Below are positions 1-45,516 of a stretch of DNA of 45,516 nucleotides, piece after piece. This DNA comes from a virus: positions 1-45,516 of IMG/VR virus record IMGVR_UViG_3300022939_000038. One strand, written 5' to 3'. The notes beneath the pieces are model-generated. The model ran no database searches and was not told where the DNA came from. It saw only the letters and a list, made by a program, of their open reading frames with translations. The position numbers were made by a program, and so were the translations under genes. Positions within the stretch are counted from its first letter, which is position 1. Every line of letters starts with the position of its first letter.

Positions 1-20
1 AGAAGTTATTAGTTGCTTAA

Positions 21-491
21 TTAAAAAGTCTTTAGGTGGTCTTCAGTAAGTATGACAAACTTCATATCTCGTTTTAAACACCAAGCATACGCTGTAGACC
101 ACTTTCTTCTATTTCTCTCATAAGTTAACAATGCGTTTTTATATGTACGGCTTTCTCGTAAAGGTTTTTTAGGTTTACGAGTTTGTGCTTTAGGTTTAAT
201 CTCTACAATGAACTTTTTAAATGTACCATTTGATTGCCTTACTTTCATATAGAAATCAGGAAAATATCTATGTGACCGATTATCAATAGAACGATAGTAA
301 ATTGCTATTTCTTCACTACCCCATTCTAATACATCTTTATTCTTATCACAATAACCCATAAAACGTTTTTCCCAACTTGAACGATAAATAATGTTGTTTA
401 CATTACCTTTATATTTTTGAGGGTTCAAAGGTTTAAATATACCTGAATATGGCCGTTTATCTGGATTAGTCAACTTCTTAATCTTCTTCAT
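21..491 (-). CDS. 4: Head completion protein, T4 gp4-like
   Basis: The 156-residue product is close in length to T4 gp4 (about 150). It shares the T4 pattern of a YRSSWEKRF segment, a WGSEE segment, RYFPDFYMK, then an EIKPKAQTRKP segment and a C-terminal FVILTEDHL. The D...E-x-K residues in PDFYMK and VEIKPK look like a TnsA/restriction-type nuclease core. In T4 this protein acts on packaged heads before tail joining. I chose the ATG at 491 rather than ATGs at 512 or 548, because a late-promoter octamer (497-504) sits exactly 5 bases upstream and because the extra N-terminal residues do not match the family. It diverges from the next gene, with both promoters in a 31-base gap. Confidence 0.85.
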   Translation of the reverse strand: MKKIKKLTNPDKRPYSGIFKPLNPQKYKGNVNNIIYRSSWEKRFMGYCDKNKDVLEWGSEEIAIYYRSIDNRSHRYFPDFYMKVRQSNGTFKKFIVEIKPKAQTRKPKKPLRESRTYKNALLTYERNRRKWSTAYAWCLKRDMKFVILTEDHLKTF

Positions 492-496
492 AAATC

Positions 497-504
497 TATT
501 TATT
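497..504 (-). promoter_or_regulatory. T4-type late promoter octamer for gp4
   Basis: The minus strand reads AATAAATA, one mismatch from TATAAATA. It ends 5 bases before the ATG at 491, so the T4 rule (octamer at -13 to -6) puts the start of transcription on the A of ATG. There is no Shine-Dalgarno sequence. Confidence 0.65.
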
Positions 505-509
505 TCTAA

Positions 510-517
510 CATAAATA
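510..517 (+). promoter_or_regulatory. T4-type late promoter octamer for the 523 gene
   Basis: CATAAATA is followed by GTATT and then ATG at 523. It is the divergent partner of the minus-strand octamer at 497-504, and the two are separated by 5 bases. The predicted transcription start is again the A of ATG. Confidence 0.65.
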
Positions 518-522
518 GTATT

Positions 523-1077
523 ATGGCAAGCGTATTTGATAGAATCAAAGTAAAAGCAGGCGATAGTGATAGATCGGCTACATGGTATAGAACACAAGTA
601 AATAAGATTGCGAGTGGTACTACAGCAGGTCAATTATTCAGACAAGGTAAACTTAACGGTAGACCTAGTGTAGGACGATTGAACTTATTTGGGTATAACC
701 CTAAATTTAGAAAGACTTTACCGTACTACGATATATTTCCTTTAGTGTTGCCATTAGAACCAATATCAGGTGGATTTATGGGTATGAACTTTCACTATCT
801 ACCACCGTTGTTGAGATTTAGACTATTAGAACGTATGCAGGCAACTGCTACGGATCAACGATTTGATAGTAAAACAAAATTTGATGTAACTTATGATGAT
901 GTAAAAAATATAAAGATTGTAAAACCAACAATTAAAAAGTATTTGTATTCATATGTACAAACAGGATTTTTAAGAATAAATGCAGATGAAGCTGCAGTTG
1001 CTATATACTTACCTGTACAAAGATTTAAAAAGGCAAGTGAAGCACAAGTTTATTCAGACAGTAGGAGATTTATTTAA
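523..1077 (+). CDS. Structural protein, possibly gp2-like DNA end protector
   Basis: This is a 184-residue protein with a conserved-looking centre, LPYYDIFPLVLPLE followed by GGFMGMNFHYLPPLLRFRLLERM (about residues 64-107). I associate this pattern with myovirus structural or DNA-end-protector (gp2) proteins. In T4, gene 2 lies next to gene 4, and here the gene lies next to gp4, which fits. The N-terminal half is basic and the C-terminal half is Lys-rich without cysteines or membrane segments. The stop overlaps the ATG of gp54 by one base. The structural role is fairly safe; the gp2 identity is inferred from motif memory and position. Confidence 0.45.
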   Translation: MASVFDRIKVKAGDSDRSATWYRTQVNKIASGTTAGQLFRQGKLNGRPSVGRLNLFGYNPKFRKTLPYYDIFPLVLPLEPISGGFMGMNFHYLPPLLRFRLLERMQATATDQRFDSKTKFDVTYDDVKNIKIVKPTIKKYLYSYVQTGFLRINADEAAVAIYLPVQRFKKASEAQVYSDSRRFI

Positions 1078-2168
1078 TGTCATTAATTAGTGTAGGTAAA
1101 AAAATAGGTGATTTAGATTTGAGGATAGGTATACCACCTTCAGCACCTCATTATGACAGACAACAGGCAGCTGCTAAAGCAGGATATAACAATGTTTCTA
1201 CAAATAGAGATTCTATTTTAAACAGATTTAGATCAAGCATTCAATCTGCTGAAGGTTTAGCAAGACCTACTCAATTTATCGTAACTGTAGATGGTCCTAA
1301 CAATATGTCAGAAGCATTAAGACGTAGAGGATATACGTTTCAAGCAGACGATAAAGAAAAAAGATTTGAAAATTTTAGAAGATTGGCAACAGGCTTAAGA
1401 CAATCATTACAGTTAAGATTAGATTTATTTTGTAGTGATGTATCAATGCCAGGTAGAACAATAACAGATGATGTTAATGAACAATATTATGGTCCAAGCA
1501 GATCATTTGGTAAAAATGTATCATTTGATGAATTGACATTATCGTTTTACACAGGTCAGGATTTTGATGAAAGAGTTTATTTTGAGGCATGGCAAAATAT
1601 GGTAATTGATCCTATATCATATGATGCAGGTTACTATGACGATTATGCTGCCCCATGTAAAATTACAATAACACCTTTAAAAAGATCATTTTTAGATACA
1701 TTGTTGCAATATAAACCAACATCAGAAATGACCTTAGAAGAATTAGATAAGTTAAGAGGACTAGTTGGATCAAATGAGTCAGCATATCAACTTCAATGCT
1801 ATGAAGTGTATCCTAAATCTATTTCAGCACAACAGATGAGTTATAGTTCAAGCAATGCATTTGTAAAAGTTGATGTTACATTTAAATATAGATATTGGGC
1901 ATCAACAACAGAAAATGTGTCGGCTGTTAACTTTAATAACATTGAAGGAAAAGATGGTATAAATGAGTACAGAAAAAATACTACTATTGAAGGTGGTCAA
2001 GGATTTTTAGATAATTTACCATTTGGTTTAGGTGGTATTGCAAGATCAGTAGGAAGACAAGTTTATGAGAAATTTAGGAGAGATACACCTATTGGCAGAA
2101 TAACAGGAGGAAGGGTATTTCCTAAAGGATTACCTGAACCTAAAATTATAAGAGATATATTATACTAA
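1077..2168 (+). CDS. 54: Baseplate tail tube initiator, T4 gp54-like
   Basis: This 363-residue protein resembles T4 gp54 (320 residues). A FCSDVSMPGRTI segment leads into a tube-like beta domain with DELTLSFYTGQDFDERVYFEAWQ and IDPISYDAGYYDDYAA. It closes with YEVYPKSISAQQMSYSSSNAFVKVDVTFKYRYW, the typical final strands of tube and tube-like proteins. In T4, gp54 sits on the gp48 cap at the top of the baseplate and starts polymerisation of the gp19 tail tube. The C-terminal 80 residues, rich in Gly and Arg, are extra compared with T4. It lies upstream of gp26, while T4 has gp48-gp54 adjacent. Confidence 0.85.
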   Translation: MSLISVGKKIGDLDLRIGIPPSAPHYDRQQAAAKAGYNNVSTNRDSILNRFRSSIQSAEGLARPTQFIVTVDGPNNMSEALRRRGYTFQADDKEKRFENFRRLATGLRQSLQLRLDLFCSDVSMPGRTITDDVNEQYYGPSRSFGKNVSFDELTLSFYTGQDFDERVYFEAWQNMVIDPISYDAGYYDDYAAPCKITITPLKRSFLDTLLQYKPTSEMTLEELDKLRGLVGSNESAYQLQCYEVYPKSISAQQMSYSSSNAFVKVDVTFKYRYWASTTENVSAVNFNNIEGKDGINEYRKNTTIEGGQGFLDNLPFGLGGIARSVGRQVYEKFRRDTPIGRITGGRVFPKGLPEPKIIRDILY

Positions 2169-2197
2169 TATATAATATTACAAAATGAGGAGTAATA

Positions 2198-2893
2198 ATG
2201 AGTTTACCATTAATTAAAGTGCCTGAATACAATTTGAATTTGTCAAATGATATAAAGGTAAGATTTAGACCGTTTTTAGTAAAAGAGGAAAAAGTTTTAC
2301 TATTAGCGATTGAAACAAGAGATGAAGACGAGATCACTAAAGCTTTTATTGATATTGTTCAATCTTGTGTTTTATCAGATGTAGATGTGACCAAAGTTCC
2401 GTTTTATGACTTTGAATGGATTTGGTTAAATATAAGAGCAAAGTCAGTTGGTGAAAATATTGAATTAAAATTAAAGTGTCCAGATGATGAGTCAATGATT
2501 GTTGATTACACTTTAAAAATTGAAGACATTAAACCAGATTTGAATAAGACGATTAATAATAAAATTGAGTTTGAACCAAACTATGGTGTAATTATGAAAG
2601 TTCCTACGATAAAAGATGTGGGAAGTAAAAAAGGTCTTGTTGAATTAAGTACAGGTTTAATACGTGATTGTATTCAAACTATTTACAACGGTGAAGAAGT
2701 GTTTGATAGAAAAGATATTGAAGTAAAAGAGTTAGAAGAATTTGTTGAAAATTTAACTATGAGTCAGTTTAAAAAACTATCTAAGTTTTTTGAAGAACTG
2801 CCACAAATTGAACATACTATAAAATATAAAAACCCAAAGACTAATAAAGAATTTGAGTTTGAAATGAAAGGTGCGGCTGATTTTTTTCAATAA
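2198..2893 (+). CDS. 26: Baseplate assembly protein, T4 gp26-like
   Basis: The 231-residue product resembles the T4 baseplate protein family that includes gp26 (208 residues in T4). Recognisable parts are VRFRPFLVKEEKVLLLA near the N-terminus, ITKAFIDIVQSC, and DFEWIWLNIRAKSVGE with a following LKLKCPDD segment. T4 gp26 takes part in assembly of the central baseplate hub. A strong GAGGAG ribosome binding site lies before ATG 2198. Its last codons are GAT TTT TTT CAA TAA, which form a slippery run. A -1 shift there continues into the gp51-like frame and gives a 293-residue fusion (join 2198-2887 and 2887-3078). Confidence 0.85.
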   Translation: MSLPLIKVPEYNLNLSNDIKVRFRPFLVKEEKVLLLAIETRDEDEITKAFIDIVQSCVLSDVDVTKVPFYDFEWIWLNIRAKSVGENIELKLKCPDDESMIVDYTLKIEDIKPDLNKTINNKIEFEPNYGVIMKVPTIKDVGSKKGLVELSTGLIRDCIQTIYNGEEVFDRKDIEVKELEEFVENLTMSQFKKLSKFFEELPQIEHTIKYKNPKTNKEFEFEMKGAADFFQ

Positions 2894-2909
2894 CCCTCTC
2901 ACATGAGAG
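2881..2909 (+). promoter_or_regulatory. Predicted -1 ribosomal frameshift site with stimulatory hairpin
   Basis: A run of seven T (2881-2887) is read as T TTT TTT in the gp26 frame, which allows both tRNAs to re-pair after a -1 slip. Eight bases later there is a hairpin: CTCTC (2896-2900) pairs with GAGAG (2905-2909) over an ACAT loop. The zero-frame stop TAA (2891-2893) lies in between. This is the standard layout of a programmed -1 frameshift signal. Confidence 0.75.
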
Positions 2910-3078
2910 CCTGGAGAATATCTATCGTACTAATTTTGCATTAATACATCATCACAAATATTCTTTAACAGAGCTTGAGAACATGATGCCGTGGGAGAGG
3001 GAAATTTATATTGAAATGTTACTACAATATTTAAGAGAAGAAAAACAAAGATTGGAAGAACAAAGAAGGAGTAAGTAA
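2887..3078 (+). CDS. 51: gp51-like baseplate hub assembly region, expressed by -1 frameshift from gp26
   Basis: This frame encodes 63 residues beginning SITLSHESLENIYRTNFALI and containing LTELENMMPWEREIYIEMLL and a charged C-terminal helix. It resembles the short hub-assembly (gp51) proteins of T4-like marine phages and also the -1 extension of tail assembly chaperones. It has no usable start: an in-frame TGA lies at 2878-2880, and the only ATGs are two adjacent internal ones in the ENMMPWE segment (about 2980-2985), past the conserved N-terminal half. It is therefore best read as the C-terminal extension of gp26 after a -1 slip. Its TAA overlaps the next ATG at 3078 by one base, the usual spacing of real genes here. 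Confidence 0.75.
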   Translation, partial: SITLSHESLENIYRTNFALIHHHKYSLTELENMMPWEREIYIEMLLQYLREEKQRLEEQRRSK

Positions 3079-3347
3079 TGATAGAAGTAGGAAAAAATAT
3101 AATAGTAAACATATGGGTATTTTTAAGAGATGAAGTGCCTCAGTTTATGTCAAACTGGAGATTAATACCAAGAGTATTCATGTTGTTATATGGATATGCT
3201 TTTTACATGACAATGCAATGGTTTATGGCACTACCTGAACCAAACAATGCACAGGCAGGTTTTGTGTCTGTTGTTGTGGGTGCTGGTGCAGCTTGGTTTG
3301 GTTTATATGTAAATGGTAAACCCAGTAAAATAGAAACTAAGAAATAA
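3078..3347 (+). CDS. Small membrane protein, holin-like
   Basis: This 89-residue protein has an amphipathic N-terminus (WVFLRDEVPQFMSNWRLIPR) and two hydrophobic segments, about residues 33-51 (VFMLLYGYAFYMTMQWFMA) and 60-78 (AGFVSVVVGAGAAWFGLYV). They are joined by a short LPEPNNAQ loop, and the tail is Lys-rich. This hairpin-type topology and size fit small phage holins and conserved tail-locus membrane proteins of marine phages. It overlaps the end of the gp51 frame by one base and is followed 6 bases later by the tape-measure candidate. The holin role is an inference. No lysozyme or endolysin gene lies beside it. Confidence 0.5.
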   Translation: MIEVGKNIIVNIWVFLRDEVPQFMSNWRLIPRVFMLLYGYAFYMTMQWFMALPEPNNAQAGFVSVVVGAGAAWFGLYVNGKPSKIETKK

Positions 3348-3353
3348 TAAACA

Positions 3354-5063
3354 ATGGCAAAGGCACCAAGAGGACCAAAAGTTAAAGACACCAAATTGAC
3401 ATTTGGTGAATCCACAGATACGTTTAGACCAAAGATTGGTCAGTTACGTAAAACTGAATTTGGATCAATTCTTGCAAAACAAAAAAAGAAGTTTAAAGAA
3501 GAAGGTGATAGTTACATCTTTGGTGAAACAATGGTCAAATATTTTGATCGTGTAAGAAAAGGATACAATTATACTGAAGAAAATCTAAAAAAAGAACAAA
3601 TCAGAAAACCTGTTATAGACTACATTTTTAATTATGGTTTAAGTTTAGATGGGTTAAGAGATATGGGATTTGATGAAATAAATGATTTTCAAAAAGTTAC
3701 ATCACAATACCTATCAGATTTAAAAAAATCAGGACTAAATGATAAAGAGTCAACAGTTGTAACAAATCTAGTTGGTGGAGTTAATGAAAGACTTAAAGAC
3801 TTATTAGGTGTAACGACAAGATTGAAATTTGGTGTAAAGGACTTTTTAAAACAGTTTGCACCATTAAAACTACTTCAAAGATATGCACCAGGTCCTGTTG
3901 CTGATTTTGCACAAAAAATAGAAAGTAGAAAGGATCAAGCAGAGCGACAACAACAACAAACAAGACGAGCATTAATAAAGTCTGGTAGAAAAAGTGGTTC
4001 TATTTCAACTGCCTCAAGTGATTTTGGTCCTAGTTTAGATACAGAATCTGGCAGAGAAGAAATTGCTAGTAGAACTGCCATGAGTAATGCATTAACTGGT
4101 GGTATTAAAACTCCTTCATTTGATAAAGAAACAATGGTTGAAGAAGAAAGAGAATCTGATGCTCAATTTGGTGAAACAAAAACAATATTAGAAAAAATAC
4201 TAGAGGCACAGTTAGAAACAAACGAACTATTAGGTGGTGATAAAAAGGCAGATGACTCAGGTTTTCTAGGTTTTGAACTACCAGACGTTCCATCAGAGGT
4301 AGTAGCTGCAGGTGCAGGAGCAGCTGGATTCAAATATAGAAAAAAAATAGCAAGCATGTTTGGTAAGATTTTAAAGGGTTTTGGTATTGCTACACCACTT
4401 GCAGCAAAAATGATAAACTATGGCGCACCCAAAGATGATTTAAAAGGTAGTGCTGATGATAAGGATAAAGATAAAAAGAAACAAAAATTAAAAGATGGCC
4501 AAAAACAATTATCAAAATCAAAAAATATACTTAAAAAGTCAACATCATTTGCTAAAGGTATTTTAAAACCATTGGCACCAATTATTGCGACATATGATGC
4601 AGTTACAGGATTTTTAAATGCTGAGGAAATATTACAAGCAGCTCCAGAGGAGACACTTACTTGGTATGAAAAATCTATTGCAGGATTATCAAAAGCATTA
4701 GATTCATTTACATTTGGCGCTTTGGATGCAAGTAAAACTGCTAGATTTTTGACTGGTAGAAGAACTGAAGAAGAAAAATTAGAAGACAGAGCAAACATAC
4801 CACCCATTTATGGCAATCCATCTGTTGATGAAGGTGCTAGTGTGGGTATGGATTCTTATGTTTCAACTCAAAAAGCAGATGAGATTATGGCCGAGAATAT
4901 GAGTAAAAATGTTGAAGCACAGGCATCTATAATCAATAGTAATAACACTGTAAATTCTAATAATGTGACCAACAATATAAGTAACACTCAAAAAGGTTCA
5001 AGTGGTTCAGTACCTTTAACACCAGAAAATCTTGCTAATGAACTTTTAACAAATTCTTACTAA
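3354..5063 (+). CDS. Tail tape measure candidate, gp29 position
   Basis: This 569-residue protein is close in length to T4 gp29 (590) and occupies the gp51-gp29-gp48 slot of T4 gene order. It is rich in Lys, Glu and Gln, with long predicted helices. There is a Gln-rich stretch around residue 195 and Gly/Ala-rich hydrophobic patches near 315-325 (VVAAGAGAAGFKY) and 335-350. The last 60 residues are Asn/Ser-rich. I see no enzymatic motif. If it sets tail length as gp29 does, the tail should be about the length of the T4 tail. Direct family recognition is weak; the call rests on position, length and composition. Confidence 0.55.
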   Translation: MAKAPRGPKVKDTKLTFGESTDTFRPKIGQLRKTEFGSILAKQKKKFKEEGDSYIFGETMVKYFDRVRKGYNYTEENLKKEQIRKPVIDYIFNYGLSLDGLRDMGFDEINDFQKVTSQYLSDLKKSGLNDKESTVVTNLVGGVNERLKDLLGVTTRLKFGVKDFLKQFAPLKLLQRYAPGPVADFAQKIESRKDQAERQQQQTRRALIKSGRKSGSISTASSDFGPSLDTESGREEIASRTAMSNALTGGIKTPSFDKETMVEEERESDAQFGETKTILEKILEAQLETNELLGGDKKADDSGFLGFELPDVPSEVVAAGAGAAGFKYRKKIASMFGKILKGFGIATPLAAKMINYGAPKDDLKGSADDKDKDKKKQKLKDGQKQLSKSKNILKKSTSFAKGILKPLAPIIATYDAVTGFLNAEEILQAAPEETLTWYEKSIAGLSKALDSFTFGALDASKTARFLTGRRTEEEKLEDRANIPPIYGNPSVDEGASVGMDSYVSTQKADEIMAENMSKNVEAQASIINSNNTVNSNNVTNNISNTQKGSSGSVPLTPENLANELLTNSY

Positions 5064-5068
5064 TAACG

Positions 5069-5076
5069 AATAAATA
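5069..5076 (+). promoter_or_regulatory. T4-type late promoter octamer for gp48
   Basis: AATAAATA is followed by TTAAC and the ATG at 5082, the same 5-base spacing as at five other genes in the window. It lies inside a rightward gene run and would add a leaderless gp48 transcript. Confidence 0.6.
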
Positions 5077-5081
5077 TTAAC

Positions 5082-6074
5082 ATGTCAAATAATAACTTTT
5101 TAAACAGAATATACAACGGTACGTCTTTAAGAGGTAAGTATGCAAAGACAGAAAATAATATACGTAATACCTCAGATACAAGTAGAAATTTTAAAAGATT
5201 TGCTGGTCCAAATGTAACTGTTTATCCTGAACAAGCTGCTGATCAACAACATTTTATCATATTTGATATATTACAAAGAAGGCCTGGCAATATGCCACAA
5301 AATCTATCTTTTAGTTCAGGATCATCTGCCATAGGAACTGGTGATGTTCAAAAAATTATACAAGGAAAGACAAATTTTTTAGGTGATGGATTTGCAGGAC
5401 AATCAGCAAAAAGACGTGTGGTTCAAACAATTGCATTGTATATGCCACAAACACTATCTTTTACAACTAAAGTAAACTACGGTGAAATGGAGGCAGGATT
5501 ATTTACTGGTGCATTTCTAAAAATTAAAAACGAGATGGCAAAAAAAGAGGGTGTTTTAGAAAAATTAGGCGCCATAATACCTGCAAAAGAGGACATAGCA
5601 AAATATATACCTAATGAAACTGCTCGAGCAGTTTTTCAAAAGACAACAAACACAGCGCCAGCAGCTTACAAAGACGTTTTATTTGAAGGTATAGACTATC
5701 GTAACTTTAACTTTACGTTTAAGTTTACACCAAGAAATCCAGCTGAAACTGAAATGGTAGAAAAAATATGTGATACTTTTAAATATCATTCGTTACCATC
5801 ATCAAAAAGTGAAGAAGGTGGACCTATTTCAGCATATAACTTACCAGAAGAATTTGTAATAAGATTCTATTATAAAACAGCACCAAACAAATATATTGAT
5901 TCAATAGGTCTTTGTGCTTTGCAGGAAGTAGGAGTTAACTATGGTGGAGATAAATTTTCAACACATAAAGATGGAAGTCCTGTCACCACTGAATTAACAT
6001 TATCATTTAGAGAACTTGAACTTATTGATAAACTAAGACATAGACAGTTACGTAGATTAAGAGATGGGAATTAA
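5082..6074 (+). CDS. 48: Baseplate tail tube cap, T4 gp48-like
   Basis: The 330-residue product compares with 364 in T4. The match is clearest in the second half: YRNFNFTFKFTPRNPAETEMV, then FKYHSLPSS, a YNLPEEFVIRFYY strand and VTTELTLSFRELELIDK, which correspond to the WDLTPRS..., F.YFSYGETG and LEITMREI regions of T4 gp48. gp48 caps the central hub and, with gp54, starts the tail tube. The upstream half contains MPQTLSFTTKVNYGEMEAG. It is followed by gp53 after two bases. Confidence 0.85.
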   Translation: MSNNNFLNRIYNGTSLRGKYAKTENNIRNTSDTSRNFKRFAGPNVTVYPEQAADQQHFIIFDILQRRPGNMPQNLSFSSGSSAIGTGDVQKIIQGKTNFLGDGFAGQSAKRRVVQTIALYMPQTLSFTTKVNYGEMEAGLFTGAFLKIKNEMAKKEGVLEKLGAIIPAKEDIAKYIPNETARAVFQKTTNTAPAAYKDVLFEGIDYRNFNFTFKFTPRNPAETEMVEKICDTFKYHSLPSSKSEEGGPISAYNLPEEFVIRFYYKTAPNKYIDSIGLCALQEVGVNYGGDKFSTHKDGSPVTTELTLSFRELELIDKLRHRQLRRLRDGN

Positions 6075-6076
6075 AA

Positions 6077-6604
6077 ATGCCAAAGTATTTCAGTTATTAT
6101 CCTAAGATTTTGTATGATGTAGAGGGAAATGGTAATCCTAAAGTAATAACAAATCTTTTAAGACGTGTTAAAATTAAAAATGGATTAAAGGAATCAGCAT
6201 CATTATTTGATGAGGTTGAAGTACAAAATGGTGAAACACCAGAGATATTAGCAGACAACTTTTATGGTGATCAAAAATACTATTGGATTATATTGTTATT
6301 TAATAATATCAAAGACAGATTTTACGATTGGCCGTTAGACAATGTACAATTTGAAAACTATATAAATGACAAATATACAAATCCTAATGCTGTTCATCAT
6401 TATGAAATAACACAAGAAAGTGGTCCTACATCATCAAGTGATGACTCACACAAAATACAAGTAAACAGCACAACACCAGGTGCAACTGCTGTTACTAATT
6501 ATGAATATGAAGAAAGATTACAACTAAAAAAGAGATTGATAAGAGTTTTAAGACCACAGTTTTTATCTTTGTTTATGGTTGAGTTTACATCTCTAATTAG
6601 TTAA
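6077..6604 (+). CDS. 53: Baseplate wedge subunit, T4 gp53-like
   Basis: A 175-residue protein (T4 gp53: 196). The core ETPEILADNFYGDQKYYWIILLFNNIKDRFYDWPLD (about residues 53-88) matches the T4 pattern of ELANAIYGNPQLYWVLL with a following YYGWI, a LysM-like fold. The LKKRLIRVLRPQFL tail corresponds to the final helix. gp53 joins wedges to one another and to the hub. Confidence 0.87.
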   Translation: MPKYFSYYPKILYDVEGNGNPKVITNLLRRVKIKNGLKESASLFDEVEVQNGETPEILADNFYGDQKYYWIILLFNNIKDRFYDWPLDNVQFENYINDKYTNPNAVHHYEITQESGPTSSSDDSHKIQVNSTTPGATAVTNYEYEERLQLKKRLIRVLRPQFLSLFMVEFTSLIS

Positions 6605-6612
6605 TATGAATT

Positions 6613-8652
6613 ATGCCAAGAGAATTACACACAGATCCACCTCAAACAAATACAGTAGAATACGATAATAACTTTTATCGTTATCAAGGTGACACAAGAG
6701 TCAGCAACGTACTTTTATATAGTTATCGTGGTAAAGATGGTCCTATATTAGACATTACAGACTCAACAGCAACAATTACAATATATCAAAGCATAGACAA
6801 CAACTTTATTACAGGTGATTTGTTACTTAATGATACAAAAGGTTTGTATTCTAAATTTCCTATTATAGGACAGGAGTTCTTAGAATTTAAAATGAGAACA
6901 CCTATTATGAATGACGGTGATGAAGAAATAGACTTTACAAATTTCAGATTACATGTACATAAAGCAAAAGCAATAAAGTCAACTCAAAACGCACAAGCAG
7001 TTTTACTATCATTTTCATCAGTAGAGTTAAGCCGAAATCAAAGAGTTAAGGTTTCTCAATCAATGACAGGCACCTATGGTGAGATGGTTGATAAGATGAT
7101 TAAAGGTAAAAAGTATTTAAATAGTAAAAAGGTGGTAATGGTTGATGATACAAAAGGTAATGATAAAATTGTTTTTCCTAATTTAAGACCTGTTGATGCA
7201 GTAAACATGTTGGCATCTATAGCTGAACCACAAGATTTTAAATCGGCTGGTTATAAGTTTTTTGAAAACAAACGAGGTTTTCATTTTAGATGTATTGAAA
7301 GTTTATATCGGTCAGCACAAAACAATAATGAGTTAAGACCATTTATTGCTTATTATGATTTAAGAATATCAGGTCAACCATCATTTGACGCACCTGCTTT
7401 AGATCCGACCGAGATATTACAAAAACCATATGGATTTAGATACAACACCGAATTAGATACCGTAAAGTCATCCCGATTAGGACACTTTGCAAGTAAAAAC
7501 ATTTCACACGATATGTTTACAAAGACATACAATACACACAGATCAAGTTATACCGAATTGTATTACAGAAAATTACACATTGATAATGTAAATTCATCTT
7601 CTTATCATGGCATGATGCCACCAGGTGCAGCTGAGTTAGATGATGAACACACACCAGACAGTAAGACCTATGGTTTAAATAATCCAAAAATACTAAGTGC
7701 CTTAAAAAAGACACCAATTGGTCAATCTTACAATAGATCAAAGTATTCAGATTATTTTGATAGTCGCCTACGTTTAATACCTGATACAAGCAATTTACAT
7801 GAAAACATTACAACAGGTGATCAAGGTCGTATTTCTGCTGATTACACAAACAGTACTGATACGTCCAGATTTATTTCAATTACTATTGAAGCGCCTGGTA
7901 ACTTTACGGTTGCAGCTGGTGACCTTGTATGGGTTGATTATCCAGAGTTTGTTGAAGAAGTTGCTGAAGAACATAATATTGAAGACGTAAATCCTATGTT
8001 ATCAGGACGTTATCTAGTTAAAAGTGTAAATCATACCGTAGATTTAGTTGCAAATAATCACCGTATGTCAATAATCGTAGAAAGAGATATATTTTCAACA
8101 TATCAGGAGTTACCGACATATGACTTTCCAGAGTATTCAACAAAAGTGACAAATGTATTATCATCGGCTATATCTACAAGTACATATACTCCAATAGACA
8201 GAAAAAAAGGTTTTATAACATTACCCGATGGTTCTAAAAAGGTATTAGATACCATTACTAAGAACGTACCAAGCGCACAAATACAAACAGTTGAAGATGT
8301 AATAGATAGACTTGGTTTTAACGCAAATTCACTTACTGACGCACAAAACAAGGCAGTAAATGCTGTTGTCAATAGTGCCACAAATAGAGTTAAACAAAAC
8401 AAGTATATTGCCGCTATAAGTGATAAGGTTGCAGAAAGTAAGTCTGTAATCAATAACATAGTCAAAAACGTGTCTGGAATCGCCCTCCCGAACGTTCCTA
8501 CGAGTATTGAGGGTATAAAACAGTTAGGACTATCAAAAGGTATAAATGCCGTTGCTAGCAAGTTAAAAGACAATGCTTTTGTTAAGTCAGCAATAGCAAA
8601 CTTTAAACAGTTTAGATCAAGTGCTACGTCTTTTATTAAAGGATTATTCTAA
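6613..8652 (+). CDS. 27: Baseplate hub subunit, T4 gp27-like, with long C-terminal extension
   Basis: This is a 679-residue protein against 391 in T4. Residues 1-450 show the gp27 hub pattern: an N-terminal VSNVLLYSYRGKDGPILDIT strand set, then LRPVDAVNMLASIA, a GYKFFENKRGFHFRCIESL segment, and a late VAAGDLVWVDYPEF barrel strand. gp27 trimers form the central hub that holds gp5. The last 200 residues (from about 480) are not gp27-like. They are Ala/Val/Asn/Lys-rich and probably helical, including a NVPTSIEGIKQLGLSKGINAV segment. It sits directly after gp53 and before the gp5 spike. Confidence 0.75.
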   Translation: MPRELHTDPPQTNTVEYDNNFYRYQGDTRVSNVLLYSYRGKDGPILDITDSTATITIYQSIDNNFITGDLLLNDTKGLYSKFPIIGQEFLEFKMRTPIMNDGDEEIDFTNFRLHVHKAKAIKSTQNAQAVLLSFSSVELSRNQRVKVSQSMTGTYGEMVDKMIKGKKYLNSKKVVMVDDTKGNDKIVFPNLRPVDAVNMLASIAEPQDFKSAGYKFFENKRGFHFRCIESLYRSAQNNNELRPFIAYYDLRISGQPSFDAPALDPTEILQKPYGFRYNTELDTVKSSRLGHFASKNISHDMFTKTYNTHRSSYTELYYRKLHIDNVNSSSYHGMMPPGAAELDDEHTPDSKTYGLNNPKILSALKKTPIGQSYNRSKYSDYFDSRLRLIPDTSNLHENITTGDQGRISADYTNSTDTSRFISITIEAPGNFTVAAGDLVWVDYPEFVEEVAEEHNIEDVNPMLSGRYLVKSVNHTVDLVANNHRMSIIVERDIFSTYQELPTYDFPEYSTKVTNVLSSAISTSTYTPIDRKKGFITLPDGSKKVLDTITKNVPSAQIQTVEDVIDRLGFNANSLTDAQNKAVNAVVNSATNRVKQNKYIAAISDKVAESKSVINNIVKNVSGIALPNVPTSIEGIKQLGLSKGINAVASKLKDNAFVKSAIANFKQFRSSATSFIKGLF

Positions 8653-8825
8653 GATGATACAAACATTGAGCATCCTCAAAGTTTATTGCGAGTTTAGAAA
8701 AAAATTTTCCAGAACAACTTTATAGCGGCCATAAGAAAGGTCTCAATAGAGCAAATGTACAAAGAATGTAAGAATAGACCTAAGAATTACATAATCTAAA
8801 AGGAACAAAGACAATTTGAACAAAT

Positions 8826-8984
8826 ATGATAGAACAAACACTCAATAAGTCAATGAAACAGAAAGGTCCTAACAGATGGCCTAGATTAGTGCTTCGCACC
8901 GCGGATGCCTACGCAGATTGTTTAAATACGGATAAATATAATAGCTTGAGTGCTTTAAATACGGTCATTTATGGGAATTTTTAG
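8826..8984 (+). CDS. Possible 52-residue small protein
   Basis: ATG 8826 opens a 52-codon frame ending TAG 8982-8984. Its product contains KGPNRWPRLVLRTADAYADC. It lacks a well-spaced ribosome binding site (AAGGA is about 20 bases upstream), and I recognise no family. It could be a remnant of a longer gene or chance. The next gene starts 17 bases later with its own ribosome binding site. Confidence 0.25.
   Translation: MIEQTLNKSMKQKGPNRWPRLVLRTADAYADCLNTDKYNSLSALNTVIYGNF
8931..8938 (+). promoter_or_regulatory. Late-promoter-like octamer upstream of gp5
   Basis: GATAAATA is one mismatch from TATAAATA. The predicted start near 8944 would give a leader of about 58 bases with an AGGAG site before the gp5 ATG at 9002. 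Confidence 0.45.
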
Positions 8985-9001
8985 TAAACATTAGGAGAAT
9001 T

Positions 9002-10099
9002 ATGGAACAGTATTCAGATTTTATGGGCAGAGATGGATTTGTATGGTTCATTGGTGTTGTTGAAGATCGTAAGGATCCTGAGAAACTTGGCCGTGTTCGT
9101 GTACGTTGTTTAGGTTTTCATACAGATGATAAAGAGTTATTACCTACGGCCGATCTACCTTGGTCGCATCCTTTGTTACCTATTACTTCATCAGGCATAT
9201 CTGGTATCGGCCAGACACCTCTTGGCCTTGTTGAAGGTTCGTGGGTATTAGGTTTCTTTAGAGATGGTAAATACGCACAAGAGGCCGTTGTAATTGGGGC
9301 ATTGCCAGGCAAACCTACTTACACAGGTGCAGAGCAGTTACAAAAGGGTCTAGGATTTTCTGATCCCAATGGTGTCTATCCTTTAGATGTCTACAAAGAT
9401 CACGCAGATACAAACAAACTGGCCACCAATGATGTTGAGATACCTATACTTGAATTACGTAAACTTGACAGAATACTTGGTATACCGACGGCATCAACAA
9501 TAGCAGTATTTGACGCAGCCTCTGAAGGAGAACTGTGGTCCATGCCTGAAAACACTTACGCTGCTGAGTATCCCTATAATCATGTGTTTGCAACTGAAAG
9601 CGGCCACATTAAAGAATATGACGATACACCCAATGCTCGTAGAATATTAGAATATCATGCAAGTGGTACTGAAACAGAAATAACAGATGATGGTACAAGA
9701 ACCACAATTCTAAAGTCTTCCGATTACAATGTAACAGAAGGCAATAGTAACGTCTATATTAAAGGTAATAGTAATACCACCTTAGGCGGCCATTACAAAC
9801 TCTTTTTAAACACAGATGGTAAAACAGGCAATAACTATGATATACAGGTCGGCCCTAATGCAAATGTCAATATACAAGTAGATGGTGGTAATGTCAATGT
9901 ATCTGCCTTTACATCACAAAACGGCCCTCAAACAGTTGGTGGGGATATAAACCTATATGCAGGTAAAGACATTACTATGGCCGCTACAGGCCAGTTAACC
10001 ATTAGTGCCAATAAAATCATAGAATCATCACAAACAACAACCACAAGAAGTGCTCAAGGAGAGTATCACACATACGGTTCTCCTATTGACCATAATTAA
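9002..10099 (+). CDS. 5: Baseplate central spike, T4 gp5-like without lysozyme domain
   Basis: The 365-residue product carries the gp5 OB-fold start (WFIGVVEDRKDPEKLGRVRV; about residues 15-110, including GISGIGQTPLGLVEGSWVLGFF and GFSDPNGVYPL). It then goes, after a short linker, into the triple-stranded beta-helix stalk (HVFATESGHIKEYDDTPNAR at about 195, then repeats such as GNSNVYIKGNSNTTLGG). T4 gp5 (575 residues) has a lysozyme domain between these parts; it is absent here. gp5 trimers puncture the outer membrane. The PAAR tip protein that should cap it lies 4 kb downstream. AGGAG precedes the ATG. Confidence 0.9.
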   Translation: MEQYSDFMGRDGFVWFIGVVEDRKDPEKLGRVRVRCLGFHTDDKELLPTADLPWSHPLLPITSSGISGIGQTPLGLVEGSWVLGFFRDGKYAQEAVVIGALPGKPTYTGAEQLQKGLGFSDPNGVYPLDVYKDHADTNKLATNDVEIPILELRKLDRILGIPTASTIAVFDAASEGELWSMPENTYAAEYPYNHVFATESGHIKEYDDTPNARRILEYHASGTETEITDDGTRTTILKSSDYNVTEGNSNVYIKGNSNTTLGGHYKLFLNTDGKTGNNYDIQVGPNANVNIQVDGGNVNVSAFTSQNGPQTVGGDINLYAGKDITMAATGQLTISANKIIESSQTTTTRSAQGEYHTYGSPIDHN

Positions 10100-10199
10100 A
10101 CACTATTAAAACTAGGCTGGCCTTGTAATCTATAAAAGTAGTAAGTAACATATGAATATATCGAAGCGGCAAACTCAAGGCAAAACCTTAGCCTCATAT

Positions 10200-10349
10200 A
10201 TGAAAATTTTTTTCGTGCTATTTTTTGTGCTATTAGTCGGCTGTGTCAAAGTGTCGGTATCATGTAAAGTAGATAATATAGAAGAAATCGCATCCGCGGT
10301 CGAAGACTGTAAAGAACAACCTAACATGGCCATTACTAAAGAGTTTTGA
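10200..10349 (+). CDS. Small predicted lipoprotein
   Basis: From ATG 10200 the product is 49 residues: MK, a hydrophobic stretch IFFVLFFVLLVG, then Cys14 in a lipobox-like LVGC and a polar remainder with two more Cys. This looks like a signal-peptidase-II substrate anchored in a membrane. An in-frame ATG at 10152 would add 16 polar residues before the signal, which is less likely. It could be a spanin-like outer membrane lipoprotein, but it is not proline-rich as Rz1 proteins are. Function is unknown. Confidence 0.5.
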   Translation: MKIFFVLFFVLLVGCVKVSVSCKVDNIEEIASAVEDCKEQPNMAITKEF

Positions 10350-10410
10350 GGATACAAAGTATTATACATAGTTATGTTGAGTCCCAGAGGAAAGTGCTAG
10401 AGCTAGCAAT

Positions 10411-10719
10411 ATGATTACAATTACAGAAACAGCAAAGTGGCGTCTATTTCAAGTTAAACTGAAAAACAAATCTCGTTACATACGTTTAGATGTAAAGGGA
10501 GGTGGGTGTGCAGGTTTTAATTATGAATGGTCTTTTACAGAGGATAAGGAAGACAATGATATGTTATTAGAAAACGTTTTATTAATATCAAAGGATTTAG
10601 AGTTTTACTTATTAGGTACAGAATTAGATTATATAGATGAGGCCTTTAAAAGTGAGTTTGTAATTACGAATCCAAATAGTAAGTCTAGTTGTGGCTGTGG
10701 TGAGTCGTTTTCTATTTAA
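10411..10719 (+). CDS. HesB/IscA-family iron-sulfur cluster carrier
   Basis: The 102-residue product is the normal A-type carrier length. The three cluster-ligating cysteines are in place: Cys33 in GGGCAGFNY, and Cys94 and Cys96 in the C-terminal SSCGCGESF. The middle has the LEFYLLGTELDYIDE segment seen in IscA/ErpA/HesB. Such proteins receive Fe-S clusters from the scaffold and hand them to apo-enzymes. In this phage the radical-SAM proteins at 33-36 kb are natural client candidates, which is an inference. It lies in an accessory island after the spike gene. Confidence 0.92.
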   Translation: MITITETAKWRLFQVKLKNKSRYIRLDVKGGGCAGFNYEWSFTEDKEDNDMLLENVLLISKDLEFYLLGTELDYIDEAFKSEFVITNPNSKSSCGCGESFSI

Positions 10720-10778
10720 ACGCAAAAAATTTTTCGCAAAACTTCGAGTAACTTGAGTGATAACTTGTGCGGATTTCT

Positions 10779-10786
10779 TATAAATA
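10779..10786 (+). promoter_or_regulatory. T4-type late promoter octamer
   Basis: This is an exact TATAAATA. The predicted start near 10792 gives a leader of about 80 bases to the ATG at 10872, which has an AGAGGA ribosome binding site. Confidence 0.6.
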
Positions 10787-10871
10787 ATACTATATAATAA
10801 ATTTATATAATCTTATATTTTTTTTTTACTTCCGAACATTGTCGAATTAACCCACAAGAGGACTTACACTT

Positions 10872-11129
10872 ATGCCTAAACAGCCTAAGAAGATTACACT
10901 TACGTCTTTAAAAAAAAAGGCACCTAAAATACCGTCACATACTTGTGTCAGTATAGATAATGTTATAAGTAAATTAGAAAAGTTAGTTGAACGTAAAAAG
11001 GCGTTAGATAAAAAGTCACTTAAAGACTTAACCAAACGATTAGAAAAATTAAGAACGGCCAATGAAGACCTACGAGAAGGTGGTATCTATTGGTACGAAA
11101 AATTAAAACTGTTATTAAAAAATAGATAG
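10872..11129 (+). CDS. Conserved small basic phage protein, unknown function
   Basis: This 85-residue Lys-rich protein begins with ITLTSLKKKAPK, has a single Cys in SHTCVSID, then a heptad-like helix (about residues 32-65) and ends REGGIYWYEKLKLLLKNR. I have the impression of similar short proteins in T4-like marine phages but know no function. It has a good ribosome binding site (AGAGGA) and is followed 10 bases later by a microprotein gene. Confidence 0.7.
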   Translation: MPKQPKKITLTSLKKKAPKIPSHTCVSIDNVISKLEKLVERKKALDKKSLKDLTKRLEKLRTANEDLREGGIYWYEKLKLLLKNR

Positions 11130-11139
11130 GAGGTCTCCT

Positions 11140-11217
11140 ATGAATTACTACGTTACAGGAACACTTATTATATTATTAGTTGCGTTTGCATTAATTGTTG
11201 GACCTTATTCATATTAA
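11140..11217 (+). CDS. 25-residue single-span membrane microprotein
   Basis: ATG 11140 is preceded by an ideal AGGAGGT ribosome binding site at 11129-11135. The product starts MNYYVTG and continues with one hydrophobic helix (TLIILLVAFALIVG, residues 8-21), ending PYSY. The strong ribosome binding site, tight spacing after the upstream gene and clean membrane span argue for a real gene. It may be a membrane regulator, for example of lysis, or a subunit of the transporter encoded next. The role is unknown. Confidence 0.65.
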   Translation: MNYYVTGTLIILLVAFALIVGPYSY

Positions 11218-11243
11218 ACTTTTGTTACAATACACTTTTAAGG

Positions 11244-11251
11244 TCTAAATA
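11244..11251 (+). promoter_or_regulatory. Late-promoter-like octamer upstream of the Na/Pi gene
   Basis: TCTAAATA is followed by ATTCTGA and the ATG at 11259. It has two mismatches from TATAAATA if both first bases are counted. The predicted leader is only 2 bases and no ribosome binding site is present. Confidence 0.35.
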
Positions 11252-11258
11252 ATTCTGA

Positions 11259-11732
11259 ATGTTTATTAAAAAACTTATTCAGAAAGTAAAAGATATGGAA
11301 CTAGGAAATCCTGTCATTACTACCCTTGTTGGGTTAGTGGTGTTCTATATCGGTCTTAAAATGTTTTCTGGTGGGATGAAGTCTATGGGTAATTTAGATC
11401 ATCTTGCCTTTTTTACACACAACACCGTTTATATGTTTTTTGGTGGTATTGTTATGACATTGCTTTGGCAATCATCTTCATTATCTACCACAGCGATTAT
11501 TGCGTTAGTAGCTTCTGGTGCAGTACCTTTACCTGCTGCAATTGCAGCTGTATTAGGTGCAAATATAGGAACAACTGGAACAATATGGCTTGCAGGTCTT
11601 TTAGTTTCTGATGGTATGCCTAAAGGGGATACTTTAAGAATTGCAATGGCACACACTGGTGTAAATATGTTTATGGCATTAACGTTAATGCCTTTTGTAA
11701 AACATATTGCGAACTTTTTAAACCGATTTTAA
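11259..11732 (+). CDS. Half-length Na+/phosphate cotransporter-family protein
   Basis: This 157-residue membrane protein matches one repeat of the Na/Pi-cotransporter (NptA/SLC34-like) family. It has GLKMFSGGMKSMG after the first helix, QSSS at residues 71-74, then SGAVPLPAAIAAVLGANIGTT (GANIGTT at 100-106) and a later membrane segment ending FVKHIANFL. Complete family members contain two inverted copies of the QSSS repeat in 300-550 residues; only one is present. It could work as a homodimer, modify the host carrier or be non-transporting. Phosphate uptake is a common theme of marine phage accessory genes. A terminator follows. Confidence 0.8.
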   Translation: MFIKKLIQKVKDMELGNPVITTLVGLVVFYIGLKMFSGGMKSMGNLDHLAFFTHNTVYMFFGGIVMTLLWQSSSLSTTAIIALVASGAVPLPAAIAAVLGANIGTTGTIWLAGLLVSDGMPKGDTLRIAMAHTGVNMFMALTLMPFVKHIANFLNRF

Positions 11733-11741
11733 AAATAAAAA

Positions 11742-11789
11742 CCTCACCGAGAGATAATTAACAAAAACAAAAGAAAACTCTCAGTGAGG
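11742..11789. terminator. Long inverted repeat between convergent genes, likely bidirectional terminator
   Basis: CCTCAC-c-GAGAG (11742-11753) pairs with CTCTC-a-GTGAGG (11778-11789): 11 base pairs and one mismatch around a 24-base A-rich loop. It is flanked by A-rich and T-rich tracts. It lies between the end of the Na/Pi gene and the end of the minus-strand cassette. Confidence 0.7.
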
Positions 11790-11797
11790 AAAAACAA

Positions 11798-11808
11798 CCC
11801 TTATAGGG
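11798..11808. terminator. Short second hairpin next to the terminator
   Basis: CCCT-TAT-AGGG forms a 4-base-pair stem between the long inverted repeat and the stop codon of the minus-strand gene at 11820. It may assist termination of the leftward transcript. Confidence 0.35.
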
Positions 11809-11819
11809 TAACTGTAAAA

Positions 11820-12338
11820 CTATTCATTATCCATTTCTTCATAATCTATCATCTGTTGGACAATTTCAAAGGTATCATCTAATGCTTTACCTTCTACTGT
11901 TTTCCAAAATACATCTTTTGAACCATTTGGTGCGGCCTCTGATAATGTATAACTTTTATCTTCACCATCATTATAGATACCAGCAAAGTCCATACCAGGT
12001 TCATAATATTGTAAGTTGATACTTACATCATCATTATTATCATAAAAGTAATCAAACGCTTCTGTAGGTGGTCCCCATGCAGATTGAAAAGAAAAACATA
12101 GTTTATCACCATCTCTTTTAGCACCATAAAACTCTTTTACATCCCATTTTGTTCCCCAATTATCAACTGACCATTGATACCAATTTTCTTGTTCTTCTTT
12201 TGGCATAGGTCTTAAATGATTTAACAAGCCGTCTTCTTTTTCTTTATCATTATTTTTTTCATCAACAATGGCCTCTATTTCATCTAATATTTTTTTAGGA
12301 CCTTTTATTTCAACAAAATTATCACACCAGTTTGGCAT
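11820..12338 (-). CDS. Api92/YubB-like ferredoxin-fold domain protein (DUF1281-type)
   Basis: This 172-residue acidic protein begins MPNWCDNFVEIKG. It carries NWYQWSVDNWGTKWDVKEF (about residues 52-70) and FSFQSAWGPPTEAFDYF (about 82-98), the signature of the Api92-like/DUF1281 family found in phages and plasmids. Members are small and have no established activity. An AAGGAG ribosome binding site lies before the ATG. It is the last gene of a seven-gene minus-strand run. Confidence 0.8.
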   Translation of the reverse strand: MPNWCDNFVEIKGPKKILDEIEAIVDEKNNDKEKEDGLLNHLRPMPKEEQENWYQWSVDNWGTKWDVKEFYGAKRDGDKLCFSFQSAWGPPTEAFDYFYDNNDDVSINLQYYEPGMDFAGIYNDGEDKSYTLSEAAPNGSKDVFWKTVEGKALDDTFEIVQQMIDYEEMDNE

Positions 12339-12352
12339 AGTTTTCTCCTTTG

Positions 12353-12628
12353 TTATATTCCATATTCGTTTAATCTAAAATCTACAACAGGCATAAAGTC
12401 ATAAGCATATTCATTATCAGGCAATGCACCTGACATTTTAACTAACGTATCATACGGTTTACGTTTGTCAAAAAACTTTTGTAAAACAGTTTTAAGATTA
12501 TCAGACATTGTATGGGCAATACTATTGTTAAATTTACAAAACAAAGTACCACAAACTACATTGACATCGGTAGCACCAACTTTCTTTGCAACTTCAATAA
12601 TTTCGTTTCTTAATTGTTCATTTGTCAT
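12353..12628 (-). CDS. Hypothetical protein, 91 residues
   Basis: This soluble protein begins with a helix (NEQLRNEIIEVAKKVGA), followed by a DVNVVCGTLFCKF strand with two Cys, and ends with FMPVVDFRLNEYGI. I recognise no family. A good AAGGAG ribosome binding site precedes ATG 12628. It sits 14 bases before the DUF1281-like gene in the same operon. Confidence 0.65.
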   Translation of the reverse strand: MTNEQLRNEIIEVAKKVGATDVNVVCGTLFCKFNNSIAHTMSDNLKTVLQKFFDKRKPYDTLVKMSGALPDNEYAYDFMPVVDFRLNEYGI

Positions 12629-12643
12629 AATATAACTCCTTTG

Positions 12644-12817
12644 TTACAGTTTTTCTTTGTATTCAAAATGGGTCCATGATTCAGACTTCTCTTTTGAATT
12701 AGTTAATATTTTCATACCAGGTCCGTATTCATTATTACAAGCAAAGATAGCAGCGTCATAATCATTATACAACTCTTTTAATACTTTGCCGTTTTTTGTT
12801 ACTTGATATTTTATCAT
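12644..12817 (-). CDS. Hypothetical protein, 57 residues
   Basis: The frame runs from ATG 12817 to TAA 12644. The product begins MIKYQVTKNGKVLKELYND and ends HFEYKEKL, with one Cys in the middle, and looks like a small beta-beta-alpha domain. It starts one base after the stop of the upstream gene (TAATATG), so translation is probably coupled; no separate ribosome binding site is visible. No family is recognised. Confidence 0.6.
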   Translation of the reverse strand: MIKYQVTKNGKVLKELYNDYDAAIFACNNEYGPGMKILTNSKEKSESWTHFEYKEKL

Positions 12818-12818
12818 A

Positions 12819-13184
12819 TTATTTTAAATATAAAGGTCCTGTCCATTGAATTGGATAGTTACCTGTTAATACATTTCCTCTTGGTGAGTTTAAAGCAGGT
12901 TTATTATAACCAGCGGCCTTTAGTATATCACCTTTTTTAAAATGTTTAAAATCTTCTTTTACGATAAAACAAAAAACGCCAGTATCTTGTACAATCTTAA
13001 TGTACTTTTTACCTTCTTTGATTTTTGTTTTAGAATCCCATTTATCAGTTTGTTCTAATGCCCATCCTGTTAATTCTTTTTTACCATAACTAGTTGACAT
13101 TGCAACATAGTCAGCTTTTGCGCCAGCCATTAAGAACTTAATTCCTTCGTCTAGTGTTTCGCATTTTTGTGATACTTTAATCAT
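12819..13184 (-). CDS. Conserved phage protein of unknown function
   Basis: This 121-residue protein has an N-terminal KCETLDEGIKFLMAGAKADYVAM helix region. It has a central strand pair, KYIKIVQDTGVFCFIV, and a C-terminal KGDILKAAGYNKPALNSPRG that continues to WTGPLYL. The C-terminal pattern seems familiar from other T4-like marine phages, but no function is known to me. An AAAGGA ribosome binding site lies 13 bases upstream of the ATG. Confidence 0.65.
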   Translation of the reverse strand: MIKVSQKCETLDEGIKFLMAGAKADYVAMSTSYGKKELTGWALEQTDKWDSKTKIKEGKKYIKIVQDTGVFCFIVKEDFKHFKKGDILKAAGYNKPALNSPRGNVLTGNYPIQWTGPLYLK

Positions 13185-13188
13185 AGTG

Positions 13189-13317
13189 TTATTTGTCCTT
13201 TTTAGTTTTCATTATTTGTATTACTTGAAATAAAGATTTTGTTTTAAGTAATTTGTTTCCATAAGCAACTCTTTTTTCAAGTTTTTTAATTGCAGTTTTT
13301 AATTGTTTATTATTCAT
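13189..13317 (-). CDS. Hypothetical basic 42-residue protein
   Basis: ATG 13317 to TAA 13189 gives a Lys-rich helical peptide starting MNNKQLKTAIKKLEKRVAYG. Its ATG overlaps the stop of the upstream membrane gene by one base (TAATG), and the next gene starts 4 bases after its stop. This tight spacing supports a real, translationally coupled gene. Function is unknown. Confidence 0.55.
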   Translation of the reverse strand: MNNKQLKTAIKKLEKRVAYGNKLLKTKSLFQVIQIMKTKKDK

Positions 13318-13472
13318 TATTTTTGTAATATAGCAGTTAATGTTCCAGTAAGTATTCCAGTCAATACTAACATGGCACCCATAAAAAATTGATTTTCTTC
13401 AATGGCACCAGCAGCAAAAAACATACTGAATACAAAAATCATAAAACTTATCATTGATATTTTGTCTTTCAT
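13317..13472 (-). CDS. Small two-span membrane protein, 51 residues
   Basis: The frame runs from ATG 13472 to TAA 13317. Hydrophobic segments at residues 6-22 (SMISFMIFVFSMFFAAG) and 30-48 (FMGAMLVLTGILTGTLTAI) are separated by AIEENQ. The ribosome binding site AAGGAA lies 7 bases before the ATG. It could be a holin, antiholin or membrane-acting early protein. No family is recognised. Confidence 0.6.
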   Translation of the reverse strand: MKDKISMISFMIFVFSMFFAAGAIEENQFFMGAMLVLTGILTGTLTAILQK

Positions 13473-13486
13473 AGTGTTTCCTTTCA

Positions 13487-13699
13487 TTATTTTACTTTTA
13501 TTATACCAGTTTCTTCGTATGCCTTATAGTCATTAATGATTTTATTAATAGCATTTTTCATATTAATGTCAATCATCTTTAAAAGAGTATTATCAACTTC
13601 AATAATTTCTTTGATATTTTTGTTTATTTTATTAATTTGAGAATATGCAACGTTTCTAACGATTTGCAAATTCATTTTATTTGTTTTTGTTGTTTTCAT
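13487..13699 (-). CDS. Hypothetical protein, 70 residues, first gene of the minus-strand cassette
   Basis: This is a Lys/Asn/Ile-rich, probably all-helical protein (NKINKNIKEIIEVDNTLL... INMKNAINKIINDYK). ATG 13699 lies about 6 bases after a sigma70-like -10 element, so the mRNA would be leaderless or nearly so. An internal ATG at 13675 is an alternative without a ribosome binding site. No family is recognised. Confidence 0.55.
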   Translation of the reverse strand: MKTTKTNKMNLQIVRNVAYSQINKINKNIKEIIEVDNTLLKMIDINMKNAINKIINDYKAYEETGIIKVK

Positions 13700-13705
13700 A
13701 CTGCT

Positions 13706-13733
13706 ACTATATCAGAATGAGCAAGGAATTCAA
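13706..13733 (-). promoter_or_regulatory. sigma70-like promoter for the minus-strand cassette
   Basis: The minus strand carries TTGAAT (13733-13728), a 16-base spacer and TATAGT (13711-13706). The start of transcription would fall around 13699, the ATG of the first gene. No late octamer is seen here, so this cassette is probably early or middle expressed. Confidence 0.5.
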
Positions 13734-13828
13734 GCACTTTCGGGAAAAAATACCAAAAAAATGTCGTTTTTTTACGTTGGGAACCGTAGGTTTTGACACA
13801 TAAAGAACAAAACTAGAACAAAAACCGT

Positions 13829-13836
13829 TATAAATA
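13829..13836 (+). promoter_or_regulatory. T4-type late promoter octamer
   Basis: This is an exact TATAAATA preceded by CCGT. The predicted start near 13842 leaves a 24-base leader that includes TTGAGGAAA before the ATG at 13866. Confidence 0.65.
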
Positions 13837-13865
13837 GTAGAAATTAACTAAAAATTGAGGAAATT

Positions 13866-14072
13866 ATGGCAAAAATGCGTGAATTTCTGTTCTGGAACGA
13901 ATCAGGACAAGAAGAAAAGAAAGAAGATACAAGTTTTAAGAAGGCTGTTAAGTCAGTCCAAGAAAAATTTAAGAATCAGTTGATTGGATACGAGTATATT
14001 AGTAAAAAAGGCAAAAAAATCGTGTCTTCTATACAATTACCACTTGGTAGAAAGAAAAAAATAGGTAGATAA
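13866..14072 (+). CDS. Hypothetical basic protein, 68 residues
   Basis: The product starts MAKMREFLFWNESG, has a charged middle and ends SIQLPLGRKKKIGR. It is Lys-rich with no membrane segment or Cys. It has its own late promoter and a GAGGAA ribosome binding site. Its stop overlaps the next ATG by one base. Position directly before the PAAR and baseplate genes suggests a late, possibly virion-associated role; the function is unknown. Confidence 0.6.
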   Translation: MAKMREFLFWNESGQEEKKEDTSFKKAVKSVQEKFKNQLIGYEYISKKGKKIVSSIQLPLGRKKKIGR

Positions 14073-14221
14073 TGGCAAAAATAAGTAAAACCTTTGTTGC
14101 AAGGGAAAAAAACTATAAAAAATCATCTTTAGGTAAGAAAAAACGAAGTACAAAGTTTTCATCAATGAATAAATCAAAAAGACGTAGTTGGAAAGCGTAT
14201 AACGGGCAAGGAAAAAGGTAA
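14072..14221 (+). CDS. Very basic 49-residue protein
   Basis: ATG 14072 to TAA 14221. About 20 of 49 residues are Lys or Arg, including the segments LGKKKRSTKFSSMNKSKRRSW and GQGKR. It overlaps the upstream stop by one base and stops one base before the PAAR gene ATG. Both tight junctions support a real gene. It probably binds nucleic acid or a polyanionic partner, which is inferred from charge only. Confidence 0.65.
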   Translation: MAKISKTFVAREKNYKKSSLGKKKRSTKFSSMNKSKRRSWKAYNGQGKR

Positions 14222-14222
14222 A

Positions 14223-14531
14223 ATGGCCGTAAGAGAGGGAGATTTTTTAACAACAGGTCACGGATGTGATGGAATTACTACTTTAGCAATATCTTTAGTA
14301 AGAACAGTTAGAGCAAATGGTATTATAGGTGCTGTAAGAGGCACTCCTACATCACCTCATACTATTTTAATCCCTGGTGACCCGCCAAAATGTATTTCAC
14401 ACCCAGCAGTTTTAAATCAAGGTTCACCAAGTGTTTTGATAGGCGGTATACCTTGGGGACGTGTAGGTGATAGTGCTGATGGTGGTGCAATGATCTCTGG
14501 ATCCTTAAACGTTTTAGTAAACGGCAGATAA
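14223..14531 (+). CDS. 5.4: PAAR-domain spike tip protein, T4 gp5.4-like
   Basis: This 102-residue protein has the PAAR layout: AVREGDFLTTGHGCDG at the N-terminus, repeated beta-turn motifs (SPHTILIPGDPPKCISHPA) and VLIGGIPWGRVGDSADGG near the end. The probable metal ligands are His13, Cys15, His46, Cys57 and His60. PAAR proteins cap the gp5 beta-helix and form its sharp tip. In T4 the gene (5.4) is close to gene 5; here it lies 4.1 kb away, beyond an accessory island. Confidence 0.9.
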   Translation: MAVREGDFLTTGHGCDGITTLAISLVRTVRANGIIGAVRGTPTSPHTILIPGDPPKCISHPAVLNQGSPSVLIGGIPWGRVGDSADGGAMISGSLNVLVNGR

Positions 14532-14535
14532 TTCA

Positions 14536-14543
14536 TATAAATA
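14536..14543 (+). promoter_or_regulatory. T4-type late promoter octamer for gp25
   Basis: This is an exact TATAAATA followed by TTGAT and the ATG at 14549. The 5-base spacing puts the predicted start of transcription on the A of ATG. There is no ribosome binding site. Confidence 0.7.
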
Positions 14544-14548
14544 TTGAT

Positions 14549-14980
14549 ATGGCCTACTCAAACTATGATGCAACAACAACTAATAAGAGTAAAAGATCAA
14601 ATAGAATCTATAGTGATTTAAATTTGAGTTTTACTAAAAATCCTGCTACAAAGGATGTTGCAAAAGTTTTTGATATACAGGCAATTAAAAGAGCTGTTAA
14701 AAATATAATTTTAACAAACAAATATGAAAGACCTTTTAATCCAGATTTTGGTGCAAGTTTAAGAGATTATCTTTTTGAAAATTTAACACCACCAATTTTG
14801 ATTAAAATAAAAGATAGAGTTGTTACCGCTATTGAAGACTTTGAACCTAGAGTACAAGTCGAAGATGTTATTGTAAGAGAAGACTTTGATGGAAATGGTG
14901 TGAACATTACAGTTTCATTTTTAGTAATAGGCACAAGTGAACCAATAACATTAACAACATTTTTACAAAGAGTAAGATAA
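14549..14980 (+). CDS. 25: Baseplate wedge subunit, T4 gp25-like
   Basis: The 143-residue product is near the T4 size (132). It contains AIKRAVKNIILTNKYERPFNPDFGASLRDYLFE and the conserved EPR motif in FEPRVQVEDVIV, hallmarks of the gp25/GpW lysozyme-like fold. gp25 forms the core bundle of the wedge with gp6 and gp7. The gene is followed by gp6 after one base. Confidence 0.92.
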   Translation: MAYSNYDATTTNKSKRSNRIYSDLNLSFTKNPATKDVAKVFDIQAIKRAVKNIILTNKYERPFNPDFGASLRDYLFENLTPPILIKIKDRVVTAIEDFEPRVQVEDVIVREDFDGNGVNITVSFLVIGTSEPITLTTFLQRVR

Positions 14981-14981
14981 T

Positions 14982-16838
14982 ATGTCAAATCATAAGTTAC
15001 AAATATCAGAATTAGATTTTGAAAATATAAAAGCATCATTAAAAAGATTTTTATCAAATCAAAATGAGTTTAAAGATTATGACTTTGAAGGCAGTTCACT
15101 TTCAATTTTGTTAGACGTGTTATCATACAATACACACTATCTGTCATATAATGCCAATTTCGTAGCAAACGAAATGTTTTTAGATACAGCTGAACTAAGA
15201 TCAAGTGTGGCATCATTAGCTAAACTTGTAGGGTACACACCTATTTCAGCAAGAGCACCTGTTGCTGATTTAAAAATAGTTATTAATGATGGTAGTGGTT
15301 CCACAATTGCTATTCCAGCAGGTACAAAATTTTCATCTGTCATAGATGAGGTGTCTTATTCATTTGTTACTGTAGGTGAAAAAGTTATACAACCTGTTGA
15401 TGGTGTATACACAGCACAAAGTTTAAATGTATATGAGGGTACTTACGTAAGTTATAATTATGTTGTTAATACATCTGATGTTGATCAAAGATTTTTAATA
15501 CCAAGTGATAAAGTTGATACCACAACTATTAGAGTCACCGTTCAAAATAGTTCTTCAGATTTAACAGTTAACACATACACTAAAGCAACATCAATTACAG
15601 AATTAGATAGTACATCAAAAGTTTTCTTTTTACAAGAAGCTGAAGATGGTCAATATGAAATATATTTTGGTGATGGTGTTATAGGTAAAAAATTAGATGA
15701 TGATAATATTGTTACTATAAGTTATGTTGTTACAAACCAAACAGAAGCAAACGGTGCATCAAGTTTTAATGTTTTAGGATCTATTGCAGGATTTACAGAC
15801 ATTACCGTTACTGTAAACTCAAATGCACAAGGTGGTTCAGAACCTGAAACAATAGAAAGTATTAGAAAAAATGTTCCTAATTTTTATTCATCACAGGATA
15901 GAGCTGTAACAATAGAAGATTATAAATCAAAAGTAAAACAACTTTATGCTAACACACAAGCAGTTTCTGCTTGGGGTGGTGAAAACGCTGAAACACCTTT
16001 TTATGGTCGAGTTTATATTTCTATTTTACCAACAAGTGGGTCTAATCTTACTGAGTCAACAAAGGCAAGAATAGTAACAGACTTAAAAAAATATTCTGTT
16101 GCTTCAGTTACACCAGTTATCGTTGATCCTGAAATTACAAATGTACTATTAACTTCAACAGTTAAGTTTGATGAAAAAACAACAACAAAAACAGCTGATA
16201 CTTTAAAATCAAACGTTATTGATACTATTACAAATTACAATTTAAACACATTACAAAAGTTTGATACAATGTTTAGGCATTCAAAACTTACAGGTCTAAT
16301 TGATGATACAGATGAAAGTATTTTATCAAATATAACTACAGTACGTTTAAGAAAATCTTTTGTACCAACAATTGGTAGTTCTACAAAATATACAATTAAC
16401 TTTGCAAATGCATTATATAATCCTCATAGTGGTCACGCTTCTGTTGAAGGTGGTATATTATCATCAACAGGATTTAAAATAGAAGGTGATACCACAACCG
16501 TCTGGTACTTAGATGATGATGGACAAGGTAATGTTAGAAGATACAAACTTGACGGCTCTGTAAGATCATATGCTAATAGTACACAAGGTACAATTAACTA
16601 CACATCAGGTTTAGTTGAAGTAAATTCTTTAAATGTTTCAAATATAGAAAACATAAGAGGTGCAGCTTCAACAGTTATTGAAGTAACGGTAAAACCAAAT
16701 TCAAATGATTTAGTTCCAATACGAAATCAAATATTGGAAATAGATGTTGCAAATAGTTCGGTCACAGTAGAGGCTGATACATTAGTTGGAGGCTCAGCAA
16801 ACGCTGGTATTGGTTATACCACGACTAGTAGTTATTAA
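14982..16838 (+). CDS. 6: Baseplate wedge subunit, T4 gp6-like (baseplate J family)
   Basis: A 618-residue protein (T4 gp6: 660). The N-terminus has the family signature of LKRFLSNQNEFKDYDFEGS, followed by LLDVLSYNTHYLSYNANFVANEMFLDTA and VGYTPISARAP (residues 15-88). Further on are YFGDGVIGKKL and a SQDRAVTIEDYKSKV segment typical of baseplate J-like proteins. gp6 dimers hold the wedges in a ring around the hub. The C-terminal 130 residues are beta-rich (Ser/Thr/Asn). Confidence 0.92.
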   Translation: MSNHKLQISELDFENIKASLKRFLSNQNEFKDYDFEGSSLSILLDVLSYNTHYLSYNANFVANEMFLDTAELRSSVASLAKLVGYTPISARAPVADLKIVINDGSGSTIAIPAGTKFSSVIDEVSYSFVTVGEKVIQPVDGVYTAQSLNVYEGTYVSYNYVVNTSDVDQRFLIPSDKVDTTTIRVTVQNSSSDLTVNTYTKATSITELDSTSKVFFLQEAEDGQYEIYFGDGVIGKKLDDDNIVTISYVVTNQTEANGASSFNVLGSIAGFTDITVTVNSNAQGGSEPETIESIRKNVPNFYSSQDRAVTIEDYKSKVKQLYANTQAVSAWGGENAETPFYGRVYISILPTSGSNLTESTKARIVTDLKKYSVASVTPVIVDPEITNVLLTSTVKFDEKTTTKTADTLKSNVIDTITNYNLNTLQKFDTMFRHSKLTGLIDDTDESILSNITTVRLRKSFVPTIGSSTKYTINFANALYNPHSGHASVEGGILSSTGFKIEGDTTTVWYLDDDGQGNVRRYKLDGSVRSYANSTQGTINYTSGLVEVNSLNVSNIENIRGAASTVIEVTVKPNSNDLVPIRNQILEIDVANSSVTVEADTLVGGSANAGIGYTTTSSY

Positions 16839-16843
16839 ATGAA

Positions 16844-19468
16844 ATGGCCGACTTTAAAGATAAAATATCAAATCTTCTAAATTCACAAGTACCTGATTTT
16901 GTACTTGAAGATCATCCATTATTTTTAGACTTTGTAAAAGCATATTATCAGTTGATGGAATCAGCTGAGATCACATTAACAAACATTGGCGATCCAGATC
17001 ATCTTCAATTAGATAGTGCCACTGGTGCAACAAACTTTATATTGTTAGATGGTACAAATGTAAACAAAGATGATTCTACAGATAGAATACTTTTAGAAGA
17101 TACATCATTTGGTGATTTTTTAAATGGTGAATTAATTACGGGTGCTACTTCAGGTGCTACTGCTACAATATTAGTAGAAGATGTAGATGCAGGTTCTCGT
17201 TTATTTGTTACACATCAAAATAAATTTATAGAAGGTGAATTGATTACAGGTTCATCTTCAGGTGCTCAGGCAAACATTGGTAAGTACAGAGCCAATCCAG
17301 TTCAAAACATACAACAACTTTTAGATTACGCTGATGTGGACAAAACTATATCAGGTTTTTTAACTAAGTTTAGAAATTCATTTTTAACTTCTATACCTGA
17401 TACATTAGATGGTGATGTTAACAAAAGAAATCTAATTAAAAATATTAAATCACTTTATCAAGCAAAAGGTACAAAACGTGCAAGTGAAATATTTTTTAAA
17501 CTATTATTTAATGAGGATGCTGAGATAAGATATCCAAAAGACAATATTTTAAGAGTATCAGATGGTAAATGGAACACAAAAAAAATATTGCGTTGTGTAG
17601 AATTAGGAAGTTCAGATGCTGCAAATCTTGTAGGACAAATTATTACACAAGCAGACGATCCAACTGACTCAACTATTAATAAAACTACAGCGGTAGTAGA
17701 GGATGTATTTAAATATGTTATTGGTGGACAAGAAATTGTTGAATTAGTTTTAGGTGATGACTCTATAGATGGCAGTTTTGTTGCAGGAGAAAACGTAACA
17801 GGAGTAGATAATACTAATAGTGATGTAACCGTAACACTTACACAATCTGGAATTATTAATAATAGGAATATAACAAATGATGGAGCTTTATATAATGAGG
17901 GAGATAATATATCTATTAATGGTGGTGGAACAGGTGCAACATTAAAAGTTGGCCCAATAGGTTCTGGAACAATACAAGAAGTTATAGTTGATGATGGTGG
18001 TAGTGGATATGAAGTGGGTGATGTTGTTAACTTTAGTTCAGGTGGTACAACAGGAAAAGTTTCAGTTGTAAATGGTGGTGTAACTTTAGAGGATGATTCA
18101 GGACAATTAGTTTTAGAAACTGAAACGATGGCAAGTGACTCTTACTTTGGCGATAAGGTCGTACAAGAAAGTGGTACAGGTGTAGGTGATATTACTGATG
18201 TAAGATTAATCAACACTACAAGCCGCTATTCATCATTACCTATTTTATCTATAACTTCATCTTTTGGTAGTGGTGCAAAAGTTTTAGCATATGGAACAGA
18301 AATAGGTCGTGCATTAACAGTCAACGTTACTGAAGCAGGATATGATTATCATTTATCACCAGCTCCAACAATAGTATTACCTACTTATATTTTAGCAACC
18401 AATATTGTAGGTACGTTTACAGAAGGTGATACTGTAACAGGACTTGGTTCAGATGGTTCTTCAACGATTACTTCTACCATTGTTTCATTTAATACTAATA
18501 CCAATGTTTTAAAACTTTCAGATGCAACAGGTACATATGGTACAGACATAACAATTACATCATCAGGTGGTGCAACGGCGACCGTAACAAGATTAGAACA
18601 AGCAACTGCTACAGTTGACACATCGGCTGTAGTTACAACTGATGGTGTTTTTTTAAATGAAGATGGATGGATATCTGAGAATACAATGAGAATACAAGAT
18701 AGTTTGTTGTACCAAGATTATTCATATATTATTAGAATTGGAAGATCAATCAATGAATGGAGAGATAGTTACGTAAAAACTTTACACTCTGCTGGTTTTT
18801 ATTTTCAAGGTGAGATTGCTATTACAACAAAATTAGATGCACAAATAAAAACTATTACTGGTATAAATTCTGGTGTTACTCAAATATTTAAATCAGTTCT
18901 AAACAAACTTTTCTCTACTATTGTAGGACGTAGATTAGGAACTGAAACCGATGGTACAACACTAAGAGCAAATGCAAAACTTGGTGTGTCTGCTGACTTA
19001 GATGATGCAACCATAACTCAGTTTGATAAAACTACAAGAGATGTTACTTTAACAAAACCTATCAATATAAAATATTTAAGTAGAACAAGAAGAAATTTAT
19101 CTAACTCATCTGGAGATTTGATAAATGTAAGACAAGGATTTGCATATGCAGGACCTAGATTAGGAACAATAGATAGATTTGCAAATACGGCCTTTGGTAC
19201 TACTGCAAATACTTCAGCAACTGGCGGCAGTAGTGGTATAACTTTACAAATATTAAATGATATAATAGTAAAACATACAAAAACTACTTTAGATGGTTCT
19301 AATGCAATATTTTTAATGACATCAAATGAACAAGGTAAAAAATTAAAGACAAATTTTACAATACCTGCTGATATTAGAAGTATAACACAAGTATATGGAC
19401 AAAATTCTTTTGATGAAACATTAACAACTTTTGATAATGATAATATTACAATGGATACTCAACCATAA
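16844..19468 (+). CDS. 7: Baseplate wedge protein, T4 gp7-like
   Basis: This 874-residue protein (T4 gp7: 1,032) keeps the T4 C-terminal core but with a different arrangement. The start VPDFVLEDHPLFLDFVKAYY, the NLIKNIKSLYQAKGTKRASEIFFKLLFNEDAEI segment (about 195-235) and YSYIIRIGRSINEWRDSYVK plus HSAGFYFQGEIAI (about 625-665) match the T4 gp7 C-terminal third. Inserted between are beta-rich modules such as GELITGATSGATATI and a GSGYEVGDVVNF repeat. The large T4 N-terminal part is absent. gp7 links gp6/gp25 to gp8 and gp10 in the wedge. The neighbours are in T4 order. Confidence 0.8.
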   Translation: MADFKDKISNLLNSQVPDFVLEDHPLFLDFVKAYYQLMESAEITLTNIGDPDHLQLDSATGATNFILLDGTNVNKDDSTDRILLEDTSFGDFLNGELITGATSGATATILVEDVDAGSRLFVTHQNKFIEGELITGSSSGAQANIGKYRANPVQNIQQLLDYADVDKTISGFLTKFRNSFLTSIPDTLDGDVNKRNLIKNIKSLYQAKGTKRASEIFFKLLFNEDAEIRYPKDNILRVSDGKWNTKKILRCVELGSSDAANLVGQIITQADDPTDSTINKTTAVVEDVFKYVIGGQEIVELVLGDDSIDGSFVAGENVTGVDNTNSDVTVTLTQSGIINNRNITNDGALYNEGDNISINGGGTGATLKVGPIGSGTIQEVIVDDGGSGYEVGDVVNFSSGGTTGKVSVVNGGVTLEDDSGQLVLETETMASDSYFGDKVVQESGTGVGDITDVRLINTTSRYSSLPILSITSSFGSGAKVLAYGTEIGRALTVNVTEAGYDYHLSPAPTIVLPTYILATNIVGTFTEGDTVTGLGSDGSSTITSTIVSFNTNTNVLKLSDATGTYGTDITITSSGGATATVTRLEQATATVDTSAVVTTDGVFLNEDGWISENTMRIQDSLLYQDYSYIIRIGRSINEWRDSYVKTLHSAGFYFQGEIAITTKLDAQIKTITGINSGVTQIFKSVLNKLFSTIVGRRLGTETDGTTLRANAKLGVSADLDDATITQFDKTTRDVTLTKPINIKYLSRTRRNLSNSSGDLINVRQGFAYAGPRLGTIDRFANTAFGTTANTSATGGSSGITLQILNDIIVKHTKTTLDGSNAIFLMTSNEQGKKLKTNFTIPADIRSITQVYGQNSFDETLTTFDNDNITMDTQP

Positions 19469-19470
19469 CA

Positions 19471-19478
19471 TATAAATA
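19471..19478 (+). promoter_or_regulatory. T4-type late promoter octamer
   Basis: This is an exact TATAAATA. The predicted start near 19484 gives an 8-base leader (about GAGAGAAAC) before the ATG at 19492. Confidence 0.65.
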
Positions 19479-19491
19479 GTAAGAGAGAAAC

Positions 19492-21603
19492 ATGGCAAAA
19501 CAAGTAATAGATATAGGAACAGTAGCAAACGATGGCACAGGCTCTAGTTTAAGGGCGGGTGCTACATTTGTTAATAGTAATTTTAGTGAAATTTACTCAG
19601 CTTTAGGTGACGGTACAAGTATTACACTTACAGCTTCACCAGCAGAATTAAATTTACTTTCTGGTGTATCATCTATTGTTACTGGCACATCAAGTACAAT
19701 TTTAACCAATAAAACAATTGATGCTGGTAATAATACATTATCTAATATAGGTAATAGTGCTTTAGTAAATTCAACTTTTGGTATTGCATCAGACGGATCT
19801 ACTGGCGTTGCATCTCTAGGAACAACAATAACATTTGCTGGTGGAACAGGCATAACTACATCATTTGGCTCAGACACAGTAACTATAGATTTAGATACAA
19901 GCACAGCTGCAACTTTAACTGATAATCAAATTTTAACAAATAAAACAATTAGTGGTTCAAGTAACACGTTATCAAACATAGGCAACTCAAGTTTAAGCAA
20001 TTCTACAATTACTATTAGTGGTGATGCCACAAGCGATACAGTTGCTTTAGGTGAAACATTAACTATTGCTGGTGGTACAGGTGTTGATACATCTATTACA
20101 ACTAATACTTTAACCATTTCAGTTGATACATCGACTCTAGTTACACTTACAGGAAGTCAAACTATAGAAGGTAAAACAATAAATTTATCAGACAACACAT
20201 TGTCAACATCTCTAGCACAATTAAACACAGCAGTTACAGATGCCACATTAGTTTCAACAACAGGTTCAGAAACTCTTACAAATAAAATTTTCAATGCATC
20301 AAATAATACCGTTTCTAACTTGACAGTATCAATGTTAGCAAGTGGTGTGTTAGACACAGACCTTACAAGTGTTTCAGGATCAGATGATACTTTAGCATCA
20401 GCTAAAGCAATAAAAGATTATATTGACAGTTCAGCTGTTGGAGACATAACGGCCGTTGTTGCTGGCACAGGTTTAACAGGTGGTGCAACTTCAGGTTCAG
20501 CAACATTAGATATTGATACCTCTACAGTTGCAACATTAACAGGTTCACAAACACTAACCAATAAAATTATTGATGTAGATAATAATACATTGTCTAATAT
20601 TGAAGTAGATAATTTAAAATCTGGAGTATTAGATACAAATTTAACCACAGTATCTTCAAATGACGATACATTAGCATCAGCAAAAGCAATTAAAACTTAT
20701 GTTGATTCAATTGCAACAATAGGTGATATAACAGCCGTAATTGCAGGATCAGGATTAACTGGTGGTGGTAATGCCAATGATGTTACATTAAATGTTGGTG
20801 CTGGAAACTTAATTGACGTTCAAGCTGATCAAATAGATGTTGACTTATCTGAACTTGCAACATCAACTACTAATGGTGATGGTGATTTTTTTGTTGTTGT
20901 AGATAGTTCAAATGGTCAACACAAACTTACAAAGGCAAATATTAACATATCAGAATTTAACAATGACTCTGGATTTACTACAAACACTGGAGACATAACA
21001 GCAGTTGTTGCTGGTACAGGTTTATCTGGTGGTGCAACTTCAGGATCAGCAACTCTTAATGTATCAGGATTAACTGTTTCAGAATTTGCAGCCTCTTCAA
21101 TACAGTTATCTTCAGAATCTTTTGTAGATAATGATACATCACTAATGACATCGGCTGCAATTGAAGATCGTATTTTAAGTAAAGGTTATACTACTAATAC
21201 TGGAGATATAACTTCAGTAACAGCAGGAACAGGATTAAATGGAGGTGGTACTTCAGGTGATATATCGCTTAACATTGATTTAGCTGAATTAACAGATATG
21301 ACTGCGACTATGACAAGTTCAGACGAATTTATCGTTTTAGATGGTGGACTTGATAGAAGAAAGGCTGCTAGTGAAATAGGATTGTCAATATTTAACAATG
21401 ACAGTGGATTTACTACAAATGTAGGTGATATAACAAATGTTACAGCAGGTACAGGATTATCTGGAGGAGGTGCTTCTGGTTCTGTAACGTTAAATGTTGC
21501 TAGTGGTGGAATAACTTCAACACAACTTAATAGTGCTGTAAGACTTGATATTTTAAACTCATCAGGCACAATAGTTAAAACATTATTTGGGTCAGGAACA
21601 TAA
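19492..21603 (+). CDS. Repeat-rich tail fiber-like structural protein
   Basis: This 703-residue protein is low in charge and rich in Thr, Ser, Gly, Asn and Asp. The N-terminus (QVIDIGTVANDGTGSSLRAG, then FVNSNFSEIYSAL) is a typical attachment start in marine phage fiber or structural proteins. The body is made of two recurring units: TLTNKTI...NNTLSNIGNS and GDITAVVAGTGLTGGATSGS, each present several times. SDDTLASAKAIKDYIDS-type helices lie between them. It ends with an LNSSGTIVKTLFGSGT tag also found at the end of the 29466 gene. It probably forms a trimeric fiber. It sits between gp7 and gp8, where T4 has no fiber gene. Confidence 0.7.
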   Translation: MAKQVIDIGTVANDGTGSSLRAGATFVNSNFSEIYSALGDGTSITLTASPAELNLLSGVSSIVTGTSSTILTNKTIDAGNNTLSNIGNSALVNSTFGIASDGSTGVASLGTTITFAGGTGITTSFGSDTVTIDLDTSTAATLTDNQILTNKTISGSSNTLSNIGNSSLSNSTITISGDATSDTVALGETLTIAGGTGVDTSITTNTLTISVDTSTLVTLTGSQTIEGKTINLSDNTLSTSLAQLNTAVTDATLVSTTGSETLTNKIFNASNNTVSNLTVSMLASGVLDTDLTSVSGSDDTLASAKAIKDYIDSSAVGDITAVVAGTGLTGGATSGSATLDIDTSTVATLTGSQTLTNKIIDVDNNTLSNIEVDNLKSGVLDTNLTTVSSNDDTLASAKAIKTYVDSIATIGDITAVIAGSGLTGGGNANDVTLNVGAGNLIDVQADQIDVDLSELATSTTNGDGDFFVVVDSSNGQHKLTKANINISEFNNDSGFTTNTGDITAVVAGTGLSGGATSGSATLNVSGLTVSEFAASSIQLSSESFVDNDTSLMTSAAIEDRILSKGYTTNTGDITSVTAGTGLNGGGTSGDISLNIDLAELTDMTATMTSSDEFIVLDGGLDRRKAASEIGLSIFNNDSGFTTNVGDITNVTAGTGLSGGGASGSVTLNVASGGITSTQLNSAVRLDILNSSGTIVKTLFGSGT

Positions 21604-21614
21604 TAAAAAATCGT

Positions 21615-21622
21615 TATAAATA
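21615..21622 (+). promoter_or_regulatory. T4-type late promoter octamer for gp8
   Basis: This is an exact TATAAATA. The predicted start near 21628 gives a 12-base leader that is essentially the GAGGA ribosome binding site before ATG 21640. Confidence 0.65.
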
Positions 21623-21639
21623 TAAATGAGGAATAAAAA

Positions 21640-23139
21640 ATGCCAGCAATTATAACAAATAAATTTAGAATAAACAACGCTGAACAGTTTGAAGAGTCTT
21701 TTTCTGAGTCATCCCCAACTGTATATTACTTAGGAATAGGTAGAGCGCAAGAATATGGTACTTTAACAAGACCAGATGCAAGAACAGATTACGAAGGTAC
21801 TGAAACAGCACCAATCACTCCAGCAGATAGTGTATTAAATGAATATAAAAACTATGATGACCTATTAGCTGCAAAGAAAATTACAGGCGCTGATGTTTCA
21901 TTTGTTATTCCAAGAAGAAATTGGACATCAGGAACAGTTTACGACATTTACAGACACGACTATGAAGAATATGTAACAGGTAGTTCAACTACAAGGGTTA
22001 CATCTAATAGTGGTGCAACAACATTATTTGACTCAACATTTTACGTAGTGACAGACGAATTTAATGTATATAAATGCTTAGACAATAATAATAATGGAAC
22101 CTCAACTGATAAACCTACAGGAACTGGTACAACAGTTATAAACACTACAGATAGTTATAAGTGGAAATATATGTACACACTTTCAGCGGCTGAACAATCA
22201 AACTTTTTATCTACTGATTTTATGGGTGTTTCAACAAACTCGTCTGTTCAATCAAATGCTATTAACGGTTCTTTAGATGTTGTAAAAATTAAAACTGGTG
22301 GTACAGGATATACAATCTCAGGTGGTGCAACATCAGGAACAATTTCAAATGTACCTATCAAAGGTGACGGTGAAAATGCTGTTGCATCTGTTACTTTAAC
22401 TTCTGGTGTTATTACATCAGTTACAGTTACAACAAGAGGAACTGATTACTCATCTGCTTACATTAGAAACGCTGACATACTTTCAGCAACAAATGCTGGT
22501 GGTACAGGATCAGGTGCTGAATTAGATGTTATTATTCCACCAAAAGGTGGACATGGTAAAAACGCTGTAAAAGAATTAGGTGGATTCTTTGTAATGTTAA
22601 ATACTTCTTTAGAAGGAACTGAAAGTACAAATTCAGGCGACTTTACAGCTGCAAACGATTTTAGAAAAATTACTTTAATAAAAAATCCTAACAATGCAAG
22701 TGGTACAGCTGCCTCTGCAACTACTTTAAGAGGAACATATGCTGTTAAAATTAACAGTTCTCCAACACCAGGAACATTTACTGTTGATGAAGAAATAAAT
22801 CAAGCAACTACAGGTGCTGTTGGTAAAGTTGTAGAATGGGATTCAGTAAATAATATTTTGTATTACATACAAACAAGACACAATAATGCAGGTGCAAATA
22901 CTGATGGTAATATTCCTGTGTTTTCGGGTGCAAATGTGATAAGTGGACAAACTTCAGGTGCAACTGGAACACCAGAAACATCTCAAAGTGGAACAGTTAA
23001 TAGTGTAACTTTTTCATCAGGATATGCTGCTCCAGAATTACAACATGACTCAGGTGATATTTTATATGTTGAAAATAGAACTAAAATTACAAGAGCAACT
23101 GATCAGACAGAAAATATAAAATTAATCATTGAGTTTTAA
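21640..23139 (+). CDS. 8: Baseplate wedge subunit, T4 gp8-like
   Basis: The 499-residue product compares with 334 in T4. Residues 1-200 follow T4 gp8: IITNKFRINNAEQFEESF, YYLGIGRAQEYG, ADVSFVIPRRNWTSG, YVVTDEFNVYKCLDNN and YKWKYMYTLSA. The final ILYVENRTKITRATDQTENI strand set also matches T4. About 150 extra residues in the middle form Gly/Thr-rich beta modules (GGTGYTISGGATSG, SGQTSGATG) like those in the gp7-like protein. gp8 forms dimers at the wedge periphery. Confidence 0.9.
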   Translation: MPAIITNKFRINNAEQFEESFSESSPTVYYLGIGRAQEYGTLTRPDARTDYEGTETAPITPADSVLNEYKNYDDLLAAKKITGADVSFVIPRRNWTSGTVYDIYRHDYEEYVTGSSTTRVTSNSGATTLFDSTFYVVTDEFNVYKCLDNNNNGTSTDKPTGTGTTVINTTDSYKWKYMYTLSAAEQSNFLSTDFMGVSTNSSVQSNAINGSLDVVKIKTGGTGYTISGGATSGTISNVPIKGDGENAVASVTLTSGVITSVTVTTRGTDYSSAYIRNADILSATNAGGTGSGAELDVIIPPKGGHGKNAVKELGGFFVMLNTSLEGTESTNSGDFTAANDFRKITLIKNPNNASGTAASATTLRGTYAVKINSSPTPGTFTVDEEINQATTGAVGKVVEWDSVNNILYYIQTRHNNAGANTDGNIPVFSGANVISGQTSGATGTPETSQSGTVNSVTFSSGYAAPELQHDSGDILYVENRTKITRATDQTENIKLIIEF

Positions 23140-23153
23140 TATAGAGGAAACAT

Positions 23154-26100
23154 ATGCCAAGTCCAACTGATTTTAATGTCAGTCCTTATTATGACGATTT
23201 TACAGAGTCAAAAAAGTTTCACCGTATTCTTTTTAGACCTGCATTTGCTGTACAGGCTAGGGAATTAACTCAATCACAAACACAATTACAAAATCAAGTA
23301 GAAAAAGTATCCGATCACCTTTTTGAAAAGGGTGCAATGGTCATTCCAGGTGAAATTGGATATGATTTAAATTACTACGCTGTAAAGTTAACATCAAAAT
23401 CTAATTCAACAATCGCTGACTATATTGGTACAACTTTAACTGGTGGTACATCAAGTGTTACTGCAAAAGTAATAAATGCTGTTGCAACCGATGGAACAGA
23501 TCCAGATACTTTATTTGTAAAATATTTTAATACAAATAGTACAGATAATACAACAATTGCATTTTCAGATGGTGAAACAATATCTGCTTCATCAGGAGAC
23601 ACTGCTGTTGTTGATACAACTGCAACAGGTTCAGCTGCTCAAATTCAACAAGGTGTTTACTATATTAATGGTTTTCATGTTCAAGTTTCTGCACAGACAT
23701 TAATATTAGACAAATATACAAATACACCAAGTTATAGAGTAGGTTTAACAGTCACAGAATCTTTTGTAACTTCTGGTGATGATACAACTTTAAACGATAA
23801 TGCTCAAGGTGTTTCAAATACAAATGCACCTGGCGCTCATAGATTTAAAATAGAATTAACATTAGCTAAAAAGGCACTTTCAGGTACTGATGATAGTAAT
23901 TTTTATGAATTACTTAGATTATCAAATGGTACTTTACAAAATCAAGTAAGATCAACTGAGTACGCTGTTTTAGAGGACACTTTGGCAAGAAGAACTTTTG
24001 ATGAGTCTGGTGATTATGTTGTAAAACCATTTGACATAGATGTAAGAGAACATTTAGCATCAGGTAATAATAGAGGTATCTATACAGCTGCTAATGGTGG
24101 AGATGCAACAAAACTTGCTGTTGGTTTTTCTCCTGGAAAAGCTTACGTAAAAGGATATGAGATAGATACAATTGCTACAACATTTGTTGATGTAGATAAG
24201 GCAAGAGATTTCGATACACAAAATAATTTTAGTACAAGGTTTGATGTTGGTAATTATATCAACGTTACAAATGTATATGGTTCTCCAGATATCGCTTCTG
24301 CGTCAGGTGTTGAGGCATTTAAAGGTTTAACATTACACAATGAAGCAACGAGTTCACGTGGTAGTGCAAACTCAGGATCAGACTCATCTATTACTACAAT
24401 TGGTAGAGCAAAAAGTAGAGGTTTTGAATATGCAGCTGGTACTGCATCAGCAAACATATTTTCAAGTTCATCTTTAACCAGTGCAATTTACAGACATTAT
24501 CTTTTTGATATTGTTTTGTTTAAACATTTAAATATAATCACTGCACAATCATTTACTGATGGAGAAATTGTAACAGGTGGCACATCAGGTGCAACAGGTG
24601 TTGTACAAGAATATTCTTCAACAGAAAGTGCTACAATTACAGGTATTAGTCAAGCTGATCCTGCTGTAGTGACTGCAAATAACAGTTTTAAAGAAGGACA
24701 ACAAGTTTCAATTGCAAGTGTTGGTGGAATGACTGAGGTAAATGGTAATGTTTATACAGTTAGAAATCCATCAGGTACAACATTTGAATTATATGACACA
24801 GACGGAACAACTGCAATAGACTCATCAGCATTTACTGCTTATACATCAGGTGGTACTGCTTCACATGGTATTGTAGTAATATCAAATGTACAAGGTGAGT
24901 TTACTACAGGTGAAACAATTACAGGTGGAACATCAAGTAATACAGCAGTTATTCAATCAGATGCTGTTGGTTTAAAAGGTGTCACATCATTTGATTTACC
25001 ATCAGTTAAACAAGTTGCAATGGCAGGATCTCCAACATTTACTGCTGATACATCATTAGATGCTACATATGGAGATAACTTTGTTTTAACTGGATCAATT
25101 GACGTAGGTTCAGGTAGTGCTTCTGTTACTGGTATTAATACAAGATTTAATGAAGAATTAAAAGTAGGTGACTCAATTTCATTTACAAACGATAGCGGTA
25201 ATACAGAAACAAAATTAGTAGAGGCTATCATATCTAATTCAAGTTTAACTTTATCAAGTGCAACTGCAGCTGCTTCTACAAAAACAATTGTAACAAGAAG
25301 AAGAGCGAAATCACAATCACCTGAAAAAAATGTAGCAATATTTAAACTTCCTTATGAAAATATTAAAACACTAAGAACAACTGCAAACGGTAATGCATCA
25401 GATACATCTTATACATTTAGAAAACATGAAATTAAAACGTTAACTGGAGATGGTGTTGGAACATTTAATGCAGGTGTGGGTGAAACGTTTGCTGATTTGT
25501 CAGAAAAAGATTTTACTGTTTCAATTGTAGGTTTAGGTTCTGGTGGTTCTGGTGCTGTAGGTGATGTATTAAGTTTAACAGGAAATAACCATGAAGGAAC
25601 TGCAATCTTTTCTTTAAATCTTGCTAAAACACAATTAACTATTGACTTTGGCGCTAACTACGCTTCACATGACGTTAAAGCATTATTAACTATAAACAAA
25701 TCTGTAGGAACTTCAAAAGATAAAACATTAAATTCAAATGAAACACTTGCTGTATCAACACAGGCAACAATTGAAAGTGGAACTATTGGATTAGCAAAGG
25801 CTGATGTTTACAAAATCAATAACATTTACATGGCCGCTGATTTCAGTACAGCCGCAACTTCAAGTGATACAGATATAACAAGTAGATTTGATTTAGATAA
25901 CGGTCAAAGAGATAACTTCTATGACATTGGTAGAATTAAATTAAAATCAGGTGAAGTAACACCAACAGGACAATTATTAATTGATTTTGATTACTTTTCT
26001 CACAGTTCAGGTGATTACTTTGATGTTGATTCATATTCAGGTGTTATTGATTATGAAAATATTCCATCTTACACTTCATCAACAACAGGTGTTAGATATG

Positions 26101-29100
26101 AATTAAGAGATAGTTTAGATTTTAGACCAAGAGTTGATGATGCGTCAACAATAGATTCAGGTGTACAAGACAGATCATTTGATGGTTCAGGTGCTTCAGT
26201 AGTACAACCAATTAAATTTAATTCAGACGTAAGATCAGATTTTGAATACTATTTAGGAAGAGTTGATAAAATATTTTTAGACAAAGATGGTAACTTTAAA
26301 GTTTTAAAAGGTGCAAGTTCAATAGAGCCAAGAGTGCCTGGAGAATTAGATAATGCAATGCATCTTTATACATTATTTTTACCTGCATATACTTTAGATA
26401 CGTCTGAAGTTGGTATTGAACATGTAGATAACAAACGATATACAATGAGAGATATTGGAAGAATAGAAAGTAGAATTGAAACCGTTGAATACTATACTCA
26501 ATTATCTTTATTAGAAACAGCTGCACAAAATTTACAGATACAAGACGCTGATGGTTTTGACAGATTTAAAAATGGATTTGTTGTTGATAATTTTACAGGT
26601 CACAATATAGGTGATGTTGGTAATAGAGATTATAAAGTTTCAATTGATTATGCAAACGGTGAGATGAGACCTACATTCCATGAAGATGCTATAAAACTTA
26701 TTGAAAGAGATGATGATGGTACAGAAATTACTGATAGTGCTAGAACATCAGCTAATTATCAAAAAACAGGCGATCTTATAACATTACCTTACACAGAAAA
26801 AACTTTAATAGATCAACCTTATGCAAGTAAAGCAGTTAATGTAAATCCTTTTGGAATATTTACATGGATAGGTTCAATAGAATTAACACCTCCAGGTGAT
26901 GAATGGAAAGAAACAGAAAGAGCGCCAGAATTAGTTATTAATAATCCTAATGGTAGTTGGGATAACTTAACAAAACAAACTGGTAATAGTGGACAATTAT
27001 CTGAGTTTCCTATGTCAACAGTTTGGAATTCATGGCAAGATACATGGACAGGAAGACCTGTTGAAACAGAAAGAAGACGTGTTGGTGATACGTATAAGAA
27101 AAAAGGTGGTCATGGATGGAGAGTCATGGCAAGAGAAGAAGTAACTACTGTTCAACAAGTATCACAAACAAGAACAGGAATTAGAGCAGTTGCTGTACCA
27201 GAAACAGTAAGAACATCAATCGGTGATAGAGTTGTTTCAGTTGCCTTTGTTCCTTTTATAAGAAGTAGAACAATTACATTTAATGCAACAAGATTAAAAC
27301 CAAATACAAGAGTCTACCCATTCTTTGATAACATAGATATTACTTCATATGTAACACCTGATGGTGGCTCATTGGGAGGTAATTTAGTTGCGGATGCAAA
27401 CGGTTCCGTAACAGGTACATTTGCAATACCTGATCCAAAAGTGGATGCAAATCCTAGATGGAGAACGGGTCAAAGATTATTCAGATTAACAAGTTCATCA
27501 ACAAACAGTCAAACTAATGCTAACGTAGAAACAGCTGCAAATGCTGAATACATTGCAAGAGGATTAATAGAAACTGTGAGAGAAACTATTTTATCAAGTA
27601 GAGAAGCTCGTGTTGAGATGAGAAGTGTAACAGAAAATCAATCTATTGCAAGAACATCTACTAGAACCGCAGAAAGACAAATTGCATACCACGATCCATT
27701 AGCACAAACATTCTTAATTGATGATGAAGGTGGTGTGTTCTTAACTTCAATAGATTTATTTTTTCAAACAAAAGACAGTAATGTTCCAGTTACAGTACAA
27801 ATACGAAATGTAGTAAATGGTTATCCTGGACAAAAGATATTACCATTTTCTGAAGTTACTTTAAATCCTGGTTCAGTAAATACAAGTACAGATGGTACTA
27901 CTGCAACTAAATTTACATTTTCTAGTCCAGTTTATATACAAAATAATGTAGAGTATTGTTTTGTTGTAATGGCTAATTCACAAGATTATAATGCTTACGT
28001 AGCAAGAATAGGTGAAACATCATTAGACTCAAATAGAACAATATCTGGTCAACCATACGCTGGTGTTATGTTTAAATCTCAAAACGGTATGACTTGGTCT
28101 GCCGAACAAAATGAAGATATGAAGTTTAAACTAAGAAGAGCAGAGTTTGAACAAATTACAGGTACAGTTACGTTAACAAACGATACTTTATCAACAAGAA
28201 CACTTAAAAATAATCCTTTAAGAACAACAAATGGCTCGTCAGTTATTAGAGTATTTCATCCAAATCACGGTATGCACGGAACTAATAACAATGTTATTAT
28301 TTCAGGTGTTCCAAGTGGTAACTATAATGGCATAGCACACTCCGACATTAATGGAGTATATACAAGTATATCAAATATAACTTTAGATAGTTACGACATT
28401 ACAACTGCTGGTACAGCAAGTGCAACAGGAGATATTGGTGGTACAGCTGTTACTGCAACTCAAAATAGATTGTTTGATGTACTTAACTTAGGTGGTATTC
28501 AAACAGTAAATGTACCAGGTACAACTATAGATTATTACGTTAGAACATCTACGGGTAAATCAATACATGGATCAGAAACACAATTTACATTAACAACAAA
28601 TACAAATAAAGTTGCTGTTATTAATAACGATAACATTGCCTTTACAGCACCTCAAATGGTTGCAAGTGAAGTAAATGAATCAGGTGACACACCTACTGGA
28701 ACAGCTGCAAACGGTGTCGGTAAATCATTCTATACAATATTAGAAATGTCAACAACAAATACTAATCTTTCTCCAGTATTAGATACTCAAAGAATGAGTG
28801 CCTTCACAATTTCAAACAGATTAAATAGTGCTACATCAAGTAACACACCAGATTTTGTTGATGATATTACAAACACAGGAACATCATCAGCTGCTGTATA
28901 TTGCACTAAACCAGTTATTTTAGAAAATAACTCTAAGGCATTAGATATAAGATTAACTGCAAATATCAGATCAACATCTGAAGTAGAAATGTATTATAGA
29001 GTTTCAGGACCAGATGAAGAAAGACAACTTGATGATATAAGTTGGACACCATTTAACACAGACGGCAGTCCCGACACATCTATTACTCCTGCTGAAGATG

Positions 29101-29243
29101 ATACTACATTTAAAGAATACAAATATTCGGCAAGTGACATACATGACTTTACATCATATCAACTAAAAATTGTTATGAAAGGAACTAATTCATCATATCC
29201 ACCAGTATTAAGAGATATGAGAGGAATTGCATTGGCTGTCTAA
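23154..29243 (+). CDS. Very large DUF4815-type baseplate/virion structural protein
   Basis: At 2,029 residues this is the longest gene in the window. The N-terminus (FNVSPYYDDFTESKKFHRIL, then FRPAFAVQARELTQSQTQLQNQVEKVSDHLF) is the DUF4815 start known from T4-like marine phages. The next 700 residues carry beta modules, including GEIVTGGTSGATGVV and GETITGGTSSNTAVI. FCCH-like beta domains appear near residues 495-575 (GMTEVNGNVYTV, TSGGTASHG) and again near 1695-1760. The region 1050-1500 is less repetitive and richer in charge. It follows gp8, where T4 has gp9-gp12, so it may replace gp9/gp10 or carry fibers. That placement is inference. Confidence 0.75.
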   Translation: MPSPTDFNVSPYYDDFTESKKFHRILFRPAFAVQARELTQSQTQLQNQVEKVSDHLFEKGAMVIPGEIGYDLNYYAVKLTSKSNSTIADYIGTTLTGGTSSVTAKVINAVATDGTDPDTLFVKYFNTNSTDNTTIAFSDGETISASSGDTAVVDTTATGSAAQIQQGVYYINGFHVQVSAQTLILDKYTNTPSYRVGLTVTESFVTSGDDTTLNDNAQGVSNTNAPGAHRFKIELTLAKKALSGTDDSNFYELLRLSNGTLQNQVRSTEYAVLEDTLARRTFDESGDYVVKPFDIDVREHLASGNNRGIYTAANGGDATKLAVGFSPGKAYVKGYEIDTIATTFVDVDKARDFDTQNNFSTRFDVGNYINVTNVYGSPDIASASGVEAFKGLTLHNEATSSRGSANSGSDSSITTIGRAKSRGFEYAAGTASANIFSSSSLTSAIYRHYLFDIVLFKHLNIITAQSFTDGEIVTGGTSGATGVVQEYSSTESATITGISQADPAVVTANNSFKEGQQVSIASVGGMTEVNGNVYTVRNPSGTTFELYDTDGTTAIDSSAFTAYTSGGTASHGIVVISNVQGEFTTGETITGGTSSNTAVIQSDAVGLKGVTSFDLPSVKQVAMAGSPTFTADTSLDATYGDNFVLTGSIDVGSGSASVTGINTRFNEELKVGDSISFTNDSGNTETKLVEAIISNSSLTLSSATAAASTKTIVTRRRAKSQSPEKNVAIFKLPYENIKTLRTTANGNASDTSYTFRKHEIKTLTGDGVGTFNAGVGETFADLSEKDFTVSIVGLGSGGSGAVGDVLSLTGNNHEGTAIFSLNLAKTQLTIDFGANYASHDVKALLTINKSVGTSKDKTLNSNETLAVSTQATIESGTIGLAKADVYKINNIYMAADFSTAATSSDTDITSRFDLDNGQRDNFYDIGRIKLKSGEVTPTGQLLIDFDYFSHSSGDYFDVDSYSGVIDYENIPSYTSSTTGVRYELRDSLDFRPRVDDASTIDSGVQDRSFDGSGASVVQPIKFNSDVRSDFEYYLGRVDKIFLDKDGNFKVLKGASSIEPRVPGELDNAMHLYTLFLPAYTLDTSEVGIEHVDNKRYTMRDIGRIESRIETVEYYTQLSLLETAAQNLQIQDADGFDRFKNGFVVDNFTGHNIGDVGNRDYKVSIDYANGEMRPTFHEDAIKLIERDDDGTEITDSARTSANYQKTGDLITLPYTEKTLIDQPYASKAVNVNPFGIFTWIGSIELTPPGDEWKETERAPELVINNPNGSWDNLTKQTGNSGQLSEFPMSTVWNSWQDTWTGRPVETERRRVGDTYKKKGGHGWRVMAREEVTTVQQVSQTRTGIRAVAVPETVRTSIGDRVVSVAFVPFIRSRTITFNATRLKPNTRVYPFFDNIDITSYVTPDGGSLGGNLVADANGSVTGTFAIPDPKVDANPRWRTGQRLFRLTSSSTNSQTNANVETAANAEYIARGLIETVRETILSSREARVEMRSVTENQSIARTSTRTAERQIAYHDPLAQTFLIDDEGGVFLTSIDLFFQTKDSNVPVTVQIRNVVNGYPGQKILPFSEVTLNPGSVNTSTDGTTATKFTFSSPVYIQNNVEYCFVVMANSQDYNAYVARIGETSLDSNRTISGQPYAGVMFKSQNGMTWSAEQNEDMKFKLRRAEFEQITGTVTLTNDTLSTRTLKNNPLRTTNGSSVIRVFHPNHGMHGTNNNVIISGVPSGNYNGIAHSDINGVYTSISNITLDSYDITTAGTASATGDIGGTAVTATQNRLFDVLNLGGIQTVNVPGTTIDYYVRTSTGKSIHGSETQFTLTTNTNKVAVINNDNIAFTAPQMVASEVNESGDTPTGTAANGVGKSFYTILEMSTTNTNLSPVLDTQRMSAFTISNRLNSATSSNTPDFVDDITNTGTSSAAVYCTKPVILENNSKALDIRLTANIRSTSEVEMYYRVSGPDEERQLDDISWTPFNTDGSPDTSITPAEDDTTFKEYKYSASDIHDFTSYQLKIVMKGTNSSYPPVLRDMRGIALAV

Positions 29244-29244
29244 T

Positions 29245-29466
29245 ATGAGTAAATTACAAGTTGAAGGTTTTGCAAGTTTAGTAAGAGATACAAACTCTAA
29301 CGCAATTGTAAATGTAAATAAGTCTGAATATCAACTTTATATGAATAGACGTAAAGCAAGAGAAAAACAAAGTGATGTATTAAGAGATACAGTAAAAGAA
29401 ATAAATACTTTAAAGAGTGAATTATTTGAAATTAAAAAATTATTAAAAGAGGTAATTAAAAAATAA
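29245..29466 (+). CDS. Small structural-cluster protein with coiled coil, 73 residues
   Basis: The product starts MSKLQVEGFASLVRDTNSNA and ends in a Lys/Glu heptad helix (about residues 42-73). I take ATG 29245, one base after the stop of the big gene, rather than an upstream start at 29227 inside it. Its stop overlaps the next ATG by one base. It is probably a virion or fiber-assembly helper; I cannot assign a function. Confidence 0.65.
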   Translation: MSKLQVEGFASLVRDTNSNAIVNVNKSEYQLYMNRRKAREKQSDVLRDTVKEINTLKSELFEIKKLLKEVIKK

Positions 29467-30323
29467 TGGCCGCAAGAACAATAGCAACAACAGATACACT
29501 TGAAACGTTTAGAACGGAGTTTAATGCTCTATCTGAAAACGATTTTGGTGATTTAGCAACACTTGACTCTGGTATTACAGCAACAAGCGTTGTAGGTGCT
29601 GTTAATGAATTATATACATCAATTGCAGGAAGTTTAGCATTTGATATTACTGACGGTTCTAATACACAGACTGTTACAAATACTCAAACAATTACTTTTG
29701 CAAGTACAGCTAATCAAATTAATGCTATAGTTTCTGCTACAGATACAGTCACATTTTCTTTACCGAATGATGTAACAATTGCAGGAAATTTTAATGCAAG
29801 TGGCACAGGCGCACATTCATTAGGAACTATTCAAGTTTCTGGTAATACAATTAACTCAACAAATTCGTCATTGATAACTATTAATGATAGTTTAACTGTA
29901 AATAATGACTTAGATGTAAATGGTACTATGACTATTTCATCACTAACAGTAGATAATATAAGTAGTTCGGGATCAACTGTAGATTTTGGTTCATCAAATA
30001 TAGAAACTACAGGTTATATTTACACATCTAATCCTTCAGGTTTTGTTTTAGAGGGCTCAACTTCTGACGGATTTGAAACACTTATAGTTGCACAAGATCC
30101 AACAGCAGACCGAACAATAACTTTACCAAATGAAACTGGTACAGTTATAACTACAGCCAGTTCTGGTGTTGTTACAGGAACAATGATTGCTGCAGATACG
30201 GTTGGGGAAGCAAACATGGCCAATGACGCAATTGGGCAAGATCAACTAAAAAATCTTGTAACTTTACAAATACTAAACTCATCAGGTACAGTTGTAAAAA
30301 CAATATATGGAGCAGGTGCATAA
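29466..30323 (+). CDS. Fiber-like structural protein, 285 residues
   Basis: The N-terminus (ARTIATTDTLETFRTEFNAL, then SVVGAVNELYTSI) is a helix-rich attachment segment common in marine phage structural proteins. It is followed by a beta-rich Ser/Thr/Asn/Gly body with TIQVSGNTINSTNSSLI and a PNETGTVITTASSGVV segment. It closes with LQILNSSGTVVKTIYGAGA, nearly the same tag as the protein from the 19492 gene. It is likely part of the tail-fiber network. Confidence 0.65.
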   Translation: MAARTIATTDTLETFRTEFNALSENDFGDLATLDSGITATSVVGAVNELYTSIAGSLAFDITDGSNTQTVTNTQTITFASTANQINAIVSATDTVTFSLPNDVTIAGNFNASGTGAHSLGTIQVSGNTINSTNSSLITINDSLTVNNDLDVNGTMTISSLTVDNISSSGSTVDFGSSNIETTGYIYTSNPSGFVLEGSTSDGFETLIVAQDPTADRTITLPNETGTVITTASSGVVTGTMIAADTVGEANMANDAIGQDQLKNLVTLQILNSSGTVVKTIYGAGA

Positions 30324-30326
30324 ATA
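30319..30326 (+). promoter_or_regulatory. Late-promoter-like octamer
   Basis: CATAAATA overlaps the stop of the upstream gene. The predicted start near 30332 leaves an 11-base leader containing GTGGAG before the ATG at 30343. Confidence 0.5.
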
Positions 30327-30342
30327 AATTAGTGGAGATATT

Positions 30343-31278
30343 ATGGCAGTCAGAAATCCGTTATATGAAGTAAGTGGAAATTTAAGAGAGATGTCAACTG
30401 CAATGGTTGACTCGATAGTAGATCAAGTTGTTTATCAATACTCATTAAATCCTAGTGTTGCATTATCAGTAGTTAGTTCAGGTGGAAATTTAGGAACAAT
30501 TACAGATACAAGAAAACAAGCTGGAGCTTATTCATCAAGTGCAACAAATTATCCAAGTGAAGCCACAACAGCGGAACCAGGCACAGTGACAGTAAATTAC
30601 TCAAAAATAAACTCATCAACAGCATCTGTATCGCCAACAACTGATACAGGTAAAACTTGGCCAGTCTATTATAATGCAAGTGGACAGTTACAAGCAATGA
30701 ATTTACAAGATGTAAAAGATACTTTTTTACATCCAGCAATAGATTTATTAACAGCTGCAACAACAACAACAGATCAGGCAGGAACTTATCATATATCATC
30801 AAGTTCAAGTGTTACAGGATCAACTTTAGTTTCAGCCACTCCAGTATTTACAGATACTAGAGCAGATACATCACTTTATACTGCAGGAAGTATTCCAGAA
30901 ACACTTGATCAACCAACAACAATTACAAATTATTATTTGCATAGAGTTAACGGTTCAGCACCATCTTTTACGTTGCCATATTATGTTAATGCATCAAATA
31001 ACATTCAACAGTTTACATCTGCTACATTTAATTCCTTATTGCAAGAATGGATTAGATATACAGCAGCTTCATCATCTGATGGTTATTCTATTAGTTATAA
31101 TTTAGGTACATCTGGTTCTGGTAATACAAGAGGTTCGGGAATGGGTGATACTATTTTAAATGGTTCTGGTAATTACCAAACAAGATTTGTAAATGCTGAC
31201 GATTATAGAGCACAAGAGTTTCCAAATGGTACAGCTGTAACTGCAAATACATATTATTTAAGAATAAATAAATCTTAG
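30343..31278 (+). CDS. Virion structural protein, 311 residues
   Basis: A short helical start (VRNPLYEVSGNLREMSTAMVDSIVDQ) is followed by a Ser/Thr-rich beta domain with repeated ITDTRKQAG-, VFTDTRADTS- and TNYYLHRVN-type strands. It has a WPVYYNASGQLQAM / LPYYVNASNNIQQF internal pair, which suggests a duplicated unit of about 110 residues. I recognise the general type from T4-like marine phages but no defined role. Confidence 0.6.
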   Translation: MAVRNPLYEVSGNLREMSTAMVDSIVDQVVYQYSLNPSVALSVVSSGGNLGTITDTRKQAGAYSSSATNYPSEATTAEPGTVTVNYSKINSSTASVSPTTDTGKTWPVYYNASGQLQAMNLQDVKDTFLHPAIDLLTAATTTTDQAGTYHISSSSSVTGSTLVSATPVFTDTRADTSLYTAGSIPETLDQPTTITNYYLHRVNGSAPSFTLPYYVNASNNIQQFTSATFNSLLQEWIRYTAASSSDGYSISYNLGTSGSGNTRGSGMGDTILNGSGNYQTRFVNADDYRAQEFPNGTAVTANTYYLRINKS

Positions 31279-31285
31279 ATAAATA
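31278..31285 (+). promoter_or_regulatory. Late-promoter-like octamer
   Basis: GATAAATA spans the end of the upstream gene. The predicted start near 31291 leaves a leader of about 52 bases holding a strong GAGGAG site before ATG 31343. The leader also contains an 8-codon open frame (31296-31322). Confidence 0.4.
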
Positions 31286-31342
31286 AGATTATATTATGAA
31301 TATATTATTAACTGGTATATAATTATATAGAGGAGAACAAAA

Positions 31343-31834
31343 ATGTTAAGTGAAGAATATTTAAAAGATAATTTAATTACCGCATATTTTGTAGATGCAA
31401 ATAGACAAAATATAGAAATGGTTGTAAGGTCTGAAGATAAGAAAAGTGTATTTACAGAAATTACACCCTTTGATGAAAATAGTGAACAATATAAAGTTCT
31501 TACAAAATTTATTTCTTTAGACGAGTTACATGAATTAACTTATAAAAAAAAGGTAGATGAAAGAAAAGAGTATGAAGAAAACATGCTTAGAATTGCTAAA
31601 GATGAAGGATTGATTTTAGAAAATAATAAAATTGATACAAAGTTTTTTAATCTACTTGTAAAAACTATTTTTGAAGAAAGGTCTGAAGACAAAGAAGAAT
31701 TGTTTACCTTAAAGATTGCGTTATTTGAATTAGATAAAATTAAAAACTCTAAAAGTACTGAATTAAAAACAAAGTTAAGAAAAGCTCAAACTATCTACGA
31801 TACATTATCTGTAGCGTTTGAACTAACAAAATAG
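31343..31834 (+). CDS. Hypothetical charged protein, 163 residues
   Basis: This Glu/Lys-rich protein has an N-terminal beta portion (LITAYFVDANRQNIEMVVRSEDKK) and a helical remainder. The first 45 residues read like a small domain, and the rest may be a coiled coil. It lies at the end of a structural run with a GAGGAG ribosome binding site. Its last 40 bases overlap the end of the convergent glycosyltransferase-like gene. Function is unknown. Confidence 0.6.
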   Translation: MLSEEYLKDNLITAYFVDANRQNIEMVVRSEDKKSVFTEITPFDENSEQYKVLTKFISLDELHELTYKKKVDERKEYEENMLRIAKDEGLILENNKIDTKFFNLLVKTIFEERSEDKEELFTLKIALFELDKIKNSKSTELKTKLRKAQTIYDTLSVAFELTK

Positions 31835-32379
31835 TTTTTCCACCAACCAGACCAACCTTCATCCATAAGATGTTTGTTTTGGTTTAAAAGACAGATACTA
31901 TAGTTTTTATCTTGTTGTTCATTTTCTTGTATTGAGTAACAAACTTTATCATAGGTATTATATTTTATTTCTTTGTAATAAAATTCATCACTACCTCTCC
32001 AATATTTTGTTAAGTAATAGTCTTCAGCACTTTTAAATTTGTCCCATATAAATGACACGTCACCAGTCCACGATACAATAGATGAGTTTAGAGGTGTGTG
32101 ATATTCATCTCTCCACCAAGCATTTAATAAAGTAAAATCTTTTCTTATTAGGTTGGGAATTTTATTGTATATTACAATATCTAAATCAAAGTATAGATTT
32201 TCACCATCTCTAAATCTATCATACATTTGAAACTTGTTATACCAATTACCATATAGATCATCTTCAATAACTTCAAAACTATCATACTTTAGGCCAGAAT
32301 GTTCATCTATCATATGTTTTAGATTTCTAGCGTGCCAGTTAGTATATTTTTTACCAGTTCTTACACAAATTATTCTCAT
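31795..32379 (-). CDS. Glycosyltransferase-like protein (DxD), last gene of the rSAM/GT operon
   Basis: The 194-residue product starts MRIICVRTGKKYTNWHARNL and has NLYFDLDIVIYN with a DxD motif (Asp65, Asp67), typical of metal-binding sugar-nucleotide transferases. The C-terminus has a WSGWWKNYF segment. ATG 32379 is chosen because it overlaps the stop of the upstream gene as ATGA and has GAGGT 7 bases upstream; a longer frame to 32400 is less likely. Its tail overlaps the convergent gene by 40 bases. The acceptor is unknown. Confidence 0.65.
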   Translation of the reverse strand: MRIICVRTGKKYTNWHARNLKHMIDEHSGLKYDSFEVIEDDLYGNWYNKFQMYDRFRDGENLYFDLDIVIYNKIPNLIRKDFTLLNAWWRDEYHTPLNSSIVSWTGDVSFIWDKFKSAEDYYLTKYWRGSDEFYYKEIKYNTYDKVCYSIQENEQQDKNYSICLLNQNKHLMDEGWSGWWKNYFVSSNATDNVS

Positions 32380-33119
32380 TTCCAATACCTCTTTATCCAT
32401 TCTTCTTTAGAACTGTGTATGTTACTATTTGGATTAGCAAAGTGAACTATTTTTAATTTAGGATTTGGTTCATCTAAAATCATATAGTCTGTATTAAACA
32501 ATTCTGAATATTTTACATTGTATTGTAAATTAGTTTTTTCATCATTGGTATATTTACCCACCCACTCTCTAGGCATTAAGGTTATTTCTCCACGATTATG
32601 CCTTATCATATCTTCAACATAATTTTGTTCCCCATAATATTTGTGGTGAACAACACCGTTGTTATAATATTTAAGTTGATAATATTCTATATTTTTTATA
32701 AATTCATCCCAAACATATCTAAATGTTCCAGACTTAAACTTATACCAACCACCATTAAGTGTGAGTTTTGTGTCATTCCACCATTTATTATATGACACTA
32801 GTTCATTATCAGCAACAGGCCAACTAATCATATCATCAATATTATCAACTATAACTTGATCTATATCCATAATGATTATTTCATCTTCTGGTTTTTGATA
32901 AGCAAATAGTGGTGAAAAAAACGCAAGTTTGTGCCAATGTAATTTAATATCTGAATGTTTTGGTAGAGGTATTATTGTGTCTGCTTTTACATTTGGATTA
33001 TCACTATAACATATAAACTCAAATGGTATGGTGCTGTTTCTTTTTAAACTATTGTATAGTTTTTTAACATAGTCTGGTGTGTATTTGCCTTCAAAATATA
33101 CTGTACAAATTTTTATCAT
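32376..33119 (-). CDS. Glycosyltransferase-like protein (GT8-type DxD)
   Basis: This 247-residue protein starts IKICTVYFEGKYTPDYVKKL, with a PFEFICYSD strand and EIIIMDIDQVIVDNID, in which Asp85 and Asp87 form the DxD metal site. LKIVHFANPNSNIHS near the end resembles the HxxG/HF segment of GT8-like folds. Its start overlaps the stop of the upstream SPASM gene by one base, and its stop overlaps the next ATG by four. It probably adds a sugar to a phage or host surface structure. Confidence 0.7.
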   Translation of the reverse strand: MIKICTVYFEGKYTPDYVKKLYNSLKRNSTIPFEFICYSDNPNVKADTIIPLPKHSDIKLHWHKLAFFSPLFAYQKPEDEIIIMDIDQVIVDNIDDMISWPVADNELVSYNKWWNDTKLTLNGGWYKFKSGTFRYVWDEFIKNIEYYQLKYYNNGVVHHKYYGEQNYVEDMIRHNRGEITLMPREWVGKYTNDEKTNLQYNVKYSELFNTDYMILDEPNPKLKIVHFANPNSNIHSSKEEWIKRYWK

Positions 33120-33487
33120 TATTTTTTAAAATCTTTTACTTTATCTTTTGAATGAATAGTAACTTTTTTAATCACATTCATTTTATTTTCTACCGAACAA
33201 TATTTTTTACAAACTTTAGATGCTTTAGATGGATTATCTATCAGTGTTGATAAAAAACTTATCCATTCGTCCGATAAAACAATTTCTTCAATAGAATCAT
33301 TGTTATCTATATGTAATTTTTCTTTAAACAATTTGTTTATTTCATCATCACTTTTAGGATTTGGTATATCACACCAACAACATGGCAATATAAATCCTTT
33401 TGCTGAGTGTCCTAGGTATTGATGGTCTATGTAGTTATTATCATTTTTTGAAGCTGGTTTTATCATACATTTGGGTTTTATTTTCAT
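33119..33487 (-). CDS. Stand-alone SPASM-like iron-sulfur domain protein
   Basis: This 122-residue protein has cysteines at 7, in PCCWC (36, 37, 39) and in VCKKYC (93, 97). They are spaced like the auxiliary-cluster (SPASM) end of radical-SAM enzymes: GFILPCCWCD corresponds to the QVLPCCYF segment of the complete enzyme encoded at 35262. It has no CxxxCxxC core of its own. Its ATG overlaps the upstream radical-SAM gene stop (ATGA), and AGGAG lies 9 bases upstream. It most likely pairs with that protein to make a two-chain enzyme. Confidence 0.7.
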   Translation of the reverse strand: MKIKPKCMIKPASKNDNNYIDHQYLGHSAKGFILPCCWCDIPNPKSDDEINKLFKEKLHIDNNDSIEEIVLSDEWISFLSTLIDNPSKASKVCKKYCSVENKMNVIKKVTIHSKDKVKDFKK

Positions 33488-34137
33488 TTCAGTTTACTCC
33501 TATCTAACCAATCTCTTTTAATATAGTAGTTTTTATTTTTAGGTTTAAGAGGGTCATTTTCATAAAACCTTGATGAGTAATAAAACATTAAAGTAATATT
33601 ATTATTTTTTGCAATATTTTTTATTTCTTCTATATTATTTTCGTTATATGAAAATACTATACACTGCCATACAACATTTTTAATGTATTTTTTAGACATA
33701 AGCATTACTTCAAAAAGATATTTACCATTTTGATTTATGCGGTGTAAATGACTATCTTTTGGCAGACCGTCTATACCAAATGTCCATTGTGCATTAGGAT
33801 TTGCTTCAAATGCCCTTTTATACCAATCTATTGACTTATGTGATGCTGCTGTTTTAACATCAATCTTAATATTATTTTTGTAAGCTATTTTTAAAAAATC
33901 AATAAAATATGGATTGAATATGGGATCAGATATTTGGCCACAAAAAGTAATTGTATTATAAAAGTTAATAATCTTTGTAAACTGAGAAATAGTCATATCT
34001 TGTCCAGGCACTTTTAGTTTTCTTTCAGAAAATATTTGTCTATTACATTTAGGACATTGTAAAGTGCAACGATGAGTTATATCAAGGTTTATACTTCTTC
34101 TTTTAAAAAATCTTGTTTTGCTAATTTCCAAATTCAT
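33484..34137 (-). CDS. Radical SAM core protein without SPASM domain
   Basis: From ATG 34137 the product is 217 residues. Cys24, Cys28 and Cys31 form the CxxxCxxC site (CTLQCPKC) that binds the 4Fe-4S cluster and SAM. INLDITHRC precedes it, and FCGQISDPIFNPYFIDFL stands in the place of the GGEP-type segment. The barrel strands WTFGIDGL and NVVWQCIVF follow. It ends soon after, without auxiliary cysteines, and the next gene supplies them. A GTG at 34185 is an alternative start with longer overlap. The upstream gene overlaps by 17 bases. Confidence 0.8.
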   Translation of the reverse strand: MNLEISKTRFFKRRSINLDITHRCTLQCPKCNRQIFSERKLKVPGQDMTISQFTKIINFYNTITFCGQISDPIFNPYFIDFLKIAYKNNIKIDVKTAASHKSIDWYKRAFEANPNAQWTFGIDGLPKDSHLHRINQNGKYLFEVMLMSKKYIKNVVWQCIVFSYNENNIEEIKNIAKNNNITLMFYYSSRFYENDPLKPKNKNYYIKRDWLDRSKLK

Positions 34138-35260
34138 TCCACATTTCTCTCCAGTTAAATTTTCTATGTTTTGACAAGTTATCACAATACTGTTTCATTT
34201 TAGTATTATTAACATCTATAGGATCTAAAATCAACTCTGCCTTTATATAATCAAAGTAATCTTTGTGTTCATATTTTTTTAATATATAATTTTTTTGTTT
34301 TTCATTTAAATTTCTTATTGAAAGAAATTGAGGTCCTCTAACTATATTAACAAACGTTGTGTGAACATTAAATTTTTTCATATAGTAGTCATATATTTCA
34401 TTTAAATCAAATATATTTAATAATGAAACTGTGCAATTCAACTGATGTATTAAGCTGTGTGCTTCTTTTATGTTTGACTCAAATTTTAATCTATCTATTG
34501 GATATCTTATCCAATCTAACTTTTTACCATAGTGATCGCATGAAACACCCAATTTTATATTTTCAAATTTTTCTACATAATCAAATATAGATTTATCTTT
34601 ATATCTTAATTCAGTTAAATTTGTGTCATAAGATAATTTTATATGTTTTGCGTGTTCATTAGGTATTAAATCTAAAAATTGCCAATGTTTGGGAAGTTGT
34701 AATGGTTCACCACCAGTAATATTCATATAAGAAACTAAATGTATGTTGTCTAGTATATCTTTTGTTATATCATTCCATTGTTTGTGTTTTACAGACTTAA
34801 ACGGATCTCCCCATATACCTTTTTCACCATAGATTTGTTTTAATTCATTTCTTCTTGTAGATGAGTTGTATGGATGGCACATATAACATCCTAAGTTACA
34901 ATACGATCCATGTATTCTTAATTTTAGGCCTACGTTTTTTACTTCCATATCTATACCATATTTGTTAAGATATTTGCCATTCCTATATGACTCACCCGTT
35001 TCTTCTAATTTGTAACAAGTTTTACATGCATCAATTTTGTTACCAATAATTATTTTATTTCTTATTTCTTCCATTTCGGGTGAGTTAAAAAAATCAAAAG
35101 GAGTTGTATTTTCAGTTGTATATTTTTTCAATTCGTTTGTAGGTTTAGCGTGACAACATAATTTATATCTACCAGCATTATCTGCATATATTTCTTTAAA
35201 AGGCATAGCACAATATGACTTATTTTTTTTGTAAAATTCTTTAATAAAAGACTTTTTCAT
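34121..35260 (-). CDS. Twitch-domain radical SAM protein
   Basis: This 379-residue protein has an N-terminal cysteine cluster (Cys17; Cys35-Cys36; Cys79 and Cys82), resembling a SPASM/twitch domain placed before the core. The radical-SAM site CNLGCYMC follows at 121-128, with GGEP at 183-186. This inverted order matches the N-terminal twitch radical-SAM family reported in marine phages. ATG 35260 lies one base after the stop of the upstream gene; starts further upstream would overlap it. The substrate is unknown. Confidence 0.8.
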   Translation of the reverse strand: MKKSFIKEFYKKNKSYCAMPFKEIYADNAGRYKLCCHAKPTNELKKYTTENTTPFDFFNSPEMEEIRNKIIIGNKIDACKTCYKLEETGESYRNGKYLNKYGIDMEVKNVGLKLRIHGSYCNLGCYMCHPYNSSTRRNELKQIYGEKGIWGDPFKSVKHKQWNDITKDILDNIHLVSYMNITGGEPLQLPKHWQFLDLIPNEHAKHIKLSYDTNLTELRYKDKSIFDYVEKFENIKLGVSCDHYGKKLDWIRYPIDRLKFESNIKEAHSLIHQLNCTVSLLNIFDLNEIYDYYMKKFNVHTTFVNIVRGPQFLSIRNLNEKQKNYILKKYEHKDYFDYIKAELILDPIDVNNTKMKQYCDNLSKHRKFNWREMWNEFGN

Positions 35261-35261
35261 T

Positions 35262-36335
35262 TTAAGATCCGCAAAATTTTGAACATTGGGACACAGGATT
35301 ATTACTTTTCCAACTATCAGGCAACTTCTTTCTAAACCAGTCATTCTTTATAATATCTAATAAATTATTGTGAAAAACATTATGACTTTTTTTATACTGA
35401 TTGTAATGCTTGATTAAAGGATGTGTTACCAAAGTATTTTCAATTTTTGTTATTGAATTGAAAAAATGAGTGTTTGCAAAATAACAACATGGTAATACTT
35501 GACCATCTGGATTAACTAAAATTTTATTATCTCTTAACCACTTACATGAAATATTATTTGAATTTGTAGATTTTGTTTCTTGTCTTCGTGTGTACCATAC
35601 ATTTATTTTTGAATTTTCTTTTTTTATTCCAAGATTTTTATTTAACTTAATTGAAGTGTTTTCAGGTATTTTAGGTATTGATCGCTCAAGTTTTTTACTA
35701 AAACCATTACTATCAATAAATGAGTAAGTATTATTAATAAATGTTCTATCTGTGTAAATGTGTTGATGATATTTAGAACCATGTTTGTAACACAATTCTT
35801 CTATTTCTTTTAAATGTTGCTCATTATGTTTAAAGATAATTGTTTGTGTGGCAACTTTAGCCTGTGTATTAGATAAAACTTGCATATTATTAAGTATTTT
35901 ATTTAAAAAAGTTTTTTGCCTATAAAGTTCGTGCATTTGTTGAGATATGCCTTCAACTGCAAAATTAACATTTAATTTTTTACCACCAATCACTCCAAGT
36001 TCCCACCAAAAATCTTCATTTCTTAAAGAGCCATTAGTGTGAATACTTAGTATAACATTTTTGTTTGTTTCCCTCACATATTTTATAATATCTAAAAAAT
36101 CTTTATTAATAATAGGATCACCCCACGTACCACAAATTGTTAATTTTCTAGCAACTTTGATAACATTTTCAGGATATGCTTTTTTAAATTGTTCTAAAGA
36201 CCAATCTATTGTTGGTAACCACTCAGCTGTTTTACACTTATTTTTAGGGTTTGTTCTATGACACATAGGACAACCAGCGTTACAGTTAGTCGTTATATCA
36301 ACAAATATATCTAAATTATACGGATCAAGTTGCAT
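35262..36335 (-). CDS. Radical SAM/SPASM enzyme, full length
   Basis: A 357-residue protein. The core CNAGCPMC has Cys18, 22 and 25 after IFVDITTN, followed by LTICGTWGDPIINKDFLDII. The C-terminal SPASM part has NISCKWLRDNKILVNPDGQ, then VLPCCYF and terminal CSKFCGS (Cys351, Cys355). ATG 36335 is used; the longer frame begins at a TTG. It overlaps the upstream glycosyltransferase-like gene by 11 bases. Related enzymes modify peptides or small carbon substrates, so a peptide or sugar modification is possible here. Confidence 0.82.
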   Translation of the reverse strand: MQLDPYNLDIFVDITTNCNAGCPMCHRTNPKNKCKTAEWLPTIDWSLEQFKKAYPENVIKVARKLTICGTWGDPIINKDFLDIIKYVRETNKNVILSIHTNGSLRNEDFWWELGVIGGKKLNVNFAVEGISQQMHELYRQKTFLNKILNNMQVLSNTQAKVATQTIIFKHNEQHLKEIEELCYKHGSKYHQHIYTDRTFINNTYSFIDSNGFSKKLERSIPKIPENTSIKLNKNLGIKKENSKINVWYTRRQETKSTNSNNISCKWLRDNKILVNPDGQVLPCCYFANTHFFNSITKIENTLVTHPLIKHYNQYKKSHNVFHNNLLDIIKNDWFRKKLPDSWKSNNPVSQCSKFCGS

Positions 36336-37164
36336 TAAAATAACTTTCAAATTTTTTGTTTATAAAATGTAACATATTAGCATCAGATATATCATCATTT
36401 TTTAATAACATATCGTGCCAGGTTTTAGGTAGATCAAACCAATCTATATTATTTTTTTCCAAAAGATATGTAAAAAATGTTTCGTTATTAGGTTCATACA
36501 TAGAACTAATAGTATTTCCAAAATATTCTTCAGATTTTGCTTTGTTTAAAAGATTAATTAAATTATCTAAATTCTTCATAAGTTGCACTTGTTTTAATAT
36601 TTTACTACTTGCACATATTATACCTGTGTTAATAACATCATAGGTTACATTGTAATTTTCATTTGTAAAAAACATAGATTGTTTTGCTAAAGCTTTTATG
36701 TACATACTATACTTATCAAAATGAACGTTGATTATATCATCGTGGTTTTCTTTTTCAAGTCTTTTAGTTAAAGCGTCTTCAGACCACGTATTTTGAACTG
36801 TTGAATTTACCGAGCGAACATTTATTTTATTCATATTAAATTGTTCAAAAAAAGATTGATTAGTATTTGGTATAACATCAAAATCTAAATATAAAATATT
36901 GTCATATTTGTCAAAAAGATTTTCATATAAAAAGTGTTTGTAAAAGTTTAATGTATCAAACTCATACAAATCATATCTACCTTTAAACTTATCATAAACC
37001 TCATCTTGGCCAAACATAACAAAGTCAGCATTGCACTTTTTAGCATAATCTTTTTTGATATTTACTAATTCAGTATAATAGGTTTTTAGTTTATTTTTAG
37101 TGTTTGTATGTTTTGAATTATTAGGCTCAATGTCAATATAAAAACTATAAATCACATTTTTCAT
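36325..37164 (-). CDS. Glycosyltransferase-like protein (DxD), paralogue of the next gene upstream
   Basis: This 279-residue protein starts MKNVIYSFYIDIEP and contains NILYLDFDVIPN with DxD at Asp94/Asp96. VINTGII (about residue 185) and NMLHFINKKFE near the end are also found in the neighbouring 292-residue protein, so the two are tandem paralogues. GGAG lies 7 bases before ATG 37164. Its start overlaps the upstream gene by 20 bases. It probably uses a nucleotide sugar; donor and acceptor are unknown. Confidence 0.7.
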   Translation of the reverse strand: MKNVIYSFYIDIEPNNSKHTNTKNKLKTYYTELVNIKKDYAKKCNADFVMFGQDEVYDKFKGRYDLYEFDTLNFYKHFLYENLFDKYDNILYLDFDVIPNTNQSFFEQFNMNKINVRSVNSTVQNTWSEDALTKRLEKENHDDIINVHFDKYSMYIKALAKQSMFFTNENYNVTYDVINTGIICASSKILKQVQLMKNLDNLINLLNKAKSEEYFGNTISSMYEPNNETFFTYLLEKNNIDWFDLPKTWHDMLLKNDDISDANMLHFINKKFESYFNAT

Positions 37165-38023
37165 AAAATCTCCATACATATTCAAAACGTTTATTAATAA
37201 CGTGTAGTAGTTTAGTATCTTTAGGTATATAATATTCTAAATCATAAAAATTATGCCACTTATTATCTAACCATTGCACGTTTACGTTGTTTGTTTTTAA
37301 TTTATAACTAAACAAGGTTTCGTTGTCGTAACCAAATATATCAACAATATTTTTTGGAAATAAGTCGTAACTTTTATCATCTCTTAATTTACTCATTAAA
37401 TCTAAAACTTCTCTAAAATTTTTAAAATAATTTAATTGATTTAAGTGCTCTTTGTTAATTCCAATTATGCCTGTATTGATAACATCATTTACAGGACTGT
37501 GACCTGTTTCTATTAACATAGCCTGAGTGTTAAAGTATTTTGCCGTTGGACTTCTTACACTATGATTTTTTATTTCGTGTACTTTTTTGTTTTTTTTGTT
37601 TACTGAATTATTATTATTTAAAACACATATTCCTTTTGTTAAATCCCAAACATCAAAAAAGGACTCTTTTGTAACTGGCACAACATCAAAGTCTAGGTAT
37701 AATATCTCGTCATACTCTTTAGCCAATTCATACAGTAAATGAATTTTATAAAAATTTACTATGTTATAGGTTGTTATTTCTGGATATTTCTCTTTAAAAA
37801 ATTTGTAATACTTTTTATACTGATCATCCCACTCATACATTTTAAAATCTACATTGATATTTTTAGAGTATTGTTTTTTTACCTCTAAAAGTTTGTGATA
37901 ATGTTTTTTAAATAATTCTTTTGTTCGATTTGTTTTAGAGATGTTATCCCACATAAATGGTGGTTGATAATCTAACTCATCATCTGGTATATCAATATAT
38001 AAACTGTAAATCACTCTTTTCAT
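37145..38023 (-). CDS. Glycosyltransferase-like protein (DxD), first gene of the rSAM/GT operon
   Basis: A 292-residue protein with EILYLDFDVVPVTKESFFD (DxD at Asp111/Asp113), DVINTGIIGIN and LLHVINKRFEYVW at the C-terminus. The fold resembles GT8-type transferases. It is the promoter-proximal gene of a minus-strand operon of eight overlapping genes. Only 18 bases separate its ATG from the divergent methyltransferase gene, and no ribosome binding site is visible, so the transcript may be nearly leaderless. Confidence 0.7.
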   Translation of the reverse strand: MKRVIYSLYIDIPDDELDYQPPFMWDNISKTNRTKELFKKHYHKLLEVKKQYSKNINVDFKMYEWDDQYKKYYKFFKEKYPEITTYNIVNFYKIHLLYELAKEYDEILYLDFDVVPVTKESFFDVWDLTKGICVLNNNNSVNKKNKKVHEIKNHSVRSPTAKYFNTQAMLIETGHSPVNDVINTGIIGINKEHLNQLNYFKNFREVLDLMSKLRDDKSYDLFPKNIVDIFGYDNETLFSYKLKTNNVNVQWLDNKWHNFYDLEYYIPKDTKLLHVINKRFEYVWRFYEKCDL

Positions 38024-38027
38024 CTTG

Positions 38028-38035
38028 TATATATA
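38028..38035. promoter_or_regulatory. Palindromic late-promoter-like octamer between divergent genes
   Basis: TATATATA is its own reverse complement and differs from TATAAATA by one base on either strand. It lies in the 18-base gap between the glycosyltransferase-like gene (minus) and the methyltransferase gene (plus), within one or two bases of the spacing seen at the leaderless sites. Confidence 0.4.
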
Positions 38036-38041
38036 TTTAGT

Positions 38042-38614
38042 ATGATAAATTATAGTGATGTTTTAAATACTATTGATAGGTTTACTAAAGATGAATTGAC
38101 AAAAAGTATAATCAATAGTGTTAATGAAAATCAAATTAAAAGTAAGACTTGGTTAATAGACAAATTAAAGCCACATTTAGAGATGTTTGATAACCCTAAA
38201 ATCTGTGTGGCAGCAGGTTGGTATGGCCTATCAGCACAGTTATTGTCAACGTATACTACAGAAAGGGTAATATCTTTTGATATTGATCCAATGTGTAAAG
38301 ATATTGGTAAAAAAATGTTTTCAAATGTTAAGTTTGAAACTGCCGATATATCAGAATATGATATTTCTGAATTTGATATTGTTGTTTGTACATCTTGTGA
38401 ACATATATCCGATAAAGTATTAAATAATTTTATTAAAAAAAAGAAAACAGCTTCTTTAATGGTATTACAAAGTAATAACTATTTTGATATTAAAGAACAT
38501 ATAAATTGTAAAAAATCTATTGAAGAATTTAAAGAGTCTATAAACTTAAATATTTTAGATGAGTATGTAATGCCATTAAATAAATTTGATAGATATATGA
38601 TAATAGGATCATAA
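38042..38614 (+). CDS. SAM-dependent methyltransferase-like protein
   Basis: This 190-residue protein has an SAM-binding motif I region, KICVAAGWYGLSAQLL (about 53-68). The acidic end of strand 2 is VISFDIDPMC (about 76-85), and FETADISEYDISEFDIVVCTSCEHI corresponds to motifs II-IV. The final strands include FDRYMIIGS. It is a class I fold, shorter than most. Its stop overlaps the next ATG by one base. It could methylate a sugar or modified residue produced by the neighbouring genes. Confidence 0.72.
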   Translation: MINYSDVLNTIDRFTKDELTKSIINSVNENQIKSKTWLIDKLKPHLEMFDNPKICVAAGWYGLSAQLLSTYTTERVISFDIDPMCKDIGKKMFSNVKFETADISEYDISEFDIVVCTSCEHISDKVLNNFIKKKKTASLMVLQSNNYFDIKEHINCKKSIEEFKESINLNILDEYVMPLNKFDRYMIIGS

Positions 38615-39042
38615 TGAAGTTTTACATAACAGGAATTAGAAGAGGCCTTGGTAAAGCATTAAGTGAAAAATATAACACAGTTGACGACTTAAAAGACTGT
38701 GATGTTTTTATTAATTGTAAACATGATGGTTTTTCACAGGTTAACTTATTATATGAAGCATCAAAGTTAAATAAAAAGATTATTAATATAGGTTCTAATT
38801 CATCAGATGGAATAAAAAAATATAGTCATCTTTATGCCATTGAAAAGACAGCATTAGAAAAGGCAAATGAACAACTATTTTATCAAAACATAGATACTAC
38901 AATTGTAAAATTTGGTTACTTTGACTCTCCTAGAGTGGCTCATATAGAAGATAAAAAAATGTCAATTGATTATTGCGTTTCTATTATTGAGTGGATATTA
39001 AATCAACCACATAGAATAAAGGATATTACGATATGTCCATAG
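38614..39042 (+). CDS. Minimal short-chain dehydrogenase/reductase-like protein
   Basis: At 142 residues it is much shorter than normal SDRs (about 250). Still, it has the nucleotide-binding TGIRRGLG (residues 6-13), a NIGSNSSDG serine region (59-66) and the catalytic YAIEK (Tyr74, Lys78) in the right order. The segment between, where NAG normally lies, is compressed (VFINCKHDG). It may be a sugar-nucleotide or alcohol oxidoreductase, or a degenerate member. The next gene overlaps it by 10 bases. Confidence 0.65.
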   Translation: MKFYITGIRRGLGKALSEKYNTVDDLKDCDVFINCKHDGFSQVNLLYEASKLNKKIINIGSNSSDGIKKYSHLYAIEKTALEKANEQLFYQNIDTTIVKFGYFDSPRVAHIEDKKMSIDYCVSIIEWILNQPHRIKDITICP

Positions 39043-39482
39043 ATTTAGAAAAAATTAAACAAGAGTTAAAACTTTTACCTAAGTTTGATGAGCAGATTTG
39101 TCTTCAAGGTACTGAAGATAATTTAGATCCATTTTGGGGTGTGGGTAAATGGAATGAAAAATATGAAATGGGATATAAGGAAACAGACTTCAATAAATTT
39201 ATTTTTGATTTACCATACACAAATAGTATTATAGATGAACTAAAAATGTACAGAACCAGAGTAATGAATTTAAAATCAAAAACATGTTACACTTATCACA
39301 AGGACTTATCAAAAAGGATACATATACCTATTGAAACCAATGAGAGTTGTTTTATGATTATAGACAGGCAGATAAAAAATTATCCAGCAGATGGTAACTA
39401 TTATGTTGTAGATACTACACAATATCATACAGCTTTAAATGCCTCAAAAAAAGATAGAATACACATAGTTGGAGTTATATAA
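39033..39482 (+). CDS. 2OG-Fe(II) oxygenase-like (aspartyl/asparaginyl hydroxylase-like) protein
   Basis: A 149-residue protein. His89-x-Asp91 (TYHKDLSKRIHIPI), His132 (TTQYHTALNAS) and Arg142 (KKDRIHIVGV) reproduce the metal triad and 2-oxoglutarate-binding Arg of a small double-stranded beta helix oxygenase. Such enzymes hydroxylate peptides or small molecules. The gene overlaps the SDR gene and ends 8 bases before a late-promoter-driven gene. Confidence 0.72.
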   Translation: MSIDLEKIKQELKLLPKFDEQICLQGTEDNLDPFWGVGKWNEKYEMGYKETDFNKFIFDLPYTNSIIDELKMYRTRVMNLKSKTCYTYHKDLSKRIHIPIETNESCFMIIDRQIKNYPADGNYYVVDTTQYHTALNASKKDRIHIVGVI

Positions 39483-39485
39483 ATA
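39478..39485 (+). promoter_or_regulatory. T4-type late promoter octamer
   Basis: This is an exact TATAAATA overlapping the stop of the oxygenase gene and followed by GTAAT and the ATG at 39491. The 5-base spacing predicts a leaderless transcript. Confidence 0.7.
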
Positions 39486-39490
39486 GTAAT

Positions 39491-39778
39491 ATGTCTTATA
39501 CAATAAAAATGATATATTCAAAACCAAATGATGGCGTCGTTTTTAACTTTCAACAAAGCGATATGACTGCTTTAATTGATAGTTATTTTGATCAAGGTAA
39601 AATTTTACAAAAACCCGTCAAAACTGTTTCTGGTTTAACAGAAACTTATACAACTGTTTTTAAAGATGAAACTAGTTATTTCGAGTTTAAAAATGAAACA
39701 GCTACTAGTTCACATGTAGAAAATAGACTTAATTTTTGTAATGACAACTTAGTTTCGTGGAGTATGGAAACTCCTTAA
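39491..39778 (+). CDS. Conserved hypothetical protein, 95 residues
   Basis: The product starts MSYTIKMIYSKPNDGVVF, has a DMTALIDSYFDQGK helix, then two beta strands (VSGLTETYTTVFKD, ETSYFEFKNE) and ends NDNLVSWSMETP. It looks like a small alpha-beta domain that I have seen in T4-like marine phages but cannot name. It has a leaderless-type late promoter and no ribosome binding site. Confidence 0.6.
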   Translation: MSYTIKMIYSKPNDGVVFNFQQSDMTALIDSYFDQGKILQKPVKTVSGLTETYTTVFKDETSYFEFKNETATSSHVENRLNFCNDNLVSWSMETP

Positions 39779-39792
39779 AAACTTTTTTCGTT

Positions 39793-40347
39793 ATGGTGCA
39801 TATTTTATATTTTTACCTTTTTTATTGGGTAATGGTACTTTTTGGAATTACCATAGGATACCATAGGTGCCTATCTCATAGGCAAGTAAAATTATCTTCT
39901 TTTTTAGAAACTATTGTTATTTACTTGGGAGTTATTTCAAGTGCATGCTCACCATTAAGTTGGAGTGGCTTACATCGGATGCATCATGCTTACTCAGATA
40001 CTAACAAAGATCCACATAGTCCAAATTATAAAAAATGGCATGAAGTTTTATTCTCATTGTATCGTGTTAAACAAATACCTAGAAAATTTGTATTAGACTT
40101 ATACAAAAATCCAAGAGTTATTTTTATGCACAAATATAAATGGATTATACTTATTGCTACTTATGTGAGTTTAGGTTTGATTAGTACACAACTTTTATTA
40201 TATACTATATTACTATTACCTATGTCATTTATATCATATGGTATTTTAAATTTATTTGGTCACAATGAAAGGGGCCCGACAAACGTTTTATGGATAAATA
40301 TTTTTGCACCTTTTGAAGGAAATCACTATGACCACCACAATTCTTAA
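39793..40347 (+). CDS. Fatty acid desaturase (acyl-lipid/acyl-CoA type)
   Basis: From ATG 39793 the product is 184 residues. All three iron-binding histidine boxes are present: HRCLSH (24-29), HRMHH (61-65) and HYDHH (178-182), plus His157 in GHNER. Membrane segments occur at about 3-21, 39-55 and 117-150. The protein ends two residues after the last box, where cellular enzymes have 20-50 more. A GTG at 39757 would add 12 residues and overlap the upstream gene. It would insert a double bond in membrane lipid acyl chains. It overlaps the next gene by 20 bases. Confidence 0.88.
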   Translation: MVHILYFYLFYWVMVLFGITIGYHRCLSHRQVKLSSFLETIVIYLGVISSACSPLSWSGLHRMHHAYSDTNKDPHSPNYKKWHEVLFSLYRVKQIPRKFVLDLYKNPRVIFMHKYKWIILIATYVSLGLISTQLLLYTILLLPMSFISYGILNLFGHNERGPTNVLWINIFAPFEGNHYDHHNS

Positions 40348-40921
40348 AAAAAGAACAGAATTACCAAATTTTAAAAAAATAAGTCATATAAAAGTTGATG
40401 TTGATAGGTTATTAAAATGTTTTGAAAATTTTAGTCACCTGCAAGATAATATTAGTGAAACTTGCGGTAGTCCATATTTAAGTGATAAGTATAAACAAAC
40501 ACCAATAACTCAACTAAAAGAAGATTTAAAGTATTATCGAAATAATAAAGAAGATGAGAGATGTTATGGTAAAATATTATCAGAATATAAAGATACTTAT
40601 GTTGAGGAAGTAATCAATATGTTTAAGTCGCCAGTGACTCGTTGTAGACTTGTTGTTAAAGAACCTGGTGCTACAATTTTACCACATATTGATTATGATA
40701 CCACTTATAGTATTCGTGTTTATATTTCATTAAAAACAAATCCTTGGGCAATGACTGCTGTAAAAAGTAAGAAAGATAAATTTCCTGAAGTTAAACATTT
40801 ACCAGCTGATGGTAGTGCTTGGTTTGTAAATCCAGGGTCTTTACATAGTGCATGGAATTTTGGTGAAACTGATGATGTTAGAATGATCTTATCTATTAAT
40901 GGTCAGAAAGATTTACAATGA
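40328..40921 (+). CDS. 2OG-Fe(II) oxygenase-like (aspartyl hydroxylase family) protein
   Basis: A 197-residue protein with His120-x-Asp122 in LPHIDYD, His173 in PGSLHSAWN and Arg185 in DDVRMIL, the normal triad and co-substrate Arg of the aspartyl/asparaginyl beta-hydroxylase type. VVKEPGATILPH before the first His is typical. ATG 40328 is preceded by AAGGA; an upstream TTG-start frame is unlikely. Its last bases overlap the TauD-like gene as ATGA. Confidence 0.8.
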   Translation: MTTTILKKRTELPNFKKISHIKVDVDRLLKCFENFSHLQDNISETCGSPYLSDKYKQTPITQLKEDLKYYRNNKEDERCYGKILSEYKDTYVEEVINMFKSPVTRCRLVVKEPGATILPHIDYDTTYSIRVYISLKTNPWAMTAVKSKKDKFPEVKHLPADGSAWFVNPGSLHSAWNFGETDDVRMILSINGQKDLQ

Positions 40922-41742
40922 AAGTAACACATTATGATATTGACTTGAAAACTGCCAGCAAAGAGAATATTTTGAAAATGGGTAGAGCAATTGCAACAGA
41001 TAATGTAATAATTGTAAGAAACCAAAATTTAAATAATGAGGAAATAGTTAGAGTAGCAAGAACAATTGGAAGAACTGTTCAGCCAAAACAGTTTATGAAT
41101 GATGATAGATATCCTGATCTTTGTCGTGTTACTAACGAAAGAGATAGTAATGGTGAAAAAATTGGTATTTTTGCAGACGGTGAACTTGGTTGGCATAGCA
41201 ATGGTAATGCAAGAGACTCTGGTTTTGAGTCATGTGTTGCACTCTATTGTATAAAACCTGGCATTGATAGTGTTACAAGTTTTTGTGATGTAAGACAAGC
41301 ATATAGAGATTTGCCTGAAACAGATAAAGAGTTATTACTTCAAATTGATGGTTCGTTTAAGTTTGTAAATAATACATTTTATCATCTAAAAGAAGGTGAT
41401 AAAGAGTTGAAAATGTATACGGAACATCCAGCGTTTAAAAATGCAGTTACAAAACCACTTATCTACACTCATCCATATGACAAAGAAAAGGGATTACATC
41501 TTACATACCATTATATTCAAAAACTTTGGCATCGTCAAACAATGAAAGATTATACATTTTTAATAGAGGAATTAAAACTTCATGTTTTTCAGAATAAGTA
41601 TATTTACCATCATTCAGATTGGCGTTCAGGAGATTTTATATTTATGGACCAATGGCATAGTTTACATAAGAGAAATGAAGTAAAAGGTAAACGATTTTTA
41701 TGGAGACTTGCTTTTGACTATCACCATTGTTATATTAATTAA
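40918..41742 (+). CDS. TauD/TfdA-family dioxygenase-like protein
   Basis: This 274-residue protein is the normal length. The N-terminal part (NVIIVRNQNLNNEEIVRVARTIG) and the GELGWHSNGNAR segment (about 88-98) match the TauD fold. The distal His is probably His250 in SLHKR, with Arg263 in FLWRLAFD. Unusually, the first metal motif reads His93-Ser-Asn95 where the family has His-x-Asp. The protein may bind iron differently or have changed activity. It ends 7 bases before a convergent gene. Confidence 0.78.
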   Translation: MKVTHYDIDLKTASKENILKMGRAIATDNVIIVRNQNLNNEEIVRVARTIGRTVQPKQFMNDDRYPDLCRVTNERDSNGEKIGIFADGELGWHSNGNARDSGFESCVALYCIKPGIDSVTSFCDVRQAYRDLPETDKELLLQIDGSFKFVNNTFYHLKEGDKELKMYTEHPAFKNAVTKPLIYTHPYDKEKGLHLTYHYIQKLWHRQTMKDYTFLIEELKLHVFQNKYIYHHSDWRSGDFIFMDQWHSLHKRNEVKGKRFLWRLAFDYHHCYIN

Positions 41743-41749
41743 AGTAAGT

Positions 41750-42253
41750 TTACATAATTAACTGTTTTGAATTCCATATCTTTACTGCGTCACTATAAAA
41801 TAATCTACCTAACTGAAACTTTATTACTTTTCTTTGTGGGCCAGCGTTTACACTATGTCGTTTTGAAACATTTAATATAGCTGTTTTATAAACAACATCT
41901 CCATAGTTTTTATATGTCACAGGTGCAGGATCGTTACTTAAAACAATATTAATACATGATCTATGACCCATATCTTTATGTGGTGGAATTTCTACTCCTT
42001 TAGATAACTGAAATAATTTACCTATTGGTTCTAATTTAAATGTGTTCATAATTAAGTCTTTGATTTTTTTTATTTCTGGAAAATTAGAATAATCTTTTAT
42101 TGTTAAAGTCAACCAGTCAGGTTGATACGAAAACCATGTGTCAGCTTTGATCGGTCTACTTGGTGTGTATGGAACTAACTCTACTGAATTAAATTCATTA
42201 AGTAGTTTTTGTCTATCACAATCAATATTAATTTCTGTAATGTAATTATTCAT
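41750..42253 (-). CDS. 2OG-Fe(II) oxygenase-like (aspartyl hydroxylase-like) protein
   Basis: A 167-residue protein. EIPPHKDMGHRSCINIVL gives His92-x-Asp94, KRHSVNAG gives His133 and PQRKVIKFQLG gives Arg141, consistent with a compact hydroxylase-type jelly roll. The N-terminal half has a tryptophan-rich WFSYQPDWLTLTIKDY segment. It overlaps the upstream minus-strand gene by 8 bases, so the two are probably a unit. Confidence 0.68.
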   Translation of the reverse strand: MNNYITEINIDCDRQKLLNEFNSVELVPYTPSRPIKADTWFSYQPDWLTLTIKDYSNFPEIKKIKDLIMNTFKLEPIGKLFQLSKGVEIPPHKDMGHRSCINIVLSNDPAPVTYKNYGDVVYKTAILNVSKRHSVNAGPQRKVIKFQLGRLFYSDAVKIWNSKQLIM

Positions 42254-42797
42254 ATTTTGGTAAATTAATATTTTTATATTTTTCTAAAATTGCAACATTT
42301 TGCCAACAATATTTATGAAGTTTATTAGGTTTAGCATGGCATGTCCAATATAATTCATTGATAAACTTATATTTGTATTTACTATTTTTATTTTGTAAGT
42401 TGATTGATCTTTGTAGAGCATTAGGATGTGCAAACATACTATAAAATGGAAAACCATTTTTTTTAACGACAATTTCGGTTTGCATAGGAATTAAATAACT
42501 GCTACTTATATCCTTATAAGGTGTATTCAATGAGTTACTTAAGCTGTTTTGTCTAAAAGATGGAAAATAAAAAGTTCTATCAGCAACTCTATAGTAATTT
42601 TTTGGCCAAGTCTTTGATTGCCAAATACCAGAAATTGCTATTAATTCATCATTTAAATATACTGAAAAAAAATTACTGTATCCATAAATTCTTTTTTCAA
42701 AATTTAAAAAGTTTCTAGGATGATACTTAGAAGCATTATTTGTAATTTTAATCATCTCATCATAATTATTAATTATATCAACAATTTTTAAATTCAT
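42246..42797 (-). CDS. Unknown protein, weakly acetyltransferase-like
   Basis: This 183-residue basic protein has an N-terminal NNYDEMIKITNNASKYHPRNFL helix region, then NFFSVYLNDELIAISGIW, a strand pair like that of GNAT acyltransferases. The rest (PFYSMFAHPNALQRSINLQN and ELYWTCHAKPNKLHKYCWQN) is not familiar. The absence of a clear acyl-CoA loop makes the GNAT idea weak. It is the first gene of a two-gene minus-strand unit and lies back to back with a structural gene. Confidence 0.5.
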   Translation of the reverse strand: MNLKIVDIINNYDEMIKITNNASKYHPRNFLNFEKRIYGYSNFFSVYLNDELIAISGIWQSKTWPKNYYRVADRTFYFPSFRQNSLSNSLNTPYKDISSSYLIPMQTEIVVKKNGFPFYSMFAHPNALQRSINLQNKNSKYKYKFINELYWTCHAKPNKLHKYCWQNVAILEKYKNINLPKYE

Positions 42798-42813
42798 ATG
42801 AGATATTTAGTCG

Positions 42814-42821
42814 TATAAATA
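42814..42821 (+). promoter_or_regulatory. T4-type late promoter octamer
   Basis: This is an exact TATAAATA followed by GTACT and the ATG at 42827, so the predicted start of transcription is the A of ATG. There is no ribosome binding site. Confidence 0.7.
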
Positions 42822-42826
42822 GTACT

Positions 42827-43159
42827 ATGGCAGCGATAGCAAACTTAATAGTAGAACAAGGTGCAACTTTTAGCTCATCAATAACAGTTAAAGACTCGGA
42901 TGGTAACGCATTAGACTTAACTGGATATACTGCGTCTGCAAAGATGGCACTTGGCTACAGTTCAACAAGAACAAGAACCACTATTACAACTACAATCAAT
43001 GAACCAACAACAGGTGTTGTTGCATTATCTTTAACTGCTGATCAAACAGCAGCTTTAGATGCACCAGCACGATATGTTTATGACGTTGATATAACTGCGT
43101 CAGATAGTACGGTTACTAGAGTTATTGAAGGAATAATGACTATAAGGCCAAATGTTTAA
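42827..43159 (+). CDS. Small structural protein, Ig-like or BppU-like
   Basis: This 110-residue protein has the pattern ANLIVEQGATFSSSITVKDSDGNALDLTGYTASAKM, followed by TGVVALSLTADQTAAL, PARYVYDVDITASD and RVIEGIMTIRPNV. This is an N-terminal baseplate/fiber attachment beta domain common in phage structural proteins. It is expressed from its own late promoter and leads the closing fiber gene group. Confidence 0.7.
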   Translation: MAAIANLIVEQGATFSSSITVKDSDGNALDLTGYTASAKMALGYSSTRTRTTITTTINEPTTGVVALSLTADQTAALDAPARYVYDVDITASDSTVTRVIEGIMTIRPNV

Positions 43160-43184
43160 TAATAATTAATAATAAGGAGAAAAA

Positions 43185-43418
43185 ATGAGTAGTGAATTGA
43201 ATACACAAACTAAAGAACAAACGTTCATAATTGACGGAAAAGAATATAAAAGAAGTGATTTATCAACAAAATGTTTAAATTCTATTTTAATAAGACAAGA
43301 CTTAGAGTCTAACAGACTAAGACTTTCATTAGAATTAGAAAAAGTAAATGTTTTACAAAAACATTATGACAATGTTATAGCAGAAGAAATTAAACTTGAA
43401 AAAAATGAGGAAAAATAA
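43185..43418 (+). CDS. Small protein with N-terminal beta hairpin and coiled coil (DUF6447-like)
   Basis: This is a 77-residue acidic protein. TFIIDGKEYKRSDLS near the N-terminus is a short beta hairpin often seen in tiny marine phage proteins, followed by a heptad helix (NSILIRQDLESNRLRLSLEL). An AAGGAG ribosome binding site lies before the ATG. It is likely an accessory to the neighbouring fiber genes; the function is unknown. Confidence 0.6.
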   Translation: MSSELNTQTKEQTFIIDGKEYKRSDLSTKCLNSILIRQDLESNRLRLSLELEKVNVLQKHYDNVIAEEIKLEKNEEK

Positions 43419-43449
43419 CTAATTTAGTCATTGTATATTGCCCAACTAT

Positions 43450-43457
43450 TATAAATA
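43450..43457 (+). promoter_or_regulatory. T4-type late promoter octamer
   Basis: This is an exact TATAAATA. The predicted start near 43463 leaves a 24-base leader before ATG 43487. Confidence 0.55.
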
Positions 43458-43486
43458 TTAGAAAATTATAATTTTTAAAGGCAATA

Positions 43487-43717
43487 ATGGCTAATATAAC
43501 CGCTAAAATTAACACAACTACCTCAGCAGGTCCTAAACAGGTATCTGTTACGGTACCATCAGCTTCAACTAGATTAAATAGTTTGGCTGATGTAAATGTA
43601 TCAACATTAAATGATGGTGCATTATTACAATATGATAACAGTTCTAAAAAATGGACAAGTCGAAATGATATACTAACTGAAAGTGGAAACTTAATTCTAA
43701 ACGGTGGCACATTTTAA
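43487..43717 (+). CDS. Small structural protein, 76 residues
   Basis: The product (ANITAKINTTTSAGPKQVSV, then LNSLADVNVSTLNDGALLQYDNSSKKWTSRN) carries the DV-ST-L-DG-LLQYD-S-KW motif often found at the start or neck of phage fiber proteins. It is probably a fiber connector or a detached neck domain of the fiber gene that follows 12 bases later. Confidence 0.65.
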   Translation: MANITAKINTTTSAGPKQVSVTVPSASTRLNSLADVNVSTLNDGALLQYDNSSKKWTSRNDILTESGNLILNGGTF

Positions 43718-43729
43718 AGGGAGAGATAA

Positions 43730-45516
43730 ATGGCAACAATAATAAAAATTAAAAGAACCACAGGCGCTACAGCACCAAGTGGACTAAACCAAGGGGAATT
43801 GGCCTATGTATATGATACTGGCGCAACAAGTACAGGTGCAGGTGGTAATGGTCATAGACTTTATATAGGTGATCCAACCTCAACATCAAATACACCAAAA
43901 CTAATTGGTGGTCAATATTTTGTAGATTTACTAAATCACACACCAGGAACGTTAACTGCGTCTTCTGGTTTAATAGTAGACTCTAATAAAGCAATTGATG
44001 AATTGCTTATTGGTAATAATGCTACCACAGGTGGTACAATAAAATTAAACGAAGGTACCAGTAATGGTTCTAATTATGTAGCTCTTAAATCTCCCAACTC
44101 ATTAGCTTCAGACGTTACTTATACTCTTCCAAGTACATACTCAAACGGTCAATTTTTAACAGTTGACGGTTCAGGTAATTTAAGTTTTGCTGCTGTACCA
44201 TCTGGTTCATTTACTTTATCTGATGGATCAAACACAGACACATTTACTACTGGTGAAACTTTAACGTTTACAGGTGATACAGGTTTAACTGCAACAGTTT
44301 CTAACAACGAAGTTACATTTGATTTAGATGATACTGCTGTAACTCCAGGTAGTTATGGTTCTTCAACTGCAATACCAACATTTACTGTTGACCAACAAGG
44401 TCGTTTAACAGCGGCTGGTACGGCTACAATATCAACAACTTTAGATATTGCTGCTGATAGTGGTACAGACGATGGTGTTGCATTAGGAACAGATACATTA
44501 ACATTTACTGGTGGTACAAACATTGATACTTCAGTTTCGGGTGATACAATCACAATTAGTACACACGCTGACGTACTAACAGCATCATCAACTCATACTT
44601 TAACAAACAAAACATTTGATGCTAACGGCACTGGTAACAGTATTACAAACCTTGAAGTTGCCGATTTCGCTTCAGGTGTTGTTGATACAGATTTAGCTGC
44701 TGTATCTGCAAGTGATGATACTCTTGCTTCTGCGAAATCAATTAAAACTTATGTTGACTCACAAGTTACAGCACAAGATTTAGATTTAACAACTGATAGT
44801 GGTACAATCGCTATAGATTTAGACACTGAAACATTAACTGTTTCAGGTGGTACTGGAATAGATACTTCAGCAACAGGCAATGCTGTAACAGTTGCTATTG
44901 ACAGTTCAGTTGTAACAGATTCATCAACACATACTTTAACAAATAAAACTTTTGATGCAAACGGTACAGGTAACTCTCTATCAAATGTAGAAGTTGCTGA
45001 TTTTGCTGGTTCAGCTATTGTAATAGAGTCTGAAGGAATTGGTTCAAACGATAACGATACAACTATTCCTACTTCTGCTGCTGTTAAAGATTATGTTGAC
45101 TCACAAGTTACAGCACAAGACTTAGACTTCCAAGGTGATTCAGGTGGTGCATTATCTATTGACTTAGACAGTGAAACACTTACAATTGCTGGAGGTACTG
45201 GTATTAATACATCTGGTGCGACAAATACATTAACTGTAGGAATTGATAATACAGTTGTTGCAACATTATCAGATACACAAACTCTAACAAATAAAACTAT
45301 AAACTTATCAAGTAATACTTTAACAGGTACGACTGCTCAATTTAATACAGCGTTAAGTGATGGTTCTTTTGCTACATTAGCAGGAACAGAAACACTTACA
45401 AATAAAACTTTAACATCACCAGTAATTGCTGAAATTACTTCAGGTGCTGATATAGATTTAACTGCTACAAATGATGTTAATATTCCTGCAAACGTAGGAT
45501 TGACATTTGGTGATGA
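43730..45516 (+). CDS. Tail fiber-like protein, incomplete at the window end
   Basis: ATG 43730 is preceded by GGGAG. The frame is open for 595 codons to the window edge, so the C-terminus is missing. The start (ATIIKIKRTTGATAPSGLNQ, then GELAYVYDTG and RLYIGDP) is a common attachment domain of marine phage fibers. The body repeats the units SSTHTLTNKTFDANGTGNS (at about 44580 and 44925), a VDTDLAAVSASDDTLASAKS-type stretch and DSQVTAQDLDL. It resembles the body of the 19492 gene. It is a likely receptor-binding fiber or its shaft. Confidence 0.78.
   Translation, partial: MATIIKIKRTTGATAPSGLNQGELAYVYDTGATSTGAGGNGHRLYIGDPTSTSNTPKLIGGQYFVDLLNHTPGTLTASSGLIVDSNKAIDELLIGNNATTGGTIKLNEGTSNGSNYVALKSPNSLASDVTYTLPSTYSNGQFLTVDGSGNLSFAAVPSGSFTLSDGSNTDTFTTGETLTFTGDTGLTATVSNNEVTFDLDDTAVTPGSYGSSTAIPTFTVDQQGRLTAAGTATISTTLDIAADSGTDDGVALGTDTLTFTGGTNIDTSVSGDTITISTHADVLTASSTHTLTNKTFDANGTGNSITNLEVADFASGVVDTDLAAVSASDDTLASAKSIKTYVDSQVTAQDLDLTTDSGTIAIDLDTETLTVSGGTGIDTSATGNAVTVAIDSSVVTDSSTHTLTNKTFDANGTGNSLSNVEVADFAGSAIVIESEGIGSNDNDTTIPTSAAVKDYVDSQVTAQDLDFQGDSGGALSIDLDSETLTIAGGTGINTSGATNTLTVGIDNTVVATLSDTQTLTNKTINLSSNTLTGTTAQFNTALSDGSFATLAGTETLTNKTLTSPVIAEITSGADIDLTATNDVNIPANVGLTFGD

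Follow-up and report, generated by a model that had tools for sequence, protein, structure and literature searches.

The gp26 and gp51-like reading frames of the uncultured phage analysed here very probably constitute a single tail assembly chaperone (TAC) gene, from which a short and a long protein would be produced by −1 frameshifting. The window, that is, the whole stretch of DNA analysed, is the 45,516-nt record IMGVR_UViG_3300022939_000038, a 45.5-kb virus fragment whose closest cultured DNA match is Pelagibacter phage Mosig (Kyanoviridae; 72.8% identity over 42% of the query). Together with a broad comparison of relatives, this phage confirms, at the level of sequence, that gp26 and gp51 are products of a single gene in T4-like phages other than those of the T4 group, with the consequence that gp51 would be misannotated in many public records, where it is either given a doubtful start or missing.

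Organization of the gp26–gp51 junction

Within the window, gp26 (2198–2893, + strand) encodes the putative short form of the chaperone (TAC-N, 231 aa), which matches the PF12322 profile (T4_baseplate) over the whole domain (E=3e-54) and phrog_150 with comparable significance (E=1e-54). Its last codons are GCT GAT TTT TTT CAA TAA, and the run of seven T at 2881–2887 (+) reads T TTT TTT in the gp26 phase, the canonical X XXY YYZ form of a slippery heptamer. The gp26 stop, TAA at 2891–2893 (+), lies one codon past the heptamer, a spacing found in 71 of 90 relatives. The gp51-like frame (TAC-C; 2881–3078, +) occupies the −1 frame, being closed upstream by TGA at 2878–2880, open from 2881 to 3075 and terminated by the stop at 3076–3078. 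Its profile matches are phrog_634 (E=4e-27) and, within phrog_150, the C-terminal portion (E=2e-6), the latter match implying that the phrog_150 family includes joined proteins. No ATG, GTG or TTG occurs in this frame of the window ahead of the ATG at 2983, and a start at that codon would halve the conserved gp51 domain.

The original prediction had proposed a programmed −1 frameshift joining gp26 to a gp51-like tail that has no usable start of its own. Its coordinates all hold, including the 231- and 293-residue products, the T7 run, the TGA at 2878 and the spacing of a downstream hairpin, and so does the lack of a usable start. The proposal as such is supported by the in-phase heptamer, the open −1 frame and the conservation described below, and a programmed −1 frameshift appears by far the best reading of the junction. 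The product of −1 slippage would be a 293-aa gp26–gp51 fusion (TAC-NC) with the junction ADFF-SITLSHESLENIY and the predicted junction peptide ...ADFFSITLSHESLENIYR. A single copy of PF12322 is present in the window, and a second full-length copy with an in-frame tail was not found in the 45.5-kb fragment.

According to the proposed mechanism, the majority of ribosomes would terminate at TAA 2891 and release the 231-aa short form. A minority would slip back by one base at T TTT TTT while holding tRNA-Phe in both the P and A sites, probably aided by the hairpin at 2896–2909 and perhaps by an upstream SD-like AAAGGTG, and would continue to 3078 to complete the 293-aa long form. Slippage in the host, as well as its rate, is presumed here. 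Tail assembly in lambda-type phages involves the action of both a short and a long chaperone on the tape measure protein; by analogy with lambda gpG/gpGT, both forms predicted here would load the tape measure protein.

Conservation of the slip site and competing explanations

Relatives were gathered from IMG/VR loci and cultured phages, and 195 complete single-copy junctions were grouped into 94 clusters at 80% identity, with a stricter non-redundant set of 46 clusters at 50% identity used for the start-codon and stimulator tests. Of 80 IMG/VR gp51 relatives, 79 include gp26, and each of these has gp51 in the −1 frame relative to it. The −1 frame is open, with an identical frame offset, in 94/94 clusters. 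An in-phase T TTT TTN accompanies a homologous open −1 frame in 90 of these clusters, and the remaining four comprise three Ackermannviridae clusters and Vibrio phage D495. The A-site codon of the 90 slip-site clusters is TTC in 53, TTT in 21, TTA in 15 (L055 included) and TTG in one. T TTT TTN was found in 90/90 junctions versus 20/239 other Phe–Phe pairs of the same loci (Fisher p = 1e-61, clusters being treated as independent of phylogeny), and the slip site is also kept in loci of ~50% GC, where TTT is the minority Phe codon. The gp51 tail displays strong protein conservation across relatives.

Start-codon content bears directly on the alternative that gp51 is a separate protein whose translation is coupled to that of gp26 through a start codon close to the gp26 stop. 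An ATG close to that stop is indeed present in several relatives (P-SSM2, L007 and L014), and Vibrio phage D495, which has no slip site, carries TAATG. Against coupling, the frame in the window has no candidate start before 2983, 20 of the 46 clusters have no ATG, GTG or TTG between the −1 frame stop and codon 13, and an ATG is absent from that stretch in 33 of 46. The in-phase T run is moreover kept by all relatives outside Ackermannviridae and D495, ATG-bearing ones included, and T4 makes the gp51 region only within a long protein that also contains a gp26-type domain. We consider translational coupling very unlikely; an independently started gp51 gene was rejected, as no start is present in the window or in 20 of the 46 clusters. 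The original prediction had looked to related phages for conservation of the T run, the hairpin and the missing gp51 start, and had regarded relatives with a normal ATG as contrary evidence. The T run is conserved (90/94) and the start is missing in the 20 clusters mentioned above, whereas the hairpin is not conserved; some relatives do have an ATG near the junction, yet they retain the slip site outside Ackermannviridae and D495.

Runs of T are also suited to slippage by RNA polymerase, which would produce an identical fusion without any action of the ribosome. In 69 of the 90 relatives, though, the run comprises just 6 T, which is short for polymerase slippage, and it is always arranged as an in-phase X XXY YYZ, with Z varying between C, T, A and G. 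The stop usually follows one codon later, and the RNA downstream carries additional structure. This arrangement argues for the ribosomal −1 frameshift and makes transcriptional slippage a highly improbable source of the long form. Homopolymer runs are error-prone, but a pseudogene, or an assembly or sequencing error splitting one gene into two frames, has a practically negligible probability given that the junction is identical in two further IMG/VR records (99.98% and 99.77% identity over 5.2 kb), that the frame offset is the same in 94/94 clusters and that the tail is under strong protein conservation; the read error envisaged in the original prediction is rejected on the first two of these grounds.

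Candidate stimulatory elements

The hairpin downstream of the heptamer (2896–2909, +) is formed by CTCTC (2896–2900), ACAT and GAGAG (2905–2909), giving a stem of 5 bp that begins 8 nt past the slip site. Its MFE is −6.9 kcal/mol versus a synonymous mean of −1.0 (codon shuffles, z −4.8), and we regard it as a probable frameshift stimulator. Across relatives, the 45 nt starting 5 nt after the heptamer were compared with synonymous shuffles, yielding −5.9 versus −3.4 kcal/mol for the shuffled sequences (p=8e-9 for 90 clusters and p=2e-6 for 46 clusters, with phylogeny ignored). The excess of RNA structure is weak from +60 and absent from +90. A universally conserved hairpin was rejected, the structures differing by clade: the CTCTC/GAGAG pairing is confined to close relatives, and another clade has a GCCTCT/AGAGGC hairpin in which one locus (L200) replaces a C-G pair by G-C, a compensatory change.

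Upstream of the slip site, an SD-like AAAGGTG (2867–2873, +) places GG 11 and 10 nt before the heptamer, and GG at −11/−10 is present in 98–100% of the 90 relatives. The anti-SD energy at this element is −5.4 versus a background of −0.7, and the synonymous codons used are biased towards anti-SD pairing (p=2e-4 in the 46 clusters, phylogeny ignored). The element overlaps a Gly that is conserved in the protein, the anti-SD energy of other gp26 Gly codons is −4.9 versus −5.5 at the element in the same comparison, and the anti-SD signal of the window alone is not significant. Considering the near equality of the other Gly codons and the result for the window, the SD-like element was downgraded as strong evidence, and its role as a stimulator is suggestive only.

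Relatives lacking the slip site

In the Ackermannviridae (L092 and L117–L134), gp26 ends in GAR ATT TTC ATY TAA and has no T6 slip site, while the −1 frame still encodes a conserved gp51-like tail; the stop context is TAATG in L132 and TAATTT in L092 and L122. Vibrio phage D495 (L091, 1850–1900) likewise has no slip site, and a TAATG overlap provides its gp51-like frame with an ordinary start. No D495-type relatives were found in IMG/VR.

In T4, the original prediction had described genes 26 and 51 as separate, and they are indeed two genes, located on opposite strands. T4 gp51 (249 aa) matches PF12322 over residues 1–201 and phrog_150 over residues 3–248, a coverage indicating that a gp26-type domain and the gp51 tail are joined in frame within it. 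T4 gp26 corresponds to the short form and ends at the same FF, coded TTC TTT GAG, with no −1 frame. Both copies were identified in 11/11 T4-type loci, and the slip site and −1 frame at the gp26 end are absent in 10/10 T4-type loci with a complete gp26 end, so that T4-group phages have two genes in place of the frameshift of other T4-like phages; a single PF12322 copy was found in 16/16 non-T4 phage records. Duplication may have replaced an ancestral frameshift in the T4 group. The original suggestion that the frameshift links two chaperone systems needs revision on this point, gp26 and gp51 representing one TAC system, as the composite architecture of T4 gp51 illustrates. The coexistence of slip-site and two-gene phages constitutes a natural test of the purpose of the long form. 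One T4-type locus (L115, 1482–2255; IMG/VR 2974754850) has its gp51 gene divided between two overlapping frames, which may reflect either a sequencing error or a true lesion.

A broader evolutionary account, which we advance tentatively and hold at rather less than even likelihood, is that the slip site is ancient and frozen in T4-like phages, with stimulators turning over by clade and the long form being retained in various ways where the site was lost. As parts of this account, clade-specific hairpins would be maintained at about the same spacing with the upstream SD-like GG nearly fixed, T4-type phages would retain the long form by means of a duplicated in-frame gene, and Ackermannviridae and D495 would use restart or a non-canonical slip at ATT TTC ATY TAA. 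We found no description of such a restart or non-canonical slip at ATT TTC ATY TAA in Ackermannviridae or D495.

Chaperone identity and genomic neighbourhood

Structures were modelled from alignments made up of the window and IMG/VR loci only. The AlphaFold model of gp26 (pLDDT 92.8) has the HK97 tail assembly chaperone 2ob9 as its best PDB match (prob 0.85), although this match is weak (E 0.48, TM 0.40 on target), with 2ob9 appearing at ranks 1 and 10. The original prediction had compared the pair with lambda-type tail assembly chaperones, and this comparison holds. The model of the gp51 tail (pLDDT 80.7) gave no significant fold match in the viral structure library, and a PDB sequence search with the gp26 profile returned chance-level matches only, with no solved TAC chain.

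The gene order of the window comprises a tail tube-type protein, gp26/gp51, an 89-aa protein and a 569-aa protein, followed by gp48-, gp53- and gp5-type baseplate genes. The 569-aa ORF (3354–5063, +) is a putative tape measure gene by position only, lying between gp51 and the gp48-type tube cap; the gene after it is assigned to phrog_230 (baseplate tail tube cap). The ORF itself has no Pfam or PHROGs match and no protein match in 15 T4-like phage records. Most relatives with sufficient flanking sequence have a long ORF behind gp51, in many cases immediately adjacent to it.

Relation to known chaperone systems

Xu, Hendrix and Duda reportedly described −1 frameshift tail chaperones of dsDNA phages in 2004, including lambda gpG/gpGT. 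Like that system, the window has one gene with a predicted −1 frameshift near its 3′ end and two forms; gpG/gpGT lies upstream of the tape measure gene and gp26/gp51 upstream of the 569-aa ORF, which is placed in this role by position only. The slip sequences are different, GGGAAAG in lambda and T TTT TTT in the window. T4 gp26/gp51 has the same domains as the window, distributed over two genes instead of one.

Closer to the present case, Vladimirov, Gautam and Davidson reportedly found in 2022 (Virology 566:9–15, doi 10.1016/j.virol.2021.11.003) that several T4-like groups produce TACs by frameshifting and that the group of T4 itself has separate genes. Passages citing their study describe poly-T stretches as recognized sites of −1 slippage in T4-like TAC-N genes (PMC12846349) and state that some T4-like phages have one short and one long TAC gene instead (PMC10885494). 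As represented in those passages, frameshifting in T4-like TACs is not new, having been reported by Vladimirov, Gautam and Davidson in 2022; the window resembles the systems so described in its predicted short and long forms and its poly-T slippery site, and differs in belonging to an uncultured phage. In this light gp26 and gp51 of the T4 baseplate hub, long of obscure function, are recast as short and long forms of a single tape-measure chaperone, a view published in 2022. The passages of PMC10885494 and PMC12846349 that cite this work make no mention of downstream hairpins or of an SD-like element. Clade-specific hairpins beyond codon constraint, the upstream SD-like GG and the Ackermannviridae without a slip site may be new, as a modest addition.

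A comparable arrangement is described for the Pakpunavirus/Andersonviridae TAC locus, where a conserved −1 frameshift occurs at GTTTTT at the end of TAC-N and the −1 frame is often misannotated (PMC12846349). As portrayed in that source, the locus shares with the window a T-run −1 frameshift ending TAC-N but belongs to other families and uses GTTTTT in place of T TTT TTN.

The gp51-like tail is unannotated in the public records of Aeromonas phage Aeh1 (L086, 1941–2108), ACG-2014b (L097, 904–1085) and S-CAM8 (L098, 904–1085), the gap behind gp26 corresponding in each to a −1 coding frame. A zinc-ribbon-like CPKCG motif also occurs towards the C-terminus of many gp26 homologues; in cyanophage and pelagiphage versions it reads NPKT or similar.
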